From Hydrogenophaga sp. (GTDB taxonomy: Bacteria > Pseudomonadota > Gammaproteobacteria > Burkholderiales > Burkholderiaceae_C), in contig NZ_JAHBZK010000008.1 in assembly GCF_019635465.1 (NCBI RefSeq), positions 124,001 through 188,000 of the forward strand: a stretch of DNA of 64,000 nucleotides, given 5' to 3'. Position 1 is the first letter of the stretch. Each line of letters opens with the position of its first letter. The notes under the pieces were generated by a model, which was given only the letters and a program-made list of their open reading frames with translations, was not told the DNA's origin and did not search any database. Made by a program: the position numbers and the translations under genes. Positions 1-64,000 of this stretch are shown in pieces.

Positions 1-393
1 CTGCACGCCAAACTTGGCCAGATCGCTGCCGATGAGCTTGATGGTGGAGCCGAACATGGACCGCGAACACACCACGTGGTCGCCCGCCTTGAGCAGGCCC
101 AGGCACATCAACAGGATGGCGGACATGCCCGAGGCGGTGGCCATGCAGGCCTCGGCCCCTTCGAGTGCGGCCAGGCGTTGCTCGAAACTGGCCGTGGTGG
201 GGTTGCCGTAGCGCCCGTAGGTGAAGCCCTCCTCGTCGCCGGCAAAGCGCTGCGCTGCCGATTCGGCCGACGGCTGCACATAGCCGCTGGTGAGGTACAG
301 CGCTTCGGAGTTTTCGCCAAAGGGCGAACGCTCGACCGCCTCGCGCACGGCGAGCGTGTCGCGGTGCAATGTCTTTCTCAACGCGTCGTCCAC
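1..393 (-). CDS. metZ: O-succinylhomoserine sulfhydrylase, N-terminal part (cut by window edge)
   Basis: This is the first 131 codons of a Cys/Met-metabolism PLP-dependent enzyme; the rest lies beyond the left edge. MetZ makes homocysteine from O-succinylhomoserine and sulfide. The visible part has the family's N-terminal segments SEALYLTSGY and YGRYGNPTTASFE, followed by the ATASGMSAI stretch of the cofactor-binding domain. The start is a GTG at 393-391, three bases after the purF stop and preceded by an AGGAG-like sequence, so it is probably co-transcribed with purF. The downstream-of-purF position is the usual one for metZ in beta- and gammaproteobacteria. The assignment rests on the N-terminus only. 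Confidence 0.85.
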   Translation of the reverse strand, partial: MDDALRKTLHRDTLAVREAVERSPFGENSEALYLTSGYVQPSAESAAQRFAGDEEGFTYGRYGNPTTASFEQRLAALEGAEACMATASGMSAILLMCLGLLKAGDHVVCSRSMFGSTIKLIGSDLAKFGVQ

Positions 394-396
394 GGC

Positions 397-1899
397 TCAG
401 CTCTCCTGCGCGTTGGGCAGCGCCAGGCGCGAGGTATCGGTGTCGCCCTCTTCGTCCTGTGGTCGGCCGGCGTTGAGGCGCGCGATGTCGTCGGCGGTAA
501 TGTCGCCGGTGACGTACACCCCGTCAAAGCACGAGGCATCGAAGCCGGCCAGCGCGGTGTTGAGCGAACCCACGGCCTGCTTCATGCCCTCGACGTCCTG
601 GTAGATCAGCGCGTCGCAGCCGATGATCTGGCGCACCTCTTCGACCGTGCGGTCGTGGGCCACCAGCTCGTCGGGTGTGGGCATGTCGATGCCGTAGACG
701 TTGGGGTAGCGCACCGGCGGTGCGGCACTGGCCAGATAGACCTTGCGCGCGCCGGCATCGCGGGCCATCTGCACGATCTCGCGGCTGGTGGTTCCGCGCA
801 CGATGGAGTCGTCGACCAGCAGCACGTTGCGGCCCTTGAACTCACTGCCGATCACATTGAGCTTCTGGCGCACGCTCTTCTTGCGCACCGCCTGGCCCGG
901 CATGATGAAGGTGCGGCCCACGTAGCGGTTCTTCACGAAGCCTTCGCGGTAGGGCAGACCCAGCAGACGGGCCAGCTCCATGGCGCTGGGGCGTGACGAT
1001 TCGGGGATCGGAATGACCACGTCGATGGCGTTGGGCGGCACGGTCGAGATCACGCGCTTGGCCAACGTGGTGCCCAGGTTCAGGCGCGCCTGGTACACCG
1101 AGATGCCGTTGATGGTGGAGTCGGGCCGGGCCAGGTACACGTACTCGAAGATGCAGGGTTTGAGCGCTGCATTCGATGCGCACCGCTCGGTGTGCACATC
1201 GCCCTCCAGATTCACGAACAGCGCCTCACCCGGCTCCAGGTCGCGCTCGACGTGGTAGCCCGTCCCTTCCAGCGTCACCGACTCGCTGGCCACCATGACA
1301 TTGCCATCGCTGTGCCCAAAGCACAGCGGACGGATGCCATAGGGATCGCGAAAAGCCAGCAGACCATGGCCGGCGATCAGTGCCACCACCGCGTAGGAAC
1401 CTTTGACGCGCGCATGCACCCCGCGCACCGCCGCAAACACGTCAGCGGGCTTGAGCGGCCCGCCTCGCGTGGCCTTCTCCAGCTCGTGCGCCAACACGTT
1501 GAGCAGCACCTCGGAATCGCTCTCGGTGTTGATGTGGCGGTGGTCGGTCTGGAAGAGCTCCTGTTTGAGCGCCTGTGCGTTGGTGAGGTTGCCGTTGTGC
1601 ACCAGCACCAGACCGAAGGGTGCGTTCACATAGAACGGCTGCGCTTCTTCTTCGCTGTAGGCATTGCCCGCCGTTGGGTAACGCACCTGGCCGAGACCGC
1701 AGTTGCCCGGCAATGCACGCATGTTGCGGGTACGGAAGACATCGCGCACCATGCCTTTGGCTTTGTGCATGAAGAACTTACGACCGAGCTGGGTGACGAT
1801 GCCCGCGGCGTCTTGCCCGCGGTGCTGCAACAGTAGCAAGGCGTCGTAGATCAGCTGGTTGACCGGTGTCTGACTGACGACACCAACGATTCCGCACAT
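397..1899 (-). CDS. purF: Amidophosphoribosyltransferase
   Basis: PurF catalyses the first committed step of purine synthesis, making phosphoribosylamine from PRPP and glutamine. At 500 residues it has the usual length. The sequence starts MCGIVGVV, so Cys2 is the N-terminal glutaminase nucleophile once Met is removed. The PRPP-binding signature VLLVDDSIVRGTT is at about residues 359-371. It sits between cvpA and metZ, the classic folC-dedD-cvpA-purF order, all on the minus strand. The family is unmistakable. Confidence 0.98.
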   Translation of the reverse strand: MCGIVGVVSQTPVNQLIYDALLLLQHRGQDAAGIVTQLGRKFFMHKAKGMVRDVFRTRNMRALPGNCGLGQVRYPTAGNAYSEEEAQPFYVNAPFGLVLVHNGNLTNAQALKQELFQTDHRHINTESDSEVLLNVLAHELEKATRGGPLKPADVFAAVRGVHARVKGSYAVVALIAGHGLLAFRDPYGIRPLCFGHSDGNVMVASESVTLEGTGYHVERDLEPGEALFVNLEGDVHTERCASNAALKPCIFEYVYLARPDSTINGISVYQARLNLGTTLAKRVISTVPPNAIDVVIPIPESSRPSAMELARLLGLPYREGFVKNRYVGRTFIMPGQAVRKKSVRQKLNVIGSEFKGRNVLLVDDSIVRGTTSREIVQMARDAGARKVYLASAAPPVRYPNVYGIDMPTPDELVAHDRTVEEVRQIIGCDALIYQDVEGMKQAVGSLNTALAGFDASCFDGVYVTGDITADDIARLNAGRPQDEEGDTDTSRLALPNAQES

Positions 1900-1942
1900 G
1901 GTGTGCTCCTTGGACCTGGAAACGGGTAACTGGAAACGGGAT

Positions 1943-2428
1943 TCAGGGTATGTGCCGCGCCAACGGATCGGGCAGCAGCGGCTTGACGTTGTGCAAGGTG
2001 TGGCTGAGCAAACCCGCTGTGGGCGAGCCCTGCCACCACTGGGCGCTCTGCATCTGGGTCATGGTGATCACCAGGGCGATGGCCAGCAGGATGACCGCAC
2101 CCCGCACCAGGCCAAACGCGCCACCCAGGACGCGATCGACCGGGCGAAGCCCGACCGAGGCCACCAGCTTCTGCACCAGCCAGGCCACCAAACCCCCCAG
2201 GAAAGCCACCGCGATGAACACCAACGCAAAGCCGATGGCCAGTTGCAGCGGAGGCGACACCCGCTCGATCGGCAACCAGGGCACCACGTCATCGGCCAGG
2301 GCCTGCGCCACGAACAGCGCCGCCACCCAGCCGGCCACCGAGAGCACCTCGAACATGAGGCCGCGCCAAACGCCCAGTGCCACGGACAGCACCAGCAAGG
2401 TCAGCAACACCCAGTCGGTCAGCAACAT
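1943..2428 (-). CDS. cvpA: CvpA family membrane protein
   Basis: This is a 161-residue inner-membrane protein of the colicin V production family, with about four hydrophobic segments (near residues 1-20, 25-45, 60-85 and 98-120). Family members are linked to colicin V export and envelope robustness; the biochemical role is not settled. It lies between the SPOR protein (11-base gap) and purF, as in many proteobacteria, and is probably co-transcribed with both. The ATG at 2428 fits the family N-terminus. Confidence 0.92.
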   Translation of the reverse strand: MLLTDWVLLTLLVLSVALGVWRGLMFEVLSVAGWVAALFVAQALADDVVPWLPIERVSPPLQLAIGFALVFIAVAFLGGLVAWLVQKLVASVGLRPVDRVLGGAFGLVRGAVILLAIALVITMTQMQSAQWWQGSPTAGLLSHTLHNVKPLLPDPLARHIP

Positions 2429-2439
2429 GGCGGGGACGC

Positions 2440-3144
2440 CTACAAGGTAAGAATGGCCGCCGGCAGACCCAGGGCTTTGATGCGGGCGGCTGCCTTTTCG
2501 GCCTCGGCGCGGCTGTCGAACGGCCCGACACGCACGCGCACCCGGCGACCCTCGGCCGTCTGTGCCACGTGCACATAGGTCTTGAGCCCGGCGCGCTCGA
2601 GCTTGAGCCGCGTTTCACGGGCCCTGGCCTCGTCTGCGAAAGCACCCACCTGCACCACGACACGCTCGGCCACCGCGGGTGGCTGTTTGCCCTGCAGGAT
2701 GGCCTGCGCGCGGGCCGCTTCGGCGGCCGCGCTGGCGGGCGCCGGTGCTGGTGCGGGCGCCGGTGCTGGTGCGGGCGCCGGTGCTGGTGCTGGTGCTGGT
2801 GCTGGTGCGGGCGCTGGCGTGGGTGCCGGCGCAGGTGTCGGAGCCGGCGCGGGTGCGGGTGATGGCGCAGGCGCAGGCGCCGGTGCCGGCGTTGGCGCCG
2901 GTGTGGATGGCACTGGCGTTGCCGGCAAGGTCGGCGCAGGACTGCTGCGCGACGGGATGTCGATGGGAAGATCGATCGCCACCTGGCGGGGCTGGCTGTC
3001 AAACAGCAGCGGGAAGCCGACCACACCGGCCACCACCAGCACACTGGCGCCGATCAGGCGGTGGCGGGCGCGCCGTCGCACGGCTTCGACGGTGGGTGGC
3101 GATGCCGACGGGCTGCCCTGGGAACCTGAGCGGGGGCTGGACAT
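2440..3144 (-). CDS. SPOR-domain protein, DedD-like
   Basis: This 234-residue protein has one N-terminal transmembrane helix (about residues 29-47), a long periplasmic linker and a C-terminal SPOR domain (about 158-234) that should bind denuded septal peptidoglycan. The linker holds a near-perfect Pro-Ala repeat, (PA)n with a few Thr, at about residues 68-137. In DNA this is a tandem GC-rich run near 2740-2935. DedD of E. coli has the same layout and chromosomal place and works in cell constriction. The repeat could vary in length between strains. Confidence 0.9.
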   Translation of the reverse strand: MSSPRSGSQGSPSASPPTVEAVRRRARHRLIGASVLVVAGVVGFPLLFDSQPRQVAIDLPIDIPSRSSPAPTLPATPVPSTPAPTPAPAPAPAPSPAPAPAPTPAPAPTPAPAPAPAPAPAPAPAPAPAPAPAPAPASAAAEAARAQAILQGKQPPAVAERVVVQVGAFADEARARETRLKLERAGLKTYVHVAQTAEGRRVRVRVGPFDSRAEAEKAAARIKALGLPAAILTL

Positions 3145-3182
3145 GGGTCTCGGGGGGCCTGGACGGCGGTGTTCAACGGGGT

Positions 3183-4529
3183 TCAGGTCGCCAGGTGCTT
3201 GGCAACCCGTTTCGGCAGACCGTTCTGCAGCACACCACCCACGGTGTAGAACGAGCCGAAGGCGAGAATTCTATCAGCGGGGTCTGCCACCGCCGCCGCT
3301 GCGGCCAGGGCATCCCCGGGGCTGGCATAGGTACCCGCGACCTTGTCCGCACAGCCGGGCATGGCGGCCACCAGCTCGGCCAAAGCCCTCGCGCCGATGG
3401 CGCGCGGCAACGGCAAATCGGTGAGGTACCAACGGTCCACCAAAGGGGCCATGCGCGCGAGCATGGCCGCCAGATCCTTGTCGGCCATGGCACCGAACAC
3501 CGCGTGCGTGCCCGGGTAGAAGCCCATGGCGTCGAGGTTCTCGGCCAGGGCCGCCACCGAATGCGGGTTGTGGGCGACGTCGAGCACGATGGTGGGGTTG
3601 CCCGGCAGGATCTGGAAGCGGCCGGGCAGGTTCACCAGCACCAACCCGGTTCGCACCGCCTGCGCGGTCACCGGCAGGCGCGCGCGCAAGGCCTCGATGG
3701 CGGCCAGCGCGCCCGCGGCATTGAGCAGCTGGTTGGCGCCCCGCAGCGCCGGGTACGGCAGGCCGCTGTAGCGCCGGCCGCCGCGCGAAGGGTGCATGGC
3801 CCAGCCCCACTGCTGCTGATCGCCTGCAAAGTGGAAATCGGCACCCACCCGCCACAGCACGGCGTCAATCTCGCGCGCGTGGTCCAGCAGGCTCTGGGGT
3901 GGCGCCGGGTCGCTCACCACCACCGGGCGGCCGGTGCGCATGATGCCGGCCTTCTCGCGCCCAATGGATTCGCGATCCGGCCCCAGCAGCGCGGTGTGGT
4001 CGAGGTCGATGCTGGTGATGACGGCGCAATCGGCGTCGATGATGTTGACCGCGTCGAGCCGGCCGCCCAGACCAACTTCGAGGATGGCCACGTCCACGCC
4101 CGCGCGGGCAATGGTGCGCAGGATGGCCAGGGTGGTGAATTCGAAGTAAGTCAGGCTGATCTCGGCGTCACCACCCTGCCCACGGCGAGCCACCTCGACC
4201 TCGGCCAGCGCGGGCACCAGTTCGTCGGCGGCCACTGGCGCGCCGTCGATGCGGCAACGCTCCTCGAAATCCACCAGGTGCGGCGAGCTGTACACCCCGG
4301 TGCGGTACCCGGATTCGCCGTAGATGCTCTCCAGCAGGGCGCAGGTGCTGCCTTTGCCATTGGTGCCGGCCACCGTGATCACCGGGCAGTTCAGCGTCAG
4401 CCCCATGCGGCGGGCCACCGTCTGCACGCGGTCCAGGCCCATGTCGATGGCCTGCGGGTGCAGCCGCTCGGCGTGGTCAAGCCAGTCGGCCAGCGTCGTT
4501 GGGTGGTTGGGCACAGGAATGTCAAGCAT
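3183..4529 (-). CDS. folC: Bifunctional folylpolyglutamate synthase / dihydrofolate synthase
   Basis: FolC adds glutamate to dihydropteroate and to folates, using ATP. The protein is 448 residues. It has the Mur-ligase-like P-loop ITVAGTNGKGSTCALLE (GTNGKGS at 55-61) and the later LDVAHNPHS element of the C-terminal domain. It is the first gene of the minus-strand folC-dedD-cvpA-purF-metZ block. Its ATG at 4529 is followed upstream by a 56-base gap to the divergent ArsC-like gene. Confidence 0.97.
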   Translation of the reverse strand: MLDIPVPNHPTTLADWLDHAERLHPQAIDMGLDRVQTVARRMGLTLNCPVITVAGTNGKGSTCALLESIYGESGYRTGVYSSPHLVDFEERCRIDGAPVAADELVPALAEVEVARRGQGGDAEISLTYFEFTTLAILRTIARAGVDVAILEVGLGGRLDAVNIIDADCAVITSIDLDHTALLGPDRESIGREKAGIMRTGRPVVVSDPAPPQSLLDHAREIDAVLWRVGADFHFAGDQQQWGWAMHPSRGGRRYSGLPYPALRGANQLLNAAGALAAIEALRARLPVTAQAVRTGLVLVNLPGRFQILPGNPTIVLDVAHNPHSVAALAENLDAMGFYPGTHAVFGAMADKDLAAMLARMAPLVDRWYLTDLPLPRAIGARALAELVAAMPGCADKVAGTYASPGDALAAAAAVADPADRILAFGSFYTVGGVLQNGLPKRVAKHLAT

Positions 4530-4585
4530 GGGGCGGATTGTCCCATCGGCCTTTCGGCCTTACCCCCTGACCGACAATGGCGCCC

Positions 4586-4933
4586 ATGATCACGCTGCAC
4601 GGAATCCCCAATTGCGACACGGTGAAAAAGGCGCGCGCATGGCTTGACGCCCATGACCGGCCCTACCAGTTCCACGACTTCAAGAAACTCGGCGTGCCCG
4701 AGGCGGCGCTGGATCGCTGGCTGGCCGCCGCGGGCTGCGACAAGGTGCTCAACCGCAAAGGCACCGCCTGGCGCGCACTGGACGAGGCCACCCGCAACGC
4801 CGTCGTCGACGCGGCGTCGGCCAAACCCGTCATGTGCGCGCACCCCAGCGTCATCAAACGCCCCGTCGTGGTGTGGAGCGACGGCGCCATCACCGTCGGC
4901 TTCGACCCGGCCGACTGGGCACAGCGCGCCTGA
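4586..4933 (+). CDS. ArsC/Spx-family (YffB-like) thioredoxin-fold protein
   Basis: This is a small protein of 115 residues starting MITLHGIPNCDTVKKA. The IPNCDTVKKA stretch with a single Cys is typical of the YffB branch of the ArsC/Spx family. These proteins have a thioredoxin-like fold with no proven arsenate reductase role. An in-frame ATG at 4577 would add three residues; the internal ATG fits family starts better. It is divergent from folC and followed by ppnP. Confidence 0.85.
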   Translation: MITLHGIPNCDTVKKARAWLDAHDRPYQFHDFKKLGVPEAALDRWLAAAGCDKVLNRKGTAWRALDEATRNAVVDAASAKPVMCAHPSVIKRPVVVWSDGAITVGFDPADWAQRA

Positions 4934-4957
4934 GCCGCTGCGCCAGCGGTGGCGGCC

Positions 4958-4963
4958 TAAAAT
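4958..4963 (+). promoter_or_regulatory. Possible -10 element for ppnP
   Basis: TAAAAT lies 41 bases before the ppnP ATG, in the gap after the ArsC-like gene. The same TAAAATCC pattern precedes valS and lies before argH in this window. No convincing -35 is visible, so this is only a suggestion. Confidence 0.3.
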
Positions 4964-5004
4964 CCGCGTTTCGCCGCGCGGCACCCTCTTCCATTCCCAC
5001 CTCC

Positions 5005-6674
<1,670 letters not shown>

Positions 6675-6723
6675 ACAGCTGCGTTCAGTGTTGAGCTTTC
6701 GGCGCTGAGCGCACCTTGCGCAG

Positions 6724-7000
6724 CTAGGGATGATCTGCGCGACCCCCGCCCTGCGCGTTCGGGTCCACAACGGGATGGATGGCGTGCCTGCTTGGCGCCG
6801 TGTGTGCCGGTGGCACACACAAACCAACAGGTGCGTCAGACGCCCGTTGTGGGCCGAACCCGAAGGGCCGCGATCTGGCGGGCGATCCGCTGCGTTGCGA
6901 ATGCGGGCAAGCCGTCCAGGCTTGCCCTGGCATTCGCGCCTTGCGGCTCATCCCGCCAGATCGCGGCGCGCACGGCGCGGGTCGCGCAGAGCATCCCTAG
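6724..7000. repeat. 277-bp inverted-repeat (MITE-like) element with two internal arms
   Basis: The ends 6724-6757 and 6967-7000 are inverted repeats, identical at 31 of 34 positions, and both begin CTAGGGATG. Inside are two further paired regions. Arm 1 has stem 6765-6774 with 6843-6852, capped by hairpin 6800-6808/6812-6820. Arm 2 has a perfect 16-bp stem 6867-6882/6952-6967, capped by 6897-6913/6919-6937. The whole folds as an outer stem with two branches. There is no transposase and no convincing gene inside. The right end supplies the stop codon of the HNH gene. It fills the gap between argG and the HNH gene. Confidence 0.7.
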
Positions 7001-7554
7001 GCGTGCAGCCGCGACGTCTTGGGCAAGTGCGCCATCAGAAACTCCATCTGGTCCGCCAGGATGCGGCGGTTGCGCAAGATGAAGTCCTCCCAGAGGCTGG
7101 GCACGTAGGGCGTGTACAGCAGCGGCATGTGCGCCTGCTCCGGCGTGCGGTTGGCCTTGCGGTGGTTGCACGACTTGCACGCCGTCACCACATTCATCCA
7201 CACATCGCGCCCGTTCTGTGCCAGCGGCACGATGTGCTCGCGCGTCAGGTGCTCTTCGTGAAAGTGCGCGCCGCAGTAGGCGCACACATTGCGATCGCGC
7301 GAGAACAACTTCTGGTTGGTCAGGGTCGGGCGCAGATCGAAGGGGTTGATGCGGGGCACCCCTTGCGTGCCGATGATCGAATTGACCGTGACGATCGACT
7401 GGCGCCCGGTGACCGCGTTGTGGCCCCCGTGAAAAACCGCGATTTCGGCGCCCATCTCCCAGCGCACCTCATCGGCCGCGTAATGCAACACGGCTTCTTC
7501 GAGGCTGATCCAGGACTGAGGCAGCCCCTGGGCCGAGAGCTTCAAGACCTTCAA
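6997..7554 (-). CDS. HNH endonuclease family protein
   Basis: This protein of about 185 residues has a Cys4 zinc site (CAYCG and CKSCN) around an HNH core: REHIVP, then WMNVV, then CNHRK. HNH domains cut DNA, but the cellular substrate of this family is unknown. I chose the TTG at 7554 (MKVLKLSAQGLPQSW) because GAAGGAG sits just ahead and the sequence before it does not look conserved; a longer TTG frame reaches 7644. The stop TAG lies inside the right inverted repeat of the 6724-7000 element, so that element abuts or has replaced the 3' end. The gene faces argG and is divergent from the TPR gene. Confidence 0.8.
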   Translation of the reverse strand: MKVLKLSAQGLPQSWISLEEAVLHYAADEVRWEMGAEIAVFHGGHNAVTGRQSIVTVNSIIGTQGVPRINPFDLRPTLTNQKLFSRDRNVCAYCGAHFHEEHLTREHIVPLAQNGRDVWMNVVTACKSCNHRKANRTPEQAHMPLLYTPYVPSLWEDFILRNRRILADQMEFLMAHLPKTSRLHA

Positions 7555-7641
7555 AACCGGCTCCTTCGTGCAGTCAAGACATCGGAAGTGCCCGTGCCAA
7601 CTGGGTTGGCGCGGGGCCTGCGTTTTCGTGTGCCAATATAA

Positions 7642-7697
7642 CAAGGTCTTGCGACGATTGACTTACGGTCGGGCAAGACAGATAACCCACGGCTATC
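7642..7697. repeat. 56-bp direct repeat, copy 1
   Basis: This is identical over 56 bases to 9110-9165. It contains the inverted pair GTCTTGC (7646-7652) and GCAAGAC (7673-7679). It lies between the divergent HNH and TPR genes. The following bases, 7698-7840, share weaker similarity with the bases after copy 2 and hold further short inverted repeats: AGCAAC/GTTGCT at 7716/7776, and a hairpin at 7729-7751. Confidence 0.9.
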
Positions 7698-7918
7698 AGA
7701 GGGCATGTGTTGGGGAGCAACGACACGTGAGGCGAGTAACTCGCATGCCTCAAGGCACAGCCGAGGCTTTAACCGGTTGCTGTCACCACCAATGCACACA
7801 AACACACGGAGCCACTGGCAGACTCCGGTGACTCATCGTGAAAGACGCTGTGGGTAGGGAAGCCCGACAAGCGCACTGCGCTGACGGGAACTGCAGAAAG
7901 ATTCAGAGGGAGCGACTC
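7698..7918. other. Gap before the TPR gene, with short inverted repeats
   Basis: No gene is supported here. An open frame in phase with the TPR gene begins at 7838 but lacks a ribosome site and would push the signal peptide inward. The segment holds hairpins near 7729-7751 and 7759-7768, closed by AGCAAC/GTTGCT. A good ribosome-binding sequence, AGAGGGAG, precedes the ATG at 7919. Confidence 0.5.
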
Positions 7919-9085
7919 ATGCTTAGAAGGCTGCTTATCGGGCTGACGATAGGGTTCTATGTGCTTTGTGCGGGGGCCGCATCTCCTGAGGCAACGGTAA
8001 CCCCAGCCCCGCCCGACAAGTTGATCCCACTTCTGAAGGCCGACCGCTTTGAGGAGGTCTCAAGACTGCTTCGGGAATCGCACGATAGATACGAAGCCGA
8101 TCGGAGAACCGAGGATGAGTTTCACAGGCTTGCATCGGAATTCTCTCGAGCAGATTGGCAAATTACCGGCCCCTTGCAAAGGTGGGTCAAAAAGAGTCCA
8201 AACGACCCGTTCGCACATCTGGCACTAGGAATTCACTTTGCAGCAACTGGCTGGTCCGTTCGAGGATCCGACTGGGCAAGCAATACCAACGAACGCCAAT
8301 TCACCCTGATGAGGAAGTGGTTCGACTCTGCCAAGGCAGGTCTCCTACGCGCGATCGAACTCAACCCGAGACTTGTGGAGCCCTACGTCTACCTGATTGA
8401 CATCGACATGACCGAAGGGAGCCGTAATACGTCCAAGCTCTTCAATGCAGCTCTAAAAATCAACCCGTCAAGCCTTATTGCCCGCGAAGCCATGCTGCAA
8501 TCGCTTTTGCCAAGGTGGGGCGGAAGCTACGAAGCAATGGCAAGATTGCTTGAAGCCTCTCAGCGCTACTACAAACAGATGCCTCGGCTTGAACTGCTTG
8601 AGAGCAAACTTTACGCAGACGCAGGCTCTGTCTACTTCGCTCAGCGCAACCTCCCTATGGCGGAAAAAATGTTTCGCCAGGCGCTGGCGAAAGGAGACTT
8701 CTGGTTCGCGAATAACGAGTACGGGCATTTTCTTTACCGGAACGGCAAGTACGAAGAGGCTGCTGAGCAGTTCACCAAAGTCATTGATGCTCGCCCGGCG
8801 TACATGCATGGATGGCGAATGCGAGCCAATGCGAATATTGCGACCAGACGACTCGACGAAGCGTATCGGGACGCAAGTCGAGCGATTCAAATTGAACCGG
8901 ATGATGAATGGGCCCTCGCCGCCCGAGGGGGTGTCTATTTTGCCAGAGGGGATCTCGAACTGGCATTGCAAGACTACAAAAAGGCCTTGAACACCAGCCC
9001 AAATGATTTCTTTCGAGAGCGCACCATTACCATCGGAAATCAACTGCAGGAAAGCAAAAACCGCTCACAAAAGCTCCAAAAGTGA
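7919..9085 (+). CDS. Exported DUF4034/tetratricopeptide-repeat protein
   Basis: This 388-residue protein starts with a signal peptide (MLRRLLIGLTIGFYVLCAGAA, cleavage likely near residue 21). The N-terminal part resembles the DUF4034 domain: LLKADRFEEVSRLL, then PLQRWVKKSPNDPFAHLALG, then a GW.RG element. The C-terminal half carries about four TPR units, such as NKAL-type repeats around ARPAYMHGWRMRANAN and PDDEWALAARGGVYFARG. Function is unknown; TPRs suggest protein contacts in the periplasm. Base composition is clearly less GC-rich than the flanking genes, and the gene is bracketed by 56-bp direct repeats, so transfer is likely. Confidence 0.8.
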   Translation: MLRRLLIGLTIGFYVLCAGAASPEATVTPAPPDKLIPLLKADRFEEVSRLLRESHDRYEADRRTEDEFHRLASEFSRADWQITGPLQRWVKKSPNDPFAHLALGIHFAATGWSVRGSDWASNTNERQFTLMRKWFDSAKAGLLRAIELNPRLVEPYVYLIDIDMTEGSRNTSKLFNAALKINPSSLIAREAMLQSLLPRWGGSYEAMARLLEASQRYYKQMPRLELLESKLYADAGSVYFAQRNLPMAEKMFRQALAKGDFWFANNEYGHFLYRNGKYEEAAEQFTKVIDARPAYMHGWRMRANANIATRRLDEAYRDASRAIQIEPDDEWALAARGGVYFARGDLELALQDYKKALNTSPNDFFRERTITIGNQLQESKNRSQKLQK

Positions 9086-9109
9086 GGCCAGGATGCCTTG
9101 AAAACTTAT

Positions 9110-9165
9110 CAAGGTCTTGCGACGATTGACTTACGGTCGGGCAAGACAGATAACCCACGGCTATC
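9110..9165. repeat. 56-bp direct repeat, copy 2
   Basis: This is a perfect copy of 7642-7697, 1468 bases downstream in the same orientation, starting 24 bases after the TPR stop. The two copies frame the TPR gene exactly. Immediately after it is a branched palindrome (9170-9246). Confidence 0.9.
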
Positions 9166-9169
9166 GGGG

Positions 9170-9246
9170 GTCATCTGTTTGCGTTGCGCGACACTCCAAA
9201 GGGGTGTCAACGCCCGTCGAGGCTCGACGTGTAGTGACCAGATGAC
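9170..9246. repeat. Branched palindrome after the 56-bp repeat
   Basis: The outer stem GTCATCTG (9170-9177) pairs with CAGATGAC (9239-9246). It encloses a hairpin at 9181-9213 (GCGTT/AACGC extended by GACACTCC/GGGGTGTC, one G-T pair) and a second, perfect 7-bp hairpin CGTCGAG/CTCGACG (9215-9229). The layout is an outer stem with two arms, as in the elements at 6724-7000 and 9814-9869. Confidence 0.6.
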
Positions 9247-9287
9247 GCCTATCGGCCAGGAGCGGACCTTCTCAAACACGGTGACCG

Positions 9288-9785
9288 ATGCATCAAAAAA
9301 CCCAGAATCGCGCAGTTCGAGATGCAATCCAAGCGGGAGACATTGAGCGCTTCGTGCAGCTCGTTGGTGCCAATCCGGAAGTCATACAGCAAATGACGCC
9401 GTTTGGGACGTGGCTTCATGTTGCCGCAAGCTACGGGCACGTTGACATTGCTAAGTACCTCGTAGAGGCTGGCCTCGATGTCAATCAACGAGGAGGAACA
9501 TTCGAGGGCACCGCCTTGAAGTTGGCAGCTTCAGCGGGGCACTTAGAGATGGTCAAGTTCCTTGTAGCGTGCGGCTCTGTACTTGACGTTAGCGAGCCAG
9601 AGAAGAATCCGTTGTTTGGAGCGATTTTCGGTGGGCATGCGTCTGTTGTGGAGTTCCTCCTGCAGCAAGGCATAGACTACTCTGCAACATACAGCGGGCA
9701 GTTCATGCAGCACTTGGACGCCAAGGCGTTTGCGAAGGAACGCGGTCAATTGGCTATCGCTGACTTGATTCAGCGCATGGGATAG
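9288..9785 (+). CDS. Ankyrin-repeat protein
   Basis: This 165-residue protein consists mostly of ankyrin repeats (about four). Signature pieces are GTWLHVAASYGHVDIAKYLVEAGLDVN (two helices and a turn), TALKLAASAGHLEMVKFLVACG and PLFGAIFGGHASVVEFLLQQG. There is no signal peptide or membrane segment, so it is likely cytoplasmic and protein-binding. It is less GC-rich than neighbours, like the TPR gene upstream. The partner is unknown; ankyrin proteins next to exported proteins are sometimes immunity factors, but nothing here proves that. Confidence 0.8.
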   Translation: MHQKTQNRAVRDAIQAGDIERFVQLVGANPEVIQQMTPFGTWLHVAASYGHVDIAKYLVEAGLDVNQRGGTFEGTALKLAASAGHLEMVKFLVACGSVLDVSEPEKNPLFGAIFGGHASVVEFLLQQGIDYSATYSGQFMQHLDAKAFAKERGQLAIADLIQRMG

Positions 9786-9813
9786 CCCGTCATCGGTTTT
9801 TCTGCGGGGCCAC

Positions 9814-9869
9814 TGACTGTCCGCTCAGGGCCCGTAGCGGACGCCGAGGACTCTGGCCTCGCACAGTCA
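9814..9869. repeat. Branched palindrome between ankyrin gene and ribF
   Basis: TGACTGT (9814-9820) pairs with ACAGTCA (9863-9869). Inside are two hairpins: GTCCGCT/AGCGGAC (9819-9825 with 9836-9842, sharing two bases with the outer stem) and CGAGG/CCTCG (9845-9849 with 9857-9861). No run of Ts follows, so it is not an obvious terminator. Confidence 0.55.
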
Positions 9870-9944
9870 AGTAGACAATTTTTGATGACACCCAGCGTTC
9901 ATGCGGGACATGGCCCCGCGATGTGACAAGGCAGACTCGCAAAC

Positions 9945-11009
9945 ATGCAGATCATCCGCGGCCTCTGGAACCGCCCCCACGGCACCCCCGACAGCTTGCG
10001 CGGCTGCGCACTGACCATCGGCAATTTTGACGGTGTGCACCGTGGCCACCAGGCCATGCTGGCGCTGCTGCAAAGCGAGGCACGCCACCGGGGCGTGCCC
10101 AGTTGCGTCATGACTTTCGAGCCGCACCCGCGCGACTACTTTGCAGCGCTGCACCGCAAGCCCGAGCTGGCGCCCGCGCGCATCGCCACCTTGCGCGACA
10201 AGCTCGAAGAACTGGCGCGCTGCGGCGTTGACCGCTGCGTGATCCTGCCGTTCAACCAACGCCTGGCCGGTCAGCGCGCCGAATCCTTCATCCAGGACAC
10301 GCTGATCGGCGCGCTGGGGGTGAAGTACGTGCTGGTGGGTGACGACTTCCGCTTCGGCGCGCAACGCGTCGGTGACTACGCCATGCTGGACGCTGCCGGT
10401 GCGCGAGCGGGCTTCGACGTGGCTCGCATGCAGAGCTACGAGGTGCACGGTCTGCGCGTGTCGAGTTCGGCCGTGCGCGAGGCGCTGGCTGAAGGCCGGA
10501 TGGACGACGTGGCGGCACTGCTTGGGCGCCCCTACGCCATCAGCGGCCACGTGGTGCACGGGCGCAAGCTGGGCCGTGCGCTGGCCGAGAGCGCGCCTGG
10601 TCGCGGCGACGGCTTTCGCACCCTCAACCTGCGGTTTGCTCACTGGAAACCCGCAGCCAGCGGCATCTTCGCGGTGCTGGTCCACGGTCTGTGGACGGCG
10701 CCGCTGGCCGGGGTGGCCAACCTGGGCGTCAGGCCATCGCTCGATCCCGACGACGTCAACGGCGGGCGCGTGCTGCTCGAAACCCATTGCCTGGACTGGC
10801 CAGCGGGCCTGGCGGCCAGCCTGCCCGGCGGGGAGGCCTACGGTAAAATCGTGCGCGTGGAACTGCTGCACAAACTGCACGACGAGCTCAAGTACGACAG
10901 CCTCGATGCCCTCACGCAAGGCATCGCCAAGGATGTCGCTGACGCGCGTGCCTACTTCGAGTCGCTGCACACGCGCACGCACCGCCAGACCACCCGCGAC
11001 CGAATTTGA
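9945..11009 (+). CDS. ribF: Bifunctional riboflavin kinase / FAD synthetase
   Basis: RibF makes FMN from riboflavin and FAD from FMN. The N-terminal adenylyltransferase domain has TIGNFDGVHRGHQAML (GNFDGVHRGH at 26-35) and the later VSSSAVREAL. The C-terminal kinase domain starts around YAISGHVVHGRKLGR. The length of 354 residues is slightly above the usual 310-320. It is followed by ileS and lspA, the usual ribF-ileS-lspA order. Confidence 0.96.
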   Translation: MQIIRGLWNRPHGTPDSLRGCALTIGNFDGVHRGHQAMLALLQSEARHRGVPSCVMTFEPHPRDYFAALHRKPELAPARIATLRDKLEELARCGVDRCVILPFNQRLAGQRAESFIQDTLIGALGVKYVLVGDDFRFGAQRVGDYAMLDAAGARAGFDVARMQSYEVHGLRVSSSAVREALAEGRMDDVAALLGRPYAISGHVVHGRKLGRALAESAPGRGDGFRTLNLRFAHWKPAASGIFAVLVHGLWTAPLAGVANLGVRPSLDPDDVNGGRVLLETHCLDWPAGLAASLPGGEAYGKIVRVELLHKLHDELKYDSLDALTQGIAKDVADARAYFESLHTRTHRQTTRDRI

Positions 11010-11031
11010 CGACCGCCCACCCGGCGGTCGT
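11009..11031 (+). promoter_or_regulatory. Hairpin in the ribF-ileS gap
   Basis: ACGACCGCC (11009-11017) pairs perfectly with GGCGGTCGT (11023-11031), followed by TGCCCTTTC. It overlaps the ribF stop and lies 92 bases before ileS. It could be a weak terminator or an attenuator. A similar hairpin followed by TGCCTTTC precedes valS. Confidence 0.4.
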
Positions 11032-11122
11032 TGCCCTTTCACCGGCTCGGGGCACGCGCCCGTCGTCACCCTCTTGTCCGCCCACCCTGGGCTGAGCTTG
11101 GCCAAGCCACCACGGAACCACC

Positions 11123-13978
11123 ATGTCCGAGACGAAGAACAACTACCCCGTCAACCTGCTTGACACCCCATTCCCCATGCGCGGCGATCTGCCCAAGCGC
11201 GAGCCAGGCTGGGTCAAGCAGTGGAACGAACAGGGCCTGTACCAACGCCTTCGCGACGCGCGACGCGGAGCGCCGCTGTTCGTGCTGCACGACGGCCCGC
11301 CCTATGCCAACGGCCAGATCCACATGGGTCACGCGGTCAACAAGGTGCTCAAGGACATGATCGTCAAGAGCCGCCAGCTCGCCGGCTTTGACGCGCAATA
11401 CATCCCCGGCTGGGACTGCCACGGTCTGCCGATCGAGAACGCCATCGAGAAAAAGCATGGCCGCAACCTCAGCCGCGACGACATGCAGGCCAAGAGCCGC
11501 GCCTACGCGACCGAGCAGATCAACCAGCAGCGCGAGGACTTCAAGCGCCTGGGTGTGCTGGGCGACTGGGAGCGCCCCTACCTGACCATGGCGCCGGGCA
11601 ACGAAGCGGGTGAGATCCGCGCGTTCAAACGTGTCATCGAGCGCGGCTTCGTGTACCGCGGCCTCAAGCCGGTGTACTGGTGTTTCGACTGTGGCAGCTC
11701 GCTGGCAGAATTCGAAATCGAGTACGCCGACAAGGGCAGCGACACGCTGGACGTGGCGTTCGAGACCGACGACGCGGCCAGGCTCGCCGCGGCCTTCGGG
11801 CTGAGCGCGCTGCCCACGGGCAAGACCGGCTTTGCCGTCATCTGGACCACCACGGCCTGGACCATTCCGGCCAACCAGGCGCTCAACGCACACCCCGAGC
11901 TGCAATACGCCCTGGTCGATACACCCAAAGGCTGCCTGGTGCTGGCAGAGACGCTGGTCGAGCAGTGCCTTGAACGCTTTGGCCTCGAAGGCACGGTCAT
12001 CGCCACCACCACGGGCGACAAGCTCGGCGGCCTGAACTTCCGCCACCCGCTGTACGACGCGGACGCCGGCTACCGGCGCCTGTCGCCGGTCTACCTGGCC
12101 GACTACGTCAGCGACACCGACGGCACCGGCATCGTGCACTCCTCGCCAGCCTATGGTCTGGACGACTTCAACTCCTGCATCGCGCACGGCCTCAAGGTCG
12201 ACGACGTGCTCAACCCGGTGCAGGGCAACGGCGTGTACGCGGCCGACTTCCCGCTGTTCGGCGGCCAGCACATCTGGAAAGCCATCCCCACCATCATTGC
12301 GGCGCTCAAGGCGGCGGGCCGGCTGATGAGCACGGTCGGCATCACCCACAGCTACCCGCACTGCTGGCGCCACAAGTCACCGGTGATCTACCGCGCCGCG
12401 GCGCAGTGGTTCATCCGCATGGACGAAGGCGTGGGCGTGTTCACCAAGGACAAGGCGCCCAAGACGCTGCGCCAGCTGGCGCTCGATGCGATCGAGCACA
12501 CCGGCTTCTACCCCGAGAACGGCCGCGCGCGCCTGCGCGACATGATCGCCAATCGACCCGACTGGTGCATCTCGCGCCAGCGCAGCTGGGGCGTGCCGCT
12601 GCCCTTCTTCCTGCACAAGGCCACGGGCGAGCTGCATCCGCGCACCATGGACATCCTCGACCAGGCCGCCGACATCGTCGAACAGGGCGGCATCGAGGCC
12701 TGGAGCCGCGTCAGCACCGAAGACATCCTGGGCGCCGAGGACGCGCCGCATTACGACAAGAGCAGCGACATCCTCGAGGTGTGGTTCGACTCGGGCTCCA
12801 CCTTCTGGCATGTGCTGCGCGGCAGCCATGCGCACGCCTACCCCAACGGCGCCCACCACTCGCAAGGTCCCGAGGCCGACCTCTACCTCGAAGGCCACGA
12901 CCAGCACCGCGGCTGGTTCCACAGCTCGCTGCTGCTGGGCTGCGCCATCTTCGACCGCGCGCCCTACCGCGGCCTGCTCACGCACGGCTTCACGGTCGAC
13001 AGCCAGGGCCGCAAGATGAGCAAGTCGCTCGGCAATGGCATCGACCCGCAAGACGTCAACAAGAAGCTCGGCGCCGAGATCATCCGACTGTGGGTGGCGG
13101 CCAGCGACTATTCCGGGGACATCGCCGGCGACGACAAGATCCTCGCCCGCGTGGTCGACGCCTACCGCCGTATCCGCAACACGCTGCGCTTCCTGCTGGC
13201 CAATCTGAGCGACTTCGACGCAGCACAACACGCCGTACCGCTGGGCGAGCTGCTCGAGATCGACCGCTGGGCACTGGCACGCGCCGCGCAGTTCCAGGGT
13301 GAGGTCACGGCCCACTTCGATCGCTATGAGTTCCATCCGGTTGTGGCCAAGCTGCAGGTGTTCTGCTCCGAAGACCTGGGGGCGTTCTACCTGGATGTGC
13401 TCAAGGACCGGCTCTACACCAGCGCCCCCGACAGCCGCGCGCGCCGCAGTGCGCAGACTGCCTTGCACCAGATCGCCCACGCCATGCTGCGCTGGATGGC
13501 ACCCTTCATGAGTTTCACCGCCGAAGAGGCCTGGCCGATCCTGGCCGGCGCGCAGAACCAGGGCTCCATCTTCTTCGAGACCTGGGCCGACCTGCCGCCG
13601 GCCGAAGAAGGGCTGCTGGCCAAGTGGTCGCGCATCTGCGAGATCCGCGATCTGGCCAACAAGGAGATCGAGAACGTGCGCACCCAGGGCACGGTGGGCT
13701 CTTCGCTGCAGGCCTTGCTGACCATCACCGCCCCGGCCGACGACGCGGCGCTGCTGCGCTCGCTGGGCGAGGACCTGCGCTTCGTCACCATCACCTCGTC
13801 CGCGACCGTGGTCGATGGCGATGACCTGGCGGTGCAGGTGACGCCGGCCACCGCCGCCAAGTGCGAACGTTGCTGGCACTACCGCGACGACGTCGGCCAC
13901 GATGCCGCGCACCCCACCCTGTGCGGGCGCTGCACGAGCAACCTGTTTGGCGCCGGTGAAGCGCGCGCGGTGGCCTGA
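11123..13978 (+). CDS. ileS: Isoleucyl-tRNA synthetase
   Basis: IleS charges tRNA-Ile. The 951-residue protein is a bacterial-type enzyme: HMGH (HIGH motif) at residues 67-70, KMSKS near 631-635, the CP1 editing domain between them, and a C-terminal zinc site with [17 protein letters not shown] and CGRCTSN. The last base overlaps the first base of lspA, so translation is coupled. The ATG at 11123 follows ACCACC with no strong ribosome site. Confidence 0.98.
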
Positions 13979-14481
13979 TGCCCCGCCACGCATCCCGTAT
14001 CGTCCCGTGGCTGGCGCTGGCGCTGGCCATCGTCGGCCTCGACCACCTCACCAAGTGGCTGATCCTGAGCAACTTCCAGCTCGGTGACAGTGTCGAGGTC
14101 ACCGCCTTCTTCAACGTCGTGCGCGTGCACAACAGCGGTGCCGCCTTCTCATTCCTGGCCGGTGCCGGCGGCTGGCAACGCTGGTTCTTCACCGCCATCG
14201 GCGTGGCCGCAGCAGTGTTCATCGTCTGGATGCTGCGCAGCCACCCCGGACAGAAACTGTTCGCGCTGGCGCTGTCGCTGATTCTGGGCGGCGCCATCGG
14301 CAACGTCATCGATCGCCTGGTGCACGGCCACGTGGTCGACTGGCTGGACTTTCACTGGGCATTCCTGGCCGGCCTGTTTCCCGGGGGGCACTTCCCGGCC
14401 TTCAACCTGGCCGACTGCGCCATCAGCCTGGGCGCGGTGTTGCTGGTGATCGACGAAATCCGCCGCATGCGCCGCGGATGA
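13978..14481 (+). CDS. lspA: Lipoprotein signal peptidase (signal peptidase II)
   Basis: LspA is an inner-membrane aspartyl protease that removes signal peptides from prolipoproteins. At 167 residues with four transmembrane segments, it shows [13 protein letters not shown], then HVVDWLDF and [11 protein letters not shown]. The likely catalytic aspartates are D121 and D146. It overlaps ileS by one base. Lipoproteins in this window (META protein, SCO1) would be its clients. Confidence 0.97.
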
Positions 14482-14483
14482 CG

Positions 14484-14612
14484 CATGACGCCGCCGCTGC
14501 GCGGCGGGCATGACAAATGACCGGTGCGTGCGCAGCAGCACCGCGGCAGTGCCAGAATGCGGCGGTCATCCGTCATCAAGCGGCGCAGCCGCGAAGTCAT
14601 CCGTCATTCCAC
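14484..14612. repeat. Dispersed ATGACGGATGAC-type repeat, copy A
   Basis: The lspA-aminotransferase gap contains a hairpin (GCCGCCGC..GCGGCGGGC near 14491-14510) and a unit at 14550-14610 (TGCCAGAATGC, GTCATCCGTCAT, GGCGCAGCCGCGA, GTCATCCGTCAT). This unit is matched in inverted orientation at 16861-16918 and, less exactly, at 16981-17038. It looks like a short family of intergenic repeats with paired arms. Confidence 0.6.
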
Positions 14613-14627
14613 CAAGAGGAGAACACC

Positions 14628-15779
14628 ATGCCCGGCCTGCTGCCCGACGTCGATCCCGACGGTCTGTACGAGTTCTCGGTGGTCTACACCGATCGCGCCC
14701 TCAACCACATGTCCAAGCGCTTTCAGGGCGTGATGACCGGCATCTCGGCCATGCTCAAGCGCGTCTACGGTGCGCACTCGGCGGTGCTGGTGCCGGGCAG
14801 TGGCACCTTCGGCATGGAGTCGGTGGCGCGCCAGTTCGCGCACGGCAAACACGTGCTCGTCATCCGCAACGGCTGGTTCAGCTACCGCTGGACGCAGATC
14901 TTCGACATGGGCGCGATTCCGGCCAGCCACACCGCGATGAAGGCCCGCCCGGTCAGCAGCGGTGCGCAGGCCCCCTGGGCACCCGCGCCGATCGACGAGG
15001 TGGTGGCCACCATCGCGCGCGAAAAGCCCGCCCTGGTGTTCGCGCCTCACGTGGAAACCGCCGCCGGCATGATGCTGCCCGACAACTACCTCAAGGCCGT
15101 GGCCGATGCGGTGCACGCTGTGGGCGGTCTGTTCGTGCTCGACTGCATTGCCTCGGGCGCCATGTGGGTGGACATGCGTGCGACCGGTGTCGACGTGCTC
15201 ATCAGCGCGCCGCAAAAAGGCTGGAGCAGCTCGCCCTGCTGCGCCATGGTCATGCTCAGCGAGCGCGCCCGCCAGGCCATCGACGCCACGCAAAGCACCA
15301 CCTTCGCCATGGACCTGAAGAAGTGGCTGCAGATCATGGAGACCTACGAAGGCGGTGGCCACGCGTACCACACCACCCTGCCCACCGACGCACTGGCTCG
15401 CCTGCACGCGACCATGCTCGAGACCGAGGCCTATGGCTTTGCGAAAGTGCGTGACGAGCAGATTGCCCTGGGCAAAGCGGTGCGCGCGCTGGTGGAGCGC
15501 CACGGCTTTGCCAGCGTGGCGGCCGATGGCTTCAAGGCGCCTGGCGTGGTGGTGAGCCACACCACCAACGCAGAGGTGCAATCGAGCAAGGCCTTCCTGG
15601 CCCTGGGCCTGCAGACCGCCGCCGGCGTGCCGCTGCAGTGCGACGAAGGTGCGGACTTCAAGACCTTCCGAATCGGCCTGTTCGGTCTGGACAAGTGGCA
15701 CGACGTGCCGGCCACGGTGGCGCGGCTCGAAGCTGCGCTGCAGCAGGTCGCGCCGATCGCCGAAGCCCACACCGCCTGA
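14628..15779 (+). CDS. Class V aminotransferase, alanine-glyoxylate type
   Basis: This is a 383-residue PLP-dependent enzyme of aminotransferase class V, in the alanine/serine-glyoxylate aminotransferase group. VPGSGTFGMESVARQF (about 55-70) and the cofactor lysine K197 in SAPQKGWSSSP are visible. It should move an amino group between a small amino acid and a keto acid such as glyoxylate; the exact substrate cannot be read from sequence. The start ATG follows AAGAGGAG; an open frame upstream is not coding. It stands alone after lspA and converges with the quinone oxidoreductase gene. Confidence 0.85.
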   Translation: MPGLLPDVDPDGLYEFSVVYTDRALNHMSKRFQGVMTGISAMLKRVYGAHSAVLVPGSGTFGMESVARQFAHGKHVLVIRNGWFSYRWTQIFDMGAIPASHTAMKARPVSSGAQAPWAPAPIDEVVATIAREKPALVFAPHVETAAGMMLPDNYLKAVADAVHAVGGLFVLDCIASGAMWVDMRATGVDVLISAPQKGWSSSPCCAMVMLSERARQAIDATQSTTFAMDLKKWLQIMETYEGGGHAYHTTLPTDALARLHATMLETEAYGFAKVRDEQIALGKAVRALVERHGFASVAADGFKAPGVVVSHTTNAEVQSSKAFLALGLQTAAGVPLQCDEGADFKTFRIGLFGLDKWHDVPATVARLEAALQQVAPIAEAHTA

Positions 15780-15789
15780 AACGCCTGCC

Positions 15790-15823
15790 CTCTACCGGAC
15801 CGCCATTCACAGGGCCGGTAGAG
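15790..15823. terminator. Hairpin between convergent genes
   Basis: CTCTACCGG (15790-15798) pairs with CCGGTAGAG (15815-15823) in the 56-base gap between two convergent stops. It may end transcription from both sides, though no T-run is present. Confidence 0.5.
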
Positions 15824-15835
15824 AGCCGCTGCGCG

Positions 15836-16828
15836 TCAGGGCAACAACACCGTGCAGCCGGTGGTGGCGCGTGCCTCCAGGCTCTCGTGCGCCTTCTTCA
15901 CGTCGGTCAGTGCAAAGTGCTGATCGATGCGGATCTTGACCGCGCCGCTGGCCACCACGCCAAACAAGTCATCGGCCATGCGCTGCGTGCGCTCGCGGCT
16001 GGTGATGTGGGAGAACAGCGTCTGGCGGGTCACGTAGATCGAACCCTTGGGCCCGAGGATGCCCGGCGCAAACGGCGCCACCGGGCCCGACGCGTTGCCG
16101 AAGCTGGCCATGAGCCCGAAGGGCCGCAGGCAGTCGAGCGACTTGTCCCAGGTGTCCTTGCCTACCGAGTCGTAGACCACCTTCACGCCCTTGCCGCCGG
16201 TGATCTCCTTGACTCTGGCCGCGAAGTCGTCGGTGCGGTAGTTGATGGCGTGGGCCGCGCCGTGGTCGAGCGCCAGTTGGCATTTGTCGTCGGAGCCTGC
16301 GGTCCCGATCAGGCGCAGGCCCAGGTGCTTGGCCCACTGGCAGGCAATCAGGCCCACACCGCCGGCCGCGGCATGGAACAGCACATGGTCGCCGGGCTCC
16401 AGGCCCTCGACCGGCTTGCAATGCTTGAGCAGGTACTGCGCGGTCAAGCCTTTGAGCATCATGGCCGCGCCGGTCTCGAAGTCGATCGCGTCCGGCAGCT
16501 TGCACACATTCATGGCCGGCATCACGCGCACGTCGCAATAACTGCCGGGCGGGTTCGACGCATAGGCCGCGCGGTCACCGGCCTTGAGGTGCGTCACCCC
16601 TTCGCCCACCGCCTCGATCACGCCGGCGCCTTCCATGCCCAGCGACAGCGGCATGGGGAACGGGTACAGGCCGGTGCGCTGGTAGACGTCGATGAAGTTC
16701 AGGCCCACCGCGTGGTGGCGGATGCGGACCTGGCCCGGGCCTGGCTCGCCCACCTCGACGGTGTCGATGACCAATTGATCGGGGCCGCCGGTGGCGTGAA
16801 TGCGCACGGCGCGACTGGTGCTGCTCAT
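15836..16828 (-). CDS. NADPH:quinone oxidoreductase (zinc-independent MDR)
   Basis: This 330-residue medium-chain dehydrogenase/reductase resembles QorA. It reduces quinones with NADPH. The nucleotide-binding stretch FHAAAGGVGLIACQWAKHLG is clear, and the catalytic zinc ligands of alcohol dehydrogenases are absent. The start is the ATG of MSSTSRAVRIHATGG after a GGAG-type site; an open frame running 79 codons upstream crosses repeated DNA and is not coding. Upstream lies a 345-base gap of repeats. Confidence 0.88.
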   Translation of the reverse strand: MSSTSRAVRIHATGGPDQLVIDTVEVGEPGPGQVRIRHHAVGLNFIDVYQRTGLYPFPMPLSLGMEGAGVIEAVGEGVTHLKAGDRAAYASNPPGSYCDVRVMPAMNVCKLPDAIDFETGAAMMLKGLTAQYLLKHCKPVEGLEPGDHVLFHAAAGGVGLIACQWAKHLGLRLIGTAGSDDKCQLALDHGAAHAINYRTDDFAARVKEITGGKGVKVVYDSVGKDTWDKSLDCLRPFGLMASFGNASGPVAPFAPGILGPKGSIYVTRQTLFSHITSRERTQRMADDLFGVVASGAVKIRIDQHFALTDVKKAHESLEARATTGCTVLLP

Positions 16829-17173
16829 GGGGTCTCCTCTTGTGTTGCTCGGGGGTGTCGATGACGGATGACAAATGATGTCGCGGCTGCGCCGCTGGAT
16901 GACTGGCGCATTCTGGCATCGCCCGCGCAACGGCGTGCGTGGCCCGGTCATTGGCCGTTCTGTGGCATGCGATGGCATGCGATGACGGATAACCAATGAC
17001 TTCGCGGCGGCGCCGCTCGATGACTGGCGCCGCCTGGCCGCGCCATGACGACACCCTAGGACCACCGGTCATCCGTCATCCCCGCCGCGAAGCGGCGAAG
17101 TCATTCGTCATCCGCCAAGGTCATTCCTTGCCGCGATGCCTGAGAGCGGCGCACAGCGCTACAGTCGCGCCCC
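16829..17173. repeat. Repeat-filled gap: three more copies of the ATGACGGATGAC-type repeat
   Basis: There is no gene here. Copy B is 16861-16918 and copy C is 16981-17038, both inverted relative to copy A at 14550. Copy D is around 17068-17115 and carries GTCATCCGTCATCCC followed by GCCGCGAAGCGGCGAAGTCAT. Each unit has ATGAC/GTCAT arms around a GCGGC..GCCGC core, so each could form a hairpin. A GGCATGCGATGGCATGCGATG doublet lies near 16962-16983. Confidence 0.65.
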
Positions 17174-18109
17174 ATGTCCGCTGCACCCGCGGGACGGCTG
17201 AGCCCGTCCACCATCGCCCTGCTCACGCTGCCGCCCCTGTTCTGGGCCGGCAACGCCGTTGTTGGCCGATTGATGAACCAGACCGTGCCGCCGAGCACGC
17301 TGAACTTCCTGCGCTGGGGCCTGGCCCTGCTCATCCTGTTGCCCGTCGCGGGCTGGGTGTTGCGACCGGGCAGTTCCCTGTGGCCGCAATGGCGCCGCTT
17401 TGCCCTGCTGGGTGCGCTGGGCGTGGGCAGCTACAACGCCTTGCAGTACCTGGCGCTCAAAACCTCCACACCCTTGAACGTGACGCTGGTGGCCTCCAGC
17501 ATGCCGGTGTGGATGCTGCTGGTGGGACGCATCGGCTTCGGCGCGCCGGTGACACCGCGCGCGGCGCTGGGCGCGGCCTGCTCGCTGGCCGGTGTGGCCG
17601 TGGTGCTCTCGGGGGGCAGCCTGGCGCACCTGCTGGCGGTCAAGCTGGTGCCGGGCGACGGCTGGATCCTGCTCGCCGCGCTGGTCTGGGCCTGGTACAG
17701 CTGGCTGCTGGTGCGCCCACCACAAGGCGGCTACGCGCCGGACATCAAGGCCGACTGGGCCGCCTTTCTGATGGCGCAGATGGTCATGGGCCTGGTCTGG
17801 TCGGGCGGCTTGGCGGCGGCCGAATGGCTGTACCTGCCGAGCGACACCCGCATCGTCTGGGGCTGGCCATTGGCCGCAGCGCTGCTTTACGTGGCCATCT
17901 TCCCGTCGCTGCTGGCGTATCGGTCCTGGGCGGCCGGCGTGGGCCGGGTCGGGCCGGCCGTCGCCAGCTTCTTCGTCAACCTCACGCCGCTGTTTGCCGC
18001 CGTACTGTCGGGCGCCATGCTGGGTGAGTGGCCACAGTGGTTCCATGTGGCCGGCTTTGGCTGCATCGTGGCCGGCATTGTCATCTCCAGCCCGCGCAAG
18101 TCGCGCTAG
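17174..18109 (+). CDS. EamA/DMT-family transporter
   Basis: This 311-residue inner-membrane protein has ten predicted hydrophobic segments and two EamA halves, as in drug/metabolite exporters such as RhaT and YdcZ relatives. The N-terminal half has PPLFWAGNAVVGR and LNFLRWGLALLIL. The substrate is unknown. Its stop overlaps the end of the convergent mobR-like gene by four bases. Confidence 0.88.
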   Translation: MSAAPAGRLSPSTIALLTLPPLFWAGNAVVGRLMNQTVPPSTLNFLRWGLALLILLPVAGWVLRPGSSLWPQWRRFALLGALGVGSYNALQYLALKTSTPLNVTLVASSMPVWMLLVGRIGFGAPVTPRAALGAACSLAGVAVVLSGGSLAHLLAVKLVPGDGWILLAALVWAWYSWLLVRPPQGGYAPDIKADWAAFLMAQMVMGLVWSGGLAAAEWLYLPSDTRIVWGWPLAAALLYVAIFPSLLAYRSWAAGVGRVGPAVASFFVNLTPLFAAVLSGAMLGEWPQWFHVAGFGCIVAGIVISSPRKSR

Positions 18110-18537
18110 CCGGTGAGCGCCTTGCGCGCCAGCGCCAGGAAGGTGGCGCTCTCCTTGGCGGTCAGCGCGCCCACGATCTCCGCCTGCAGCGCCTCGACCA
18201 CCGGGCGGCACGCGCGAAGCACCTGTTGACCGGGCTTGGTGAGCTCAAGCTGACGAGCGCGCCGGTCTTCGGCACTGACGCTGCGCAGCACCAGGCCCTT
18301 TTGTTCCAACCGGTCGACCACGCCGCCGATGGTGGCGCGGTCAAAGCCGATGGTGGCGGCCAGACTGGCCTGGTCGACGCCCGGCTGCTGGGCAATCGCA
18401 TCCAGTGCAGCGAACTGCACCGAGGTCATGTCGAACCCCGCCGCCTGCATGCGGGTCTGGAACACCTGCGTCGACTGCTGGTGCAGCCGCCGGATCAGGT
18501 GACCCGCCATTTCCATCCTGTCCATCCGTACCTCCAT
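18106..18537 (-). CDS. mobR: MarR-family regulator, MobR-like
   Basis: This 143-residue winged-helix regulator has the MarR core: FAALDAIAQQPGVDQASLA, then TIGFDRATIGGVVDRLEQKG, then the wing DRRARQLELTKPGQQVL. It is divergent from a mobA-like hydroxylase, the same arrangement as Comamonas mobR-mobA, where MobR represses mobA and is released by 3-hydroxybenzoate. Two perfect palindromes in the shared gap are the likely operator. The symbol is given by analogy of context and family. Confidence 0.8.
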   Translation of the reverse strand: MEVRMDRMEMAGHLIRRLHQQSTQVFQTRMQAAGFDMTSVQFAALDAIAQQPGVDQASLAATIGFDRATIGGVVDRLEQKGLVLRSVSAEDRRARQLELTKPGQQVLRACRPVVEALQAEIVGALTAKESATFLALARKALTG

Positions 18538-18585
18538 CGCGCCGCATCATGCCCCACCCGCACCGGTGGCCGCTGATCGGTGGGC

Positions 18586-18614
18586 TTGACGATTTTAATA
18601 TGTATACATACGAT
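18586..18614 (+). promoter_or_regulatory. Probable mobA promoter
   Basis: TTGACG (18586-18591) and TACGAT (18609-18614) are separated by 17 bases, a near-consensus sigma-70 promoter. Both palindromes of the putative operator overlap its spacer and -10 region, so a bound repressor would block it. Confidence 0.55.
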
Positions 18615-18626
18615 ATGCATGCATAT
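18599..18626. promoter_or_regulatory. Double palindromic operator for the MarR regulator
   Basis: TATGTATACATA (18599-18610) and ATATGCATGCATAT (18613-18626) are both perfect palindromes, AT-rich in a GC-rich genome, and two bases apart. They lie between mobR and mobA. MarR dimers bind palindromes of this size. Confidence 0.65.
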
Positions 18627-18661
18627 TTGATTCGCACTCACATCCACGCCAGGAGACACGC

Positions 18662-20572
18662 ATGCAGTACCACGTCAACGGTTTCATCCCCGGCGACCCC
18701 GATGTGCAACCGGCCACGCCCGGCCACCGCCAACCGGGTGACCCACTGCCCAGGACGGTCGACGTGCTGATTGCCGGCTCCGGCCCCGCCGGACTGTGTC
18801 TGGCCGCCCAACTGGCGCGGGTGCCGCAGATCCGCACCATGCTCGTGGAGCCCAAGATGGGCCCTATGGAAAAGGGCCAGGCCGACGGCATCAGCGTGCG
18901 CACCATGGAGATGTTCCAGGCCTTCGGCTTTGCCGAGAAGGTCATGCGCGAATCGGTCTGGATCAACGAGACCACCTTCTGGTCGCCCGCCGAGGCCAAC
19001 AGCCTGTCGCGGGTGGCCCGTGTGCAGGACGTGCCCGACGGCATTTCGGAGATGCCGCACGTGCTGATCAACCAGGCACGCGTGCACGACATGTTCCTGG
19101 ACGTGATGCGTCAGTCGCCCACGCGGTTGGTGCCCGACTACGGCCTGAAGGTGGCCACGCTGACGGTGGACCCGACGACCACCGAGTACCCCGTGACCGT
19201 CACGCTGGCCCACACCGCGCCCGGGCGCGAAGGCCAGACCGAAACGGTGCGCGCCAACTACGTCATTGGCTGCGACGGTGCCCGCTCCAACGTGCGCACG
19301 GCCATTGGCGGCAAGCTGCACGGTGACGCCGCGCACCAGGCCTGGGGCGTGATCGACCTGCTGGCCGTCACCGACTTCCCCGACTGGCGCATGAAGTCCT
19401 TCGTGCGCTCGCAAGGCGACGGCATCCTGATGGTGCTGCCGCGCGAGGGCGGCCACCTGGTGCGCCTGTACGTCGAGCTCGATCAACTGGGCGAGCAGGA
19501 GCGCGCCGCGGACCGCGGCCTCAACGCCGACGACATCATCGCCAAGGCCCAGCGCATCTTTGCGCCCTTCACGCTGGACGTGAAGGAAGTGGTGTGGTGG
19601 TCGATCTATGAAATCGGCCACCGCCTGACCGACAAGTTCGACGACGTGCCTGAGGCCGAGGTGGCCACCCGATCACCGCGCGTAATGCTGGCCGGCGACG
19701 CCTGCCACACCCACAGCCCCAAGGCCGGGCAAGGCATGAACGTGTCCATGGGCGACACCTTCAACCTCGGCTGGAAGCTGATCTCGGTGCTCACCGGCCG
19801 CGCCGATGCGTCGCTGCTGCACAGCTACTCCGGCGAGCGCCGCGCCGCCGCCAAGGGCCTGGTGGAGTTCGACCACAAGTGGTCGCGCGTGGTGGGTGCC
19901 CGCGCCGAAGACGACGCCACCACCGACGGCCTGCCCCGCGTGGCGCGCGAGTTCGTCAACAACCTGCCCTTTACCTGCGGCCTGACCATCCAGTACGAAC
20001 CGGGCACGCTGACCGGCGACGCCGCGCACCAGTCACTGGCCACCGGCTTCGACATCGGCAAGCGCTTTCACTCGGCGCCGGTGGTGCGCCTGGCCGACGC
20101 CAAACCGATGCAACTGGGGCACGCGATCGACGCCGACGCACGATTCCGCCTGTTCGTCTTTGCACCCGCCAACGATGCAGGCGCACCGGGCGGCGCGGTG
20201 GCGTCGCTGTGCGACTGGCTGTCCAATGACCCAACTTCGCCGATCCGCCGCCACACGGCTGCAGATGAAGACATCGACGCGGTGATCGACACACGCGCCG
20301 TCTTTCAACAAGGCTTCCGCACGCTGGACCACAACACCCTGCCCGCGCTGTTGCGTCCGGCGGTGGGCCGCTACGGCTTGTGCGACTACGAAAAGGCCTT
20401 CTGCGCCAACCAGCAGAACGGTCAGGACATCTTCGATCTGCGCGGCATCCACCGCGCCGACGGGTGCATCGTGATCGTGCGGCCCGACCAGTACGTGGGC
20501 GCCATCCTGCCGCTCACGGCGCGCGAAGCGCTGACCCGCTACTTCGCAGGCATCCTGCGCGTGCGCGGCTGA
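18662..20572 (+). CDS. mobA: FAD-dependent 3-hydroxybenzoate 4-monooxygenase
   Basis: This 636-residue flavoprotein resembles Comamonas testosteroni MobA in length and throughout the N-terminus (MQ.H.NGF.PG, GQADGI..RTMEMF). It would hydroxylate 3-hydroxybenzoate to protocatechuate with NADPH and oxygen. The FAD site GSGPAG is at 39-44, the second flavin motif is GCDGARSNVR, and GDACHTHSPKAGQGMN follows. A thioredoxin-like C-terminal domain follows the catalytic part. Divergent mobR and the palindromic operator support inducible control. Related phenol hydroxylases cannot be fully excluded. Confidence 0.82.
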   Translation: MQYHVNGFIPGDPDVQPATPGHRQPGDPLPRTVDVLIAGSGPAGLCLAAQLARVPQIRTMLVEPKMGPMEKGQADGISVRTMEMFQAFGFAEKVMRESVWINETTFWSPAEANSLSRVARVQDVPDGISEMPHVLINQARVHDMFLDVMRQSPTRLVPDYGLKVATLTVDPTTTEYPVTVTLAHTAPGREGQTETVRANYVIGCDGARSNVRTAIGGKLHGDAAHQAWGVIDLLAVTDFPDWRMKSFVRSQGDGILMVLPREGGHLVRLYVELDQLGEQERAADRGLNADDIIAKAQRIFAPFTLDVKEVVWWSIYEIGHRLTDKFDDVPEAEVATRSPRVMLAGDACHTHSPKAGQGMNVSMGDTFNLGWKLISVLTGRADASLLHSYSGERRAAAKGLVEFDHKWSRVVGARAEDDATTDGLPRVAREFVNNLPFTCGLTIQYEPGTLTGDAAHQSLATGFDIGKRFHSAPVVRLADAKPMQLGHAIDADARFRLFVFAPANDAGAPGGAVASLCDWLSNDPTSPIRRHTAADEDIDAVIDTRAVFQQGFRTLDHNTLPALLRPAVGRYGLCDYEKAFCANQQNGQDIFDLRGIHRADGCIVIVRPDQYVGAILPLTAREALTRYFAGILRVRG

Positions 20573-20590
20573 GCTGCCGCGCACGGGGCG

Positions 20591-21388
20591 TCAAAACGTG
20601 CCCGGGTAGGCGCCACCATCGGCCAGGATGTTCTGGCCAGTGATGTAGCCCGCCTGCACGCTGCACAAAAACGCGCAGACCGCGCCGAACTCGGCCGAGT
20701 TGCCGAAACGCTTGGCCGGCACGCCCTGGCGGCGCCCGGCCGCCACGTCTTCGTAGGTCTTGCCCTGCTTGCTGGCCAGGCCGCCCAGCGTGGTGCGCAG
20801 GCGGTCGGTCTCGAATGCGCCCGGCAGCAGGTTGTTGACCGTGACGCCCTGCGCCGCAATTTCGCTGCGCGCCAGACCGGCGACGAACCCCGTGAGCCCG
20901 GTGCGCGCACCGTTGGACAGGCCCAGCACTTGCAGCGGCGCCTTCACCGCGCCCGAGGTGACGTTGACCACCCGGCCAAAGCCGCGCGCGGCCATGCCGT
21001 CCACCGTGGCCTTGATCAGCTCGATGGGCGTGAGCATGTTGGCGTCGAGCGCGGCGATCCAGGCATCGCGGTCCCATTGGCGGAAGTCACCCGGCGGCGG
21101 ACCGCCAGCGTTCGTGACCACGATGTCGAACGCGGTGCCCGGGCCACCGGCCACGGAAAACACCGCCTCGCGCCCCGCCGGGGTGGTGATGTCGGTGGCC
21201 ACCGTCAGCACCTTCACCGCCGGGCACGCGCCGCGCAAGGCCTGCGCAGCCGCCTCCAGCGCCTCGGCGCCGCGGGCCACCATGACCACGTTCACACCCT
21301 CGGCGGCCAGCGCCTGTGCGCAGCCCAGGCCAAGGCCCTTGCTCGACCCGCCCACCAGCGCCCACTTGCCTTTGATACCCAGATCCAT
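20591..21388 (-). CDS. Short-chain dehydrogenase/reductase with altered active site
   Basis: This is a 265-residue Rossmann-fold SDR. The cofactor loop is GGSSKGLGLGCAQAL (near 13-27) and NNAG is replaced by TNAGGPPPG. In the catalytic region, NVTSGAVKAPLQVLGLSNGARTGL, the serine is kept, but the Tyr-X3-Lys pair reads Ser-X3-Arg (SNGAR). Many Comamonadaceae have this FabG-like subgroup, and its reaction is unknown. It lies 3 bases after the EamA gene on the minus strand and is probably co-transcribed. It converges with mobA. Confidence 0.85.
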   Translation of the reverse strand: MDLGIKGKWALVGGSSKGLGLGCAQALAAEGVNVVMVARGAEALEAAAQALRGACPAVKVLTVATDITTPAGREAVFSVAGGPGTAFDIVVTNAGGPPPGDFRQWDRDAWIAALDANMLTPIELIKATVDGMAARGFGRVVNVTSGAVKAPLQVLGLSNGARTGLTGFVAGLARSEIAAQGVTVNNLLPGAFETDRLRTTLGGLASKQGKTYEDVAAGRRQGVPAKRFGNSAEFGAVCAFLCSVQAGYITGQNILADGGAYPGTF

Positions 21389-21391
21389 CGA

Positions 21392-22333
21392 TCAATCTCC
21401 CGTCTTGTCCAACACCTTGGGCGCGCCGAAGCGCGTCACCAGATACACACCCGACAGCACGAGCACCGTGCCTGCCACGATCCAGCCATTGAAGGGTTCG
21501 CCCAGGATGAGCACGCCCATGACGATGGTCGACATCGGGCCGATCATGCCGGTCTGCGCCGTCAGGCCCGAGCCGATGCGCTCGATGGCCATCATTACCA
21601 GCAACACCGGCACAAAGGTGCACAGCGAGGCGTTGAGCAAGGACAGCCAGACCACCTCGGGCTGCACCGCCGCCGACGACAGCGGGCGCAGCACCACAAA
21701 TTGCGCGATACACAGCACACAGGCCACGCTGGTGGCCAACCCCACCAACCGCAGCGAGCCCAGTCGCTTGACGAGTTCACCGCTGTAGACAAGGTAGATG
21801 GCGTAGCTGATGGCACTGGCGAACACCAGGCCCGCACCCAGTGCGGCGTGCGGCCCCTGCTGACCCGCCTCGCGACCAAACACCAGCAGCACGCCCGCAT
21901 AGCTGATGCCCATGGCCACGGCCTGCAGCCGCGTGATGCGCCGGCCATACAGCAACCAGCCCAGCACCAGCACGATGGTGGGGTTGAGATAGAGGATCAG
22001 CCGCTCCAGGCTGGCACTGATGAACTCCAGCCCCCAGAAGTCGAGAAAGCTCGCGAGGTAATAGCCCGTCACCCCCAGCCCGATCACTCCCAGCCAGTCG
22101 CGCCGCGTCAGCGGCGGCGGCGTGTGCCCGTTGCGGGTTCGACTGGCCCACCAGGTGAGCGCCAGGAACAGCGGCAACGCAAACAGCATGCGGTACATGA
22201 TCAGCGTGACCGCATCGACGCCGTAGCGGTACGCGAGCTTGACGATGATGGCCTTGCCACTGAAGGCAATGGAGCCGAGCGAGGCCATGAGCAGGCCGGA
22301 GGCCAGGTGGGGGTGGGGGTGGGCGGCGGACAT
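21392..22333 (-). CDS. EamA/DMT-family transporter
   Basis: This is a 313-residue membrane protein with ten hydrophobic segments in two EamA repeats; the first begins GSIAFSGKAIIVKLAYRYGVD and the second near GAGLVFASAISYAIYLVYSG. It is an exporter of unknown small molecules. It is the upstream partner of the SDR gene (3-base gap). Confidence 0.88.
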   Translation of the reverse strand: MSAAHPHPHLASGLLMASLGSIAFSGKAIIVKLAYRYGVDAVTLIMYRMLFALPLFLALTWWASRTRNGHTPPPLTRRDWLGVIGLGVTGYYLASFLDFWGLEFISASLERLILYLNPTIVLVLGWLLYGRRITRLQAVAMGISYAGVLLVFGREAGQQGPHAALGAGLVFASAISYAIYLVYSGELVKRLGSLRLVGLATSVACVLCIAQFVVLRPLSSAAVQPEVVWLSLLNASLCTFVPVLLVMMAIERIGSGLTAQTGMIGPMSTIVMGVLILGEPFNGWIVAGTVLVLSGVYLVTRFGAPKVLDKTGD

Positions 22334-22643
22334 GAAGCGCTGGATTATCGATCTCGGCCTTCATGGGTGGCGTTTGCGGGGCTTTGTGGGGGTCGGTGCA
22401 CCCCACTCGTGGCGCCTCGCGCGCTCGCGGTCGCGGGGTATTCCACTCCGCGGCTGTCCCCCGGCCCGGCTGCGCCGGGCCTCCTCCTTTATGCCGCTGC
22501 GTGAAGCACCCTACACCCGCGAGCTCAAGTGGTGAATAGGCAAGCCGGCACAGCGAAGACGTTCAAACGCATCTGACGACCGAAGCACACTGTCGCTGGA
22601 TATAGTGCTGCGAATCCTCGGCCGCTTCCGGCTAGGAGCGGAC
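22334..22643. other. Intergenic stretch with a GC hairpin
   Basis: No gene is seen between the divergent EamA gene and the small gene at 22644. A perfect hairpin, GGCCCGGC/GCCGGGCC with a 3-base loop, is at 22463-22481. The region from 22370 to 22500 has the patchy look of an intergenic repeat. AGGAG at 22634-22638 is the ribosome site for the next gene. Confidence 0.5.
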
Positions 22644-22931
22644 ATGGGAGTGGCGATGCCAGAAGCGTCGGGATTGAAGTTGGCGGACTTGCCCGCAGCA
22701 GATGACCGGCGGGCCGTCTTTGCATTTGCAATGACATTCAACGGCTATGAGCACTACGGCTCATTGGAGGCGTCGGCGTCGTCCGCGCGAGAGAAGAAGC
22801 GAGAGTCAATCGCCGACCTGCGCAATGAATTGTTCATTTCCGCCAGAGCCTCGCGACACTCCGACAGTGACGCGTACCTAACGCGATACGCCGAACTCTT
22901 GCCGTACTTTCGCAAGCTCATCGTCGCTTAG
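22644..22931 (+). CDS. Small protein of unknown function
   Basis: This is a 95-residue soluble protein starting MGVAMPEASGLKLADLPAAD. AGGAG lies five bases ahead, which decides the start over an ATG 13 codons upstream. The sequence has a plausible globular composition (AVFAFAMTFNGYEHYG, then a basic and acidic helix AREKKRESIADLRNELF). I do not recognise a family with certainty. It is followed by a long palindrome at 22983-23092. Confidence 0.6.
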   Translation: MGVAMPEASGLKLADLPAADDRRAVFAFAMTFNGYEHYGSLEASASSAREKKRESIADLRNELFISARASRHSDSDAYLTRYAELLPYFRKLIVA

Positions 22932-22982
22932 CGATGTCTGCAAGGGGCCCGAAGCCGAACCTGGATGCCCTCACCGCCACCA

Positions 22983-23092
22983 GGTCACTGGTGATCGGGG
23001 TGTCCGATGTAGCGAAGTAAAGGAGGAGGATCGGGCTGCAAGCCCGATCCGGGGGACATGAGCGGAGTCGGATGCCCCGGTCGCCGGTGACC
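22983..23092 (+). ncRNA. Long branched palindrome; mismatches are G-U pairs on this strand
   Basis: Arm 22983-23007 and arm 23068-23092 pair over 25 bases. 20 are Watson-Crick, and the other five (at 22989, 22992, 22995, 23001, 23002) are all G-U in the plus-strand RNA. Inside is a perfect 10-bp hairpin, GGATCGGGCT/AGCCCGATCC (23028-23037 with 23041-23050). AAAGGAGGAGG lies next to the inner hairpin. It sits between the ends of two convergent genes. Whether it is an RNA, a terminator or an intergenic repeat is open. Confidence 0.45.
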
Positions 23093-23111
23093 GCCGCAGC
23101 CGGAGACAAGC

Positions 23112-24932
23112 TCAAGCCAGCGGCGGCGTAGCCGCCAACACCTCATCGAGCGTCGTCACCCCTTCGGCCACCTTCGCCGCCCCCGCCAAGCGCAGCGGCC
23201 GCATGCCGTCGGCCACGCCCTGCGCGCGCAGGGCCTCCATCTTCGGCTCCCGGCTCACCTTGTCCTTGAAGGCCTCGGTCACGCTGAGCAGTTCGTACAG
23301 GCCCATGCGGCCGCGGTAGCCGGTCATGCGGCAGTCCACGCAACCCACGGGCTGGTAAGGGCGGTAGCCGCCCGAGACCTGCCAGGGCTTGACGATGTCG
23401 GCGAGTTGCTCGCGGCTGCTGGCCACCTCTTCTTTCGGCAGGGGTTGCTTGCAGGCCGGGCACAGGGTGCGCACCAGGCGTTGCGCCAGCACGCCCAGCA
23501 CGGTGGCGCTGATGAGGTAGGGCGGAATGCCGAGCTCCATCAGCCGCATCACGGCCGAGGGCGCGTCGTTGGTGTGCAGGGTCGAGAAGACCAGGTGACC
23601 GGTGAGTGCGGCCTGCACTGCCATCTCGGCGGTGGCCAGGTCGCGGATCTCGCCGACCATGATGATGTCCGGGTCCTGGCGCATGAGGGCGCGCAGGCCC
23701 TGGGCGAAGTCGAGGTCGAGCTGCGGCTGCACCTGGGTCTGGTTGAAGGCCGGCTCGATCATCTCAATCGGGTCTTCCACCGTGCTCACGTTCACCTCTT
23801 CGGTGGCCAGCCGCTTGAGCGTGGCGTAGAGCGTGGTGGTCTTGCCCGAGCCGGTGGGGCCGGTGACCAGCACGATGCCGTGCGGGCGGCGCGTCAAGGC
23901 CTCCCAGCGTTGCGCGTCGTGCGCGGCAAAGCCCAGGGCCGACAGGTCTTTCACCGTCGACTCGGGGTCGAAGATGCGCATGACCAGCTTTTCACCGAAG
24001 GCGGTGGGCAGCGTGGACAAACGCATCTCCACCTCGTCGCCGCGGGCCCCGCTCGCGCCGCCGGCGCCAGGCTTGACCGTCTTGATGCGCCCGTCCTGCG
24101 GGCGGCGGCGCTCGACCACGTCCATGCGGCCCAGCAGCTTGATGCGCGCCGTCATGGCGTTCATCACGCCCAGCGGCAGCTGGTAGACCGGGTGCAGCAC
24201 GCCATCGATGCGAAAGCGGATCACGCCCTGCTCGCGTCGCGGCTCCAAGTGGATGTCGCTGGCGCGCTGGTCAAACGCGTATTGCCACAGCCAATCAACC
24301 ACCTGCACCACGCCCTGATCGTTGGCGTCGAGCTGTTTGTTGCCTTTGCCCAGCTCCACCAGTTGCTCGAAGCTTTGCAGGCCGGCCGACCCGCCGGCTT
24401 TGTTGGCCGCGCGCACCGACTTGGCCAATGCAAAAAACTCGCCCGTGTAACGCGCGATCTCGGCCGGGCTGGCCAGCACCAGTCGCACGCGCTTGCGCGT
24501 TTGCCGTTCGACCTCGCTCACCCAGTCGCGCACAAAGGGCTCGGCCGTGGCCACCACCACCTCGGCAGCGGTCACCTGCACCGGCAACACGCGGTGGCGC
24601 TCGGCGTAGGCCGCACTCATCACGTCGGCCACCTTGCCCACCTCGACCTTGAGCGGATCGATGCGGAAGTAGTCGAGCCCGCTGCGCTGCGCCAGCCACT
24701 CCGCCAGCGCCTCGGCGTCGAGCAAATGCCCGTCCGCCGCGCGTGTCACGCCCACCACCGCCAGGCGCTGCAGCGGGTGTTGCGCGCTGTGGGCCGAGGC
24801 GATGCGGGTCTCGGTGCGGCGGGCTTCGTCCTCGCTGATGAGTCCGTCCTCACGCAACCACTTGAGCAGATGGCGCCATTCGATGGGACCCTGGTGCGCC
24901 GCAGCGGCGTGGTGGGGAGCGGCAGATTTCAT
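23112..24932 (-). CDS. GspE/PilB-type secretion or pilus ATPase
   Basis: This is a 606-residue ATPase of the type II secretion/type IV pilus assembly family. An N-terminal GspE/PilB domain (about 55-165) precedes the motor domain. Walker A, GPTGSGKTT, is at 358-366. The Asp box STVEDPIE, Walker B DPDIIMVGEIRD and His box HLVFSTLHTNDA follow. The zinc-binding cysteines are C491, C494, C531 and C534. The start MKSAAPHHAA is just after the upstream gene's stop; an open frame beyond it is a shadow. No other gsp or pil genes are near, so its machine is elsewhere. Confidence 0.88.
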   Translation of the reverse strand: MKSAAPHHAAAAHQGPIEWRHLLKWLREDGLISEDEARRTETRIASAHSAQHPLQRLAVVGVTRAADGHLLDAEALAEWLAQRSGLDYFRIDPLKVEVGKVADVMSAAYAERHRVLPVQVTAAEVVVATAEPFVRDWVSEVERQTRKRVRLVLASPAEIARYTGEFFALAKSVRAANKAGGSAGLQSFEQLVELGKGNKQLDANDQGVVQVVDWLWQYAFDQRASDIHLEPRREQGVIRFRIDGVLHPVYQLPLGVMNAMTARIKLLGRMDVVERRRPQDGRIKTVKPGAGGASGARGDEVEMRLSTLPTAFGEKLVMRIFDPESTVKDLSALGFAAHDAQRWEALTRRPHGIVLVTGPTGSGKTTTLYATLKRLATEEVNVSTVEDPIEMIEPAFNQTQVQPQLDLDFAQGLRALMRQDPDIIMVGEIRDLATAEMAVQAALTGHLVFSTLHTNDAPSAVMRLMELGIPPYLISATVLGVLAQRLVRTLCPACKQPLPKEEVASSREQLADIVKPWQVSGGYRPYQPVGCVDCRMTGYRGRMGLYELLSVTEAFKDKVSREPKMEALRAQGVADGMRPLRLAGAAKVAEGVTTLDEVLAATPPLA

Positions 24933-24933
24933 G

Positions 24934-25695
24934 TCAGGACACCTGGGTGGACACACGCTGCATGTTGCGCAGCCACTTGGGGGCGGGCAGTCCCCAGCGT
25001 CGCTTGATCTCGCTGGCGCGCGCCGCCAAGGTGGCCGAGCCCGGGCGCTCGGCGTGGCGCTGCGCCAGCACGATGGTGTTGCCGTCGCGCGTGGGGCGAA
25101 ATGCCCAGACCGCGTCGTCGCCAAAGGCCTCGCACAGGCTGGCCAGCGAGCGCTCGTAGCTGGCGTCACGCCCGAACAGGTTGACGGTGAGGCAGCCTTC
25201 GTCGGTCAGCGCGTCGCGGCAGTCGGCGTAGAAGCCGGGCGAATCGAGCACCGGAGCCGCGGCTTCGTGGTCGTAGAGGTCCACCTGCAGCGCGTCGTAG
25301 CGGCCCTGGTGTTCCGGGCGGCGAATGGCCTGCCCGGCGTCGTCCAGGATGATTTGCAGCCTCGCGCTCGGCGCGGGCAGCTTGAACCAGCGCCGACACA
25401 CGGCCACCACTTGCGGGTTGATTTCGATCACCGTGGTGTCCATGCGCAGCCGCTTGAAGCAGAACTTGGTGAGCGTGGCCGCGCCCAGCCCCAGCTGCAG
25501 CGCGCGCCGCTTGGGCACAAAGTCGGGCTCGACGAACAGCAACCAGGCCATCATGCGCTGCACGTACTCCAGGTGGATATCGAACGGCTGGTCGAGCTGC
25601 ATCGACCCCTGTACCCATTCGGTGCCCAGGTGCAGGTAACGCACCTCGTCGAGTTCGGAGATGTTGACTTCGGGCAGCGCGGGTGGGGTCTTCAT
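24934..25695 (-). CDS. Spermidine synthase-like methyltransferase-fold protein
   Basis: This 253-residue protein has the Rossmann-type fold of the SpeE family: LQLGLGAATLTKFCFKRL as the nucleotide loop, VIEINPQVVAVCRRWF with the acidic ribose-binding residue, and DALQVDLYDHEAA. It lacks the N-terminal beta domain of true spermidine synthases. The substrate is unknown. An in-frame GTG at 25701 is an alternative start. It lies one base before gspE and 28 bases after the glycosylase gene, in the same minus-strand operon. Confidence 0.78.
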   Translation of the reverse strand: MKTPPALPEVNISELDEVRYLHLGTEWVQGSMQLDQPFDIHLEYVQRMMAWLLFVEPDFVPKRRALQLGLGAATLTKFCFKRLRMDTTVIEINPQVVAVCRRWFKLPAPSARLQIILDDAGQAIRRPEHQGRYDALQVDLYDHEAAAPVLDSPGFYADCRDALTDEGCLTVNLFGRDASYERSLASLCEAFGDDAVWAFRPTRDGNTIVLAQRHAERPGSATLAARASEIKRRWGLPAPKWLRNMQRVSTQVS

Positions 25696-25723
25696 GGGCA
25701 CGGCCGATTATCAACACCTCGGT

Positions 25724-26218
25724 TCAGGCCACGCCGTGTGCGCATAGAACCGCTTGCCATGCCTGCAGTTTGCGATCGAAGGACCAGCCGGCGTTGGCCG
25801 GGCTGGTCGAGGGCAGGGAGTGCACCGGCAGGCCCAGGGCGCGGGTGTGGCGCGCGTGGCGAAAGCTCTCGCCGCCGTTGTGCGCGATGGCCTGCAGTTG
25901 CGGGCAGCGCTGGCGCAGCGAGGCCAGGTCGTTGAGCTCGGCGTCGCGGATGGCCGTGTCCAGGCTGCCCTCGCGTTCGCAGCTGGCGTAGACGTCCCAG
26001 ATGCCCAGGCCATGGTCGCGCGCCGCGTCCAGGCGGGCGGCGTAGCTGAACTCCATCAACGGCAAGGCCCACAGGGTGCTCAGGATCTTCCAGAACGCGT
26101 TCTGCGGGTGCCCGTAGTACTGCTGCGCCCGCAAGGACGCCACACCCGGAAAGCTGCCCAGCACCAGCAGACGTGTGCGGGCATCGATGACCGGCGCCAG
26201 GCCTTGCAGACGCGTCAT
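25724..26218 (-). CDS. Mug/UDG-like DNA glycosylase (hypoxanthine/uracil type)
   Basis: This 164-residue protein is in the uracil-DNA glycosylase superfamily: VLGSFPGVASLRAQQYYGHPQNAFW resembles the catalytic loop (LGS.P...S...YY.HP.N.FW) of the hypoxanthine-DNA glycosylase branch. NGGES and LPSTSPANAGWSFDRK follow. It would excise deaminated bases. Its ATG overlaps the tatD stop by four bases, so translation is coupled. Confidence 0.82.
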   Translation of the reverse strand: MTRLQGLAPVIDARTRLLVLGSFPGVASLRAQQYYGHPQNAFWKILSTLWALPLMEFSYAARLDAARDHGLGIWDVYASCEREGSLDTAIRDAELNDLASLRQRCPQLQAIAHNGGESFRHARHTRALGLPVHSLPSTSPANAGWSFDRKLQAWQAVLCAHGVA

Positions 26219-27045
26219 GCCAGCGCCGCCAGCCGGGGCAGCACCCGCCGGGCGTTGGCGGTGGTGGCCTGCGCCAACTCGGTGGGGTGCAGCCCGCGCA
26301 GCGCCGCCAGCACGGCGCCAATGCGCGGCAGCTCGCGCGGGTGGTTGATGCCTTGCGCCCGCCCGGCCGCCCGCTCGGCCGCCGGCACGTACAGCCATTG
26401 CGGCGGGATGTCGGGCGCATCGGTCTCAACCACCAGGGCCTGCAGCGGCAGGTCGCTGGCCAGGCGGCGCAACTGCCGCGCAGGCTCGAAGGTGAGCGCG
26501 CCGCCAAAGCCCAGCGCGAAGCCCAGATCGACAAACGCCTGTGCCTGCTGGGCACTGCCGTTGAAGGCGTGCGCGATACCGCCGCCCGTGGGCAGTTCGC
26601 GCAGGCCCTTGAGCAAGGCGTCGGCGCTGCGCCGCACGTGCAGGATCACCGGCAGGCCATGCTTGCGGGCCAGGCGCAGCTGCGCGCGGTAGAAGTGCTG
26701 TTGGCGCTCACGCATGGCGGGCTCGGTGAGCGCCGGCACAAAGAAGTCCAGCCCGATTTCGCCCACCGCCACCAGACGGGGGTCGCTTCGATGCTCGCTC
26801 AGGGTGGCGTCCAGCGCGTCAAGGTCGTCTTCGCCAGCGCGCGGCACGTACAAGGGGTGGATGCCCAGCGCGTAGGCGTCATCGAAACGGTGGGCCAGGG
26901 TGCGCACCGCGTCCCAGTTGGCGCGCTCCACCGCCGGCAGCACGCAGCGGCCCACGCCATGCTCGCGGGCCTGGGCGCGCCAGCTGATCGCGGTGGTCGC
27001 GTCGAACTCCGGCGCGTCGAGATGGCAGTGCGTGTCGATCCACAT
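26215..27045 (-). CDS. TatD-family metal-dependent hydrolase
   Basis: This is a 276-residue TIM-barrel hydrolase with DTHCHLDAPEF (HxH metal ligands), the GEIGLDFF acidic ligand, VILHVRRSADALL, AHAFNGSAQQAQAF and VETDAPDIPP. TatD enzymes are 3'-5' exonucleases or related hydrolases. It is the first gene of the tatD-glycosylase-SpeE-like-gspE operon, divergent from the META protein gene. Confidence 0.93.
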   Translation of the reverse strand: MWIDTHCHLDAPEFDATTAISWRAQAREHGVGRCVLPAVERANWDAVRTLAHRFDDAYALGIHPLYVPRAGEDDLDALDATLSEHRSDPRLVAVGEIGLDFFVPALTEPAMRERQQHFYRAQLRLARKHGLPVILHVRRSADALLKGLRELPTGGGIAHAFNGSAQQAQAFVDLGFALGFGGALTFEPARQLRRLASDLPLQALVVETDAPDIPPQWLYVPAAERAAGRAQGINHPRELPRIGAVLAALRGLHPTELAQATTANARRVLPRLAALA

Positions 27046-27097
27046 CGGGGGTATAAGGCGTGTCGCTGCGCATTGTCACCGCCAGAGGAGGAACCGC

Positions 27098-27514
27098 ATG
27101 AGCCCGCTTCGCATTGCCCTTGCCCTGCCATTGCTGTGCACCCTGTTCGCCTGCGCCATGCCGGGCGGGTCAGCGCCCGACGTGGTGGGCACCGAATGGC
27201 GGCTGCAGGACCTGCATGGTGTGAAGGTGGTCGATGGCGTGCAGGCCACCCTCGCCTTCCCCGAGGCGGGCCGGGTGGCGGGCTTCGGGTCGTGCAACCG
27301 ATTCTTTGGCACCTACACCCAGGTGGGGCACCGCATGGCGTTCGGGCAACTGGGCATGACGCGCATGGCCTGCCCGGGGCCGATCGGCGAGCAGGAGACG
27401 CGCTACCTGGCGGCCTTGCAGCAGGTCAAGGGCCTGCGCCTGGAGCGCAACGAACTGCTGCTGGAGGTGGAGGGCCAGATCTGGCCGCTGCGCTTCGCGC
27501 CTGTGGTTCGCTGA
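27098..27514 (+). CDS. META-domain lipoprotein
   Basis: This 138-residue protein has a lipoprotein signal peptide (LPLLCTLFACA, lipid likely on C19). A META domain follows: GTEWRLQDLHG, then FGSCNRFFGTY, FGQLGMTRMACPG and a C-terminal strand. META proteins (HslJ-like) are tied to envelope or heat stress; the mechanism is unclear. The ATG has GAGGAGGAAC ahead. The upstream open frame is not coding. Confidence 0.88.
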   Translation: MSPLRIALALPLLCTLFACAMPGGSAPDVVGTEWRLQDLHGVKVVDGVQATLAFPEAGRVAGFGSCNRFFGTYTQVGHRMAFGQLGMTRMACPGPIGEQETRYLAALQQVKGLRLERNELLLEVEGQIWPLRFAPVVR

Positions 27515-27538
27515 CGCGCCGACCCTGGCAACGCCTGG

Positions 27539-28213
27539 TCAGCCGAGGCGCCCGCCCGCCAGACGCAACACGCGGCCGCAGCGCGCTGCCAGACCTTCGT
27601 CGTGGGTCACCAGCACAAAGGCCGTGCCCTGGTCGCGCGCCAGATCGAGCATGAGCTCGAACACGCCATCGGCGGTGGAGCGATCGAGGTTGCCGGTGGG
27701 CTCGTCGGCCAGCACGCAGGCTGGCTGCGTGACCAGGGCGCGCGCGATGGCCACACGCTGGCGCTCGCCGCCCGACAGCTCTGCCGGCCGGTGCATCAGG
27801 CGCGCCGACAGACCCACGCGGTCGAGCACCTTTGCAGCCTGGTCGGCGGCTTGCTCGCGCGGCAGGCGCCGGATCCACAGCGGCATGGCCACGTTGTCGC
27901 GCGCGGTGAACTCGGGCAACAAGTGGTGGAACTGGTAGACAAAGCCGAGGTGGCGGTTGCGCAGCACGCCCTGTTGCGTGGCATCGAGCGCCGAGAAGCG
28001 CTGGTCCATCAGGCGCACGTCGCCCGCGCTGGGGGCATCGAGCCCACCCAGCAGGTGCAGCAAGGTGCTCTTGCCGGAACCCGAGGCGCCGACGATGGCC
28101 ACGGTATCACCGCGGCGCACCTCGAGGTCGACACCGTCGAGCACGCCAACGTCCAGGCGGCCCTCTTTGAAGCGTTTGCGCAGGCCCTGCGCCGCAAGCA
28201 CCACTTCACTCAT
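27539..28213 (-). CDS. lolD: Lipoprotein-releasing ABC transporter ATPase
   Basis: LolD powers extraction of outer-membrane lipoproteins from the inner membrane. In 224 residues it shows Walker [11 protein letters not shown] (41-50), the signature [15 protein letters not shown] and Walker [12 protein letters not shown]. The start ATG lies eight bases inside the end of lolC, so the two are translationally coupled. Confidence 0.96.
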
Positions 28214-29462
28214 AGCGCAGCGCCTCCGCCGGGTTGACGCGGCTGGCGCGCCAGCTGGGATACAGCGTGGCCACGAAGGCCATGAGCAGCGAGATGAGCG
28301 CCACCGGCACGATGTCGGCTTGCTGCGGGTCGCTGGGCATGCGGCTGATGAGGTAGACATCCTGCGGCAAAAAGCTGGTGCGCAACAGGTGCTCCAGCGC
28401 AGGCACGATGGTGTCGATGTTGAAGGCCACCGCCAGCCCGAACAACAGGCCCAGCCCAGTGCCGATCACGCCGACGGCTGCGCCCTGCACCACGAAGATG
28501 CCCATGATGCTGCGCGGGCTGGCGCCCAGCGTTCGCAGGATGGCGATGTCGGCGCGCTTGTCGGTCACCGTCATCACCAGCGTGGACACCAGGTTGAACG
28601 CTGCCACCGCAACGATGAGCGTGAGGATGATGAACATCATGCGTTTCTCGAGCTGCACGGCGGCAAACCAGGTGCGGTTCTGGCGCGTCCAGTCGCGCAC
28701 CACCAGGCCCTGATCCAGGTCGCCTGCCATGCGCACCGCAACCTCGCGCGCGGTGTGCAGATCGCGCAGCTTCACGCGCACGCCGGTCGGCCCCTCGACG
28801 CGAAAGATGCGCGCGGCGTCGTCGATGTGCAGCATGGCCAGCGAAGCGTCGTACTCGTAGTGGCCGGAATCGAAGGTCCCCACCACCGTCATGGTGCGCA
28901 CGCGCGGCACCACACCGGCGGGCGTGACCTGGCCCGTGGGCGCGATCAGCGTCACCGTGTCGCCGGCGATCACGCCCAGGCTGCGCGCCAGCGCGCCACC
29001 CAGCACGATGCCGAATTCGCCCGCGTGCAGACGCGGCAGCACGCTGTCGGCCAGTTCGGCGGCCAACGGCGTCACGCGCGGCTCCAGCGCGGGGTCGATG
29101 CCGCGCACCTGGGCGCCGCGCATGTCTTCGCCGCGGGCGATGAGCGCCTGGGCGCCCACAAAGGGCGCGGCACCCACCACTTCAGGTTGCGCCTCAATGG
29201 CGGCCAGGGTCTTGGGCAGGTTCACGATGGCCTGACCGTCGGCCTCGAACACCTCGATGTGCGACAGCACGCCCAACATGCGGTCACGCACCTCCTTCTG
29301 GAAGCCGTTCATGACCGAAAGCACGATGATCAACGCAGCCACCCCCAGTGCAATGCCCAGCATGGACACGCCCGAGATGAAGGAGATGAAGCCGTTGCGG
29401 CGGGTGGCGCGACCAGCGCGGGTGTAGCGCCAGCCCAGCAGAAGTTCGTAGGGGGTTTGCAT
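28206..29462 (-). CDS. lolC: Lipoprotein-releasing ABC transporter permease LolC/E
   Basis: This 418-residue permease starts [17 protein letters not shown]. One transmembrane segment is near 25-50, followed by a large periplasmic domain (about 55-270) and three C-terminal segments with the FtsX-type pattern ([33 protein letters not shown]). A single lolC/E gene rather than separate lolC and lolE implies a homodimeric LolF-like system. It forms an operon with lolD. The open frame extends far upstream without homology. Confidence 0.94.
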
Positions 29463-29510
29463 GAAAGTTCGGCGAGCGGCGGGCATTGTGGCATCCCCGA
29501 CAATCGCCCG

Positions 29511-30467
29511 ATGCCTGCCCTGCCCCTGAACCTGGATTCCGATCACCACTGGGTGGTTCCTTTCGCCAGCTTCGGGCAAGGCGGCCAGCGCCCCGACATC
29601 CCGCCGCTGCCGAATCTGCAGCGGCTGTTGGCGATCCTGCGCGAGGCGCATTGCATCGAGACCGAGTCCACCGCCTTTGACGCGCCACACGAGCTGGCCC
29701 TGGCCTGGGCGCAGGGTGTGCCAGCGTCGACAACGGGCTGGCCCGGGGCCGCCCTGGCCAGCGCGCAGCCCGGCACGCCGCAGGCCTGGGTGCATCCGGT
29801 GCACCTGCAGGTCGGCATGGACCAGGTCCAGTTGCAGCCCGGCGAAGGGCTGGCCCTGAGCGAGGCCCATGCCCGTGCCCTGTTCGACGCCCTCCAACCC
29901 CTGTGCGCAGAGGATGGCGTTGAACTGCGCTTTGACAGCCCCACGCGCTGGCACGCCCAAGGCACGCGACTGGGCCGGCTGCGCTGCGCCAGCCTGGACC
30001 GGGTGGCCGGCCGCTCGGTGGCCGCCTGGCTGCCCCAAGGCGACGAGGCGCGCTGGCTGCAGCGCCTGATGAGCGAAGCGCAAATGCTCTTCTACACCCA
30101 CCCCGTCAACGACGAACGCGAGGCATCGCGCCAGCTCGCCATCAACGGCATCTGGGTCGATGCCGCCGGCGCGGTGCCGACCACGACGTCCGGCCGGCCG
30201 GCGCCGCATTGCGTCGACAGCCTGCGCGCCAGCGCCCTGCAAGGCGACGTGGCGGCCTGGCAAAACGCCTGGAAAGCGCTCGACGCCACGCTGATGCGCG
30301 ACCTGCTGGCGCGGCACAACAGCGGGCAGGCCCTGACCTTGACCCTGTGCGGCGAACAAGCCGCACTCACCCTGACCGCCTCGCGGCCGGGCCCATGGCA
30401 ACGCCTGGGCGCGGCACTGGGCATGGTCCGCGCAACGACGCCGACCCAACTGCTGAACACGCTATGA
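29511..30467 (+). CDS. Conserved protein of unknown function upstream of recJ
   Basis: This is a 318-residue soluble protein with no signal peptide. The most distinctive part is LMSEAQMLFYTHPVNDEREASRQLAINGIWVDAAG, a pattern I associate with a betaproteobacterial family (COG4255-like, sometimes loosely annotated as a phosphoglycerate mutase); that name is not supported by visible catalytic motifs. The stop overlaps the recJ start as ATGA, so the two are made together. It is divergent from lolC. Confidence 0.75.
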   Translation: MPALPLNLDSDHHWVVPFASFGQGGQRPDIPPLPNLQRLLAILREAHCIETESTAFDAPHELALAWAQGVPASTTGWPGAALASAQPGTPQAWVHPVHLQVGMDQVQLQPGEGLALSEAHARALFDALQPLCAEDGVELRFDSPTRWHAQGTRLGRLRCASLDRVAGRSVAAWLPQGDEARWLQRLMSEAQMLFYTHPVNDEREASRQLAINGIWVDAAGAVPTTTSGRPAPHCVDSLRASALQGDVAAWQNAWKALDATLMRDLLARHNSGQALTLTLCGEQAALTLTASRPGPWQRLGAALGMVRATTPTQLLNTL

Positions 30468-32200
30468 AGATCATCACCCGCGACGTCCCACCGCGCGCCG
30501 CCTGGGCGCTGGAGCAAAGCGGCCTGCACCCCTTGCTGGCCCGGCTGTTTGCTTCGCGCGGCATCGTCGAGCGCGACCAGCTTGACGACGGCCTGGCCCA
30601 GCTGCTGCCACCGACCGACCTCAAAGGCGCGGCCGAAGCCGCCACCGCTCTGGCCGACGCCATGGCCGCGAAGCAGCGCATCTGCATCGTGGCCGACTAC
30701 GACTGCGACGGCGCCACCGCGTGCGCCGTGGCCGTGCGTGGCCTGCGGCTGCTGGGAGCACCCCTGGCTTTTGACGATGTGCATTACCTGGTGCCGGACC
30801 GGGTGGTCGATGGCTATGGCCTCACACCCGCCATCGCACAGCGCGTCAAGGCCACCGGCGCGCAGGTGCTGGTCACAGTGGACAACGGCATCGCCAGCCT
30901 GGACGGGGTGCGGGTGGCGCGCGAACTCGGGCTGTCGGTCATCGTCACCGACCACCACCTGCCGGCCCAACAAGGCGGGCAGACGGTGCTGCCTGCCGAC
31001 TGCCTCATCGTCAACCCCAACCAGCCCGGCTGCCCTTTCGAGAGCAAGAGCATTGCCGGGGTGGGCGTGATGTTCTACGTGCTGCTGGCCCTGCGCGCCG
31101 AGTTGCGTGCGCGCGGTGTCTTCACGCCCCAGACGCAGCCCCGCATCGACGCCTTGCTGCCACTGGTGGCACTGGGCACAGTGGCCGATGTCGTCAAGCT
31201 CGACACCAACAACCGCCGCCTCGTGGCGCAGGGGCTCAAGCGCGTGCGCGCGGGCGCGCTGCCCGCCGGCATGGCGGCCTTGTTCACGGCGGCCGGCCGC
31301 CGCACCGAGACGGCAACCACCTTCGACTTCGGCTTTGCGCTGGGCCCCCGGCTGAACGCCGCCGGGCGCCTGGCCGACATGACCCTCGGCATCGAATGCC
31401 TGCTCACCGACGAGCGCGCGCGCGCCGACGAACTGGCGCGCACCCTGGACGGCATCAACCGCGAGCGCAAAGCCATCGAGGGCGAGATGCGCGAGCAGGC
31501 CCTCATGCTGGCCGAAGAGATGTTCGACGAGAGCGAACAACCGCCGCCTGCGCTGGTGGTGTTCGACCCCGACTTTCACGAAGGCGTGGTCGGCATCGTC
31601 GCCTCACGCCTGAAGGACAAGCTGCACCGGCCCACCTTCGTGTTTGCCTCCAGCACCGCGCTGGGCAAGGAGCACGAACTCAAAGGCTCGGGCCGCTCCA
31701 TCCCCGGGTTTCACCTGCGCGATGCGCTCGATCTGGTGGCCAAGCGTCATCCGGGCGTGCTGCTGCGCTTTGGCGGCCACGCCATGGCGGCGGGTTGCAC
31801 CATCGAAGAAGAACACCTCGACACCTTTGAGCAAGCCCTGCAACAGGTCGCACACGAGTGGCTGGACGCAGCCACGCTGCAACGGCGCATCGAAACCGAT
31901 GGCCCGCTCGATCGCCAGTACCGCCGACCCGATCTGGTGGACACCCTGCACCAGCAGGTGTGGGGTCAAGGCTTCGCGCCCCCTGTGTTCAGCGAGGAGG
32001 TGCGCGTGGTCAGCCAGCGCATCGTGGGGGAGAAGCACCTGGCTCTGAAGCTGCAGCACCAGGGCGACGCGGTCGACGGCATCTGGTTCGGCCACACCGA
32101 GCCACTGCCCGAGCGCGTGACGATCGCCTTTCGCCTGGACGCAGACGAATGGCAGGGGCAGCGAAGGGTGCGGTTTCTGGTGGAGGCGGCGGACGTCTGA
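30464..32200 (+). CDS. recJ: Single-stranded-DNA exonuclease RecJ
   Basis: RecJ degrades single-stranded DNA 5' to 3' in recombination and mismatch repair. At 578 residues it shows DHH-family motifs: VADYDCDGATA (DYDCDG at 78-83), VTVDNG, IVTDHHLPA (DHH near 163-165) and the DHHA1 motif FGGHAMAAGCTI. The ATG at 30464 overlaps the previous stop; upstream in-frame codons belong to that gene's shadow. Confidence 0.96.
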   Translation: MKIITRDVPPRAAWALEQSGLHPLLARLFASRGIVERDQLDDGLAQLLPPTDLKGAAEAATALADAMAAKQRICIVADYDCDGATACAVAVRGLRLLGAPLAFDDVHYLVPDRVVDGYGLTPAIAQRVKATGAQVLVTVDNGIASLDGVRVARELGLSVIVTDHHLPAQQGGQTVLPADCLIVNPNQPGCPFESKSIAGVGVMFYVLLALRAELRARGVFTPQTQPRIDALLPLVALGTVADVVKLDTNNRRLVAQGLKRVRAGALPAGMAALFTAAGRRTETATTFDFGFALGPRLNAAGRLADMTLGIECLLTDERARADELARTLDGINRERKAIEGEMREQALMLAEEMFDESEQPPPALVVFDPDFHEGVVGIVASRLKDKLHRPTFVFASSTALGKEHELKGSGRSIPGFHLRDALDLVAKRHPGVLLRFGGHAMAAGCTIEEEHLDTFEQALQQVAHEWLDAATLQRRIETDGPLDRQYRRPDLVDTLHQQVWGQGFAPPVFSEEVRVVSQRIVGEKHLALKLQHQGDAVDGIWFGHTEPLPERVTIAFRLDADEWQGQRRVRFLVEAADV

Positions 32201-32244
32201 GTCTGCGCCACGGCGGCCGGGTCGGCCGGGGCGTCAGGCGCCGA

Positions 32245-32985
32245 TCAACCCATCAGGGCTTCGCGCACCGCCGCCAGCTGACGGCGCGAGACGGCCAGGC
32301 GTTCTTCGCAGCCGTCCAGGCGCACCGTCCAGCCTTCGCCTTCCACGGGGTCGCTGTGCTTTTCGACCGCGCGCACAGCCCGGCGCGACACCAGCGCGTT
32401 GCGGTGCACACGCACGAACAGGTGGGAATAGCGCGATTCCAGGTCGCTGAGCGCGCCGTCGTAGATGTGCTCTTTCTCGGCCGTGCGCACGGTGATGTAC
32501 TTGAGTTCGGCCTTGAGGTAGATGATGTCCGACAGGGCCACGCGCTCGCTGCGACCGCGCTCCTGGATGATGAGCGCCTCGGGCGGGCCGGCGTCGGGGT
32601 TGCCTTCCTTGCCAGCGCGCGTCTTGACCACTTTCTGCAGGGCTTGCTGCAGCCGCTCGCGGCGCACCGGCTTGGTGAGGTAATCGATGGCCTCAACCTC
32701 GAAAGCGCTCACGGCGTGTTCCGGGTAGGCCGTGACAAACACAATCGAGGGCGGCGCGGGCATCTGGCGCAAGGTGTTGGCCAGGGTGATGCCATCGACT
32801 CCGGGCATGTGCACGTCCAGCAACACCAGTTCGCAGTGCGAGCGCTGGATCATGTCCATCGCCTGCACCGCGTTGCTGGCCTCGCCCACCACATCGGTGC
32901 GGGGCTCGGTGCATTCGGCCAGCAGGGTGCGCATGCGCGACCGCGCCAGGGTTTCATCGTCGACGATCAGAACCTTCAATGCCAT
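32245..32985 (-). CDS. LytTR-type response regulator (AlgR-like)
   Basis: This 246-residue protein has a receiver domain (1-120; acidic pocket VDD at 8-10, phosphoacceptor D57 in VLLDVHMPG, Lys in LTKPVRRE). A C-terminal LytTR DNA-binding domain (about 140-245; IIYLKAELKYITVRT, FVRVHRNALVSRRAV) follows. Such regulators bind paired direct repeats and control surface or virulence traits. It sits 36 bases after its sensor kinase on the minus strand. Confidence 0.92.
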   Translation of the reverse strand: MALKVLIVDDETLARSRMRTLLAECTEPRTDVVGEASNAVQAMDMIQRSHCELVLLDVHMPGVDGITLANTLRQMPAPPSIVFVTAYPEHAVSAFEVEAIDYLTKPVRRERLQQALQKVVKTRAGKEGNPDAGPPEALIIQERGRSERVALSDIIYLKAELKYITVRTAEKEHIYDGALSDLESRYSHLFVRVHRNALVSRRAVRAVEKHSDPVEGEGWTVRLDGCEERLAVSRRQLAAVREALMG

Positions 32986-33021
32986 GTCTCGCTCCGTGCT
33001 CAGGCGTGTGCCATGTCGCGC

Positions 33022-34083
33022 TTATACCGGGATTTCGAGCCGAACCTGAAACACGCCGTTGACCAGCGCGCTCTGGAAGCGACCCTGCACATCATGCAGC
33101 AAGGACAGCCGCTGCCTCACATTGTCGAGTGCCAGGCCGTTGCCTTTGCGCCCGGAGCCCGCTGGCACAGTGTTGGTCACCTTGATCACCACCACCCCGC
33201 CGCGCCGCTGCGTGCTGATACGCACCGTGGCGCCCGTGGGGCTGGGCTCCACCCCATGCTTGATGGCGTTTTCCACCAGCGGCTGCAGGATCAGGGGCGG
33301 CAAGCGGGCCCGGGAGGCCGACTCGTCGATGGCCCACTCGATCTGCAGCCGGTCGCCAAAGCGCACATGCTCGATGGCCAGGTAGTGCTCGGCCAGCTCC
33401 AGTTCCTGCCACAGCGGCACGGCCTCCTTGGGGTCGGCCAGGGCGTGGCGAAACAGTTCGCTCAGGTCCTCGAGCAGGCTTTCGGCCTTGGCCGGCTCCT
33501 CGCGCACCAGCGCAATGGCGCTGTTGAGGGTGTTGAACAGGAAGTGGGGGCGGATGCGGGCCTGCAACTCGGCCAGACGCGCCGTGGTGCTGGCCGGCAT
33601 GCGCGCCTTGGCCCGCCACACCAGCCCGGCCACCAGCACCGCCGCAACCAGGGCACCCGCCGCCGCACTCGCCACCCACAGCGGCTGCTGCACGATGTCC
33701 AGCCAGGCCATCATGCCGAAGCCATACACACCCGCCAGTGCCCCCAGGGACACGCCGACACCCCACTGGGCGGGCGCCTCCAGCCGGCCCATGAAACGTT
33801 TGAGCGCACACACGGCCAGCAACCAGGTCAGCACCGCCGGCAAGGCTGCGCCCGTCAGCACCGCCATTGAAATGGCCCAGGAGACAAAGCCGTCCGCGAT
33901 GAACAGGGCGCCCACGGCGACCACCGCTTCGACAAACAGCACGGCGCGCAGCACCACGCCCACCTGGCAGGTATCGAAGACCTGCACGCGCGCCCGCACG
34001 TACTCGGGCATCTCGGTCAGGGGCCGCGCACCTGCCGCGTGGGGCAGTTCCTGGAAGGTCGATAAAATCCGCGAATCTTTCAT
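33022..34083 (-). CDS. Sensor histidine kinase (AlgZ/LytS type)
   Basis: This 353-residue protein has four hydrophobic segments in residues 45-155. A His_kinase domain follows, with phosphoacceptor H180 in IRPHFLFNTLNSA, and an ATPase domain with N box LVENAIKHGVEP and a GNGLALDNVRQRL glycine box. It is the probable partner of the LytTR regulator immediately downstream. The start MKDSRILSTF is chosen; an open frame continues 26 codons upstream into the argH promoter region. Confidence 0.9.
   Translation of the reverse strand: MKDSRILSTFQELPHAAGARPLTEMPEYVRARVQVFDTCQVGVVLRAVLFVEAVVAVGALFIADGFVSWAISMAVLTGAALPAVLTWLLAVCALKRFMGRLEAPAQWGVGVSLGALAGVYGFGMMAWLDIVQQPLWVASAAAGALVAAVLVAGLVWRAKARMPASTTARLAELQARIRPHFLFNTLNSAIALVREEPAKAESLLEDLSELFRHALADPKEAVPLWQELELAEHYLAIEHVRFGDRLQIEWAIDESASRARLPPLILQPLVENAIKHGVEPSPTGATVRISTQRRGGVVVIKVTNTVPAGSGRKGNGLALDNVRQRLSLLHDVQGRFQSALVNGVFQVRLEIPV
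34063..34068 (+). promoter_or_regulatory. Possible -10 element for argH
   Basis: TAAAAT lies 112 bases before argH, overlapping the first codons of the divergent kinase gene, and matches the TAAAATCC pattern seen before ppnP and valS. The long leader makes this tentative. Confidence 0.25.
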
Positions 34084-34179
34084 GGGAAGCGATGCCGTTT
34101 TCCGTTCGGTCGGCCACCCAGGCCCGCGCATGGTTGCCCAGGCGCTTGATAACCCCCTCATCCAGCCGCTGACAACACC

Positions 34180-35622
34180 ATGTCATCCAACCAACTCGAC
34201 AAGAAATCCGAAGCCTGGTCCGCCCTATTCTCGGAGCCGATGAGCGAGTTGGTCAAGCGATACACCGCCAGCGTCTTCTTCGACAAACGCCTGTGGCAAG
34301 CCGACATTCAGGGCAGTCTCGCACACGCCGAGATGCTGGCGGCGCAGAACATCATCGGCCAATCGGACTACGCCGACATCCAGCGCGGCATGGCGCAGAT
34401 CACCCAGGAGATCGCCTCCGGCGCGTTTGACTGGAAGCTCGACCTCGAGGACGTTCACCTCAACATCGAAGCGCGCCTGACCCAGCTGGTCGGCGACGCC
34501 GGCAAACGACTGCACACCGGGCGCAGCCGCAACGACCAGGTGGCCACCGATGTGCGCCTGTGGCTGCGCAGCGAGATCGACCTCATCACCGACTTGCTGG
34601 TCGATCTGCAGCGCGCGCTGGTGGACGTGGCAGAAGGCAATGTCGATGTCATCCTGCCGGGCTTCACCCACCTGCAGGTGGCGCAACCCGTGAGCTTCGG
34701 GCACCACCTGCTGGCCTATGTCGAGATGTTCGCGCGCGATGCCGAGCGCATGGCCGATGTGCGCCGACGCACCAACCGTTTGCCGCTGGGCAGTGCGGCG
34801 CTGGCCGGCACCACCTACCCACTCGACCGCGAACGCGTGGCGCGCACGCTGGGCATGGAGGGCGTGAGCCAGAACAGCCTCGACGGCGTGAGCGACCGCG
34901 ACTTCGCCATCGAATTCACAGCGGCGGCATCGCTGTGCATGGTGCACATCAGCCGTTTCAGCGAAGAGCTGATCCTGTGGATGAGCCAGAACTTCGGCTT
35001 CGTGAAGATCGCCGACCGCTTCACCACCGGCTCGTCGATCATGCCCCAGAAGAAGAACCCGGACGTGCCCGAACTCGCACGCGGCAAGACCGGTCGGGTG
35101 GTGGGCCACCTCATGGGCCTGATCACCCTCATGAAGGGTCAGCCCCTGGCCTACAACAAGGACAACCAGGAAGACAAGGAACCCCTGTTCGACACCGTAG
35201 ACACCCTCAAGGACACCTTGCGCATCTTTGCCGAGATGGTGGGTGGCCAGGCCGATCCGGCCACTGGCGTCAAGTCGGGCGGCATTACCGTCAATGCCGC
35301 GGCCATGGAAGCCGCCGCCAACAAGGGCTACGCCACCGCCACCGACCTGGCCGACTACCTGGTGAAAAAGGGCTTGCCCTTCCGCGATGCGCACGAAACC
35401 GTGGCCCACGCCGTCAAGGCCGCCACCAGCCACAACTGCGACCTGTCCGAACTGCCGTTGACCGTGCTGCAAGGCTTTCACGCCAGCATCGACAAGGACG
35501 TCTACGACGTGCTCAGCCTGCGCGGCTCGCTGTCGGCGCGCAACACCCTGGGCGGCACCGCGCCGGCGCAGGTGCGCGCGCAGATCGAGCGGCATCGTCA
35601 GCGGCTGGCCACTGCGGGTTGA
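34180..35622 (+). CDS. argH: Argininosuccinate lyase
   Basis: ArgH cleaves argininosuccinate to arginine and fumarate. The 480-residue protein carries the fumarase/aspartase signature [12 protein letters not shown] (near 284-295) and the [11 protein letters not shown] stretch near 108-118. It is divergent from the kinase-regulator pair and unlinked to argG in this window. The family is certain. Confidence 0.98.
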
Positions 35623-35688
35623 GGCGCCACGCCACCCGCTTGACCTTCGTCAAGGCCGCACTGCCCGCCCGCCCTTAGTCTGCGGGCC

Positions 35689-36165
35689 ATGGACACCACC
35701 CTGGCTTCACCCGCGGACACCTGGCGCACCGGTGACGTGCGCATGGACGACACCCACGAAGAATTCCTGGCGCTGGTCGACGACCTGCGCCAGGCGTCGC
35801 CCGACACGCTGCTGCCTCTATTCGAGCGGCTCATCGCACACACCGAGGCGCACTTTGCCCAGGAGGAACGCTGGCTGCAGGCCATCGGCTTCTCGGCGCA
35901 GAACTGCCATGCCATGCAGCACGCTGCCGTGCTGGACACCTTGCTCGAGGTTTTCAAGCGCGCAGGGCAAGGCCAGACGGGTCTGGTGGCACAGATGCTC
36001 GACGCCCTGGCCGAATGGTTTCCGCAGCACGCGGCCAGCATGGATGCCGGTCTGGCCCAGCTCATGCGGCAAGCCGGCTTCGACTCGGCCAGCGAGTCGT
36101 TCGCTTCGGGCGCGGCCTTCACGCCCGCCAACCCTGGTGGGTGCGGCAGCCTGCACTGCAGTTGA
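35689..36165 (+). CDS. Bacteriohemerythrin
   Basis: This 158-residue protein has a single-domain four-helix hemerythrin with the full di-iron ligand set: H23 (THEEF), H51 and H55xxxE59, H74xxxH78, and H114xxxxD119. It should bind oxygen reversibly in the cytoplasm, for delivery to oxidases or for sensing. It is a separate transcription unit between argH and the hydroxyacid dehydrogenase gene. Confidence 0.88.
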   Translation: MDTTLASPADTWRTGDVRMDDTHEEFLALVDDLRQASPDTLLPLFERLIAHTEAHFAQEERWLQAIGFSAQNCHAMQHAAVLDTLLEVFKRAGQGQTGLVAQMLDALAEWFPQHAASMDAGLAQLMRQAGFDSASESFASGAAFTPANPGGCGSLHCS

Positions 36166-36345
36166 AACGCAGCCCCGCCGGACCACGGGCGCGGTGCTGA
36201 CATCGACCCGGCGGGCCGGCCTTGCACCTGCCGAGCGGCTCACTCAAGAATTTTCAATCGGCGCTGTCTCGCTTTCACGTGCCGCCGCGGCCGTGCCTCG
36301 CTACCATCGCGGCCAGGCAACAGGCGCACCCGAGGAGACAAAGCC

Positions 36346-37500
36346 ATGACCGTGATCACCAACATCGAAGACCTGCGCGTGCTGGCGCAAAAGCGCGTGC
36401 CGCGCATGTTCTACGACTACGCCGATTCCGGCTCGTGGACCGAAGGCACCTACCGCGCCAACGAGAGCGACTTCCAGAAGATCAAGCTGCGCCAGCGCGT
36501 GGCGGTCAACATGGAGAACCGCAGCACCCGCACCACCATGGTGGGCGTGGACACCGCCATGCCGCTGGCCATCGCGCCCACCGGCCTGACCGGCATGCAG
36601 CACGCCGACGGCGAGATCCTCGCCGCACGTGCGGCCCGCAAGTTCGGCATTCCGTTCACGCTGTCGACCATGAGCATCTGCTCGATCGAGGACGTGGCCC
36701 AGCACGCCGGCGAAGGCTTCTGGTTCCAGCTCTACGTGATGAAGGACCGAGCTTTCATCGAGCGCCTCATCGACCGTGCCAAGGCCGCCAACTGCGGCGC
36801 GCTGGTGCTCACGCTGGACCTGCAGATCCTCGGCCAGCGCCACAAGGACCTCAAGAACGGCCTGTCGGCACCGCCCAAGCTCACGCTGGCCAACATGATC
36901 AACATCGCCACCAAGCCGCGCTGGGCGCTGGGCATGCTGGGCACACCGCGGCGCCAGTTCGGCAACATCGTCGGCCACGTGCAGGGCGTGACCGACATGG
37001 CCAACCTGGGCGCCTGGACCGCGCAGCAGTTCGACCCGGCGCTCAACTGGGGCGACGTCGAGTGGATCAAGAACCGCTGGGGCGGCAAGCTCATCCTCAA
37101 GGGCATCCAGGACGTGGAAGACGCGCAACTGGCGGTCAAGTCGGGCGCCGATGCCCTGATCGTGAGCAACCACGGCGGGCGCCAGCTCGACGGCGCGCAA
37201 AGCAGCATCGAGGCACTGCCCACCATCGTCGACGCGGTGGGCTCGCAGATCGAGGTTCACATGGACGGCGGCGTGCGCAGCGGGCAGGATGTCTTCAAGG
37301 CGCGCGCCCTGGGTGCGCGCGGCGCGTACATCGGCCGCGCCTTCCTCTACGGCCTGGGCGCCATGGGCGAGGCCGGCGTTTCAAAGGCGCTGGAGATCAT
37401 CCACAAGGAGCTCGACCTCACCATGGCCTTCTGCGGCCACACCAACATCGAGACGGTGGACAAGTCGGTGCTGTTGCCCGGCACCTTCCCGACCGCCTGA
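36346..37500 (+). CDS. FMN-dependent alpha-hydroxy-acid dehydrogenase (LldD-like)
   Basis: This 384-residue TIM-barrel flavoenzyme belongs to the lactate dehydrogenase/glycolate oxidase family. It shows MFYDYADSGSWTE at the start, PTGLTGMQH for FMN, LVLTLDLQILGQRHKD, and the active-site loop VSNHGGRQLDGAQSS with the proton-abstracting His. L-lactate is the likely substrate, but glycolate or mandelate are possible. A good site, GAGGAGAC, precedes the ATG. Confidence 0.9.
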   Translation: MTVITNIEDLRVLAQKRVPRMFYDYADSGSWTEGTYRANESDFQKIKLRQRVAVNMENRSTRTTMVGVDTAMPLAIAPTGLTGMQHADGEILAARAARKFGIPFTLSTMSICSIEDVAQHAGEGFWFQLYVMKDRAFIERLIDRAKAANCGALVLTLDLQILGQRHKDLKNGLSAPPKLTLANMINIATKPRWALGMLGTPRRQFGNIVGHVQGVTDMANLGAWTAQQFDPALNWGDVEWIKNRWGGKLILKGIQDVEDAQLAVKSGADALIVSNHGGRQLDGAQSSIEALPTIVDAVGSQIEVHMDGGVRSGQDVFKARALGARGAYIGRAFLYGLGAMGEAGVSKALEIIHKELDLTMAFCGHTNIETVDKSVLLPGTFPTA

Positions 37501-37518
37501 GCCAGATTCGGCGCTGCC

Positions 37519-38235
37519 TCAGCGCAGCTCGTACACGAAGGTGCTGACCACGCGCAAGCGCTTCATGCGCGAGCCGTCGCTGTCGTGGTCCAGCCCATCG
37601 GCACCGCTGATGGAAATAACGCCCTGGTTGGCGATCTTGAGCGGCCCGAGCGTGGCACCGGCTTCGGCGGCGAATTTCTGCGCCTGCTCACGTGCATTGC
37701 GCGTGGCCTCGCTGAGCAGCGGGGCCTTCACGTCGTTGAAGCCGCGCAACTGAAAGCTCGGCCCGCCACTGTCGCCACTGAGCTGCACACCCGACTGGAT
37801 CAGCGGGTCAACCGCCAGCGCCGCGCCCTGCACCTCGGCCACCCGGGCCGACTTCACCATCACCTGCCCGTTGCCCTGGTAGCGCAGCGCCTGCTGGCCG
37901 CTGCCGTACTCGCGCGCAAACAAGTCCTGCACGGCCAGTGGCCGGACCTCGATCTCGTCGTCCTTGAAGCCGCGCTTGTGGAGAAAGGCAACGACCGCGT
38001 CGCGGTCACTGGCCAGCGCCTTCTGCACATCGCCAAACGCGTTGCCGCCGCGCCGAAACGACAGCGTCCAGACCGCGAAATCACTCTCCACATCTTTCTC
38101 GGCCAGGCCTTTGACCGTGACCGTGCGGTCGGCCAGCCGGAAGCGCTCCAGGCCCTGGCTCACGGCCAGGCCAGCAACCGCCACGCCAACACCCACCAGG
38201 GCGGCGGCCAGCAAACGGGTCAGCGGATGGGTCAT
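37519..38235 (-). CDS. SIMPL-domain protein, membrane-anchored
   Basis: This 238-residue protein has an N-terminal signal anchor (LLAAALVGVGVAVAGLAVS, about 8-26). A SIMPL (DUF541) domain follows (TVTVKGLAEKDVESDFAVW at the start). The family, including E. coli YggE, is linked to oxidative stress; the fold is known from BP26, but activity is not. It converges with the FMN dehydrogenase and is divergent from dinB. Confidence 0.85.
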   Translation of the reverse strand: MTHPLTRLLAAALVGVGVAVAGLAVSQGLERFRLADRTVTVKGLAEKDVESDFAVWTLSFRRGGNAFGDVQKALASDRDAVVAFLHKRGFKDDEIEVRPLAVQDLFAREYGSGQQALRYQGNGQVMVKSARVAEVQGAALAVDPLIQSGVQLSGDSGGPSFQLRGFNDVKAPLLSEATRNAREQAQKFAAEAGATLGPLKIANQGVISISGADGLDHDSDGSRMKRLRVVSTFVYELR

Positions 38236-38292
38236 GGGGTTCTCCTCGGGCAGGTGCGATACCGGTCATGGTAAGCGGGCTACGATCGCCGG

Positions 38293-39567
38293 GTGCATCC
38301 GACGCGCCGCATCGCCCACCTCGACATGGACGCTTTTTTTGCGTCCGTCGAACTGCTGCGCTACCCCCAGCTCAAGGGCTTGCCAATGGTGATCGGCGGT
38401 GGCCGGCGGCGCGAGGACGAGATGTTCGAACGCCTGCGACAGACCCACCCCGACATCGAATGGGGCCCCGGGACGCTCGACCGCATCCCGCCCGACGCCT
38501 TTCCGCGCCTGGCCGACTACGTGGGCCGGGGTGTTGCCACCACCGCCACCTACGCGGCGCGACAGTTTGGCGTGGGCTCGGCCATGGGGCTGATGAAAGC
38601 CGCCAAACTGTGCCCGCACGCCATCCTGCTACCGGTGGACTTCGATGAGGTGCGGCGCCTGTCGCGCACCTTCAAGCAGGTCATCACCGAGATCGCGCCG
38701 GTGATGGAGGACCGCGGCGTCGACGAGGTCTACATCGACTTCACCGACGTGCCCGGTGGCCAGCGCGAAGGTGGTCGCGTGCTGGCGCGGCTCATCCAGA
38801 AAAGCATCCACCAGGCCACTGGCCTGACCTGCTCGATCGGCGTGGCGCCCAACAAGCTGCTGGCCAAGCTCGCCAGCGAGTTCAACAAGCCCAACGGCAT
38901 CAGCATCGTGCAGCCCGACGACCTGCAGCAGCTGATCTGGCCGCTGCCCTGCCGCAAGCTCAACGGCATCGGCCCCAAGGCCGACGAGAAGCTCAAGGCG
39001 CACGGCATCCAGACCCTGGGTGAGCTGGCTGCGCGCGAGCGCGACTGGCTGATCGCCACCTTTGGCAAGAGCTATGGCGCCTGGCTGCACGAGGCCGCCT
39101 GGGGACGCGACGAGCGCGCCGTGGTGACCGAGAGCGAGCCGGTGAGCATGAGCCGCGAGACCACCTTCGAGCGCGATCTGCACGCGGTGCACGACCGCGC
39201 CGAGCTCGGCGCCATCCTCACCCGCCTATGCGAGCAGGTGGCCAGCGACCTGCAACGCAAGGGCTACCTGGCGCGCACCATCGGCGTCAAGCTGACCTAC
39301 GTGGGCTTCACCAAGGTCACGCGCGACCTGACGCTGGATGCCCCGACGGCCGACGCCGCCGCGATCCGCCGAGCCGCAGGCCAATGCCTCAAGCGGGTGG
39401 ACCTGAGCAAGCGCTTCCGGCTGCTGGGTGTGCGCGCGAGCAAGCTCGTCAAACCCGGGACACCCGAGGCGCAGGAGGCCGCCTACAGTGGCCCCGCCCG
39501 CCCCAAGCCACGAGACAAGGCCCACCCCGATGAACGCACCGACCTGCTTTTCCCTGAGCTGGACTGA
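38293..39567 (+). CDS. dinB: DNA polymerase IV
   Basis: This is a 424-residue Y-family translesion polymerase. The acidic motifs HLDMDAFFASVE and RGVDEVYIDF hold the metal-binding residues, and CSIGVAPNKLLAKLASEFNKPNG is the palm signature. Compared with E. coli Pol IV there is an insertion of roughly 35 residues after VIGGG (about residues 37-75, rich in Arg and Pro). The likely start is GTG at 38293. No LexA box is obvious in the short gap upstream. Confidence 0.94.
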   Translation: MHPTRRIAHLDMDAFFASVELLRYPQLKGLPMVIGGGRRREDEMFERLRQTHPDIEWGPGTLDRIPPDAFPRLADYVGRGVATTATYAARQFGVGSAMGLMKAAKLCPHAILLPVDFDEVRRLSRTFKQVITEIAPVMEDRGVDEVYIDFTDVPGGQREGGRVLARLIQKSIHQATGLTCSIGVAPNKLLAKLASEFNKPNGISIVQPDDLQQLIWPLPCRKLNGIGPKADEKLKAHGIQTLGELAARERDWLIATFGKSYGAWLHEAAWGRDERAVVTESEPVSMSRETTFERDLHAVHDRAELGAILTRLCEQVASDLQRKGYLARTIGVKLTYVGFTKVTRDLTLDAPTADAAAIRRAAGQCLKRVDLSKRFRLLGVRASKLVKPGTPEAQEAAYSGPARPKPRDKAHPDERTDLLFPELD

Positions 39568-40372
39568 CCACGTCGCCCACCTGTCGCTCAACCGGCCCCA
39601 GGCGATGAACACCATGGGCCCGACCTTCTGGCGCGAGCTCGACGCCTTGCTCACGCAGTTGCACCAGGAGGGCCGCGCGCGGGCGCTGGTCATCAGCAGC
39701 ACCGGCAAGCACTTCAGCGCCGGCATGGACCTGGAGACCTTCGGTGGCGCCATCACCATGGACGACGCCAGCCCGCAGGGGCGCGCCGCCATCTTCGACC
39801 TGCTCACCGACATGCAGGCCACCTTTACCAAGATCGAGCGCCTGCGCGTACCGGTGATCTTCGCCATCCAGGGTGGCTGCATCGGCGGCGCGGTCGACAT
39901 GGTCACCGCCGGCTGCATCCGCTACGCCAGCACCGACGCCTTCTTCTGCATCCAGGAGATCAACATCGGCATGGTGGCCGACGTCGGCACTCTGCAGCGC
40001 CTGCCCAAGCTGGTGCCCCCTGGCGTGGTGAAGGAGCTGGCCTACACCGGCCGCCGCATGAGCGCGCAGCGTGCCATGGCCGTCGGCCTGGTCAACGAGG
40101 TGTTCGACTCGCACGCAGCGACCGTTGACGCGGCGCTTCAGTGCGCGCGCGAGATCGCATCGAAGCCGCCGGTGGCCATCTGGGGCAGCAAGCAGGCCAT
40201 CGACTACGCCCGCGAGCACAGCACCGAAGACAGCCTGCGCCAGATGGGCTGGCTGCAGGGCGCGGTCTGGAGCAACGCCACCGTGCGCGAGGCCATCACC
40301 GCCATGAAGGAACGGCGCCAGGGGCAGTTCGACCCGCTGGCGCCATTGGTATCGTTTCGCGACGCCGGCTGA
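39530..40372 (+). CDS. Crotonase-family protein, dienoyl-CoA isomerase-like
   Basis: This 280-residue enoyl-CoA hydratase/isomerase superfamily member has the oxyanion-hole region STGKHFSAGMDL and IQGGCIGGAVDM. IQEINIGMVADVGTLQRLPKL matches the ECH1 group (delta3,5-delta2,4-dienoyl-CoA isomerase), including the Asp of ADVG. It may act on unsaturated fatty acids or aromatic intermediates. The ATG lies 38 bases inside dinB, so translation may be coupled. Confidence 0.86.
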   Translation: MNAPTCFSLSWTDHVAHLSLNRPQAMNTMGPTFWRELDALLTQLHQEGRARALVISSTGKHFSAGMDLETFGGAITMDDASPQGRAAIFDLLTDMQATFTKIERLRVPVIFAIQGGCIGGAVDMVTAGCIRYASTDAFFCIQEINIGMVADVGTLQRLPKLVPPGVVKELAYTGRRMSAQRAMAVGLVNEVFDSHAATVDAALQCAREIASKPPVAIWGSKQAIDYAREHSTEDSLRQMGWLQGAVWSNATVREAITAMKERRQGQFDPLAPLVSFRDAG

Positions 40373-40403
40373 GGCCCTGCGCGACGGGCGCCTGGCGGGC
40401 GCC

Positions 40404-41327
40404 TCAACAGCGCCGCGTCGCCTGGCTGCCCTCGGACTCCAGCGGCGCGGGTGGCACAAAGTGCCGTGCATGCTCGACCTGATCGCGCGAGCGCAGTCGC
40501 GCAAAGAAACGGAAGCTGCGCTGCCCGGCAGAAGAAATCTCCTTGAGATCGACGCGCACGCCGTCGGTGGTCAGGCGGCGATGATCCGCCCCGTTGGGGA
40601 TCTGCAGATGCAGCTTCACGGCCCGCAGTGAACCGGGAAAGATGTCGCCGAGGTCGGTGATCACGTGCCAGTAGCGGCCGTCGTCCAGGCGCGAGGCCTG
40701 TGCGCCGGTGAAGCTTTCCAGGATCACCCCGATGTCGAGCTCACCCTTGCGCACCACGCGCTCGCTGTCGTTGATCACGTCGATCTGCAACACCCGGCTG
40801 AGCACGCCGCTGCCTTCGTCGCTGTACTCCACGATGTCGGTCTGCACATCGTCGGCCACTTGCACGCCCTGGATGCTGTAGCGCACCGAGTGGCGCGATG
40901 TACCAGCACCACCGGCTTGCGCCAGCGCCCAGGCAATGCGCCGCCCCAGTTCGGTGGCGAGATCGGCTATGCGCCCGCCGTAGACGATGTGGTGGTAGTG
41001 CCGCAGGTCAAAAGGGATGTCCTCCTGCCGCTGCGTCAGCAGGATCACCCGCTTGCCCAGCCCGTGCGCGTAGCCGGTCTCGTAGAAGACGTTGGCATTT
41101 CGACCGGTGAGGTCGGCCACCACCACGTCAGCGCTGCGGATCTGGTGGTAGATGCGGTCCAGAATGCTGCCGTCGAACATCTGTTCGTCCACGCGCTCGC
41201 AATAACAGCCCTGTTCCTCGCAGGCACGCTTGATGCCGTAGCGGTAGATGTCGTCGAAGGCCGAATCGAACGGCATGAGCACGAACACGAAGGGCTTGGC
41301 GCCCGGCTGGATGGACATCGTCGACAC
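40404..41327 (-). CDS. TIR/nucleoside deoxyribosyltransferase-fold protein of unknown function
   Basis: This 307-residue protein has an N-terminal flavodoxin-like domain (about 10-140): FVFVLMPFDSAFDDIYRYG, then SADVVVADLTGRNANVFYETGYAHGL and VILLTQRQEDIPFDLRHY. The N..YE.G motif is the place of the catalytic Glu in nucleoside deoxyribosyltransferases and TIR NADases. The remaining 165 residues are beta-rich and not recognised. Such domains occur in nucleotide-signalling and defence proteins, but no partner gene is adjacent. It is divergent from the HDAC-family gene. Confidence 0.7.
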   Translation of the reverse strand: MSTMSIQPGAKPFVFVLMPFDSAFDDIYRYGIKRACEEQGCYCERVDEQMFDGSILDRIYHQIRSADVVVADLTGRNANVFYETGYAHGLGKRVILLTQRQEDIPFDLRHYHHIVYGGRIADLATELGRRIAWALAQAGGAGTSRHSVRYSIQGVQVADDVQTDIVEYSDEGSGVLSRVLQIDVINDSERVVRKGELDIGVILESFTGAQASRLDDGRYWHVITDLGDIFPGSLRAVKLHLQIPNGADHRRLTTDGVRVDLKEISSAGQRSFRFFARLRSRDQVEHARHFVPPAPLESEGSQATRRC

Positions 41328-41416
41328 CTCCCGGTGCCCGCAGTGGCACCTTTGTCGAGGCGGGTTTGTAGTTCAATGGTGGGCTTCTGACATCACGAAA
41401 GGCTTGCGGCAACACC

Positions 41417-42478
41417 ATGCGGATCTGGCACAACACCGAACACGCCTTGCACGCCGGGCGCGAAGAGATGTACCGCGGGCGCATGGTGCCCTGCCACGAG
41501 GTGCCCGAGCGCCTCGGCTTCGTGCTTGCCGAGCTGCTGCGGCGCGGCGCCGGCCCGATCGAAGCGCCCACGGTGGCCGATGCCGAGCTGGACGCCGCCA
41601 TCGCCCGCATCCACGACCCGCGCTACCTGCACACACTGGCCACGGCCTGGGATGACTGGGTCGCCATGGATCCGGCCAACGCCGGGCGCGACGCCCTGCC
41701 CTCGGTGTGGCCCCTGCCCAATGCACATGGTTTTCGCGCCGACCGACTGCCCGAGAACGCCGCGGCGCGCCTGGGTCTGTTCGCCTTCGACTCGGGCAGC
41801 CCGCTGATGGCGGGCACCTGGCGCGCGGCCCGCGCCGGCGCGGCCTGCGCGCTGGCGGCGGCGCGCACGGTACTGGTCGGGCAACGCAGCGCCTTTGCGC
41901 TGACGCGTCCCCCCGGTCACCACGCCGGGCCCGCCTTCTTTGGTGGTTACTGCTTTTTGAACAACGGCGCCATCGCAGCCCAGGCGCTGCGCGATGGTGG
42001 GCACGACAAGGTGGCGGTGCTCGACATCGACTACCACCACGGCAACGGCACCCAGACCATCTTCTATGAGCGCGCCGACGTGCTCACGCTGTCCATCCAC
42101 GGCGATCCGCGCACCGAGTACCCGTTCTTCCTAGGCCATGCCGACGAGACCGGTGCTGGCGAGGGCACGGGCTTCAACCGGAACTGGGCACTGCCGCGCG
42201 GCACGGGCTTGCCGGCCTGGCGCCAGGCGCTCGACGAGGCGATGGCGGCGGTGCGCACCCATGGCGCCACCGCGCTGGTGGTGCCCATGGGGCTGGACAC
42301 CTTCGAGGGCGATCCGATTTCGGGCTTCCGGCTCAGGACCACCGACTACGCCGGCATCGGCGCCGCCCTGGCCGGGCTGTCTTTGCCGACGGTGTTCACC
42401 TTCGAAGGCGGCTACGCCGTGAGCGAGGTGGGCGTCAACGCGGCCGAACTGCTGGGCGGCTTCGAGCGCGCCGCCTGA
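41417..42478 (+). CDS. Histone deacetylase-family amidohydrolase
   Basis: This 353-residue arginase-fold zinc hydrolase has the active-site pair H168-H169 in RPPGHHAGP and zinc ligands D203, D205 and H207 in VLDIDYHHGNGT, with a later Asp in GLDTFEGDP. Bacterial members deacetylate acetylpolyamines or similar amides. The substrate is not defined. There is no linked polyamine gene. Confidence 0.88.
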   Translation: MRIWHNTEHALHAGREEMYRGRMVPCHEVPERLGFVLAELLRRGAGPIEAPTVADAELDAAIARIHDPRYLHTLATAWDDWVAMDPANAGRDALPSVWPLPNAHGFRADRLPENAAARLGLFAFDSGSPLMAGTWRAARAGAACALAAARTVLVGQRSAFALTRPPGHHAGPAFFGGYCFLNNGAIAAQALRDGGHDKVAVLDIDYHHGNGTQTIFYERADVLTLSIHGDPRTEYPFFLGHADETGAGEGTGFNRNWALPRGTGLPAWRQALDEAMAAVRTHGATALVVPMGLDTFEGDPISGFRLRTTDYAGIGAALAGLSLPTVFTFEGGYAVSEVGVNAAELLGGFERAA

Positions 42479-42505
42479 GCCAGTGAAGGCCGGGCTCGCC
42501 TCGGC

Positions 42506-43357
42506 CTATTGCCGCGCGGTGCGGATATTGACCGGCGGCTGCTGCGGGTGGCTGCTGCGCCAGGGGTTGATGTCCAGCCCGCCGCGGCGTGTGTAGCGCG
42601 CGTAGACGCTCAGCTTGGCCGGCTTGCAGCGCGTCCACACGTCCATGTAGATGCGCTCGACACACTGCTCATGAAACTCGTTGTGGTTGCGAAAGCTCAC
42701 CAGGTACTGCAGCAGACCGGCCTGGTCGATCTGCGGCCCGCTGTAGGCGATCTGCACGCTGCCCCAGTCGGGTTGCCCGGTCACGAGGCAGTTGCTCTTG
42801 AGCAGGTGGCTCACCAGTGTCTCGCTCACCGGTTGCTCGTCGAAGGCGGCGCCCAGCAGCTCGGGGGCGGGCTCGTAGCGCGTGCACTCGACATCAAGTC
42901 GGTCGAGGCTGAGGCCGTCAAGCTCGTGGATGGGTTCGGCATCAAAGCGGTCGGGCGCGACCAGGCGCACGCCCACCGAGGCCTGCACAGCCTGCCCGTG
43001 CCACACGGCGGCGCTCAGGTCACCGCGCAGTTGGTCGCGCACCGCATCGGCGCTGTCAAAGGCTGTGTTGTTGAAGCTGTTCAGATAGAGCTTGAAGGAC
43101 TTGCTCTCGACGATGTGCGTGCTCTCGCACGGCACGGTGATGTGCGCGATCGCCACCTGCGGCTTGCCACGCCGGTTGAGCCAGGACAGCTCGTAGGCGG
43201 TCCACAGGTCGCAACCCACGAAGGGCACACTGCCGGCGATGCCGATCTCGCGCCGCTTGGCCTCGCGCGGCAGCGGAAACAACAGGCTGGGGTCGTACCG
43301 GTCGATGTAGGCCGAGGCCTTGCCCAGCTGGGACTGTTCGGGCGTGTTGGCCATCAC
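42506..43357 (-). CDS. queF: NADPH-dependent 7-cyano-7-deazaguanine reductase
   Basis: QueF reduces preQ0 to preQ1 in queuosine synthesis. The 283-residue protein is the long, two-domain type of E. coli. The nucleophile C190 ([12 protein letters not shown]) and D197 match E. coli numbering, and the [13 protein letters not shown] stretch is present (85-97). No other queuosine genes are near. It lies 10 bases after the oxygenase gene, probably in one transcript. Confidence 0.95.
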
Positions 43358-43367
43358 TTGGACTCGA

Positions 43368-44258
43368 TCACTTGAACTCGTTGAGGCGCAGCCACTTGGT
43401 GGCCACCCATTTTTCGCCCTCGATCACGGGCGCGCCGCCGTGCAGGGTGCGCGTGCTCGGGTGCGGGCGGTCGTAGCTGAAGAACACGGCGCTGCCGCGC
43501 ACCGGCGCCACCTCCAGCCCCACATCGGGGAAGGTGGTGCCGCCGCCGCGTGTGGGCTCGTTGAGGTACATCACCACCGTGGCCACGCGCTGGCCACCCC
43601 GCTTGAGGATGGTGGGCGTGCCGGGTTCGTCGGGCGCGAAGTAGTCGTAGTGCGGCTTGTACTCGGCGCCCGGGCGGTAATGCAGCACCTGCACGCCCTC
43701 GCCGTTCTCGACCGGCCAGCCCACCAGGCGGGCGATGCGCGCCTCGATGGCGGCCACCTCGGGCGTCTGGCCGCGGGTGAAGAACATGCCATTACTGGTG
43801 CGGTCGGGGTTGAGCTCCTCACCGCCGGTAGTGGTCTGCACGGTCAGCGAACGCGCCATGCGCGGCTTGGCCGACTCGATCACCGCGTCGCATTCGTCGG
43901 CGCTGAGCAGGTTGCCCAGCACCACCACGCGCGGATTGGTCATGTGGCTGATGACGTCGACCCAGCGGTCGCCGGCGTCGATGCGGCGCGGCGAACCGGT
44001 GAGGTCGATCGTGGGCACCCGGGTGGCGATGCCCACCGCGCCCAGCACCTCGTCGCGCAGCTCGCTCGGCATGGCCGCCAGCTGCTGAGCGGGCATGCCG
44101 CGCAAATGGTCCTTCATGGTCTGCTCGAGCGCCTTCTCGGCCACGCCCGCCTGCCAGCCGGCCTCGACCATGGCCTTGATGACCGCGTCGGGCGAAAAGC
44201 CGGCACTGGCCTGCTCGATGATCCAGCGCCGCAAATCGGGGGTGATCGTCTGTGCCAT
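43368..44258 (-). CDS. Prolyl 4-hydroxylase-like 2-oxoglutarate/Fe(II) oxygenase
   Basis: This 296-residue protein has a double-stranded beta-helix oxygenase domain in the C-terminal half, with iron ligands H203 and D205 (KPHYDYF) and H273 (TLHGGAP), and a 2-oxoglutarate-binding Lys around 283-288. The N-terminal 50 residues look like a small helical UBA-type domain ([16 protein letters not shown]). It would hydroxylate a protein or peptide; the target is unknown. It lies between yaaA and queF on the minus strand. Confidence 0.88.
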
Positions 44259-44269
44259 GGGGTCTCCTC

Positions 44270-45046
44270 TCAGGTCTGCGCGTCGCGTCGAAATACGTAG
44301 CGATCGGGTCCCGACACCGTGGGCTCGAATCGGTAGCCTTCGATGTCGAACGCCTTGAGCTGCTCCGGCGTGGCCGCGCGGTGCTTCAGCGCCCAGCGCA
44401 CCATCAGGCCGCGCGCACGCTTGGCGTTGAAGCTGATGATTTTGTACCCCACACCCTTGCGTTCTTCAAACACGCAGGTGACCACCCGGGGCTGGAGCAC
44501 CTTGAGGTCCACCGCCCTGAAGTACTCCTCGCTGGCGAGGTTGACCAGCACCGGGCTCTTGTCGGCGCGGGCGCGCTGGTTGAGGTACTCGGCAATGCGG
44601 CTGCCCCAGTAGGCATAGAGGCTGTTGCCTTGCGCCGTCTTCAGGCGCGTGCCCATCTCCAGCCGGTAAGGCTGCATGCGGTCCAGGGGACGCAACACGC
44701 CGTACAGCCCGCTGAGGATGCACAGGTGCTGCTGCAGCCAGTCGAGTTCGTCGGCGTCGAGCGATTTGGCATCCAGCCCCCCGTACACGTCGCCATCGAA
44801 GGCCAGCACCGCCTGCTTGCTGTTCTTGGCGGTAAAGCTGGGCCGCCAGGCTTCGTAGCGCGCCGCGTTGAGTGCGGCCAGCTTGTCGGACAGGTCCATC
44901 AGTTCGGCGATCTGCTGCGGCGACTTGCGGCGCATGACCGCCACCAGCTCAGAGGCTTCGGGCACGAACAGCGGGCGGCTGTGTTGGTCGATGTGGGGCG
45001 GCGTCTCGTAGTCGAGCGCCTTGGCGGGGGAGATGACGAACAGCAT
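44270..45046 (-). CDS. yaaA: Peroxide stress protein YaaA
   Basis: This 258-residue YaaA (DUF328) protein has [17 protein letters not shown] at the start, YNAKRARG-like [14 protein letters not shown] near the C-terminus and [17 protein letters not shown]-type sequence in the middle. In E. coli, YaaA limits free iron during hydrogen peroxide stress. ATG 45046 matches the family start. It lies 11 bases before the oxygenase gene and just after the terminator of the rubrerythrin operon. Confidence 0.93.
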
Positions 45047-45054
45047 GGGTGGCA

Positions 45055-45083
45055 AAAAGAAGGGGCTTCCCGCAGGAAGCCCC
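45055..45083 (-). terminator. Terminator of the rubrerythrin operon
   Basis: GGGGCTTCC (45062-45070) pairs with GGAAGCCCC (45075-45083). Read on the minus strand, the stem is followed by CTTCTTTTT. It lies 21 bases after the DUF3501 stop. Confidence 0.75.
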
Positions 45084-45103
45084 CGATTATCGTGGCCGCC
45101 GGC

Positions 45104-45694
45104 TCAGCGGAAATCACCCGCCAGACTGGCCAGTGTCTCGGGCGCAATCTGCACGTGCGCCGGGTAGTTGGTGTGGTCACAGCCCAGCTTGACGCTGGCG
45201 CCGGCGCGGATGGCCGCGACCATGGCTGGGGTGAACTCGAAGCGCACGAAATGCACGGCGGAGGTCTTGTCGTCGTTCTCGCGATCAAGGTCTTCGTCGG
45301 CAATGGCGTACACGCGCTTCATGCCTTCGACCTCGACGAACAGGCGGTCCTCGATGCCGATCAACCGGGCCAGTTCGCGGCGGCGCTCGTTGATGTCGGT
45401 GTATTCCAGCAGCATGGTGGCCTTCCAGTTGCTGCCATCGGGCACCAGCGGCGCATAGGCCTCGATCTCCTGCGCAATGCCCTCTTCCTCGAAGATCTTC
45501 TCGACCCGCAACATCTCCTGGATCTGGTAGCGGATCGTCAGCTCGCTCTCGAACTGCAGGTTGAGGTGTTCGCCCAGATGCACCGAGCGCAGCTTGCGGT
45601 GCGCGATGACCTCGGGCTTGTGGGCCTTGCGCCACTTGCTGTAGGCCTCCAGCGTCATGAGGCTGTCGGCGGTGATGTGTCCGGTCAGTTGCAT
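45104..45694 (-). CDS. DUF3501 protein
   Basis: This is a 196-residue soluble protein of the DUF3501 family, typically the last gene after a rubrerythrin and a GlpC-like Fe-S protein. Typical stretches are HRKLRSVHLGEHLNLQFES and LIGIEDRLFVEVEG. No catalytic motif is recognised. It starts 13 bases after the Fe-S gene and ends before a good terminator. Confidence 0.85.
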   Translation of the reverse strand: MQLTGHITADSLMTLEAYSKWRKAHKPEVIAHRKLRSVHLGEHLNLQFESELTIRYQIQEMLRVEKIFEEEGIAQEIEAYAPLVPDGSNWKATMLLEYTDINERRRELARLIGIEDRLFVEVEGMKRVYAIADEDLDRENDDKTSAVHFVRFEFTPAMVAAIRAGASVKLGCDHTNYPAHVQIAPETLASLAGDFR

Positions 45695-45707
45695 GGTGCG
45701 AAGCCCC

Positions 45708-47057
45708 TCACTTCAGGCCATAGGCCTTCGCAATGAGGCTCAAGGGGTGTTGCAGGTCGGGGCTGCCCAGGCCGTTGACGTCAAAGCCCTGGGCAATGTG
45801 GTGCCCGCCCAGCGGGCAGTCGGAGCTGATGACGTCGGGCGGGCTGCCGTCCTTCATGGTGGCCATGGCCTTGAACACCGGCTTGCCGATCTTCAAAGCA
45901 TCCTGGTGGTGCCGCTTCTTCACGCCGTAGGTGCCGGCGTGGCCGGAGCAGCGCTCGATGGTATTGACCGTGGTGCCCGGCACCAGCTTGAGCATCTCTT
46001 CGGTCTTCTTGCCCACGTTCTGCACCCGGCTGTGGCAGGGCACCTGGTAGCTCACGTTGCCCAGGGCGTTGGGGAAGTCGGTCTTGAGCAGGCCGTCGCG
46101 CTTGCGCGCCATGAGGTACTCGAACGGGTCCCACATCGCTTCCTTGACGAGCTGGGTGTCCGCGTCATCCGGGAACATGAGTGGCAGCTCCTGCTTGAAC
46201 ATCAGCGCGCAACTGGGCACGGCGGCCAGGATGGCGTAGCCCTCGCGGGCGTACTTCGCCAGCACCGGGATATTGGCCTCCTTGCTTTGCTGCACCGAGT
46301 CCAGATCGCCCAACTCGAGTTTGGGCATGCCGCAGCACTTTTCCTTGTCGACCAGCTCGTAGGGGATGGCGTTGTGGTCGAGGATGCGCAGCAGGTCCAG
46401 ACCGATGCCGGGTTCGTTGTAGTTGATGTAGCAGGTCGAGAAGATCGCCACCTTGCCGGGGGTCTTCTCCCCGTCAACCACGTTCGTGGCCTGGGCCTTG
46501 GGCGCGGCCGAACGGAATCTCTTCGTCGCCAGGTCGGGCAGCCAGGCGTTGCGGTCCACACCCAGCACCTTCTCCATGGCACCGCGCGCGGCCGGCATGT
46601 GATTCACCGCATTGGCCACCTGCACCACCACCGGAATGCCGGCAAAGCTGCCGTGCACATCGGTCGAGGCCAGGAACTGCTCGGCCTTGCCGACCTCGCC
46701 CTTGCGGAACTTGATGGCCTTGGCCCGCAGCATGGTGTGCGGGAAGTCCAGGTTCCACTCGTGCGGCGGCGTGTACGGACACTTGGTCATGTAGCACAGG
46801 TCGCACATGTAGCACTGATCGACCACCTTCCAGTAGTCCTTCTTGTCCACGCCATCGACTTCCATGGTCGAGCTCTCGTCGACCAGATCGAACAGCGTCG
46901 GGAACGAGCCGCACAGGCTCACGCAGCGGCGGCAGCCGTGGCAGATGTCGAAGATGCGTTCGAGCTCGTGGTTGAGCTTGTCCTCGTTCCAGAAGTCGGG
47001 GTTCTTCCAGTCGAGCGGATGGCGCGTCGGCGCCTGCAGGTTGCCTTCGGTGGCCAT
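45708..47057 (-). CDS. GlpC-like (Fe-S)-binding protein with CCG domains
   Basis: This 449-residue protein has two [4Fe-4S] ferredoxin motifs ([11 protein letters not shown] near 41-51 and [13 protein letters not shown]). Two heterodisulfide reductase-type cysteine-rich regions follow: [13 protein letters not shown] and [12 protein letters not shown], the second with the doublet Cys replaced. It should be an electron-transfer subunit. It lies between rubrerythrin and DUF3501 genes, a recurring trio thought to act in peroxide or oxygen stress. The start [10 protein letters not shown] is chosen over upstream in-frame codons that run through palindromic DNA. Confidence 0.88.
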
Positions 47058-47243
47058 GTTCTTGTCTCCGTCTGAGCGGGGTCTGTCGTGGGGTCGGCAA
47101 TGCAAAGGGCTCGGTGAGCCCTTTGCATTGCACTGCGCCCGGGTGGGCGCAGCTTCCAGGGTGCGGCGGATCCGGGTTTCCCGGTCCGCTCGCACCGCCC
47201 CCTTGAGGGGGTGACGCGCCGCAGGCGCGGCGCGGGGGTGGCC
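47058..47243. repeat. Gap packed with hairpins between rubrerythrin and Fe-S genes
   Basis: A perfect 16-bp stem with a GGT loop is at 47097-47112/47116-47131. A perfect 8-bp stem, CTGCGCCC/GGGCGCAG, is at 47133-47152. Further GC-rich hairpins lie around 47164-47188 and 47198-47215. Lying within an operon, these could stabilise or attenuate the transcript. The layout resembles intergenic repeats common in Comamonadaceae. Confidence 0.65.
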
Positions 47244-47666
47244 TCAATCCACCAGTTCGTTCAGCGCCTTCTGGTAGCGGTTGGCGTGCGAACGCTCGGC
47301 CTTGGCCAGGGTTTCGAACCAGTCGGCAATCTCGTCGAAGCCTTCTTCGCGGGCGGTCTTGGCCATGCCCGGGTACATGTCGGTGTACTCGTGGGTTTCG
47401 CCAGCCACGGCCGATGCGAGGTTCTGGCGGGTGCTGCCGATCGGCAGGCCAGTGGCGGGGTCGCCCGAGGCTTCCAGGAATTCGAGGTGGCCATGGGCGT
47501 GGCCGGTTTCGCCCTCGGCGGTCGAGCGGAACAGCGCCGCCACATCGTTCTGGCCTTCCACGTCGGCCTTGTTTGCGAAGTACAGGTAGCGGCGGTTGGC
47601 CTGGGATTCGCCGGCGAAGGCGTCCTTGAGGCACTGCTCGGTCTTGCTGCCTTTCAATGCGGGCAT
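47244..47666 (-). CDS. Rubrerythrin family protein
   Basis: This 140-residue ferritin-like di-iron protein has ExxH-type ligands in [15 protein letters not shown] and [12 protein letters not shown], then [13 protein letters not shown] and [11 protein letters not shown]. It lacks the C-terminal rubredoxin domain, so electrons must come from another protein, perhaps the Fe-S protein encoded next. It should reduce peroxide. AAGGAG six bases before the ATG at 47666 decides the start. Confidence 0.92.
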
Positions 47667-47708
47667 GTTCATCTCCTTGCGTGGGTTGAGGATTGCCCAC
47701 CGGCGCAC

Positions 47709-47911
47709 ACGCGCCAGTGACGCTGGAGGACCTTAGTCCGGCCATGGACGATCGTCTAATTGTTCTGGGCTATGCGGCAAATTGCCCGTGCCTATCAGCA
47801 AATACTGATTGATAAGCGTTCTCATCGCCCCTGGTCGTCTCGACCAGGAATTACGTTTGGAGAAACGCATTTCGCTATGGTAAATTTGCCGCCCTGACGA
47901 AGGAGACCGCC
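47709..47911. promoter_or_regulatory. AT-richer divergent promoter region
   Basis: This gap of about 200 bases between the divergent rubrerythrin and VOC genes is visibly less GC-rich than its surroundings (47740-47890), as expected for promoters. Short inverted pairs are seen (CGTTT/AAACG near 47851-47864, GACCAGG/CCTGGTC-type near 47830-47850). I cannot assign -35/-10 boxes with confidence. Confidence 0.4.
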
Positions 47912-48538
47912 ATGACGCCCGCCAAGCCCCTTGCCGATCTGCCCGCACCGGCACCGATCCAGCAACTGCACCACTACGCGTACCGCGCCCGCGACGCCGA
48001 GGAGACCCGCCGCTTCTACGAAGACATCCTGGGCCTGCCGCTCTACCACATCATCCAGAGCGACTACGTGCCCAGCACCGGTGAGTACTGCCCGTACACA
48101 CACTTCTTCTTCCGCCTGCAGGACGGCTCGTTCATTGCCTTCTTCGACCTGGGCGACGACGAGGCCGCACTGCCCAGCCCCAACACGCCGAAGTGGGTCA
48201 ACCACATCAGCTTTCGTGTCAACACCGTCGACGAACTCGAAGCCACCAAGGCCCGCCTGGAAGCGAGCGGCATCGAGGTGCTGGGTGTGACCGACCACCA
48301 CATCTTCAAGAGCATCTACTTCTTCGATCCGAACGGCATCCGCCTGGAGCTCACCGCGCAACTGGCCGACGAGTTCCAGATGCTGCAGGAGAGCAAGACC
48401 GCGCATGCCCGCCTGAACGAGTGGACGGCGCGCAAAGAGCAGTGGCGCCAGGACCGCGCCGCCGGCAAGGGCAATGCCCCTCTCAAGCCGCAGCAGAACG
48501 ACCGCCCCGAAGTGGCCGAGCGCGCCGCCAAGGTCTGA
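47912..48538 (+). CDS. VOC-family (vicinal oxygen chelate) protein
   Basis: This 208-residue metalloprotein has one glyoxalase/dioxygenase-type domain. Likely metal ligands are H20 or H21 (QLHHYAYR), H98 (WVNHISFR) and E146 (GIRLELTAQ), the 2-His-1-Glu set of extradiol dioxygenases. The FFDPNGIRLEL stretch is typical. A ring-cleavage or isomerase role in aromatic breakdown is plausible from the monooxygenase 10 bases downstream. GAAGGAG lies ahead of the ATG. Confidence 0.85.
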   Translation: MTPAKPLADLPAPAPIQQLHHYAYRARDAEETRRFYEDILGLPLYHIIQSDYVPSTGEYCPYTHFFFRLQDGSFIAFFDLGDDEAALPSPNTPKWVNHISFRVNTVDELEATKARLEASGIEVLGVTDHHIFKSIYFFDPNGIRLELTAQLADEFQMLQESKTAHARLNEWTARKEQWRQDRAAGKGNAPLKPQQNDRPEVAERAAKV

Positions 48539-48548
48539 GGAGGCACGC

Positions 48549-50279
48549 ATGTCGCTGAACGCCTACCGCGAGGTGGCCCACACCAACGGCTACGAATTCA
48601 CACAGGGCGGCGGCTATGAGCTGCCCAGCTACCCCTTCGTGCCGCCGCCGGAGATCGGCCAGTCCTCGCCCGCACACCACCCCATCGTGATCGTGGGCGG
48701 CGGCATCACCGGCCTCACCATGGCCTGCTCGCTGGCCCGCCTGGGCGTGGCCGCCATCCTGCTCGACGAAGACGACACGGTCGGCGTCAAGGGCGCGTCC
48801 TCGCGCGGCATCTGTTACACGCAAAAGTCGCTCGAGATCTTCGAGCGCCTGGGCGTGTACGCCCCCATCGCCGCCAAAGGCGTGCAATGGAGCGTGGGCC
48901 GCACCTACGCCGGTGACGACGAGGTCTACAGCTTCGACCTGCGCCAGCAGGGGGGCTACCACCTGAGCCAGCAGCCGCCCTTCATCAACATCCAGCAGTT
49001 CTACATCGAGGCCTTCCTGGTCGATCGCGTCCAGCAGCTGGGCCACGTCGAGCTGCGCTGGCGCAACCGCCTCAGCGCCTTCGAGCAGGACGACAAGAGC
49101 GCCCTGCTCACCATCGAAACGCCGGCCGGCAGCTACCAGGTGCGCGCCGACCACGTGATCGACGCCACCGGCTCGCACAGCCCGCTGCGCAAGTGGCTGG
49201 ACGTGCCCTTCGACGGCAAGCGTGGCGATGACCGCTGGTGCATCGCCGACGTGCGATTCACCACCCGCCCGCCGCAGGAGCGCCACACCTGGATCGAGGC
49301 CCCGTTCAACGAAAACCGCGCCGTCTGGCAGCACCTGATGGCCGACGACGTCTGGCGCATCGACTACCAGATGGCCCCCGACAGCGACCCGGCCGAGGTC
49401 AGCCGCGAGGACGTGGTGCGTGAGCGCCTGGCCCGCCAGTTCGGCCCCGACGTCGAGGTCGAGATCGTCTGGGTCGGCCCCTACGCCTACCGCAGCGAGT
49501 GCGTGCACACCATGCGCTGCGGTCACGTGTACTTCATGGGCGACTCGGCCAAGATCGTCAGCCCCTTCGGCGCCCGCGGAGGCAACACCGGTGTGGCCGA
49601 CGCCGACAACCTGGCCTGGAAGCTGGCGGCTGTGCTGCGCGGACGCGCCGCGCCGTCGCTGCTCGACAGCTACGACGACGAGCGCCTGGAGGCCGCGCGC
49701 GAGAACGTGCGCGTGACCAACCGCACCGCCCGTTTCCTGCGGCCGGCCGATGGCGTGGAGCGCCTGTACCGCAACGCGGCCATCGCGCTGGCCAAGCGCC
49801 ATGCGTTGGCCCGTCCGCTGGTCAACACCGGTCGCATGGCGGTGGCCAACCCCTACACCCGCTCGCGCGCCTGCCTGTACCGCGCCGGCAGCGCGGCCGG
49901 GCAATCGGTGCAGAACGTGGCGTTTCGCTGGGCCAACGGCCGCGAAGGCCGCATGAACCAGTTGCTCGACTGGGCCGCGGGCGATCTGCTGTTGCTGGCC
50001 TTCGGGCCGCTGAGCAGCCAGGCCCGCCAGCGCCTGGCGGGCTTGAGCGCCACCACGCCGCTGCGGGTGGTGCAGGTGCTGGGCACCGGCGACGCGGCGC
50101 AGGCCGTCGAACAGGTGCGTGACCCCAAGGGGCACCTGCTGGGCGCCTGCCAGGCCAATCCGGGCGACTGGGCACTGGTGCGCCCGGACGGCTACCTCGC
50201 CGCCAGCGGCAGCGCCGTCGATGGCGCCTTGGTCAAGGCCATCGGCCTGTCCCTCGGGCTTACCGGAGTGCACGCATGA
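48549..50279 (+). CDS. FAD-dependent aromatic monooxygenase (PheA/TfdB family)
   Basis: This is a 576-residue flavin hydroxylase. The FAD loop is IVIVGGGITGLTMACSLARLG (near 42-62), the DG motif region is IDATGSHSPLRKWL, and GDSAKIVSPFGARGGNTG binds the flavin phosphate. It probably hydroxylates a phenolic acid with NAD(P)H and oxygen. GAGGAGG precedes the ATG; an earlier in-frame ATG lies inside the VOC gene. Flanked by VOC and DUF2783 genes, it is the core of a small catabolic operon. Confidence 0.88.
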   Translation: MSLNAYREVAHTNGYEFTQGGGYELPSYPFVPPPEIGQSSPAHHPIVIVGGGITGLTMACSLARLGVAAILLDEDDTVGVKGASSRGICYTQKSLEIFERLGVYAPIAAKGVQWSVGRTYAGDDEVYSFDLRQQGGYHLSQQPPFINIQQFYIEAFLVDRVQQLGHVELRWRNRLSAFEQDDKSALLTIETPAGSYQVRADHVIDATGSHSPLRKWLDVPFDGKRGDDRWCIADVRFTTRPPQERHTWIEAPFNENRAVWQHLMADDVWRIDYQMAPDSDPAEVSREDVVRERLARQFGPDVEVEIVWVGPYAYRSECVHTMRCGHVYFMGDSAKIVSPFGARGGNTGVADADNLAWKLAAVLRGRAAPSLLDSYDDERLEAARENVRVTNRTARFLRPADGVERLYRNAAIALAKRHALARPLVNTGRMAVANPYTRSRACLYRAGSAAGQSVQNVAFRWANGREGRMNQLLDWAAGDLLLLAFGPLSSQARQRLAGLSATTPLRVVQVLGTGDAAQAVEQVRDPKGHLLGACQANPGDWALVRPDGYLAASGSAVDGALVKAIGLSLGLTGVHA

Positions 50280-50461
50280 TCACCACCCCCAACTGGCAGG
50301 ACGCCGACACCTTCTACGAGCAGTTGCTCGACGCCCAGACAGGCCTCGACACCGAGCAGCAACTGGCCTTCAGCGCCCGGCTCATCCTGCTGCTGGCCAA
50401 CCAGGTCGGTGACAGCCGCGTGCTGGCCGAGTGCGTCGACGCCGCCCGCGAAGCACTCTGA
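50276..50461 (+). CDS. DUF2783 small protein
   Basis: This is a 61-residue acidic protein, MITTPNWQDADTFYEQLLDA onward, with ARLILLLANQVGD. This is the DUF2783 family, which is found next to FAD monooxygenases. Its ATG overlaps the monooxygenase stop (ATGA), so it is probably a coupled partner, perhaps a stabilising or regulatory subunit. Function is unproven. Confidence 0.8.
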   Translation: MITTPNWQDADTFYEQLLDAQTGLDTEQQLAFSARLILLLANQVGDSRVLAECVDAAREAL

Positions 50462-50493
50462 CTGCGCTACCCCTGACCACCAGGGTGGGCCGG

Positions 50494-50499
50494 TAAAAT
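50494..50499 (+). promoter_or_regulatory. Possible -10 element for valS
   Basis: TAAAAT in GGTAAAATCC lies 64 bases before the valS ATG and just before the leader palindrome. It is the same pattern as the one before ppnP. Confidence 0.35.
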
Positions 50500-50521
50500 C
50501 CTGGCCTCCCCCGTCTCTACC

Positions 50522-50545
50522 AACGGCATCCCGCGGGATGCCGTT
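50522..50545 (+). promoter_or_regulatory. Perfect 24-bp palindrome in the valS leader
   Basis: AACGGCATCCCG is followed directly by its reverse complement, ending 18 bases before the valS ATG and trailed by GCCTTTC. It could be an attenuator stem or the terminator of the upstream operon. A similar hairpin precedes ileS. Confidence 0.55.
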
Positions 50546-50563
50546 GCCTTTCTGGCGCACCCC

Positions 50564-53467
50564 ATGACCGACACCGTGCAACAACCCGGCCTCGACTCGC
50601 TGGCCAAGTCCTTCGAACCCGCCCCCATCGAAGCCCAGTGGGGCCCCTGGTGGGAGCAGCGTGGCGTCGGCAAGGCCGGGTTCCGTGGCACAGGCGAAGC
50701 GCGCGCCGACGCACCGGCCTTCTGCATCCAGCTGCCACCGCCCAACGTGACCGGCACGCTGCACATGGGGCACGCGTTCAACCAGACCATCATGGACAGC
50801 CTCACGCGCTACCACCGCATGATGGGCGCCAACACGCTGTGGGTGCCGGGCACCGACCACGCGGGCATCGCCACGCAGATCGTGGTCGAGCGCCAGCTGC
50901 AGGAGCAGAAGCTCAGCCGCCACGACCTGGGCCGCGAAGCCTTCACGAAGAAGGTCTGGGAATGGAAGGAAAAGAGCGGCAACACCATCACCGGCCAGAT
51001 GCGCCGCATGGGCGACACGGTCGACTGGTCGCGCGAGTACTTCACCATGGACCCGAAGCTGTCGTCGGTGGTGACCGAGACCTTCGTGCGCCTGTACGAG
51101 CAGGGCCTGATCTACCGTGGCAAGCGCCTGGTCAACTGGGACCCGGTGCTCAAGACCGCGGTGAGCGACCTGGAGGTGGAGAGCGAAGAAGAAGACGGCT
51201 TTCTCTGGCACATCCGCTACCCGCTGGTGGACACGGATGGCAGCCTGGCAGCCGCGGGCATCGACTCGGTGGTGGTGGCCACCACCCGCCCCGAGACCAT
51301 GCTCGGCGACACCGCCGTGATGGTGCACCCCGAGGACGAGCGCTACACCGCCATCGTCGGCAAGACGGTCAAGCTGCCGCTGTGCGATCGCGAGATCCCG
51401 GTGATCGCCGACGAATACGTCGACCGTGCCTTCGGCACCGGCGTGGTCAAGGTCACGCCCGCGCACGACCACAACGACTACGCGGTGGGCCAGCGCCACC
51501 AGTTGCCCACCATCGGTGTGCTCACGCTTGAGGCTTCGATCAACCAGAACGCGCCCGCCAAGTACCAGGGCATGGACCGCTTCGTGGCGCGCAAGGCGGT
51601 GGTGGCCGACCTCGATGCGCTGGGTATGCTGGTCGAGACCAAGAAGCACAAGCTGATGGTGCCGCGCTGCGCGCGCACCGGCGCCGTCGTCGAGCCCATG
51701 CTCACGGACCAGTGGTTCATTGCCATGAGCAAGGTCAGCGATCAGGACCCGACGGGCAAGAGCATCGCGCAAAAGGCCATCGACGCCGTGGCCTCCGGCG
51801 AAGTGCGGTTCGTGCCCGAGAACTGGGTCAACACCTACGACCAGTGGATGAAGAACATCCAGGACTGGTGCATCAGCCGCCAGCTCTGGTGGGGCCACCA
51901 GATTCCCGCCTGGTACGACGAGGACGGCCGCATCTACGTGGCGCGCAGCGAGGCCGACGCGCAAGCGCAAGCCCCTGGCAAAACGCTCACCCGCGACCCG
52001 GACGTGCTGGACACCTGGTATTCATCGGCCCTCGTGCCTTTCAGCACCATGGGTTGGCCCGACCAGAAGGCCGGCCCCACCGAGGACTACGACGTCTACC
52101 TGCCCAGCAGCGTGCTGGTCACCGGCTACGACATCATCTTCTTCTGGGTCGCCCGCATGATCATGATGACGACCCACTTCACCGGGCGCGTGCCGTTCCG
52201 CCATGTCTACATCCACGGCCTGGTGCGCGACGCGCAGGGCCGCAAGATGAGCAAGAGCGAAGGCAACGTGCTCGATCCGGTGGACCTCATCGACGGCATT
52301 GCGCTTGCCCCGCTGCTCGACAAGCGCACCACCGGCCTGCGCAAGCCCGAGACCGCACCCCGCGTGCGCAAGGACACCGAGAAGGAATTCCCCGAGGGCA
52401 TTCCGGCCTACGGCGCGGACGCACTGCGCTTCACCTTCGCGGCGCTGGCCTCGCTGGGGCGCAGCATCAACTTCGACAGCAAGCGCTGCGAGGGCTACCG
52501 CAACTTCTGCAACAAGCTCTGGAACGCCACCCGCTTCGTGCTGATGAACTGCGAAGGCCACGACTGCGGCCTGAAGGAGCACACCAAGGCCGAATGTGCC
52601 GTGGGTCAGCCCTTCCACGGGTACCTGAGCTTCAGCCAGGCTGACCGCTGGATCAGCTCCACGCTGCAGCGCGTGGAGGCCGAGGTGGCCAAGGGCTTCG
52701 CCGAGTACCGCCTGGACAACGTGGCCAACGCCATCTACGACTTCGTCTGGAACCAGTTCTGCGACTGGTACCTGGAGATCGCCAAGGTGCAGATCCAGAC
52801 CGGCGACGCCGCACAGCAGCGCGCCACCCGCCGCACGCTGATCCGCACGCTGGAGGCGATCCAGCGTCTGGCCCACCCCATCATCCCGTTCATCACCGAA
52901 GCGCTCTGGCAGAAGGTGGCCCCGGTGGCCGGCCGCGCGGGCGAATCCGTGGCCCTGGCCACCTACCCCGTGAGCCAGCCAGAGCGCATCGACGAGTCCG
53001 CCGAAGCCCACGTGGCACAACTCAAACGCCTGGTCGACGCATGCCGCACCTTGCGCGGAGAAATGGGCGTGTCACCGGCGCAGCGCCTGCCACTCTATGC
53101 CGTGGGCGACGCCGACTTCCTGCGTCAGGCCGCACCGGTGCTGCAGTCCCTGGCCAAGCTGGCCGAGGTGCGCGTGTTCGACGACGAAGCAGCTTGGGCC
53201 CAGGCCGCTGGCGTGGCGCCGGTGGCGGTGGTCGGCGAGGCGCGCCTGAGCCTGTTCATGGAAATCGATATGGCCGCAGAGAAGGCGCGCCTGGGCAAAG
53301 AGGCCGCGCGGCTGCAGGGCGAAATCGCCAAAGCCCAGGGCAAGCTGGGCAACGAAGGCTTTGTGGCCCGCGCGCCGGCGGCGGTGATCGATCAGGAAAA
53401 ACAGCGCCTGGCCGATTTCAGCGCCACGCTGGAGAAGGTGCAGGCCCAGCTGGCCCGCCTGGGCTGA
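50564..53467 (+). CDS. valS: Valyl-tRNA synthetase
   Basis: ValS charges tRNA-Val. The 967-residue protein has HMGH at 67-70, KMSKS at about 561-565, an editing domain between, and a C-terminal coiled coil (about 895-965, [19 protein letters not shown]). It is a single gene. The family is certain. Confidence 0.98.
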
Positions 53468-53527
53468 GTAGGCCTGGTCCGCTGAGCCAGAGATAACGCG
53501 GTGCCGGCCTGACCGGACCGCGCGCCG

Positions 53528-54571
53528 TCAATCCCGGTCCAGTGAGGCCAGCGCGGCCCACTGCGAGGGCGTGGCCGCCTGCGGATCGCCCGACTCGGGG
53601 AAGCCGGTGCTGTCCAGCGCCGAGAAATCGGAGTTGGCGGCGTCGCGACGCGCTTCGTCGGGCGAGAGCGTTTCGTGGATGCGCCGCGCCAGGTACCAGC
53701 TCGCCCGCAGCTTGGCCTCGCGCGTGTGCGAGCCCAGGCGCGGCGTGAGGTGCAGGTTGGGGATGCCGTGCAAGGGCGAGCCAACGGCGGCGAATTGCGG
53801 GTTGGCCCCGTCCAGCAGACAGGCGTCGATGCGACCGTCGCACAAGGCCAGCGCCAGCGCTTCCTGATCGAACAGCGCGCTGCGGCTCACGCCGACCCAC
53901 AACTGGCCGTGCTTGCAGTGGTTGAGCACGCGCTCGTTGATCCAGCCCTTGAAGCGCGAGGCGTACACCATCTGCAAGGTGATGGCGTCGGAGCGCTCGA
54001 GCAGTTCGTTGATGGGCACAGGCTCGACGCCCAGCTTGTCCCACAGTTCGGCGGCGTGGTGCACCGCGGGGTCGTAGCCGAGCACGCGCACGCCCAGGCT
54101 GCGCAGCATGGGTGCCAGCGTGTGCGCCACCGGTGCCAGACCCAGCAGGCCCACGGTGCTGCCCGCCAGCTCGCGGCCCATGCGTACCTGGCCCAGCTTG
54201 CGGCCCAGCAGGGCACTGACCATGCCGCGGCGGTACAGCATCAGCAAGCCATACAGCAGGTATTCGGCATTGGAGCGCACCGTGGCGCTGCGCGCCTGCA
54301 GCACGCGCACGCCGCGGCGCGAGCAGGCTTCGAGGTCGGTGTTGTCGCTGGAGATCTGCATGCGCGCGACCATCATCAGCTTAGGCGCCTGCTCCAGCAG
54401 GTCCTGCGACACGATCACGTGCGGCGGCAGCACGATGGCCTTGGCCTCTGCGATGGCCTGGCGCAATTGCGCAGGGTCATCGGCCAGCTCGGGCTGGTAG
54501 ACAACCTGGTAACGGTCCTGCAGCCATGCCAGGGCCTCGGGCACCAGCGGATCGACCAGCAGGACGTCCAT
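53528..54571 (-). CDS. Degenerate D-isomer 2-hydroxyacid dehydrogenase homologue
   Basis: This 347-residue protein has the two-domain 2-hydroxyacid dehydrogenase fold. The usual NAD loop GxGxxG reads GLLGLAPVAHTLAPML, and the catalytic His of the TPHIAG motif is replaced in HLTPRLGSHTREA. WVGVSRSALFDQEAL keeps the SR pair. It may bind a nucleotide without dehydrogenase activity. It is the last gene of cysM-nudix-tusA on the minus strand. A GTG four codons upstream overlaps the tusA end. Confidence 0.8.
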   Translation of the reverse strand: MDVLLVDPLVPEALAWLQDRYQVVYQPELADDPAQLRQAIAEAKAIVLPPHVIVSQDLLEQAPKLMMVARMQISSDNTDLEACSRRGVRVLQARSATVRSNAEYLLYGLLMLYRRGMVSALLGRKLGQVRMGRELAGSTVGLLGLAPVAHTLAPMLRSLGVRVLGYDPAVHHAAELWDKLGVEPVPINELLERSDAITLQMVYASRFKGWINERVLNHCKHGQLWVGVSRSALFDQEALALALCDGRIDACLLDGANPQFAAVGSPLHGIPNLHLTPRLGSHTREAKLRASWYLARRIHETLSPDEARRDAANSDFSALDSTGFPESGDPQAATPSQWAALASLDRD

Positions 54572-54579
54572 TGCGCGTC

Positions 54580-54810
54580 TCACCGGCGCTTGAGCACCGA
54601 AATGTGTTCGCCACCCACGCTCTCCTGGTGCACCAGGAGGTTGCCGGTCTGTTTGGCGAAAGCCTGGAAGTCCCGGACCGAGCCCGAGTCGGTGGCCACG
54701 ATCTTGAGCGTCTGGCCGCTGTGCATGTCCGCCAGGGCCTTTTTGGCCTTGAGGATGGGCAGCGGGCAGTTCAGGCCCCGGGCATCGAGTTCTCGGTCAG
54801 CGGCAATCAT
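54580..54810 (-). CDS. TusA-like sulfur carrier protein
   Basis: This is a 76-residue sulfur carrier. The LDARGLNCPLPILKAKKAL stretch holds the CPxP motif with acceptor Cys15. TusA proteins relay persulfide sulfur for tRNA thiolation or cofactor synthesis. Its place downstream of cysM and a Nudix gene fits sulfur metabolism. tusA itself and sulfur-oxidation paralogues are alike, so the exact role is open. Confidence 0.88.
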   Translation of the reverse strand: MIAADRELDARGLNCPLPILKAKKALADMHSGQTLKIVATDSGSVRDFQAFAKQTGNLLVHQESVGGEHISVLKRR

Positions 54811-54839
54811 GAGGGCTCCGTGCTAGGTAACGCGGCATT

Positions 54840-55379
54840 TTAGGTCGCGCGCGGATTTGGTGTGTCTTCCAGGAAAGTCGGGGTCAGGCCGCGTGACAAA
54901 AGCCACTGTGCGAGGGCCAAACCGGTGCCAGCGCGCCAACAACGCACCGCTTCGGGCGCCATCAGGCGGTACTCGCTGAGCTCGGGCGAGAGCCTCACCT
55001 GGCCGGAACACCGGGCATGGTAGGTGATGATGACCTGGTTCATGCGCTGGAAATCGTGCACCGCCACCAGGCTCAATGCCTCGGTCTGCAACGCGGTCTC
55101 TTCGGCGATTTCGCGCCGGATGCCCTCCTCCGGCGTTTCGCCCGCTTCCATGAAACCGGTGATCAGACCGAAGAACTTGCCCGGCCAGGCGGCGTTGCGC
55201 GCCAGCAGCACCTGCCCTTCGAGCTCGACGATGGCCGCCAGCACCGGCGTGGGGTTGTTCCAGTGCGTGAAGCCACAGGCCGGGCAGCGCAGGCGCGACT
55301 TGTCGCCCCCGTCTTCGGCCATGGTAATGGCCTGCAGCGGCGTGGCGCACTGAGGGCAAAAACGGAACTCGGCCGACAT
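54840..55379 (-). CDS. Nudix hydrolase with zinc ribbon (NudC-like)
   Basis: This 179-residue protein starts with a zinc ribbon (CPQC then CPACGF) followed by a Nudix domain. The Nudix box is GFMEAGETPEEG then REIAEET (Gx5Ex7REUxEE). The layout is that of NADH/NAD-cap pyrophosphatases or ADP-ribose hydrolases, but it is shorter than NudC. The start MSAEFRFCPQC is chosen; an upstream frame is not coding. It lies eight bases after cysM. Confidence 0.85.
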   Translation of the reverse strand: MSAEFRFCPQCATPLQAITMAEDGGDKSRLRCPACGFTHWNNPTPVLAAIVELEGQVLLARNAAWPGKFFGLITGFMEAGETPEEGIRREIAEETALQTEALSLVAVHDFQRMNQVIITYHARCSGQVRLSPELSEYRLMAPEAVRCWRAGTGLALAQWLLSRGLTPTFLEDTPNPRAT

Positions 55380-55387
55380 CGTCGCGC

Positions 55388-56290
55388 TCAGGCGGGGAAG
55401 ACGCCGGTGGACAGGTAGCGATCGCCCCGGTCGCACACCACGAAGACGATGGTCGCCTTCTCGACCGTGCGCGACACCTGCAACGCCGCCCACAGCGCGC
55501 CGGCCGCCGAAATGCCACCGAAGATGCCCTCCTCGCGCGCCATGCGGCGTGCCATGTCTTCGGCATCGGACTGCGACACATAGATCAGCTCGTCAACCGC
55601 CTTGGGATCGTAGATCTTCGGCAGATACTCGACAGGCCACTTGCGGATGCCCGGGATGCGCGAGCCCTCACTGGGCTGCGCGCCGACGATGCGAATGCCG
55701 GCGTCTTTCTCCTTCAGGAAACGCGATACGCCGGTGATGGTGCCGGTCGTGCCCATGGCACTCACGAAATGCGTGATGCGCCCGCCGGTCTGCTCCCACA
55801 ACTCCGGCCCGGTGGTCTCGTAGTGGATGCGCGGGTTGTCGGCGTTGGCGAACTGGTCGAGCACGCGGCCCTTGCCGTCGGCCTGCATCTTCTCGGCCAG
55901 GTCGCGCGCGCCTTCCATGCCACCGCTCTTGGGCGTGAGGATCAGCTCGGCGCCAAAGGCCTTCATGGTCTGCGCACGCTCGATGGACAGGTCCTCCGGC
56001 ATGATCAGCACCATGCGGTAGCCCTTGATGGCTGCGGCCATGGCCAGGGCAATGCCGGTGTTGCCGGAGGTGGCTTCGATGAGCGTGTCGCCCGGGCGGA
56101 TGTCGCCCCGTTCTTCCGCGCGACGGATCATCGACAGCGCCGGGCGATCCTTGACCGATCCGGCCGGGTTGTTGCCCTCGAGCTTGGCCAGGATGACGTT
56201 GCCGCGGGCAGCGTTCTCGGCAGCGGCAATGCGCTGCAGCGCGACCAGGGGCGTGCGCCCGACCGCGTCTTCGATGGTGGGGTATGGCAT
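55388..56290 (-). CDS. cysM: Cysteine synthase B
   Basis: CysM makes cysteine from O-acetylserine and sulfide or thiosulfate. The 300-residue protein has the PLP lysine K47 in NPAGSVKDRPALSM, the ATSGNTGIALAM loop, and the GTTGTITGVSRFLKE phosphate loop. TSPTIEDAVG-like YPTIEDAVGRTPLV at the start and the length are typical of CysM rather than CysK. It leads the cysM-nudix-tusA-dehydrogenase unit and is divergent from tRNA-Leu. Confidence 0.95.
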   Translation of the reverse strand: MPYPTIEDAVGRTPLVALQRIAAAENAARGNVILAKLEGNNPAGSVKDRPALSMIRRAEERGDIRPGDTLIEATSGNTGIALAMAAAIKGYRMVLIMPEDLSIERAQTMKAFGAELILTPKSGGMEGARDLAEKMQADGKGRVLDQFANADNPRIHYETTGPELWEQTGGRITHFVSAMGTTGTITGVSRFLKEKDAGIRIVGAQPSEGSRIPGIRKWPVEYLPKIYDPKAVDELIYVSQSDAEDMARRMAREEGIFGGISAAGALWAALQVSRTVEKATIVFVVCDRGDRYLSTGVFPA

Positions 56291-56324
56291 GGCGCCACTG
56301 TGCCATAATCCGCGCCCTTGCCTG

Positions 56325-56409
56325 GCCGAAGTGGCGGAATCGGTAGACGCAGCGGATTCAAAATCCGCCGCCGCAAGGTGTGCCGGTTCGAGTCCGGCCT
56401 TCGGCACCA
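56325..56409 (+). tRNA. tRNA-Leu (anticodon CAA)
   Basis: This is an 85-base class II tRNA. The acceptor stem GCCGAAG pairs with CTTCGGC, followed by discriminator A and an encoded CCA. The anticodon stem GCGGA/TCCGC (56352-56356 with 56364-56368) holds anticodon CAA at 56359-56361. The T arm GCCGGTTCGAGTCCGGC is intact, and a variable arm is present. It reads UUG. Confidence 0.97.
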
Positions 56410-56433
56410 CTCAGCGCAAGACCCCAGTCATCA

Positions 56434-56456
56434 AGCCCGGCCCCGCCGGGCTTTTT
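56434..56456 (+). terminator. Rho-independent terminator after tRNA-Leu
   Basis: AGCCCGGC/GCCGGGCT stem (56434-56441 with 56445-56452), CCC loop, then a run of Ts. It also lies at the end of the convergent epimerase gene. Confidence 0.85.
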
Positions 56457-56467
56457 GCTGCGTGCGT

Positions 56468-57388
56468 TCAGGCGCGCAGGCCCTGCGCCACCGTGGGGTA
56501 ACGCAAGCGCAGGCGCAGTTCGCGCTTGAGCCGATCGTTGTGCAAGCGGCGCGACTCGCTCATGAAGCTCAGCAGCATCAGCGGCAGTTGATCCTGCGCC
56601 GCGTCGCGGCCCACACGCGGCGGGCGCGGCAGCCCGTACAGATCGGCCGCCAGGTCGAAGTAGTCGCCCATCCTGAGTTCGGTGTCATCCACCGCGTGCA
56701 CCACGCGTTGGGCACGCCCGCGCCACAGCGCCAGCACCACCGCGCGCGCCAGGTCGTCGGCATGGATGTGATTGGTGTAGACGTCGTCCTCGGCGCGCAG
56801 TACCGGCGTGCCACGCTGCAGGCGATCGCGCGGTGTGCCGCCCTCGCGGTCATTGGCGTAGATGCCCGGTATGCGCAACACGCTCACGCGCACGTCCAGC
56901 GCACGCCCCAGCCAGCGCAGTCGCGCCTCCGCATCGACGCGACGCTCGGCGCGAGGCGTGCGCGGTCGCGCAGGCACCGATTCGCTGGTCCACGCGCCCT
57001 GGCGGTCGCCGTAGACCCCGGTGGTGGAGCCGTACACCAGCACCGACGGCGGTGTGCGTTGTGCCAGCACGTGGACCAATGAACGCGTGCGCGCATCGAT
57101 GCGCCAATCGCCCGGACCTTCGCTGGGTGGGGCCGCCAGGTGGATCACGCGGTGCGCCAGGCCCGCCAGTCGTTGCAGGCTTCGCGGCTCATCCAGGTTG
57201 CCCACCAATGGTGTGATGCCGGCCTGCCGCAGCGAAGCCACACGCGACGGGCTCGACGTGAGGGCCATGAGCCGGGCGCGCCGCCCCGACCCCAGCTCGC
57301 GTGCGCTGCGCAAGCCCACATCGCCGCAGCCCACGATCAGGACGCGTTCACGCCGAAAGCGTGCGGGCAAGGCGCCCAGCAGGTTCAT
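56468..57388 (-). CDS. NAD(P)-dependent sugar epimerase/dehydratase family protein
   Basis: This 306-residue extended-SDR-like protein has an N-terminal nucleotide loop, VLIVGCGDVGLRSA. LAAPPSEGPGDWRID and VYGSTTGVYGDRQG follow. The usual YxxxK is not obvious, so the reaction is uncertain (YeeZ-like proteins have this form). The start MNLLGALPARFR is taken; a long upstream frame overlaps the reductase gene and is not coding. Confidence 0.82.
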   Translation of the reverse strand: MNLLGALPARFRRERVLIVGCGDVGLRSARELGSGRRARLMALTSSPSRVASLRQAGITPLVGNLDEPRSLQRLAGLAHRVIHLAAPPSEGPGDWRIDARTRSLVHVLAQRTPPSVLVYGSTTGVYGDRQGAWTSESVPARPRTPRAERRVDAEARLRWLGRALDVRVSVLRIPGIYANDREGGTPRDRLQRGTPVLRAEDDVYTNHIHADDLARAVVLALWRGRAQRVVHAVDDTELRMGDYFDLAADLYGLPRPPRVGRDAAQDQLPLMLLSFMSESRRLHNDRLKRELRLRLRYPTVAQGLRA

Positions 57389-57427
57389 GCCAATCCCGTT
57401 TTTGCGACAATGCGCGGTTGCTTTTTG

Positions 57428-57447
57428 CAGGGCACCTCTTTGGGTGC
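57428..57447 (+). promoter_or_regulatory. Leader hairpin before the ferredoxin reductase gene
   Basis: GGGCACC pairs with GGTGCCC about 24 bases before the ATG at 57471. It may be a weak terminator for incoming transcription or an mRNA 5' stem. Confidence 0.4.
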
Positions 57448-57470
57448 CCCTCCCGAGAAAGACCGCGAGT

Positions 57471-58502
57471 ATGACATTCACGATCACCGTGCAGCCCAGC
57501 GGGCGCACCTTCACCGCCAACCCGGACGAAGCCATGCTCGCCGCCGGCATCCGCCAGGGCATTGGCCTGCCGTATGGCTGCAAGGACGGCGCTTGCGGTT
57601 CGTGCAAATGCAAGCTGATTGCCGGCAGCGTGGCCCATGGGCCGCACCAGGCCAAGGCCTTGAGCGCCGACGAAGAAGCCGCTGGCTATGTGCTCACCTG
57701 CTGCGGCGTGGCGCAGACCGACGTGGTGCTCGAATCGCGCCAGGTGACCGAGCTGGGCGCCTTCCCGATCAAGAAGATGCCCGCCCGCGTGAGCAGCTTG
57801 AGCCGCGCGTCGCACGACGTGATGGTGCTGCGCCTGCAACTGCCGGCCAGCGACACCTTCCAGTACCGCGCAGGCCAGTACGTTGAGTTCATCCTGCGCG
57901 ATGGCGACCGCCGCAGCTACTCGATGGCCAACGCGCCGCACACCCAGTCCGAAGCACCCGGCATCGAGCTGCACCTGCGCCACATGCCCGGCGGCAAGTT
58001 CACCGATCAGGTGTTCAGCACGATGAAGGAAAAGGACATCCTGCGCATCGAGGGTCCGTTCGGCAGCTTCTTCCTGCGCGAAGACAGCAGCAAGCCCATG
58101 ATCCTGCTGGCCTCCGGCACCGGATTTGCGCCGATCAAAGCCATCATCGAACACATGCGTTTCAAGGGCATCGACCGCCCCGCCACGCTCTACTGGGGCG
58201 GCCGCCGCCCGGGCGACCTGTACCAGAGCGACTGGATCGAGGCCCAGCTGGCGGCCATGCCCAACCTGCGCTATGTGCCCGTGATCTCCGACGCCTTGCC
58301 GGAAGACGCCTGGAGCGGACGCACCGGCTTCGTTCACCAGGCCGTTCTGAAGGACCACCCCGACCTGAGCGGCTTCGAGGTCTATGCCTGCGGCGCACCC
58401 ATCGTGGTCGAATCGGCCAAACGCGACTACGTGGCCCAAGGCCAGTTGCCCGAAGAGTTCTTCTTCGCGGACTCGTTCACCTCTGCGGCCGACAAGGCCT
58501 GA
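57471..58502 (+). CDS. 2Fe-2S ferredoxin/FAD reductase (CDP-6-deoxy-delta-3,4-glucoseen reductase-like)
   Basis: This 343-residue protein fuses a plant-type ferredoxin domain (C37, C42, C45 and C77) to an FNR-type flavin domain (RRSYSMANAP for FAD) and an NAD domain (LASGTGFAPIKAI, YACGAP). It passes electrons from NAD(P)H to an oxygenase or similar enzyme; the proper partner is not in the window. The DNA just upstream belongs to the divergent epimerase. Confidence 0.88.
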   Translation: MTFTITVQPSGRTFTANPDEAMLAAGIRQGIGLPYGCKDGACGSCKCKLIAGSVAHGPHQAKALSADEEAAGYVLTCCGVAQTDVVLESRQVTELGAFPIKKMPARVSSLSRASHDVMVLRLQLPASDTFQYRAGQYVEFILRDGDRRSYSMANAPHTQSEAPGIELHLRHMPGGKFTDQVFSTMKEKDILRIEGPFGSFFLREDSSKPMILLASGTGFAPIKAIIEHMRFKGIDRPATLYWGGRRPGDLYQSDWIEAQLAAMPNLRYVPVISDALPEDAWSGRTGFVHQAVLKDHPDLSGFEVYACGAPIVVESAKRDYVAQGQLPEEFFFADSFTSAADKA

Positions 58503-58530
58503 CACCCCACCCACAACAAGGAGACAAGCC

Positions 58531-59493
58531 ATGATTTCCAGACGCCATGCGATCGCCCTCGGTGCTGCCGCCCTTTCATTGCCGAGCTGGGCACAGTCGC
58601 AGACCATGCGCATCGTGGTGCCCTTTGCACCCGGTGGTCCGATCGATGTGACCGCGCGCATCCTGGCCGAGGCCGTCAAGGACTCGCTGGGCACGGTGAT
58701 CATCGAAAACCGGCCGGGCGCCGGCGGCAACATCGGCGTCGGTCTGGTGGCCAAGTCCGCGCCCGATGGCATGACGCTGGGTATCGCCACCACCGCCTCG
58801 CACGGCATCAACCCCTGGCTGTTCAAGTCCCTGCCCTACGACCCGGTCAAGGATTTCGCACCTGTCACGCAGATGCTGCGCGTGCCCAACGTGCTGGTGA
58901 TGAATGCCGAGGCGGCTCAGCGCCTCAACATCAACAGCGTGCCCGACCTGATCCGCTACGCCAAGGCCAACCCCGGCCGCCTGAACTATGGCTCTGGCGG
59001 CAATGGCAGCGCCGGTCACCTCGCGGGCGAGCTGTTCAAGAACCAGGCCGGCATCTTTGCGGTGCACATTCCCTACAACGGCGGCAACCCGGCACAGCTG
59101 GGTCTGCTGTCGGGTCAGGTGGACTTCAACTTCGACAACCTCGCCACCGCGGCGGCCAACATCCGCTCGGGCAAGCTCAAGGCACTGGCGGTCACCACGG
59201 CGCAACGCAGCGGCGTGATGCCAGATGTGCCCACCGTGGCCGAGACGCTGCCGGGCTTCGAGATCGACACCTGGTGGGGCCTGATCGCGCCGGCCGGCAC
59301 GCCCGCCGACGTGGTGGCGCGCCTCAATGCCGCCTTCACCAAGGCCCTGCAGTCGCCCGAGGTGAAGTCGCGCTTTGCCACCCTGCTGGCCGAACCCGCC
59401 CCCAGCACGCCGCAAGCCTTTGCCGACTTCATGAACCGCGAACGCGCCAAGTACGAGCGCATGGTCAAGATCAGCGGCGCCAAGGTGGACTGA
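58531..59493 (+). CDS. Bug-family (TTT) periplasmic substrate-binding protein
   Basis: This 320-residue exported protein has a signal peptide, MISRRHAIALGAAALSLPSWAQS (SRRHA could allow Tat export). Family stretches are RIVVPFAPGGPIDVTAR, VIIENRPGAGGNIG, FAPVTQM and YGSGGNGSAGHLAGELF. It binds small carboxylates for tripartite tricarboxylate transport. No TctA/B genes are adjacent, as is usual for orphan Bug proteins. AAGGAG precedes the ATG; a strong terminator follows. Confidence 0.92.
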   Translation: MISRRHAIALGAAALSLPSWAQSQTMRIVVPFAPGGPIDVTARILAEAVKDSLGTVIIENRPGAGGNIGVGLVAKSAPDGMTLGIATTASHGINPWLFKSLPYDPVKDFAPVTQMLRVPNVLVMNAEAAQRLNINSVPDLIRYAKANPGRLNYGSGGNGSAGHLAGELFKNQAGIFAVHIPYNGGNPAQLGLLSGQVDFNFDNLATAAANIRSGKLKALAVTTAQRSGVMPDVPTVAETLPGFEIDTWWGLIAPAGTPADVVARLNAAFTKALQSPEVKSRFATLLAEPAPSTPQAFADFMNRERAKYERMVKISGAKVD

Positions 59494-59520
59494 CGCGTCA
59501 CACGGTCATCGACCAAACAA

Positions 59521-59547
59521 AAGAGGGCGCCGCTGGCGCCCTCTTTT
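59521..59547. terminator. Bidirectional terminator
   Basis: An 11-bp perfect stem (59521-59531 with 59535-59545) has a GCT loop, is flanked by As on the left and Ts on the right, and lies between convergent Bug and SCO1 genes. Confidence 0.85.
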
Positions 59548-59579
59548 GCTGGTGTCTCTGTCTGCGCAACAACCGCGCA

Positions 59580-60176
59580 TCAGCCCTTGAGCAAGGCACG
59601 CACGTCGTCGGCCAGGCCCTGCGCGCCACTGCCATAACGTTCGTAGAGGCGAATGCGCCCTTGCGGGTCGTACACGAAGCTGCCCGCCGAGTGGTCCATG
59701 GTGTAGCTCGTGGGCGTCTTGCCCTCAACCTTCTTGTAGTAGACCTTGAAGCTCTTGGCGACAGCCTCAAGCTCCCCGGGGGCCGCGTACAAGGCCAGAA
59801 AGCTCGGGTCGAAATTGGTGACGTACTGCTTCATCACCTCGGGCGTGTCGCGCTCGGGGTCCACGCTCACGAACAGGCCTTGCAGCTTGTCGCTGTCGGC
59901 GCCCAGCAGGCGTTTGGCTTCGGCCAGTTCGCTCATGGAGGTGGGGCACACGTCGGGGCACTGCGTGTAGCCGAAGAAGATCACGACCACCTTGCCCTTG
60001 AAATCGGCCAGCGTGCGCTTGCTTCCGTTGTGATCGGTGAGCGAGAAGGCATTGGCGTAGTCGGCACCGGTGATGTCCACGCCCTTGAAGCTGTTCGGCG
60101 ATTCGGAGCAGGCCGCCAGAAGCAGCGATGCGCTGGCCAGGGCCAGCAGACGGCGACGGGGAATGTGGTTCACCAT
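59580..60176 (-). CDS. SCO1/SenC copper chaperone lipoprotein
   Basis: This 198-residue thioredoxin-fold protein delivers copper to the CuA site of cytochrome oxidase. The lipobox LLLAAC places the lipid on C23. The copper ligands are C73 and C77 (CPDVC) and H162 in YTMDHSAGS. It is the last gene of the oxidase-assembly cluster; its start overlaps the end of ctaB by seven bases. Confidence 0.94.
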
Positions 60177-61084
60177 GGCAGGTAGTGGTCGATCAGCAGC
60201 GCCGCGAACAGCAGCGACAGGTGGATGAGCGAGAAGCGGAAAGTCTTTCGAGCCAGGGCATCGGAATAGTTCCGCCACAGCGCGAATGCGTAACCGCAGA
60301 AGCCGATGCCCAGCGCCAGCGCGCTGACCAGGTAGAACCAGCCACTCATGCGCATCATGAACGGCATCAGCGTGGCCGCCAGCAACACAAAGGTGTAGAG
60401 CAGGATCTGCAGCCGCGTGAACTCGGAGCCATGGGTGACCGGCAGCATCGGCAGGCCCGACTTGCGGTAGTCCTCGACCCGGTAGAGCGCCAGCGCCCAG
60501 AAGTGCGGCGGCGTCCAGAGGAAGATGATGAGGAACAGGATGAGCGCCTCGGGCGCGACCGCATTGGTCATGGCCGTCCAGCCCAGCACCGGTGGCATGG
60601 CACCGGACGCGCCACCGATCACGATGTTCTGCGGTGTGAGCGGCTTGAGCACCACGGTGTAGATGATTGCGTAGCCCACGAAGGTGGCGAAGGTGAGCCA
60701 CATGGTCAGCGGGTTGACCCAGAACCACAGGATGGCCGAACCGACCGCGCACAGCGCCGCCGAGAAGCTCAGCGTCTGCCAGTTGGTCAATTCACCCTTG
60801 GCGGTGGGGCGCCAGGCGGTGCGCTTCATGCGGGCGTCGATGTGCTGCTCCACCACGCAATTGAACGCGGCAGCGGCACCCGCCACGAGCCAGATGCCCA
60901 GGCAGGCCACCGCCGCCAGTTGCACCTGGGCCCAGGTGGGCGCGCCTGGCACCGCCAGCACCATGCCGATCAAGGCGCAAAAGACGATGAGCTGAATGAC
61001 ACGCGGCTTGGTCAGCGCGTGGAACTGGCGCCAGGTCGAGGGCATGGCTGCAGGGGTCATCTTGGGGGCTGGTGCGGTGCTCAT
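60170..61084 (-). CDS. ctaB: Protoheme IX farnesyltransferase (haem O synthase)
   Basis: CtaB adds farnesyl to haem B to make haem O. The 304-residue UbiA-family membrane protein has about nine segments and the acidic motifs [15 protein letters not shown] and [12 protein letters not shown]. The start overlaps the ctaA stop by four bases (ATGA). An open frame extends upstream through ctaA but is a shadow. Confidence 0.96.
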
Positions 61085-62232
61085 CTGGTGGCTTGCGACC
61101 AGCGCAGTGAGGGGGTGGGAACAGCGGCCGCCCGCGTGGACGCCAGCGCGCCGGTGAAGGCAATCACCAGCCCGGCAGCGCCACCGGTGTGGGCCACGGC
61201 AGCCAGCAGTGGCCAGTCGAGCACGACGTTGCTCAGGCCACTGAGGAATTGCCAGGCGCACAAGGCGGCGAGCAGCTTCGCAAAGCGCTGCAGGCCCGGC
61301 TGTCGCCACAAGACCCAGGCCAGCGCCAGCAGCACCGCGAACACCAGGTAGGCAGACAGGCGGTGCACGTAATGGATCGCCGTCAAGGCAGGAAAGGTGA
61401 TGGCTTCGCCCGTGTGGGTGGTGCCCAGTTCCCGCCACAAGGCAAAGCCCTCACGCAGGTTCATGGGTGGCCACCAACTCCCCTGGCAGGTGGGGAATTC
61501 GCGGCAAGCCAGCACGGCGTAGTTGGTGCTGACCCAGCCACCCAGTGCGATCTGCAGCCACAACAGGCCGAAGGCCAGCCACAGAAAGGCGCGCAGCCCT
61601 GACGAAACCGGAACCGACCCGCTCGAGCCGGGTTCGGCGAGGTGGTAGGCCACGGACTGCGCGCGCAACAGCGCCAACAGCACCAGCCCGCCCAGCAAGT
61701 GCATGGTCACGATGGCTGGGAACAACTTCATGGTGACGGTGAACGCCCCAAACGCCCCTTGCAGACAGACCCAGGCCAGCGTGACCACCGGCCATACCCA
61801 GTGCACATGGATGCGACGGCGCTCGATCCAGCTGCCCACGGCCAGCACGATGATGAGGACCCCGACCGCGGTGGCCAGGTAGCGGTGGATCATCTCGACC
61901 CAGGCCTTGGAGAAGGTCACCGGCCCCGTGGGCATGGCCGATTGCGCGGCCGAAATGTCGGCGTGTGCGCCCAGCGGGCTGGCCGCGCCATAACAACCTG
62001 GCCAGTCGGGACAGCCCAGGCCCGAGTCGGTGAGGCGGGTGAACGCGCCGAAAAGCACCAGATCGAAGGTCAGGAACAAGGTGATGAGCGTGAGCACGCC
62101 CAGGCGCCGCGCCGGCGTGGCCTGACGGTGACGCAGCCAGATCCAGGTCAGCGGACCAATGGCAATGATCACGCCCAGCAACATGAGGCGGGCGATGGGC
62201 GCCAGGTCGACCAGGGCTTGCGTGTTGTCCAT
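61081..62232 (-). CDS. ctaA: Haem A synthase (COX15/CtaA)
   Basis: CtaA oxidises haem O to haem A. The 383-residue protein has eight hydrophobic segments and the conserved His residues in [20 protein letters not shown], and [12 protein letters not shown]. The extracytoplasmic Cys pair CPDWPGCYG (near 61-68) is typical of the family. It lies one base after the small SCO-like gene and is coupled to ctaB. Confidence 0.95.
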
Positions 62233-62233
62233 G

Positions 62234-62911
62234 TCAGTGCGTGCGCCCGGGCGCGTCCCAGAAGGCCGATGCGCGCAGCAGGCGATCGAGGTCGCGCTTG
62301 GCCCGAGCGGGGTCGATGTTGGCCGGGAAGCGCATCATCCAGTTGCCCAGCGGGTCGACCACGTAGAGGTGGTCTTCGATGCGTTGACCCGCCGCGGGCT
62401 GCAACCATTGCGCGAGCGCCCCTGCATCGACTTGAAGAACGGTGGCGGCTGCTGTGGCGGCCTTCAGGGGCTCGCGCAGTTCGCCGGTACCCGTGCGCAA
62501 CCAGACCCAGTCGAGGCGGTCCTTTTCCTTGCCCAGGGTCTCCCGCAGTTGTCGCTGCAGGTACAGATGGCGCTCGCAGGCGGCGTCGCAGGCGCTGTCG
62601 GCCACGCTGACCAGCAGCCATTGGTCCTTGAGCGCAGCAAGAGGCACCTTGGTGCCGGCCGCGTCCGTGCCGTCGATGGCGGGGAGCGGTCGCTGGGGCG
62701 AGATGAGCTCGCCATAGTTGCGCCGGCCTTCTGGGCGGATCACGTAATACGTGAAATACGAGGCAATCACCGGCGCCGCACAGACCAGCAGAATGGCCAT
62801 CATCTTCCAGCGCCCGGAGCGCGTGGTCGCGCTGCGGTCCGGATGGGTGGCGTCGGGCGTGGGCAGGCTGTGCACCGTCAGCGTCAGGGGTTCATCGGGC
62901 ATCTTTGCCAT
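62234..62911 (-). CDS. SCO-like membrane-anchored thioredoxin-fold protein
   Basis: This 225-residue protein has a single N-terminal membrane segment (MMAILLVCAAPVIASYFTYYV, about 36-56) and a periplasmic domain. It has ACDAACERHL (a CxxxC like SCO1) and EDHLYVVDPLGN (DH placed as in SCO1 DHS...DP.G). It is probably a divergent copper or thiol factor for oxidase assembly. It overlaps the SURF1 end by 20 bases. M42 (62902) is an alternative start. Confidence 0.72.
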   Translation of the reverse strand: MAKMPDEPLTLTVHSLPTPDATHPDRSATTRSGRWKMMAILLVCAAPVIASYFTYYVIRPEGRRNYGELISPQRPLPAIDGTDAAGTKVPLAALKDQWLLVSVADSACDAACERHLYLQRQLRETLGKEKDRLDWVWLRTGTGELREPLKAATAAATVLQVDAGALAQWLQPAAGQRIEDHLYVVDPLGNWMMRFPANIDPARAKRDLDRLLRASAFWDAPGRTH

Positions 62912-63629
62912 GGGTGCGGGCGCGTTGGCGGCGGGGTTGAATGATCTGGAACCAGAGATAGAGACCGGCGGCCAGGGCGCACATGGCGAACCACTGGAAG
63001 GCATAGCCGTTGTGTTTGGCCACATCGGTGGCTGGCAGGGCCCAGTGCCGTTGCAAGGGTCCCGCGTCGTCGCCGGTCTGCTGCATGGACAGATCCATCA
63101 GCGCCAGTCCGGTTTCCTGCCGGAATCCGGCGAGGTCGATATTTTGCCGGATCACCCCGGCAGTGGGCTCACCCAGCTGGAACAGCCGCCCGGGGGCAGG
63201 GGCCAAGCGCCCAGCCACGGTCACCTCGCCAGCGGGTGTGGACACGTCGGGTACGCGCGTGCGGTCGTTGAAGTCGCGCGGCACCCAGCCACGCTGCACC
63301 AGCACCACGCGATCACTGTCGGCCAGCTTCAACGGCGTCACCAGGTAGAACCCGGTGCGTCCGTCCATCTGGCGGTTGTCCAGAAACACGCTGTGGCGAG
63401 TTATCCACTCGCCACGCAGGCGCAGCGGTCGGTACAGGCCGGCGTTCGGATCGCTCGCCGACAGGAGATCGGTGTTGTCCCATGCCGGCAACTCGGCACG
63501 CGCCAGGATGGCTGACTGCAGCGCGGTCTTCTGCGCGGCGCGGTCGAGTTGCCACAACCCGAGCGAGGCCGTCACCGCCATGGTGACCAGGGTGGCGGCC
63601 GCCACCACCAGACGGCGGGCCCGGCTCAT
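62892..63629 (-). CDS. SURF1-family cytochrome oxidase assembly protein
   Basis: This 245-residue protein has two membrane segments (about 8-26 and 211-230) flanking a periplasmic domain. SURF1 features visible are LGLWQLDRAAQK, YRPLRLRGEW, VFLDNRQMDGRTGFYLVTPL, VLVQRGWVPRD and NGYAFQWFAMC. It helps insert haem A into subunit I. It leads the SURF1-SCO-like-ctaA-ctaB-SCO1 series. Confidence 0.92.
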   Translation of the reverse strand: MSRARRLVVAAATLVTMAVTASLGLWQLDRAAQKTALQSAILARAELPAWDNTDLLSASDPNAGLYRPLRLRGEWITRHSVFLDNRQMDGRTGFYLVTPLKLADSDRVVLVQRGWVPRDFNDRTRVPDVSTPAGEVTVAGRLAPAPGRLFQLGEPTAGVIRQNIDLAGFRQETGLALMDLSMQQTGDDAGPLQRHWALPATDVAKHNGYAFQWFAMCALAAGLYLWFQIIQPRRQRARTHGKDAR

Positions 63630-63677
63630 GCGCAATCGCCGGACCGCGAGGCCGGGTGCAGGCGGATAATCCCGCGC

Positions 63678-63908
63678 ATGAAATACGTGGTGATCGTGGC
63701 CTTCGTGGCCATCATTGGCAGCCTGGCTGCCGCCGGGGTGTTCATGATGCGGGGCGGCGTCAATGAAGACAGCGAGGCCCCGCGCAAACGGCACATGGCG
63801 CGCGCGCTGGCGTTTCGGGTGGGGTTTTCTGTCTTGCTCTTCGTCATCGTGCTGGTCGCCTATTTCATGGGCTGGATCCAGCCCACCGGCCTGCCCCTGC
63901 AACGCTGA
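63678..63908 (+). CDS. DUF2909 twin-transmembrane protein
   Basis: This is a 76-residue protein with two transmembrane helices (about 3-23 and 47-68) joined by a charged loop. DUF2909 proteins commonly lie between coxC and SURF1 in betaproteobacteria. The coxC gene would then be just beyond the right edge. It is divergent from SURF1. Function is unknown. Confidence 0.8.
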   Translation: MKYVVIVAFVAIIGSLAAAGVFMMRGGVNEDSEAPRKRHMARALAFRVGFSVLLFVIVLVAYFMGWIQPTGLPLQR

Positions 63909-63929
63909 GCGCGAACCGGGACCGGAAGC

Positions 63930-63955
63930 AAAAAGGCGCCACGGGGCGCCTTTTT
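63930..63955. terminator. Terminator after the DUF2909 gene
   Basis: AAAAAGGCGCC/GGCGCCTTTTT with an ACGG loop gives a stem with A and T runs on either side, so it can work in both directions. Confidence 0.85.
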
Positions 63956-64000
63956 GTTGCGGGGCCCGTACCGACCCGATCGACCATCACATCCAGTAAA

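What the first reader, a model, noticed from the sequence alone, without database searches (positions are those of the whole stretch)
6724..7000. 277-bp palindromic element with 34-bp inverted ends and two internal arms
The two ends match at 31 of 34 positions as inverted repeats, and two separate long stems are nested within (including a perfect 16-bp stem at 6867-6882/6952-6967). No transposase or gene explains it. Its right end carries the HNH stop codon, so it sits exactly at that gene's 3' end. A structured RNA or a non-autonomous mobile element are both possible; CTAG at both ends could be a target or a cut signature.
Basis: seen in the sequence. Interest (0 to 1): 0.7.

Follow-up and report, generated by a model that had tools for sequence, protein, structure and literature searches.

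The report
Branched palindromic IS5-type mini-transposon (MITE)
The 277-base palindrome is a small piece of jumping DNA without genes of its own, most likely moved by a known type of transposase; here it sits exactly on a gene's stop signal without harming it, and its mirror-image halves tend to change together.

Summary
The element is 269 bp (6728-6996) between two CTAG copies. One strand folds into a Y: outer stem plus two arms (z -14 as DNA, -15 as RNA). Three more near-full copies (90-96% identical) lie in the same genome, others in relatives. For one own-genome copy, 19 of 19 orthologous sites fetched from other genomes are empty. The ends resemble those of roughly 1.2-kb IS5-type insertion sequences of the same genus, which also insert at CTAG. 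It is best read as an IS5-type MITE akin to MITEPsy1; movement is inferred, and no transposase was found in this 88%-complete genome. The target was the HNH gene's own TAG stop. Whether stop codons are hit more often than the YTAR target predicts is unsettled: controls disagree. Pairing is conserved (49 of 100 pairs with double changes) with a weak lean to one strand. In this genome paired changes separate even 96%-identical copies, which fits template-switch correction (inferred); close pairs elsewhere do not show it.

The parts
6724..6727 (.). left target-site copy CTAG
   Evidence: YTAR at 41 of 76 family junctions
6728..6756 (+). left terminal inverted repeat / outer stem, 5' side
   Evidence: 13 of 18 end bases shared with the nearest IS5-type end
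6757..6859 (.). arm 1 (first internal hairpin of the Y)
   Evidence: consensus structure of 17 copies; the repeat finder I5; boundaries read by hand from the alignment
6869..6965 (.). arm 2 (second internal hairpin; the perfect 16-bp stem 6867-6882/6952-6967 is its base)
   Evidence: boundaries read by hand from the alignment
6968..6996 (-). right terminal inverted repeat / outer stem, 3' side
   Evidence: 14 of 18 end bases shared with the nearest IS5-type end
6997..7000 (.). right target-site copy CTAG; its minus-strand TAG (6999-6997) is the stop codon of the HNH frame
   Evidence: in 29 of 29 orthologous loci fetched the protein ends at the same residue followed by a stop
6997..7644 (-). 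HNH endonuclease-like gene whose stop codon holds the insertion (neighbour, not part of the element)
5343..6674 (+). argG-like gene, convergent neighbour, ends 53 bp before the element (not part of it)
   Evidence: the gene name is recalled, the start is approximate

Best explanation
It is a non-autonomous mini-transposon (MITE) of the IS5 type. An IS5-type transposase supplied in trans recognises the terminal repeats and inserts the element at a YTAR (mostly CTAG) target, which is duplicated (movement in trans is inferred, not shown). Here the target was the TAG stop codon of the HNH gene; because CTAG is duplicated, the gene kept its stop. Between the ends the element carries no gene of its own that I could recognise but two long hairpins, so one strand folds into a Y. 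Ends and arms keep pairing while their letters change. In the closest copies of this genome the paired changes come together, which fits correction of one half of the palindrome from the other during replication (template switching; inferred).
For: Four near-full copies in this genome; some match in 17 of 99 other relatives and 15 of 398 other family genomes, many of these short or weak. Flanks unrelated among the nine copies aligned. Empty sites: for copy L004, 19 of 19 orthologous loci fetched from other genomes lack it; 29 of 29 HNH orthologues fetched, of 61 other genomes with a match, lack it. A pattern of the end is found in 35 of 67 genus genomes (own one included), against 1 hit in all for the reversed control pattern, often as inverted pairs about 1.17-1.21 kb apart; one such IS encodes a protein with PF01609 and DUF772; the G027 IS and one G025 IS have CTAG on both sides. 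Own copy L002 shares 17 of 18 end bases with the G043 IS; L013 shares 17 of 18 with the G027 and G008 ISs. 11 of 29 both-ended copies have YTAR on both sides, 8 of these with identical 4-mers: six CTAG, one CTAA, one TTAG. 49 of 100 consensus pairs show double changes; among own-genome copies 3 double changes against 0.25 expected (L001/L002) and 2 against 0.06 (L003/L004), permutation P about 0.0004 each.
Against: The own genome shows no DDE_Tnp_1 match and no match to the G043 transposase, though it is an 88%-complete draft. Of nine other element-bearing genomes searched, four have no PF01609 match either. The window copy's own ends match the nearest IS end at only 13-14 of 18. 21 of 29 both-ended copies lack identical flanking 4-mers, and the 8 of 11 identical among YTAR/YTAR copies compare with about 5 expected from letter frequencies alone (hand count), so the duplication is only weakly shown. 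Concerted change is seen only in the own-genome set: L156/L157, L159/L160 and L145/L152 have 8, 5 and 10 one-sided and no paired changes, and L150/L156 and L150/L157 have 1 and 2 double changes, as expected by independence.
Confidence: 0.87

Rival explanations
1. A structured RNA (3' UTR element, sRNA or bidirectional terminator) that is kept for its function.
For: Very strong folding and abundant compensatory changes. The plus-strand consensus fold is more stable than the minus-strand one (-138.0 against -114.3 kcal/mol) and G-U outnumbers A-C on the plus strand: 111 to 34 in the plus-strand fold, 45 to 28 in the 82 pairs predicted from both strands. In 22 of 76 junctions the element abuts the stop of a facing open frame.
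Against: Only 16 of 29 copies fold better on the plus strand; no Rfam match, no terminator-like site; orthologous loci lack it; arms are missing or extra in several copies (L137, L033, L152).
Confidence: 0.08
2. Insertion is targeted to, or strongly retained at, stop codons as such.
For: 22 of 76 junctions fall on the stop of an open frame of at least 90 codons facing the element; in L014, L033, L140 and L156 both sides do. YTAR junctions do so more often (17 of 41) than other YTAR sites in the same neighbourhoods (20 of 132, P 0.0008).
Against: YTAR sites elsewhere do so as often: 14 of 42 sides in the window without the element, 30 of 64 in HNH-ortholog loci, 5 of 8 in the L004-ortholog loci, pooled P 1.0. 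Neighbourhoods of intergenic insertions may be rich in non-stop YTAR sites, so that control may be biased, as may the others in their own ways. Long open frames also arise by chance at 67% GC.
Confidence: 0.15
3. The paired changes reflect selection for matching ends and hairpins in active source copies, not template switching.
For: Matching ends help transposase binding (general knowledge); close pairs in other genomes change one-sidedly.
Against: Paired changes also occur in the arms, away from the ends, between 92.6-92.9% identical copies (pairs 48/131, 155/264, 158/261), while one-sided changes in the comparisons among own-genome copies number 1 to 4.
Confidence: 0.4

Closest known systems
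MITEPsy1 of Pseudomonas syringae (PMC3189936, passages read)
   Same: Gene-less; 18-nt end GGAAGGTCTGAAAAAGCC shares 16 of 18 with the G250/G333 copies; 4-nt duplication of CTAG or YTAA; its authors think the IS5-family ISPsy2 transposase moves it; trapped while transposing.
   Different: 100 nt; the passages I read describe no two-armed branched palindrome and no variants with different ends on one core.
IS5-family insertion sequences with CTAG targets
   Same: End sequence and target.
   Different: They encode a transposase (open frames of 320-373 aa); the element does not. Internal sequence was not compared systematically.
Other bacterial MITEs with folding transcripts (Correia, QMITE, Chunjie, ERIC; review PMC10969869, passages read)
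   Same: Small, bounded by inverted repeats, folding, with truncated copies.
   Different: The review calls MITEs typically AT-rich; this one is GC-rich with IS5/CTAG-type ends.
Template-switch-maintained hairpins (PMC8794818, abstract and start of the text read)
   Same: Double substitutions that keep a stem paired.
   Different: There in RNA genes; here in a mobile palindrome, where it would rewrite both transposon ends.

Membership tests
IS5-type MITE | short, no transposase gene | tested here: met
   269 bp. Mechanical ORFs of 60 aa or more within or across it (75 aa within; others, such as 303 aa at 6730-7641, run through the neighbour on the other strand) were not searched against families
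IS5-type MITE | terminal inverted repeats matching an autonomous IS5-type element | tested here: met
   17 of 18 for own copy L002 and for L013; the window copy itself only 13-14 of 18
IS5-type MITE | autonomous partner in the same genome (usual, not strictly required) | tested here: not met
   none found in the 88%-complete draft; candidate partners are in other species of the genus
IS5-type MITE | 4-bp YTAR target duplication | tested here: inconclusive
   CTAG/CTAG at the window copy; identical 4-mers in 8 of 29 both-ended copies; among 11 YTAR/YTAR copies 8 identical against about 5 by chance (hand count)
IS5-type MITE | dispersed copies and empty sites | tested here: met
IS5-type MITE | movement in trans by the transposase | not testable with these tools
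   needs a transposition assay
REP/BIME with RAYT | 20-40 bp palindromes with a GTAG or CGTC tag | tested here: not met
   269 bp with IS5-type ends at CTAG; definition from the search listing of PMC3733652
REP/BIME with RAYT | RAYT transposase partner | not tested
   no search run
Rfam RNA family | covariance-model match | tested here: not met
   6000-7800: two matches up to E 1, RsmW 21.4 bits (cut-off 52) and Mcr7 17.1 bits (cut-off 380)
intrinsic terminator | G+C-rich stem followed by a T run | tested here: not met
   0 found in 6500-7200

The most novel reading that the evidence does not exclude
A single two-armed palindromic core travels under several IS5-type transposases, because template switching between its mirror-image ends rewrites both terminal repeats together; the palindrome is thus a device for switching transposase specificity. 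One relative (L017) keeps the arms under an entirely different outer stem.
Probability: 0.2. Interest if true: 0.65.

Novelty: new variant of a known kind. Interest (0 to 1): 0.4.

Why it matters
Abundant compensatory change is usually read as proof of a functional RNA; here it occurs in what looks like a mobile DNA palindrome with only a weak strand lean. Four copies in one genome, and relatives with other ends, make it testable whether correction of the palindrome lets such elements change transposase.

Tried and rejected
Plasmid and phage collections: no match. Viral contigs with an arm-2 pattern: 0. Genome contigs with a strict arm-2 pattern: 2 stretches, whose contig lengths equal those of G047:C76 and G032:C144. 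Rfam, promoter and terminator scans: nothing above cut-off. Flip/flop of the core against the ends, as in T-shaped viral hairpins: not seen by eye in the 17 aligned copies. Strand asymmetry as a sign of RNA function: weak and partly built in, since the counts lean to the strand on which the structure was predicted. A partner IS for the outer stem of L017: only what looks like a chance hit outside L017. The first argG comparison used a wrong reading frame; redid it: among the 30 HNH loci fetched argG lies beside HNH only in the own genome, so a two-sided empty site for the window copy could not be shown.

Full report
Observation. The element proper is 6728-6996 (269 bp); CTAG stands on both sides. 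As one strand it folds into an outer stem of about 29 nt a side and two long arms (6757-6859 and 6869-6965). None of 200 dinucleotide shuffles folds as well (z -14.2 as DNA, -15.3 as RNA).

Copies. The own genome (29 contigs, 88% complete) has four near-full-length copies, the window's and three at 96, 92 and 90% identity, and one place with a single end (L063). Of 99 other relatives 17 had a match at E 0.001 or better, of 398 other family genomes 15 (that search scored two candidates per genome, and several matches are short or one end only). I compiled 47 loci in 13 genomes of five genera with at least one readable end. Not compiled: L131 and L143 (partial), and the weak matches in ten genomes each. 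In G333 some single ends at contig edges may be two ends of one element. 29 loci have both ends: 47 nt (ends only, L137), 163-246 nt (nine, arms shortened or lost), 269-292 nt (eighteen), 405 nt (further hairpins, L152).

Mobility. Flanks of the nine full copies aligned are unrelated. For copy L004 I joined its flanks: 57 of 67 genus genomes match, own one included; 20 places were fetched, and the 19 from other genomes hold a continuous gene pair with a short spacer and no trace of the element. Places that matched in two pieces were not among these. I looked at three of them (G028, G023, G025): no element, but other inverted repeats stand in that gap. The own copy lies on the CTAA that is the stop of the upstream gene; G022 has CTAA there too. 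For the window copy, 62 of 67 genomes have an HNH match and 30 loci were fetched; the other 29 end at the same residue, with TGA in 21 and TAG in 8, and have no element. argG is beside HNH only in the own locus of these 30, so the empty site is one-sided.

Partner. A pattern of the end with up to two mismatches hit 35 of 67 genus genomes, own one included; the reversed control pattern gave one hit in all. Many hits are inverted pairs about 1.17-1.21 kb apart. The G025 one encodes a 373-aa protein with PF01609 and DUF772; the G043 one has a 320-aa frame, the G027 and G008 ones 331-aa frames, judged similar by eye. The G027 IS and one G025 IS have CTAG on both sides; others differ at one side. 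Own copy L002 shares 17 of 18 end bases with the G043 IS; L013, of another end type, shares 17 of 18 with the G027 and G008 ISs; the G250/G333 type is nearest to MITEPsy1, 16 of 18. So members with related arms carry the ends of different IS5-type elements. The own genome has no PF01609 match and no match to the G043 transposase; of nine other element-bearing genomes five have PF01609 matches. For the L125 end type (best 14 of 18), the G442 type (12) and the L017 stem (6) no good partner was found (for L017).

Target. 41 of 76 junctions have YTAR. 11 of 29 both-ended copies have it on both sides and 8 of these have the same 4-mer (six CTAG, one CTAA, one TTAG); about 5 of 11 would be expected from the letter frequencies alone (my hand count). 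The duplication is thus consistent but weakly shown.

Stop codon. At 22 of 76 junctions the stop of a facing open frame of at least 90 codons falls exactly on the junction; for YTAR junctions it is 17 of 41. YTAR sides in the window outside the element: 14 of 42; in the 29 HNH loci: 30 of 64; in the 19 L004-ortholog loci: 5 of 8; pooled P 1.0. In the element loci themselves, outside the element: 20 of 132, P 0.0008 (earlier version). So the coincidence is no more than YTAR sites of other chromosomal stretches show, but more than YTAR sites of the same neighbourhoods show. I leave it unsettled; a duplicated CTAG in any case lets the genes keep their stops.

Pairing. In an alignment of 17 of the 29 both-ended copies (12 shortened, enlarged or interrupted ones left out) 49 of 100 predicted pairs show double changes. 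Strand lean is weak: the plus-strand consensus fold is more stable (-138.0 against -114.3 kcal/mol), G-U exceeds A-C 45 to 28 in the 82 pairs predicted from both strands, but 16 of 29 single copies fold better on the plus strand. Between own-genome copies double changes exceed independence: 3 against 0.25 expected (L001/L002, 95.5% identical), 2 against 0.06 (L003/L004, 96.3%), permutation P about 0.0004 each, and 6 to 8 against 0.5 to 0.9 in the other four comparisons. By contrast L156/L157, L159/L160 and L145/L152 show one-sided changes only, and L150 against L156 and L157 no excess. I read this as template-switch correction in this lineage and plain decay elsewhere; selection on source elements is a live rival. 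Template switching as a source of double substitutions is described in PMC8794818 (abstract and start of text).

Verdict. An IS5-type MITE with an unusual branched palindrome: a new variant of a known kind. In the literature searches I saw no description of this family, but I saw only listings, passages of two papers and the abstract of a third; the Polaromonas genome paper cited for MITEs was not held.

Noticed in passing
L002 1317-1521 (minus strand; own genome G000:C6, beside 86381-86655): One copy of the element is inserted at CTAG in a hairpin of what looks like the first aptamer of a tandem glycine riboswitch (RF00504: intact second aptamer 60.4 bits; interrupted first one 28.2 bits, below its cut-off of 32).
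   Followed up: partly
window 7639-7726 and 9107-9194: An 88-nt direct repeat (86% identical) flanks about 1.4 kb; nature unknown.
   Followed up: no
L152 808-1212 and L145 1-405 (G333): Enlarged 405-nt versions of the element with further hairpins inside the arms; several G333 copies lie at contig ends.
   Followed up: partly
L017 1473-1742 (G032): Same two-armed core under an unrelated outer stem; no other copy of that stem in 67 genomes apart from one apparent chance hit.
   Followed up: partly
L004 (own genome G000:C10 54167-54445): A copy lies between two co-directional genes (acyl-CoA dehydrogenase-like and glutathione transferase-like, names recalled) exactly on the first gene's TAA stop.
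   Followed up: yes
L226, L227, L228 (G028, G023, G025): The same gene gap holds other, unrelated inverted repeats in three further species: a long palindrome in G028 and short repeats of the kind TTCGACAAGCTCAGG in G023 and G025.
   Followed up: partly
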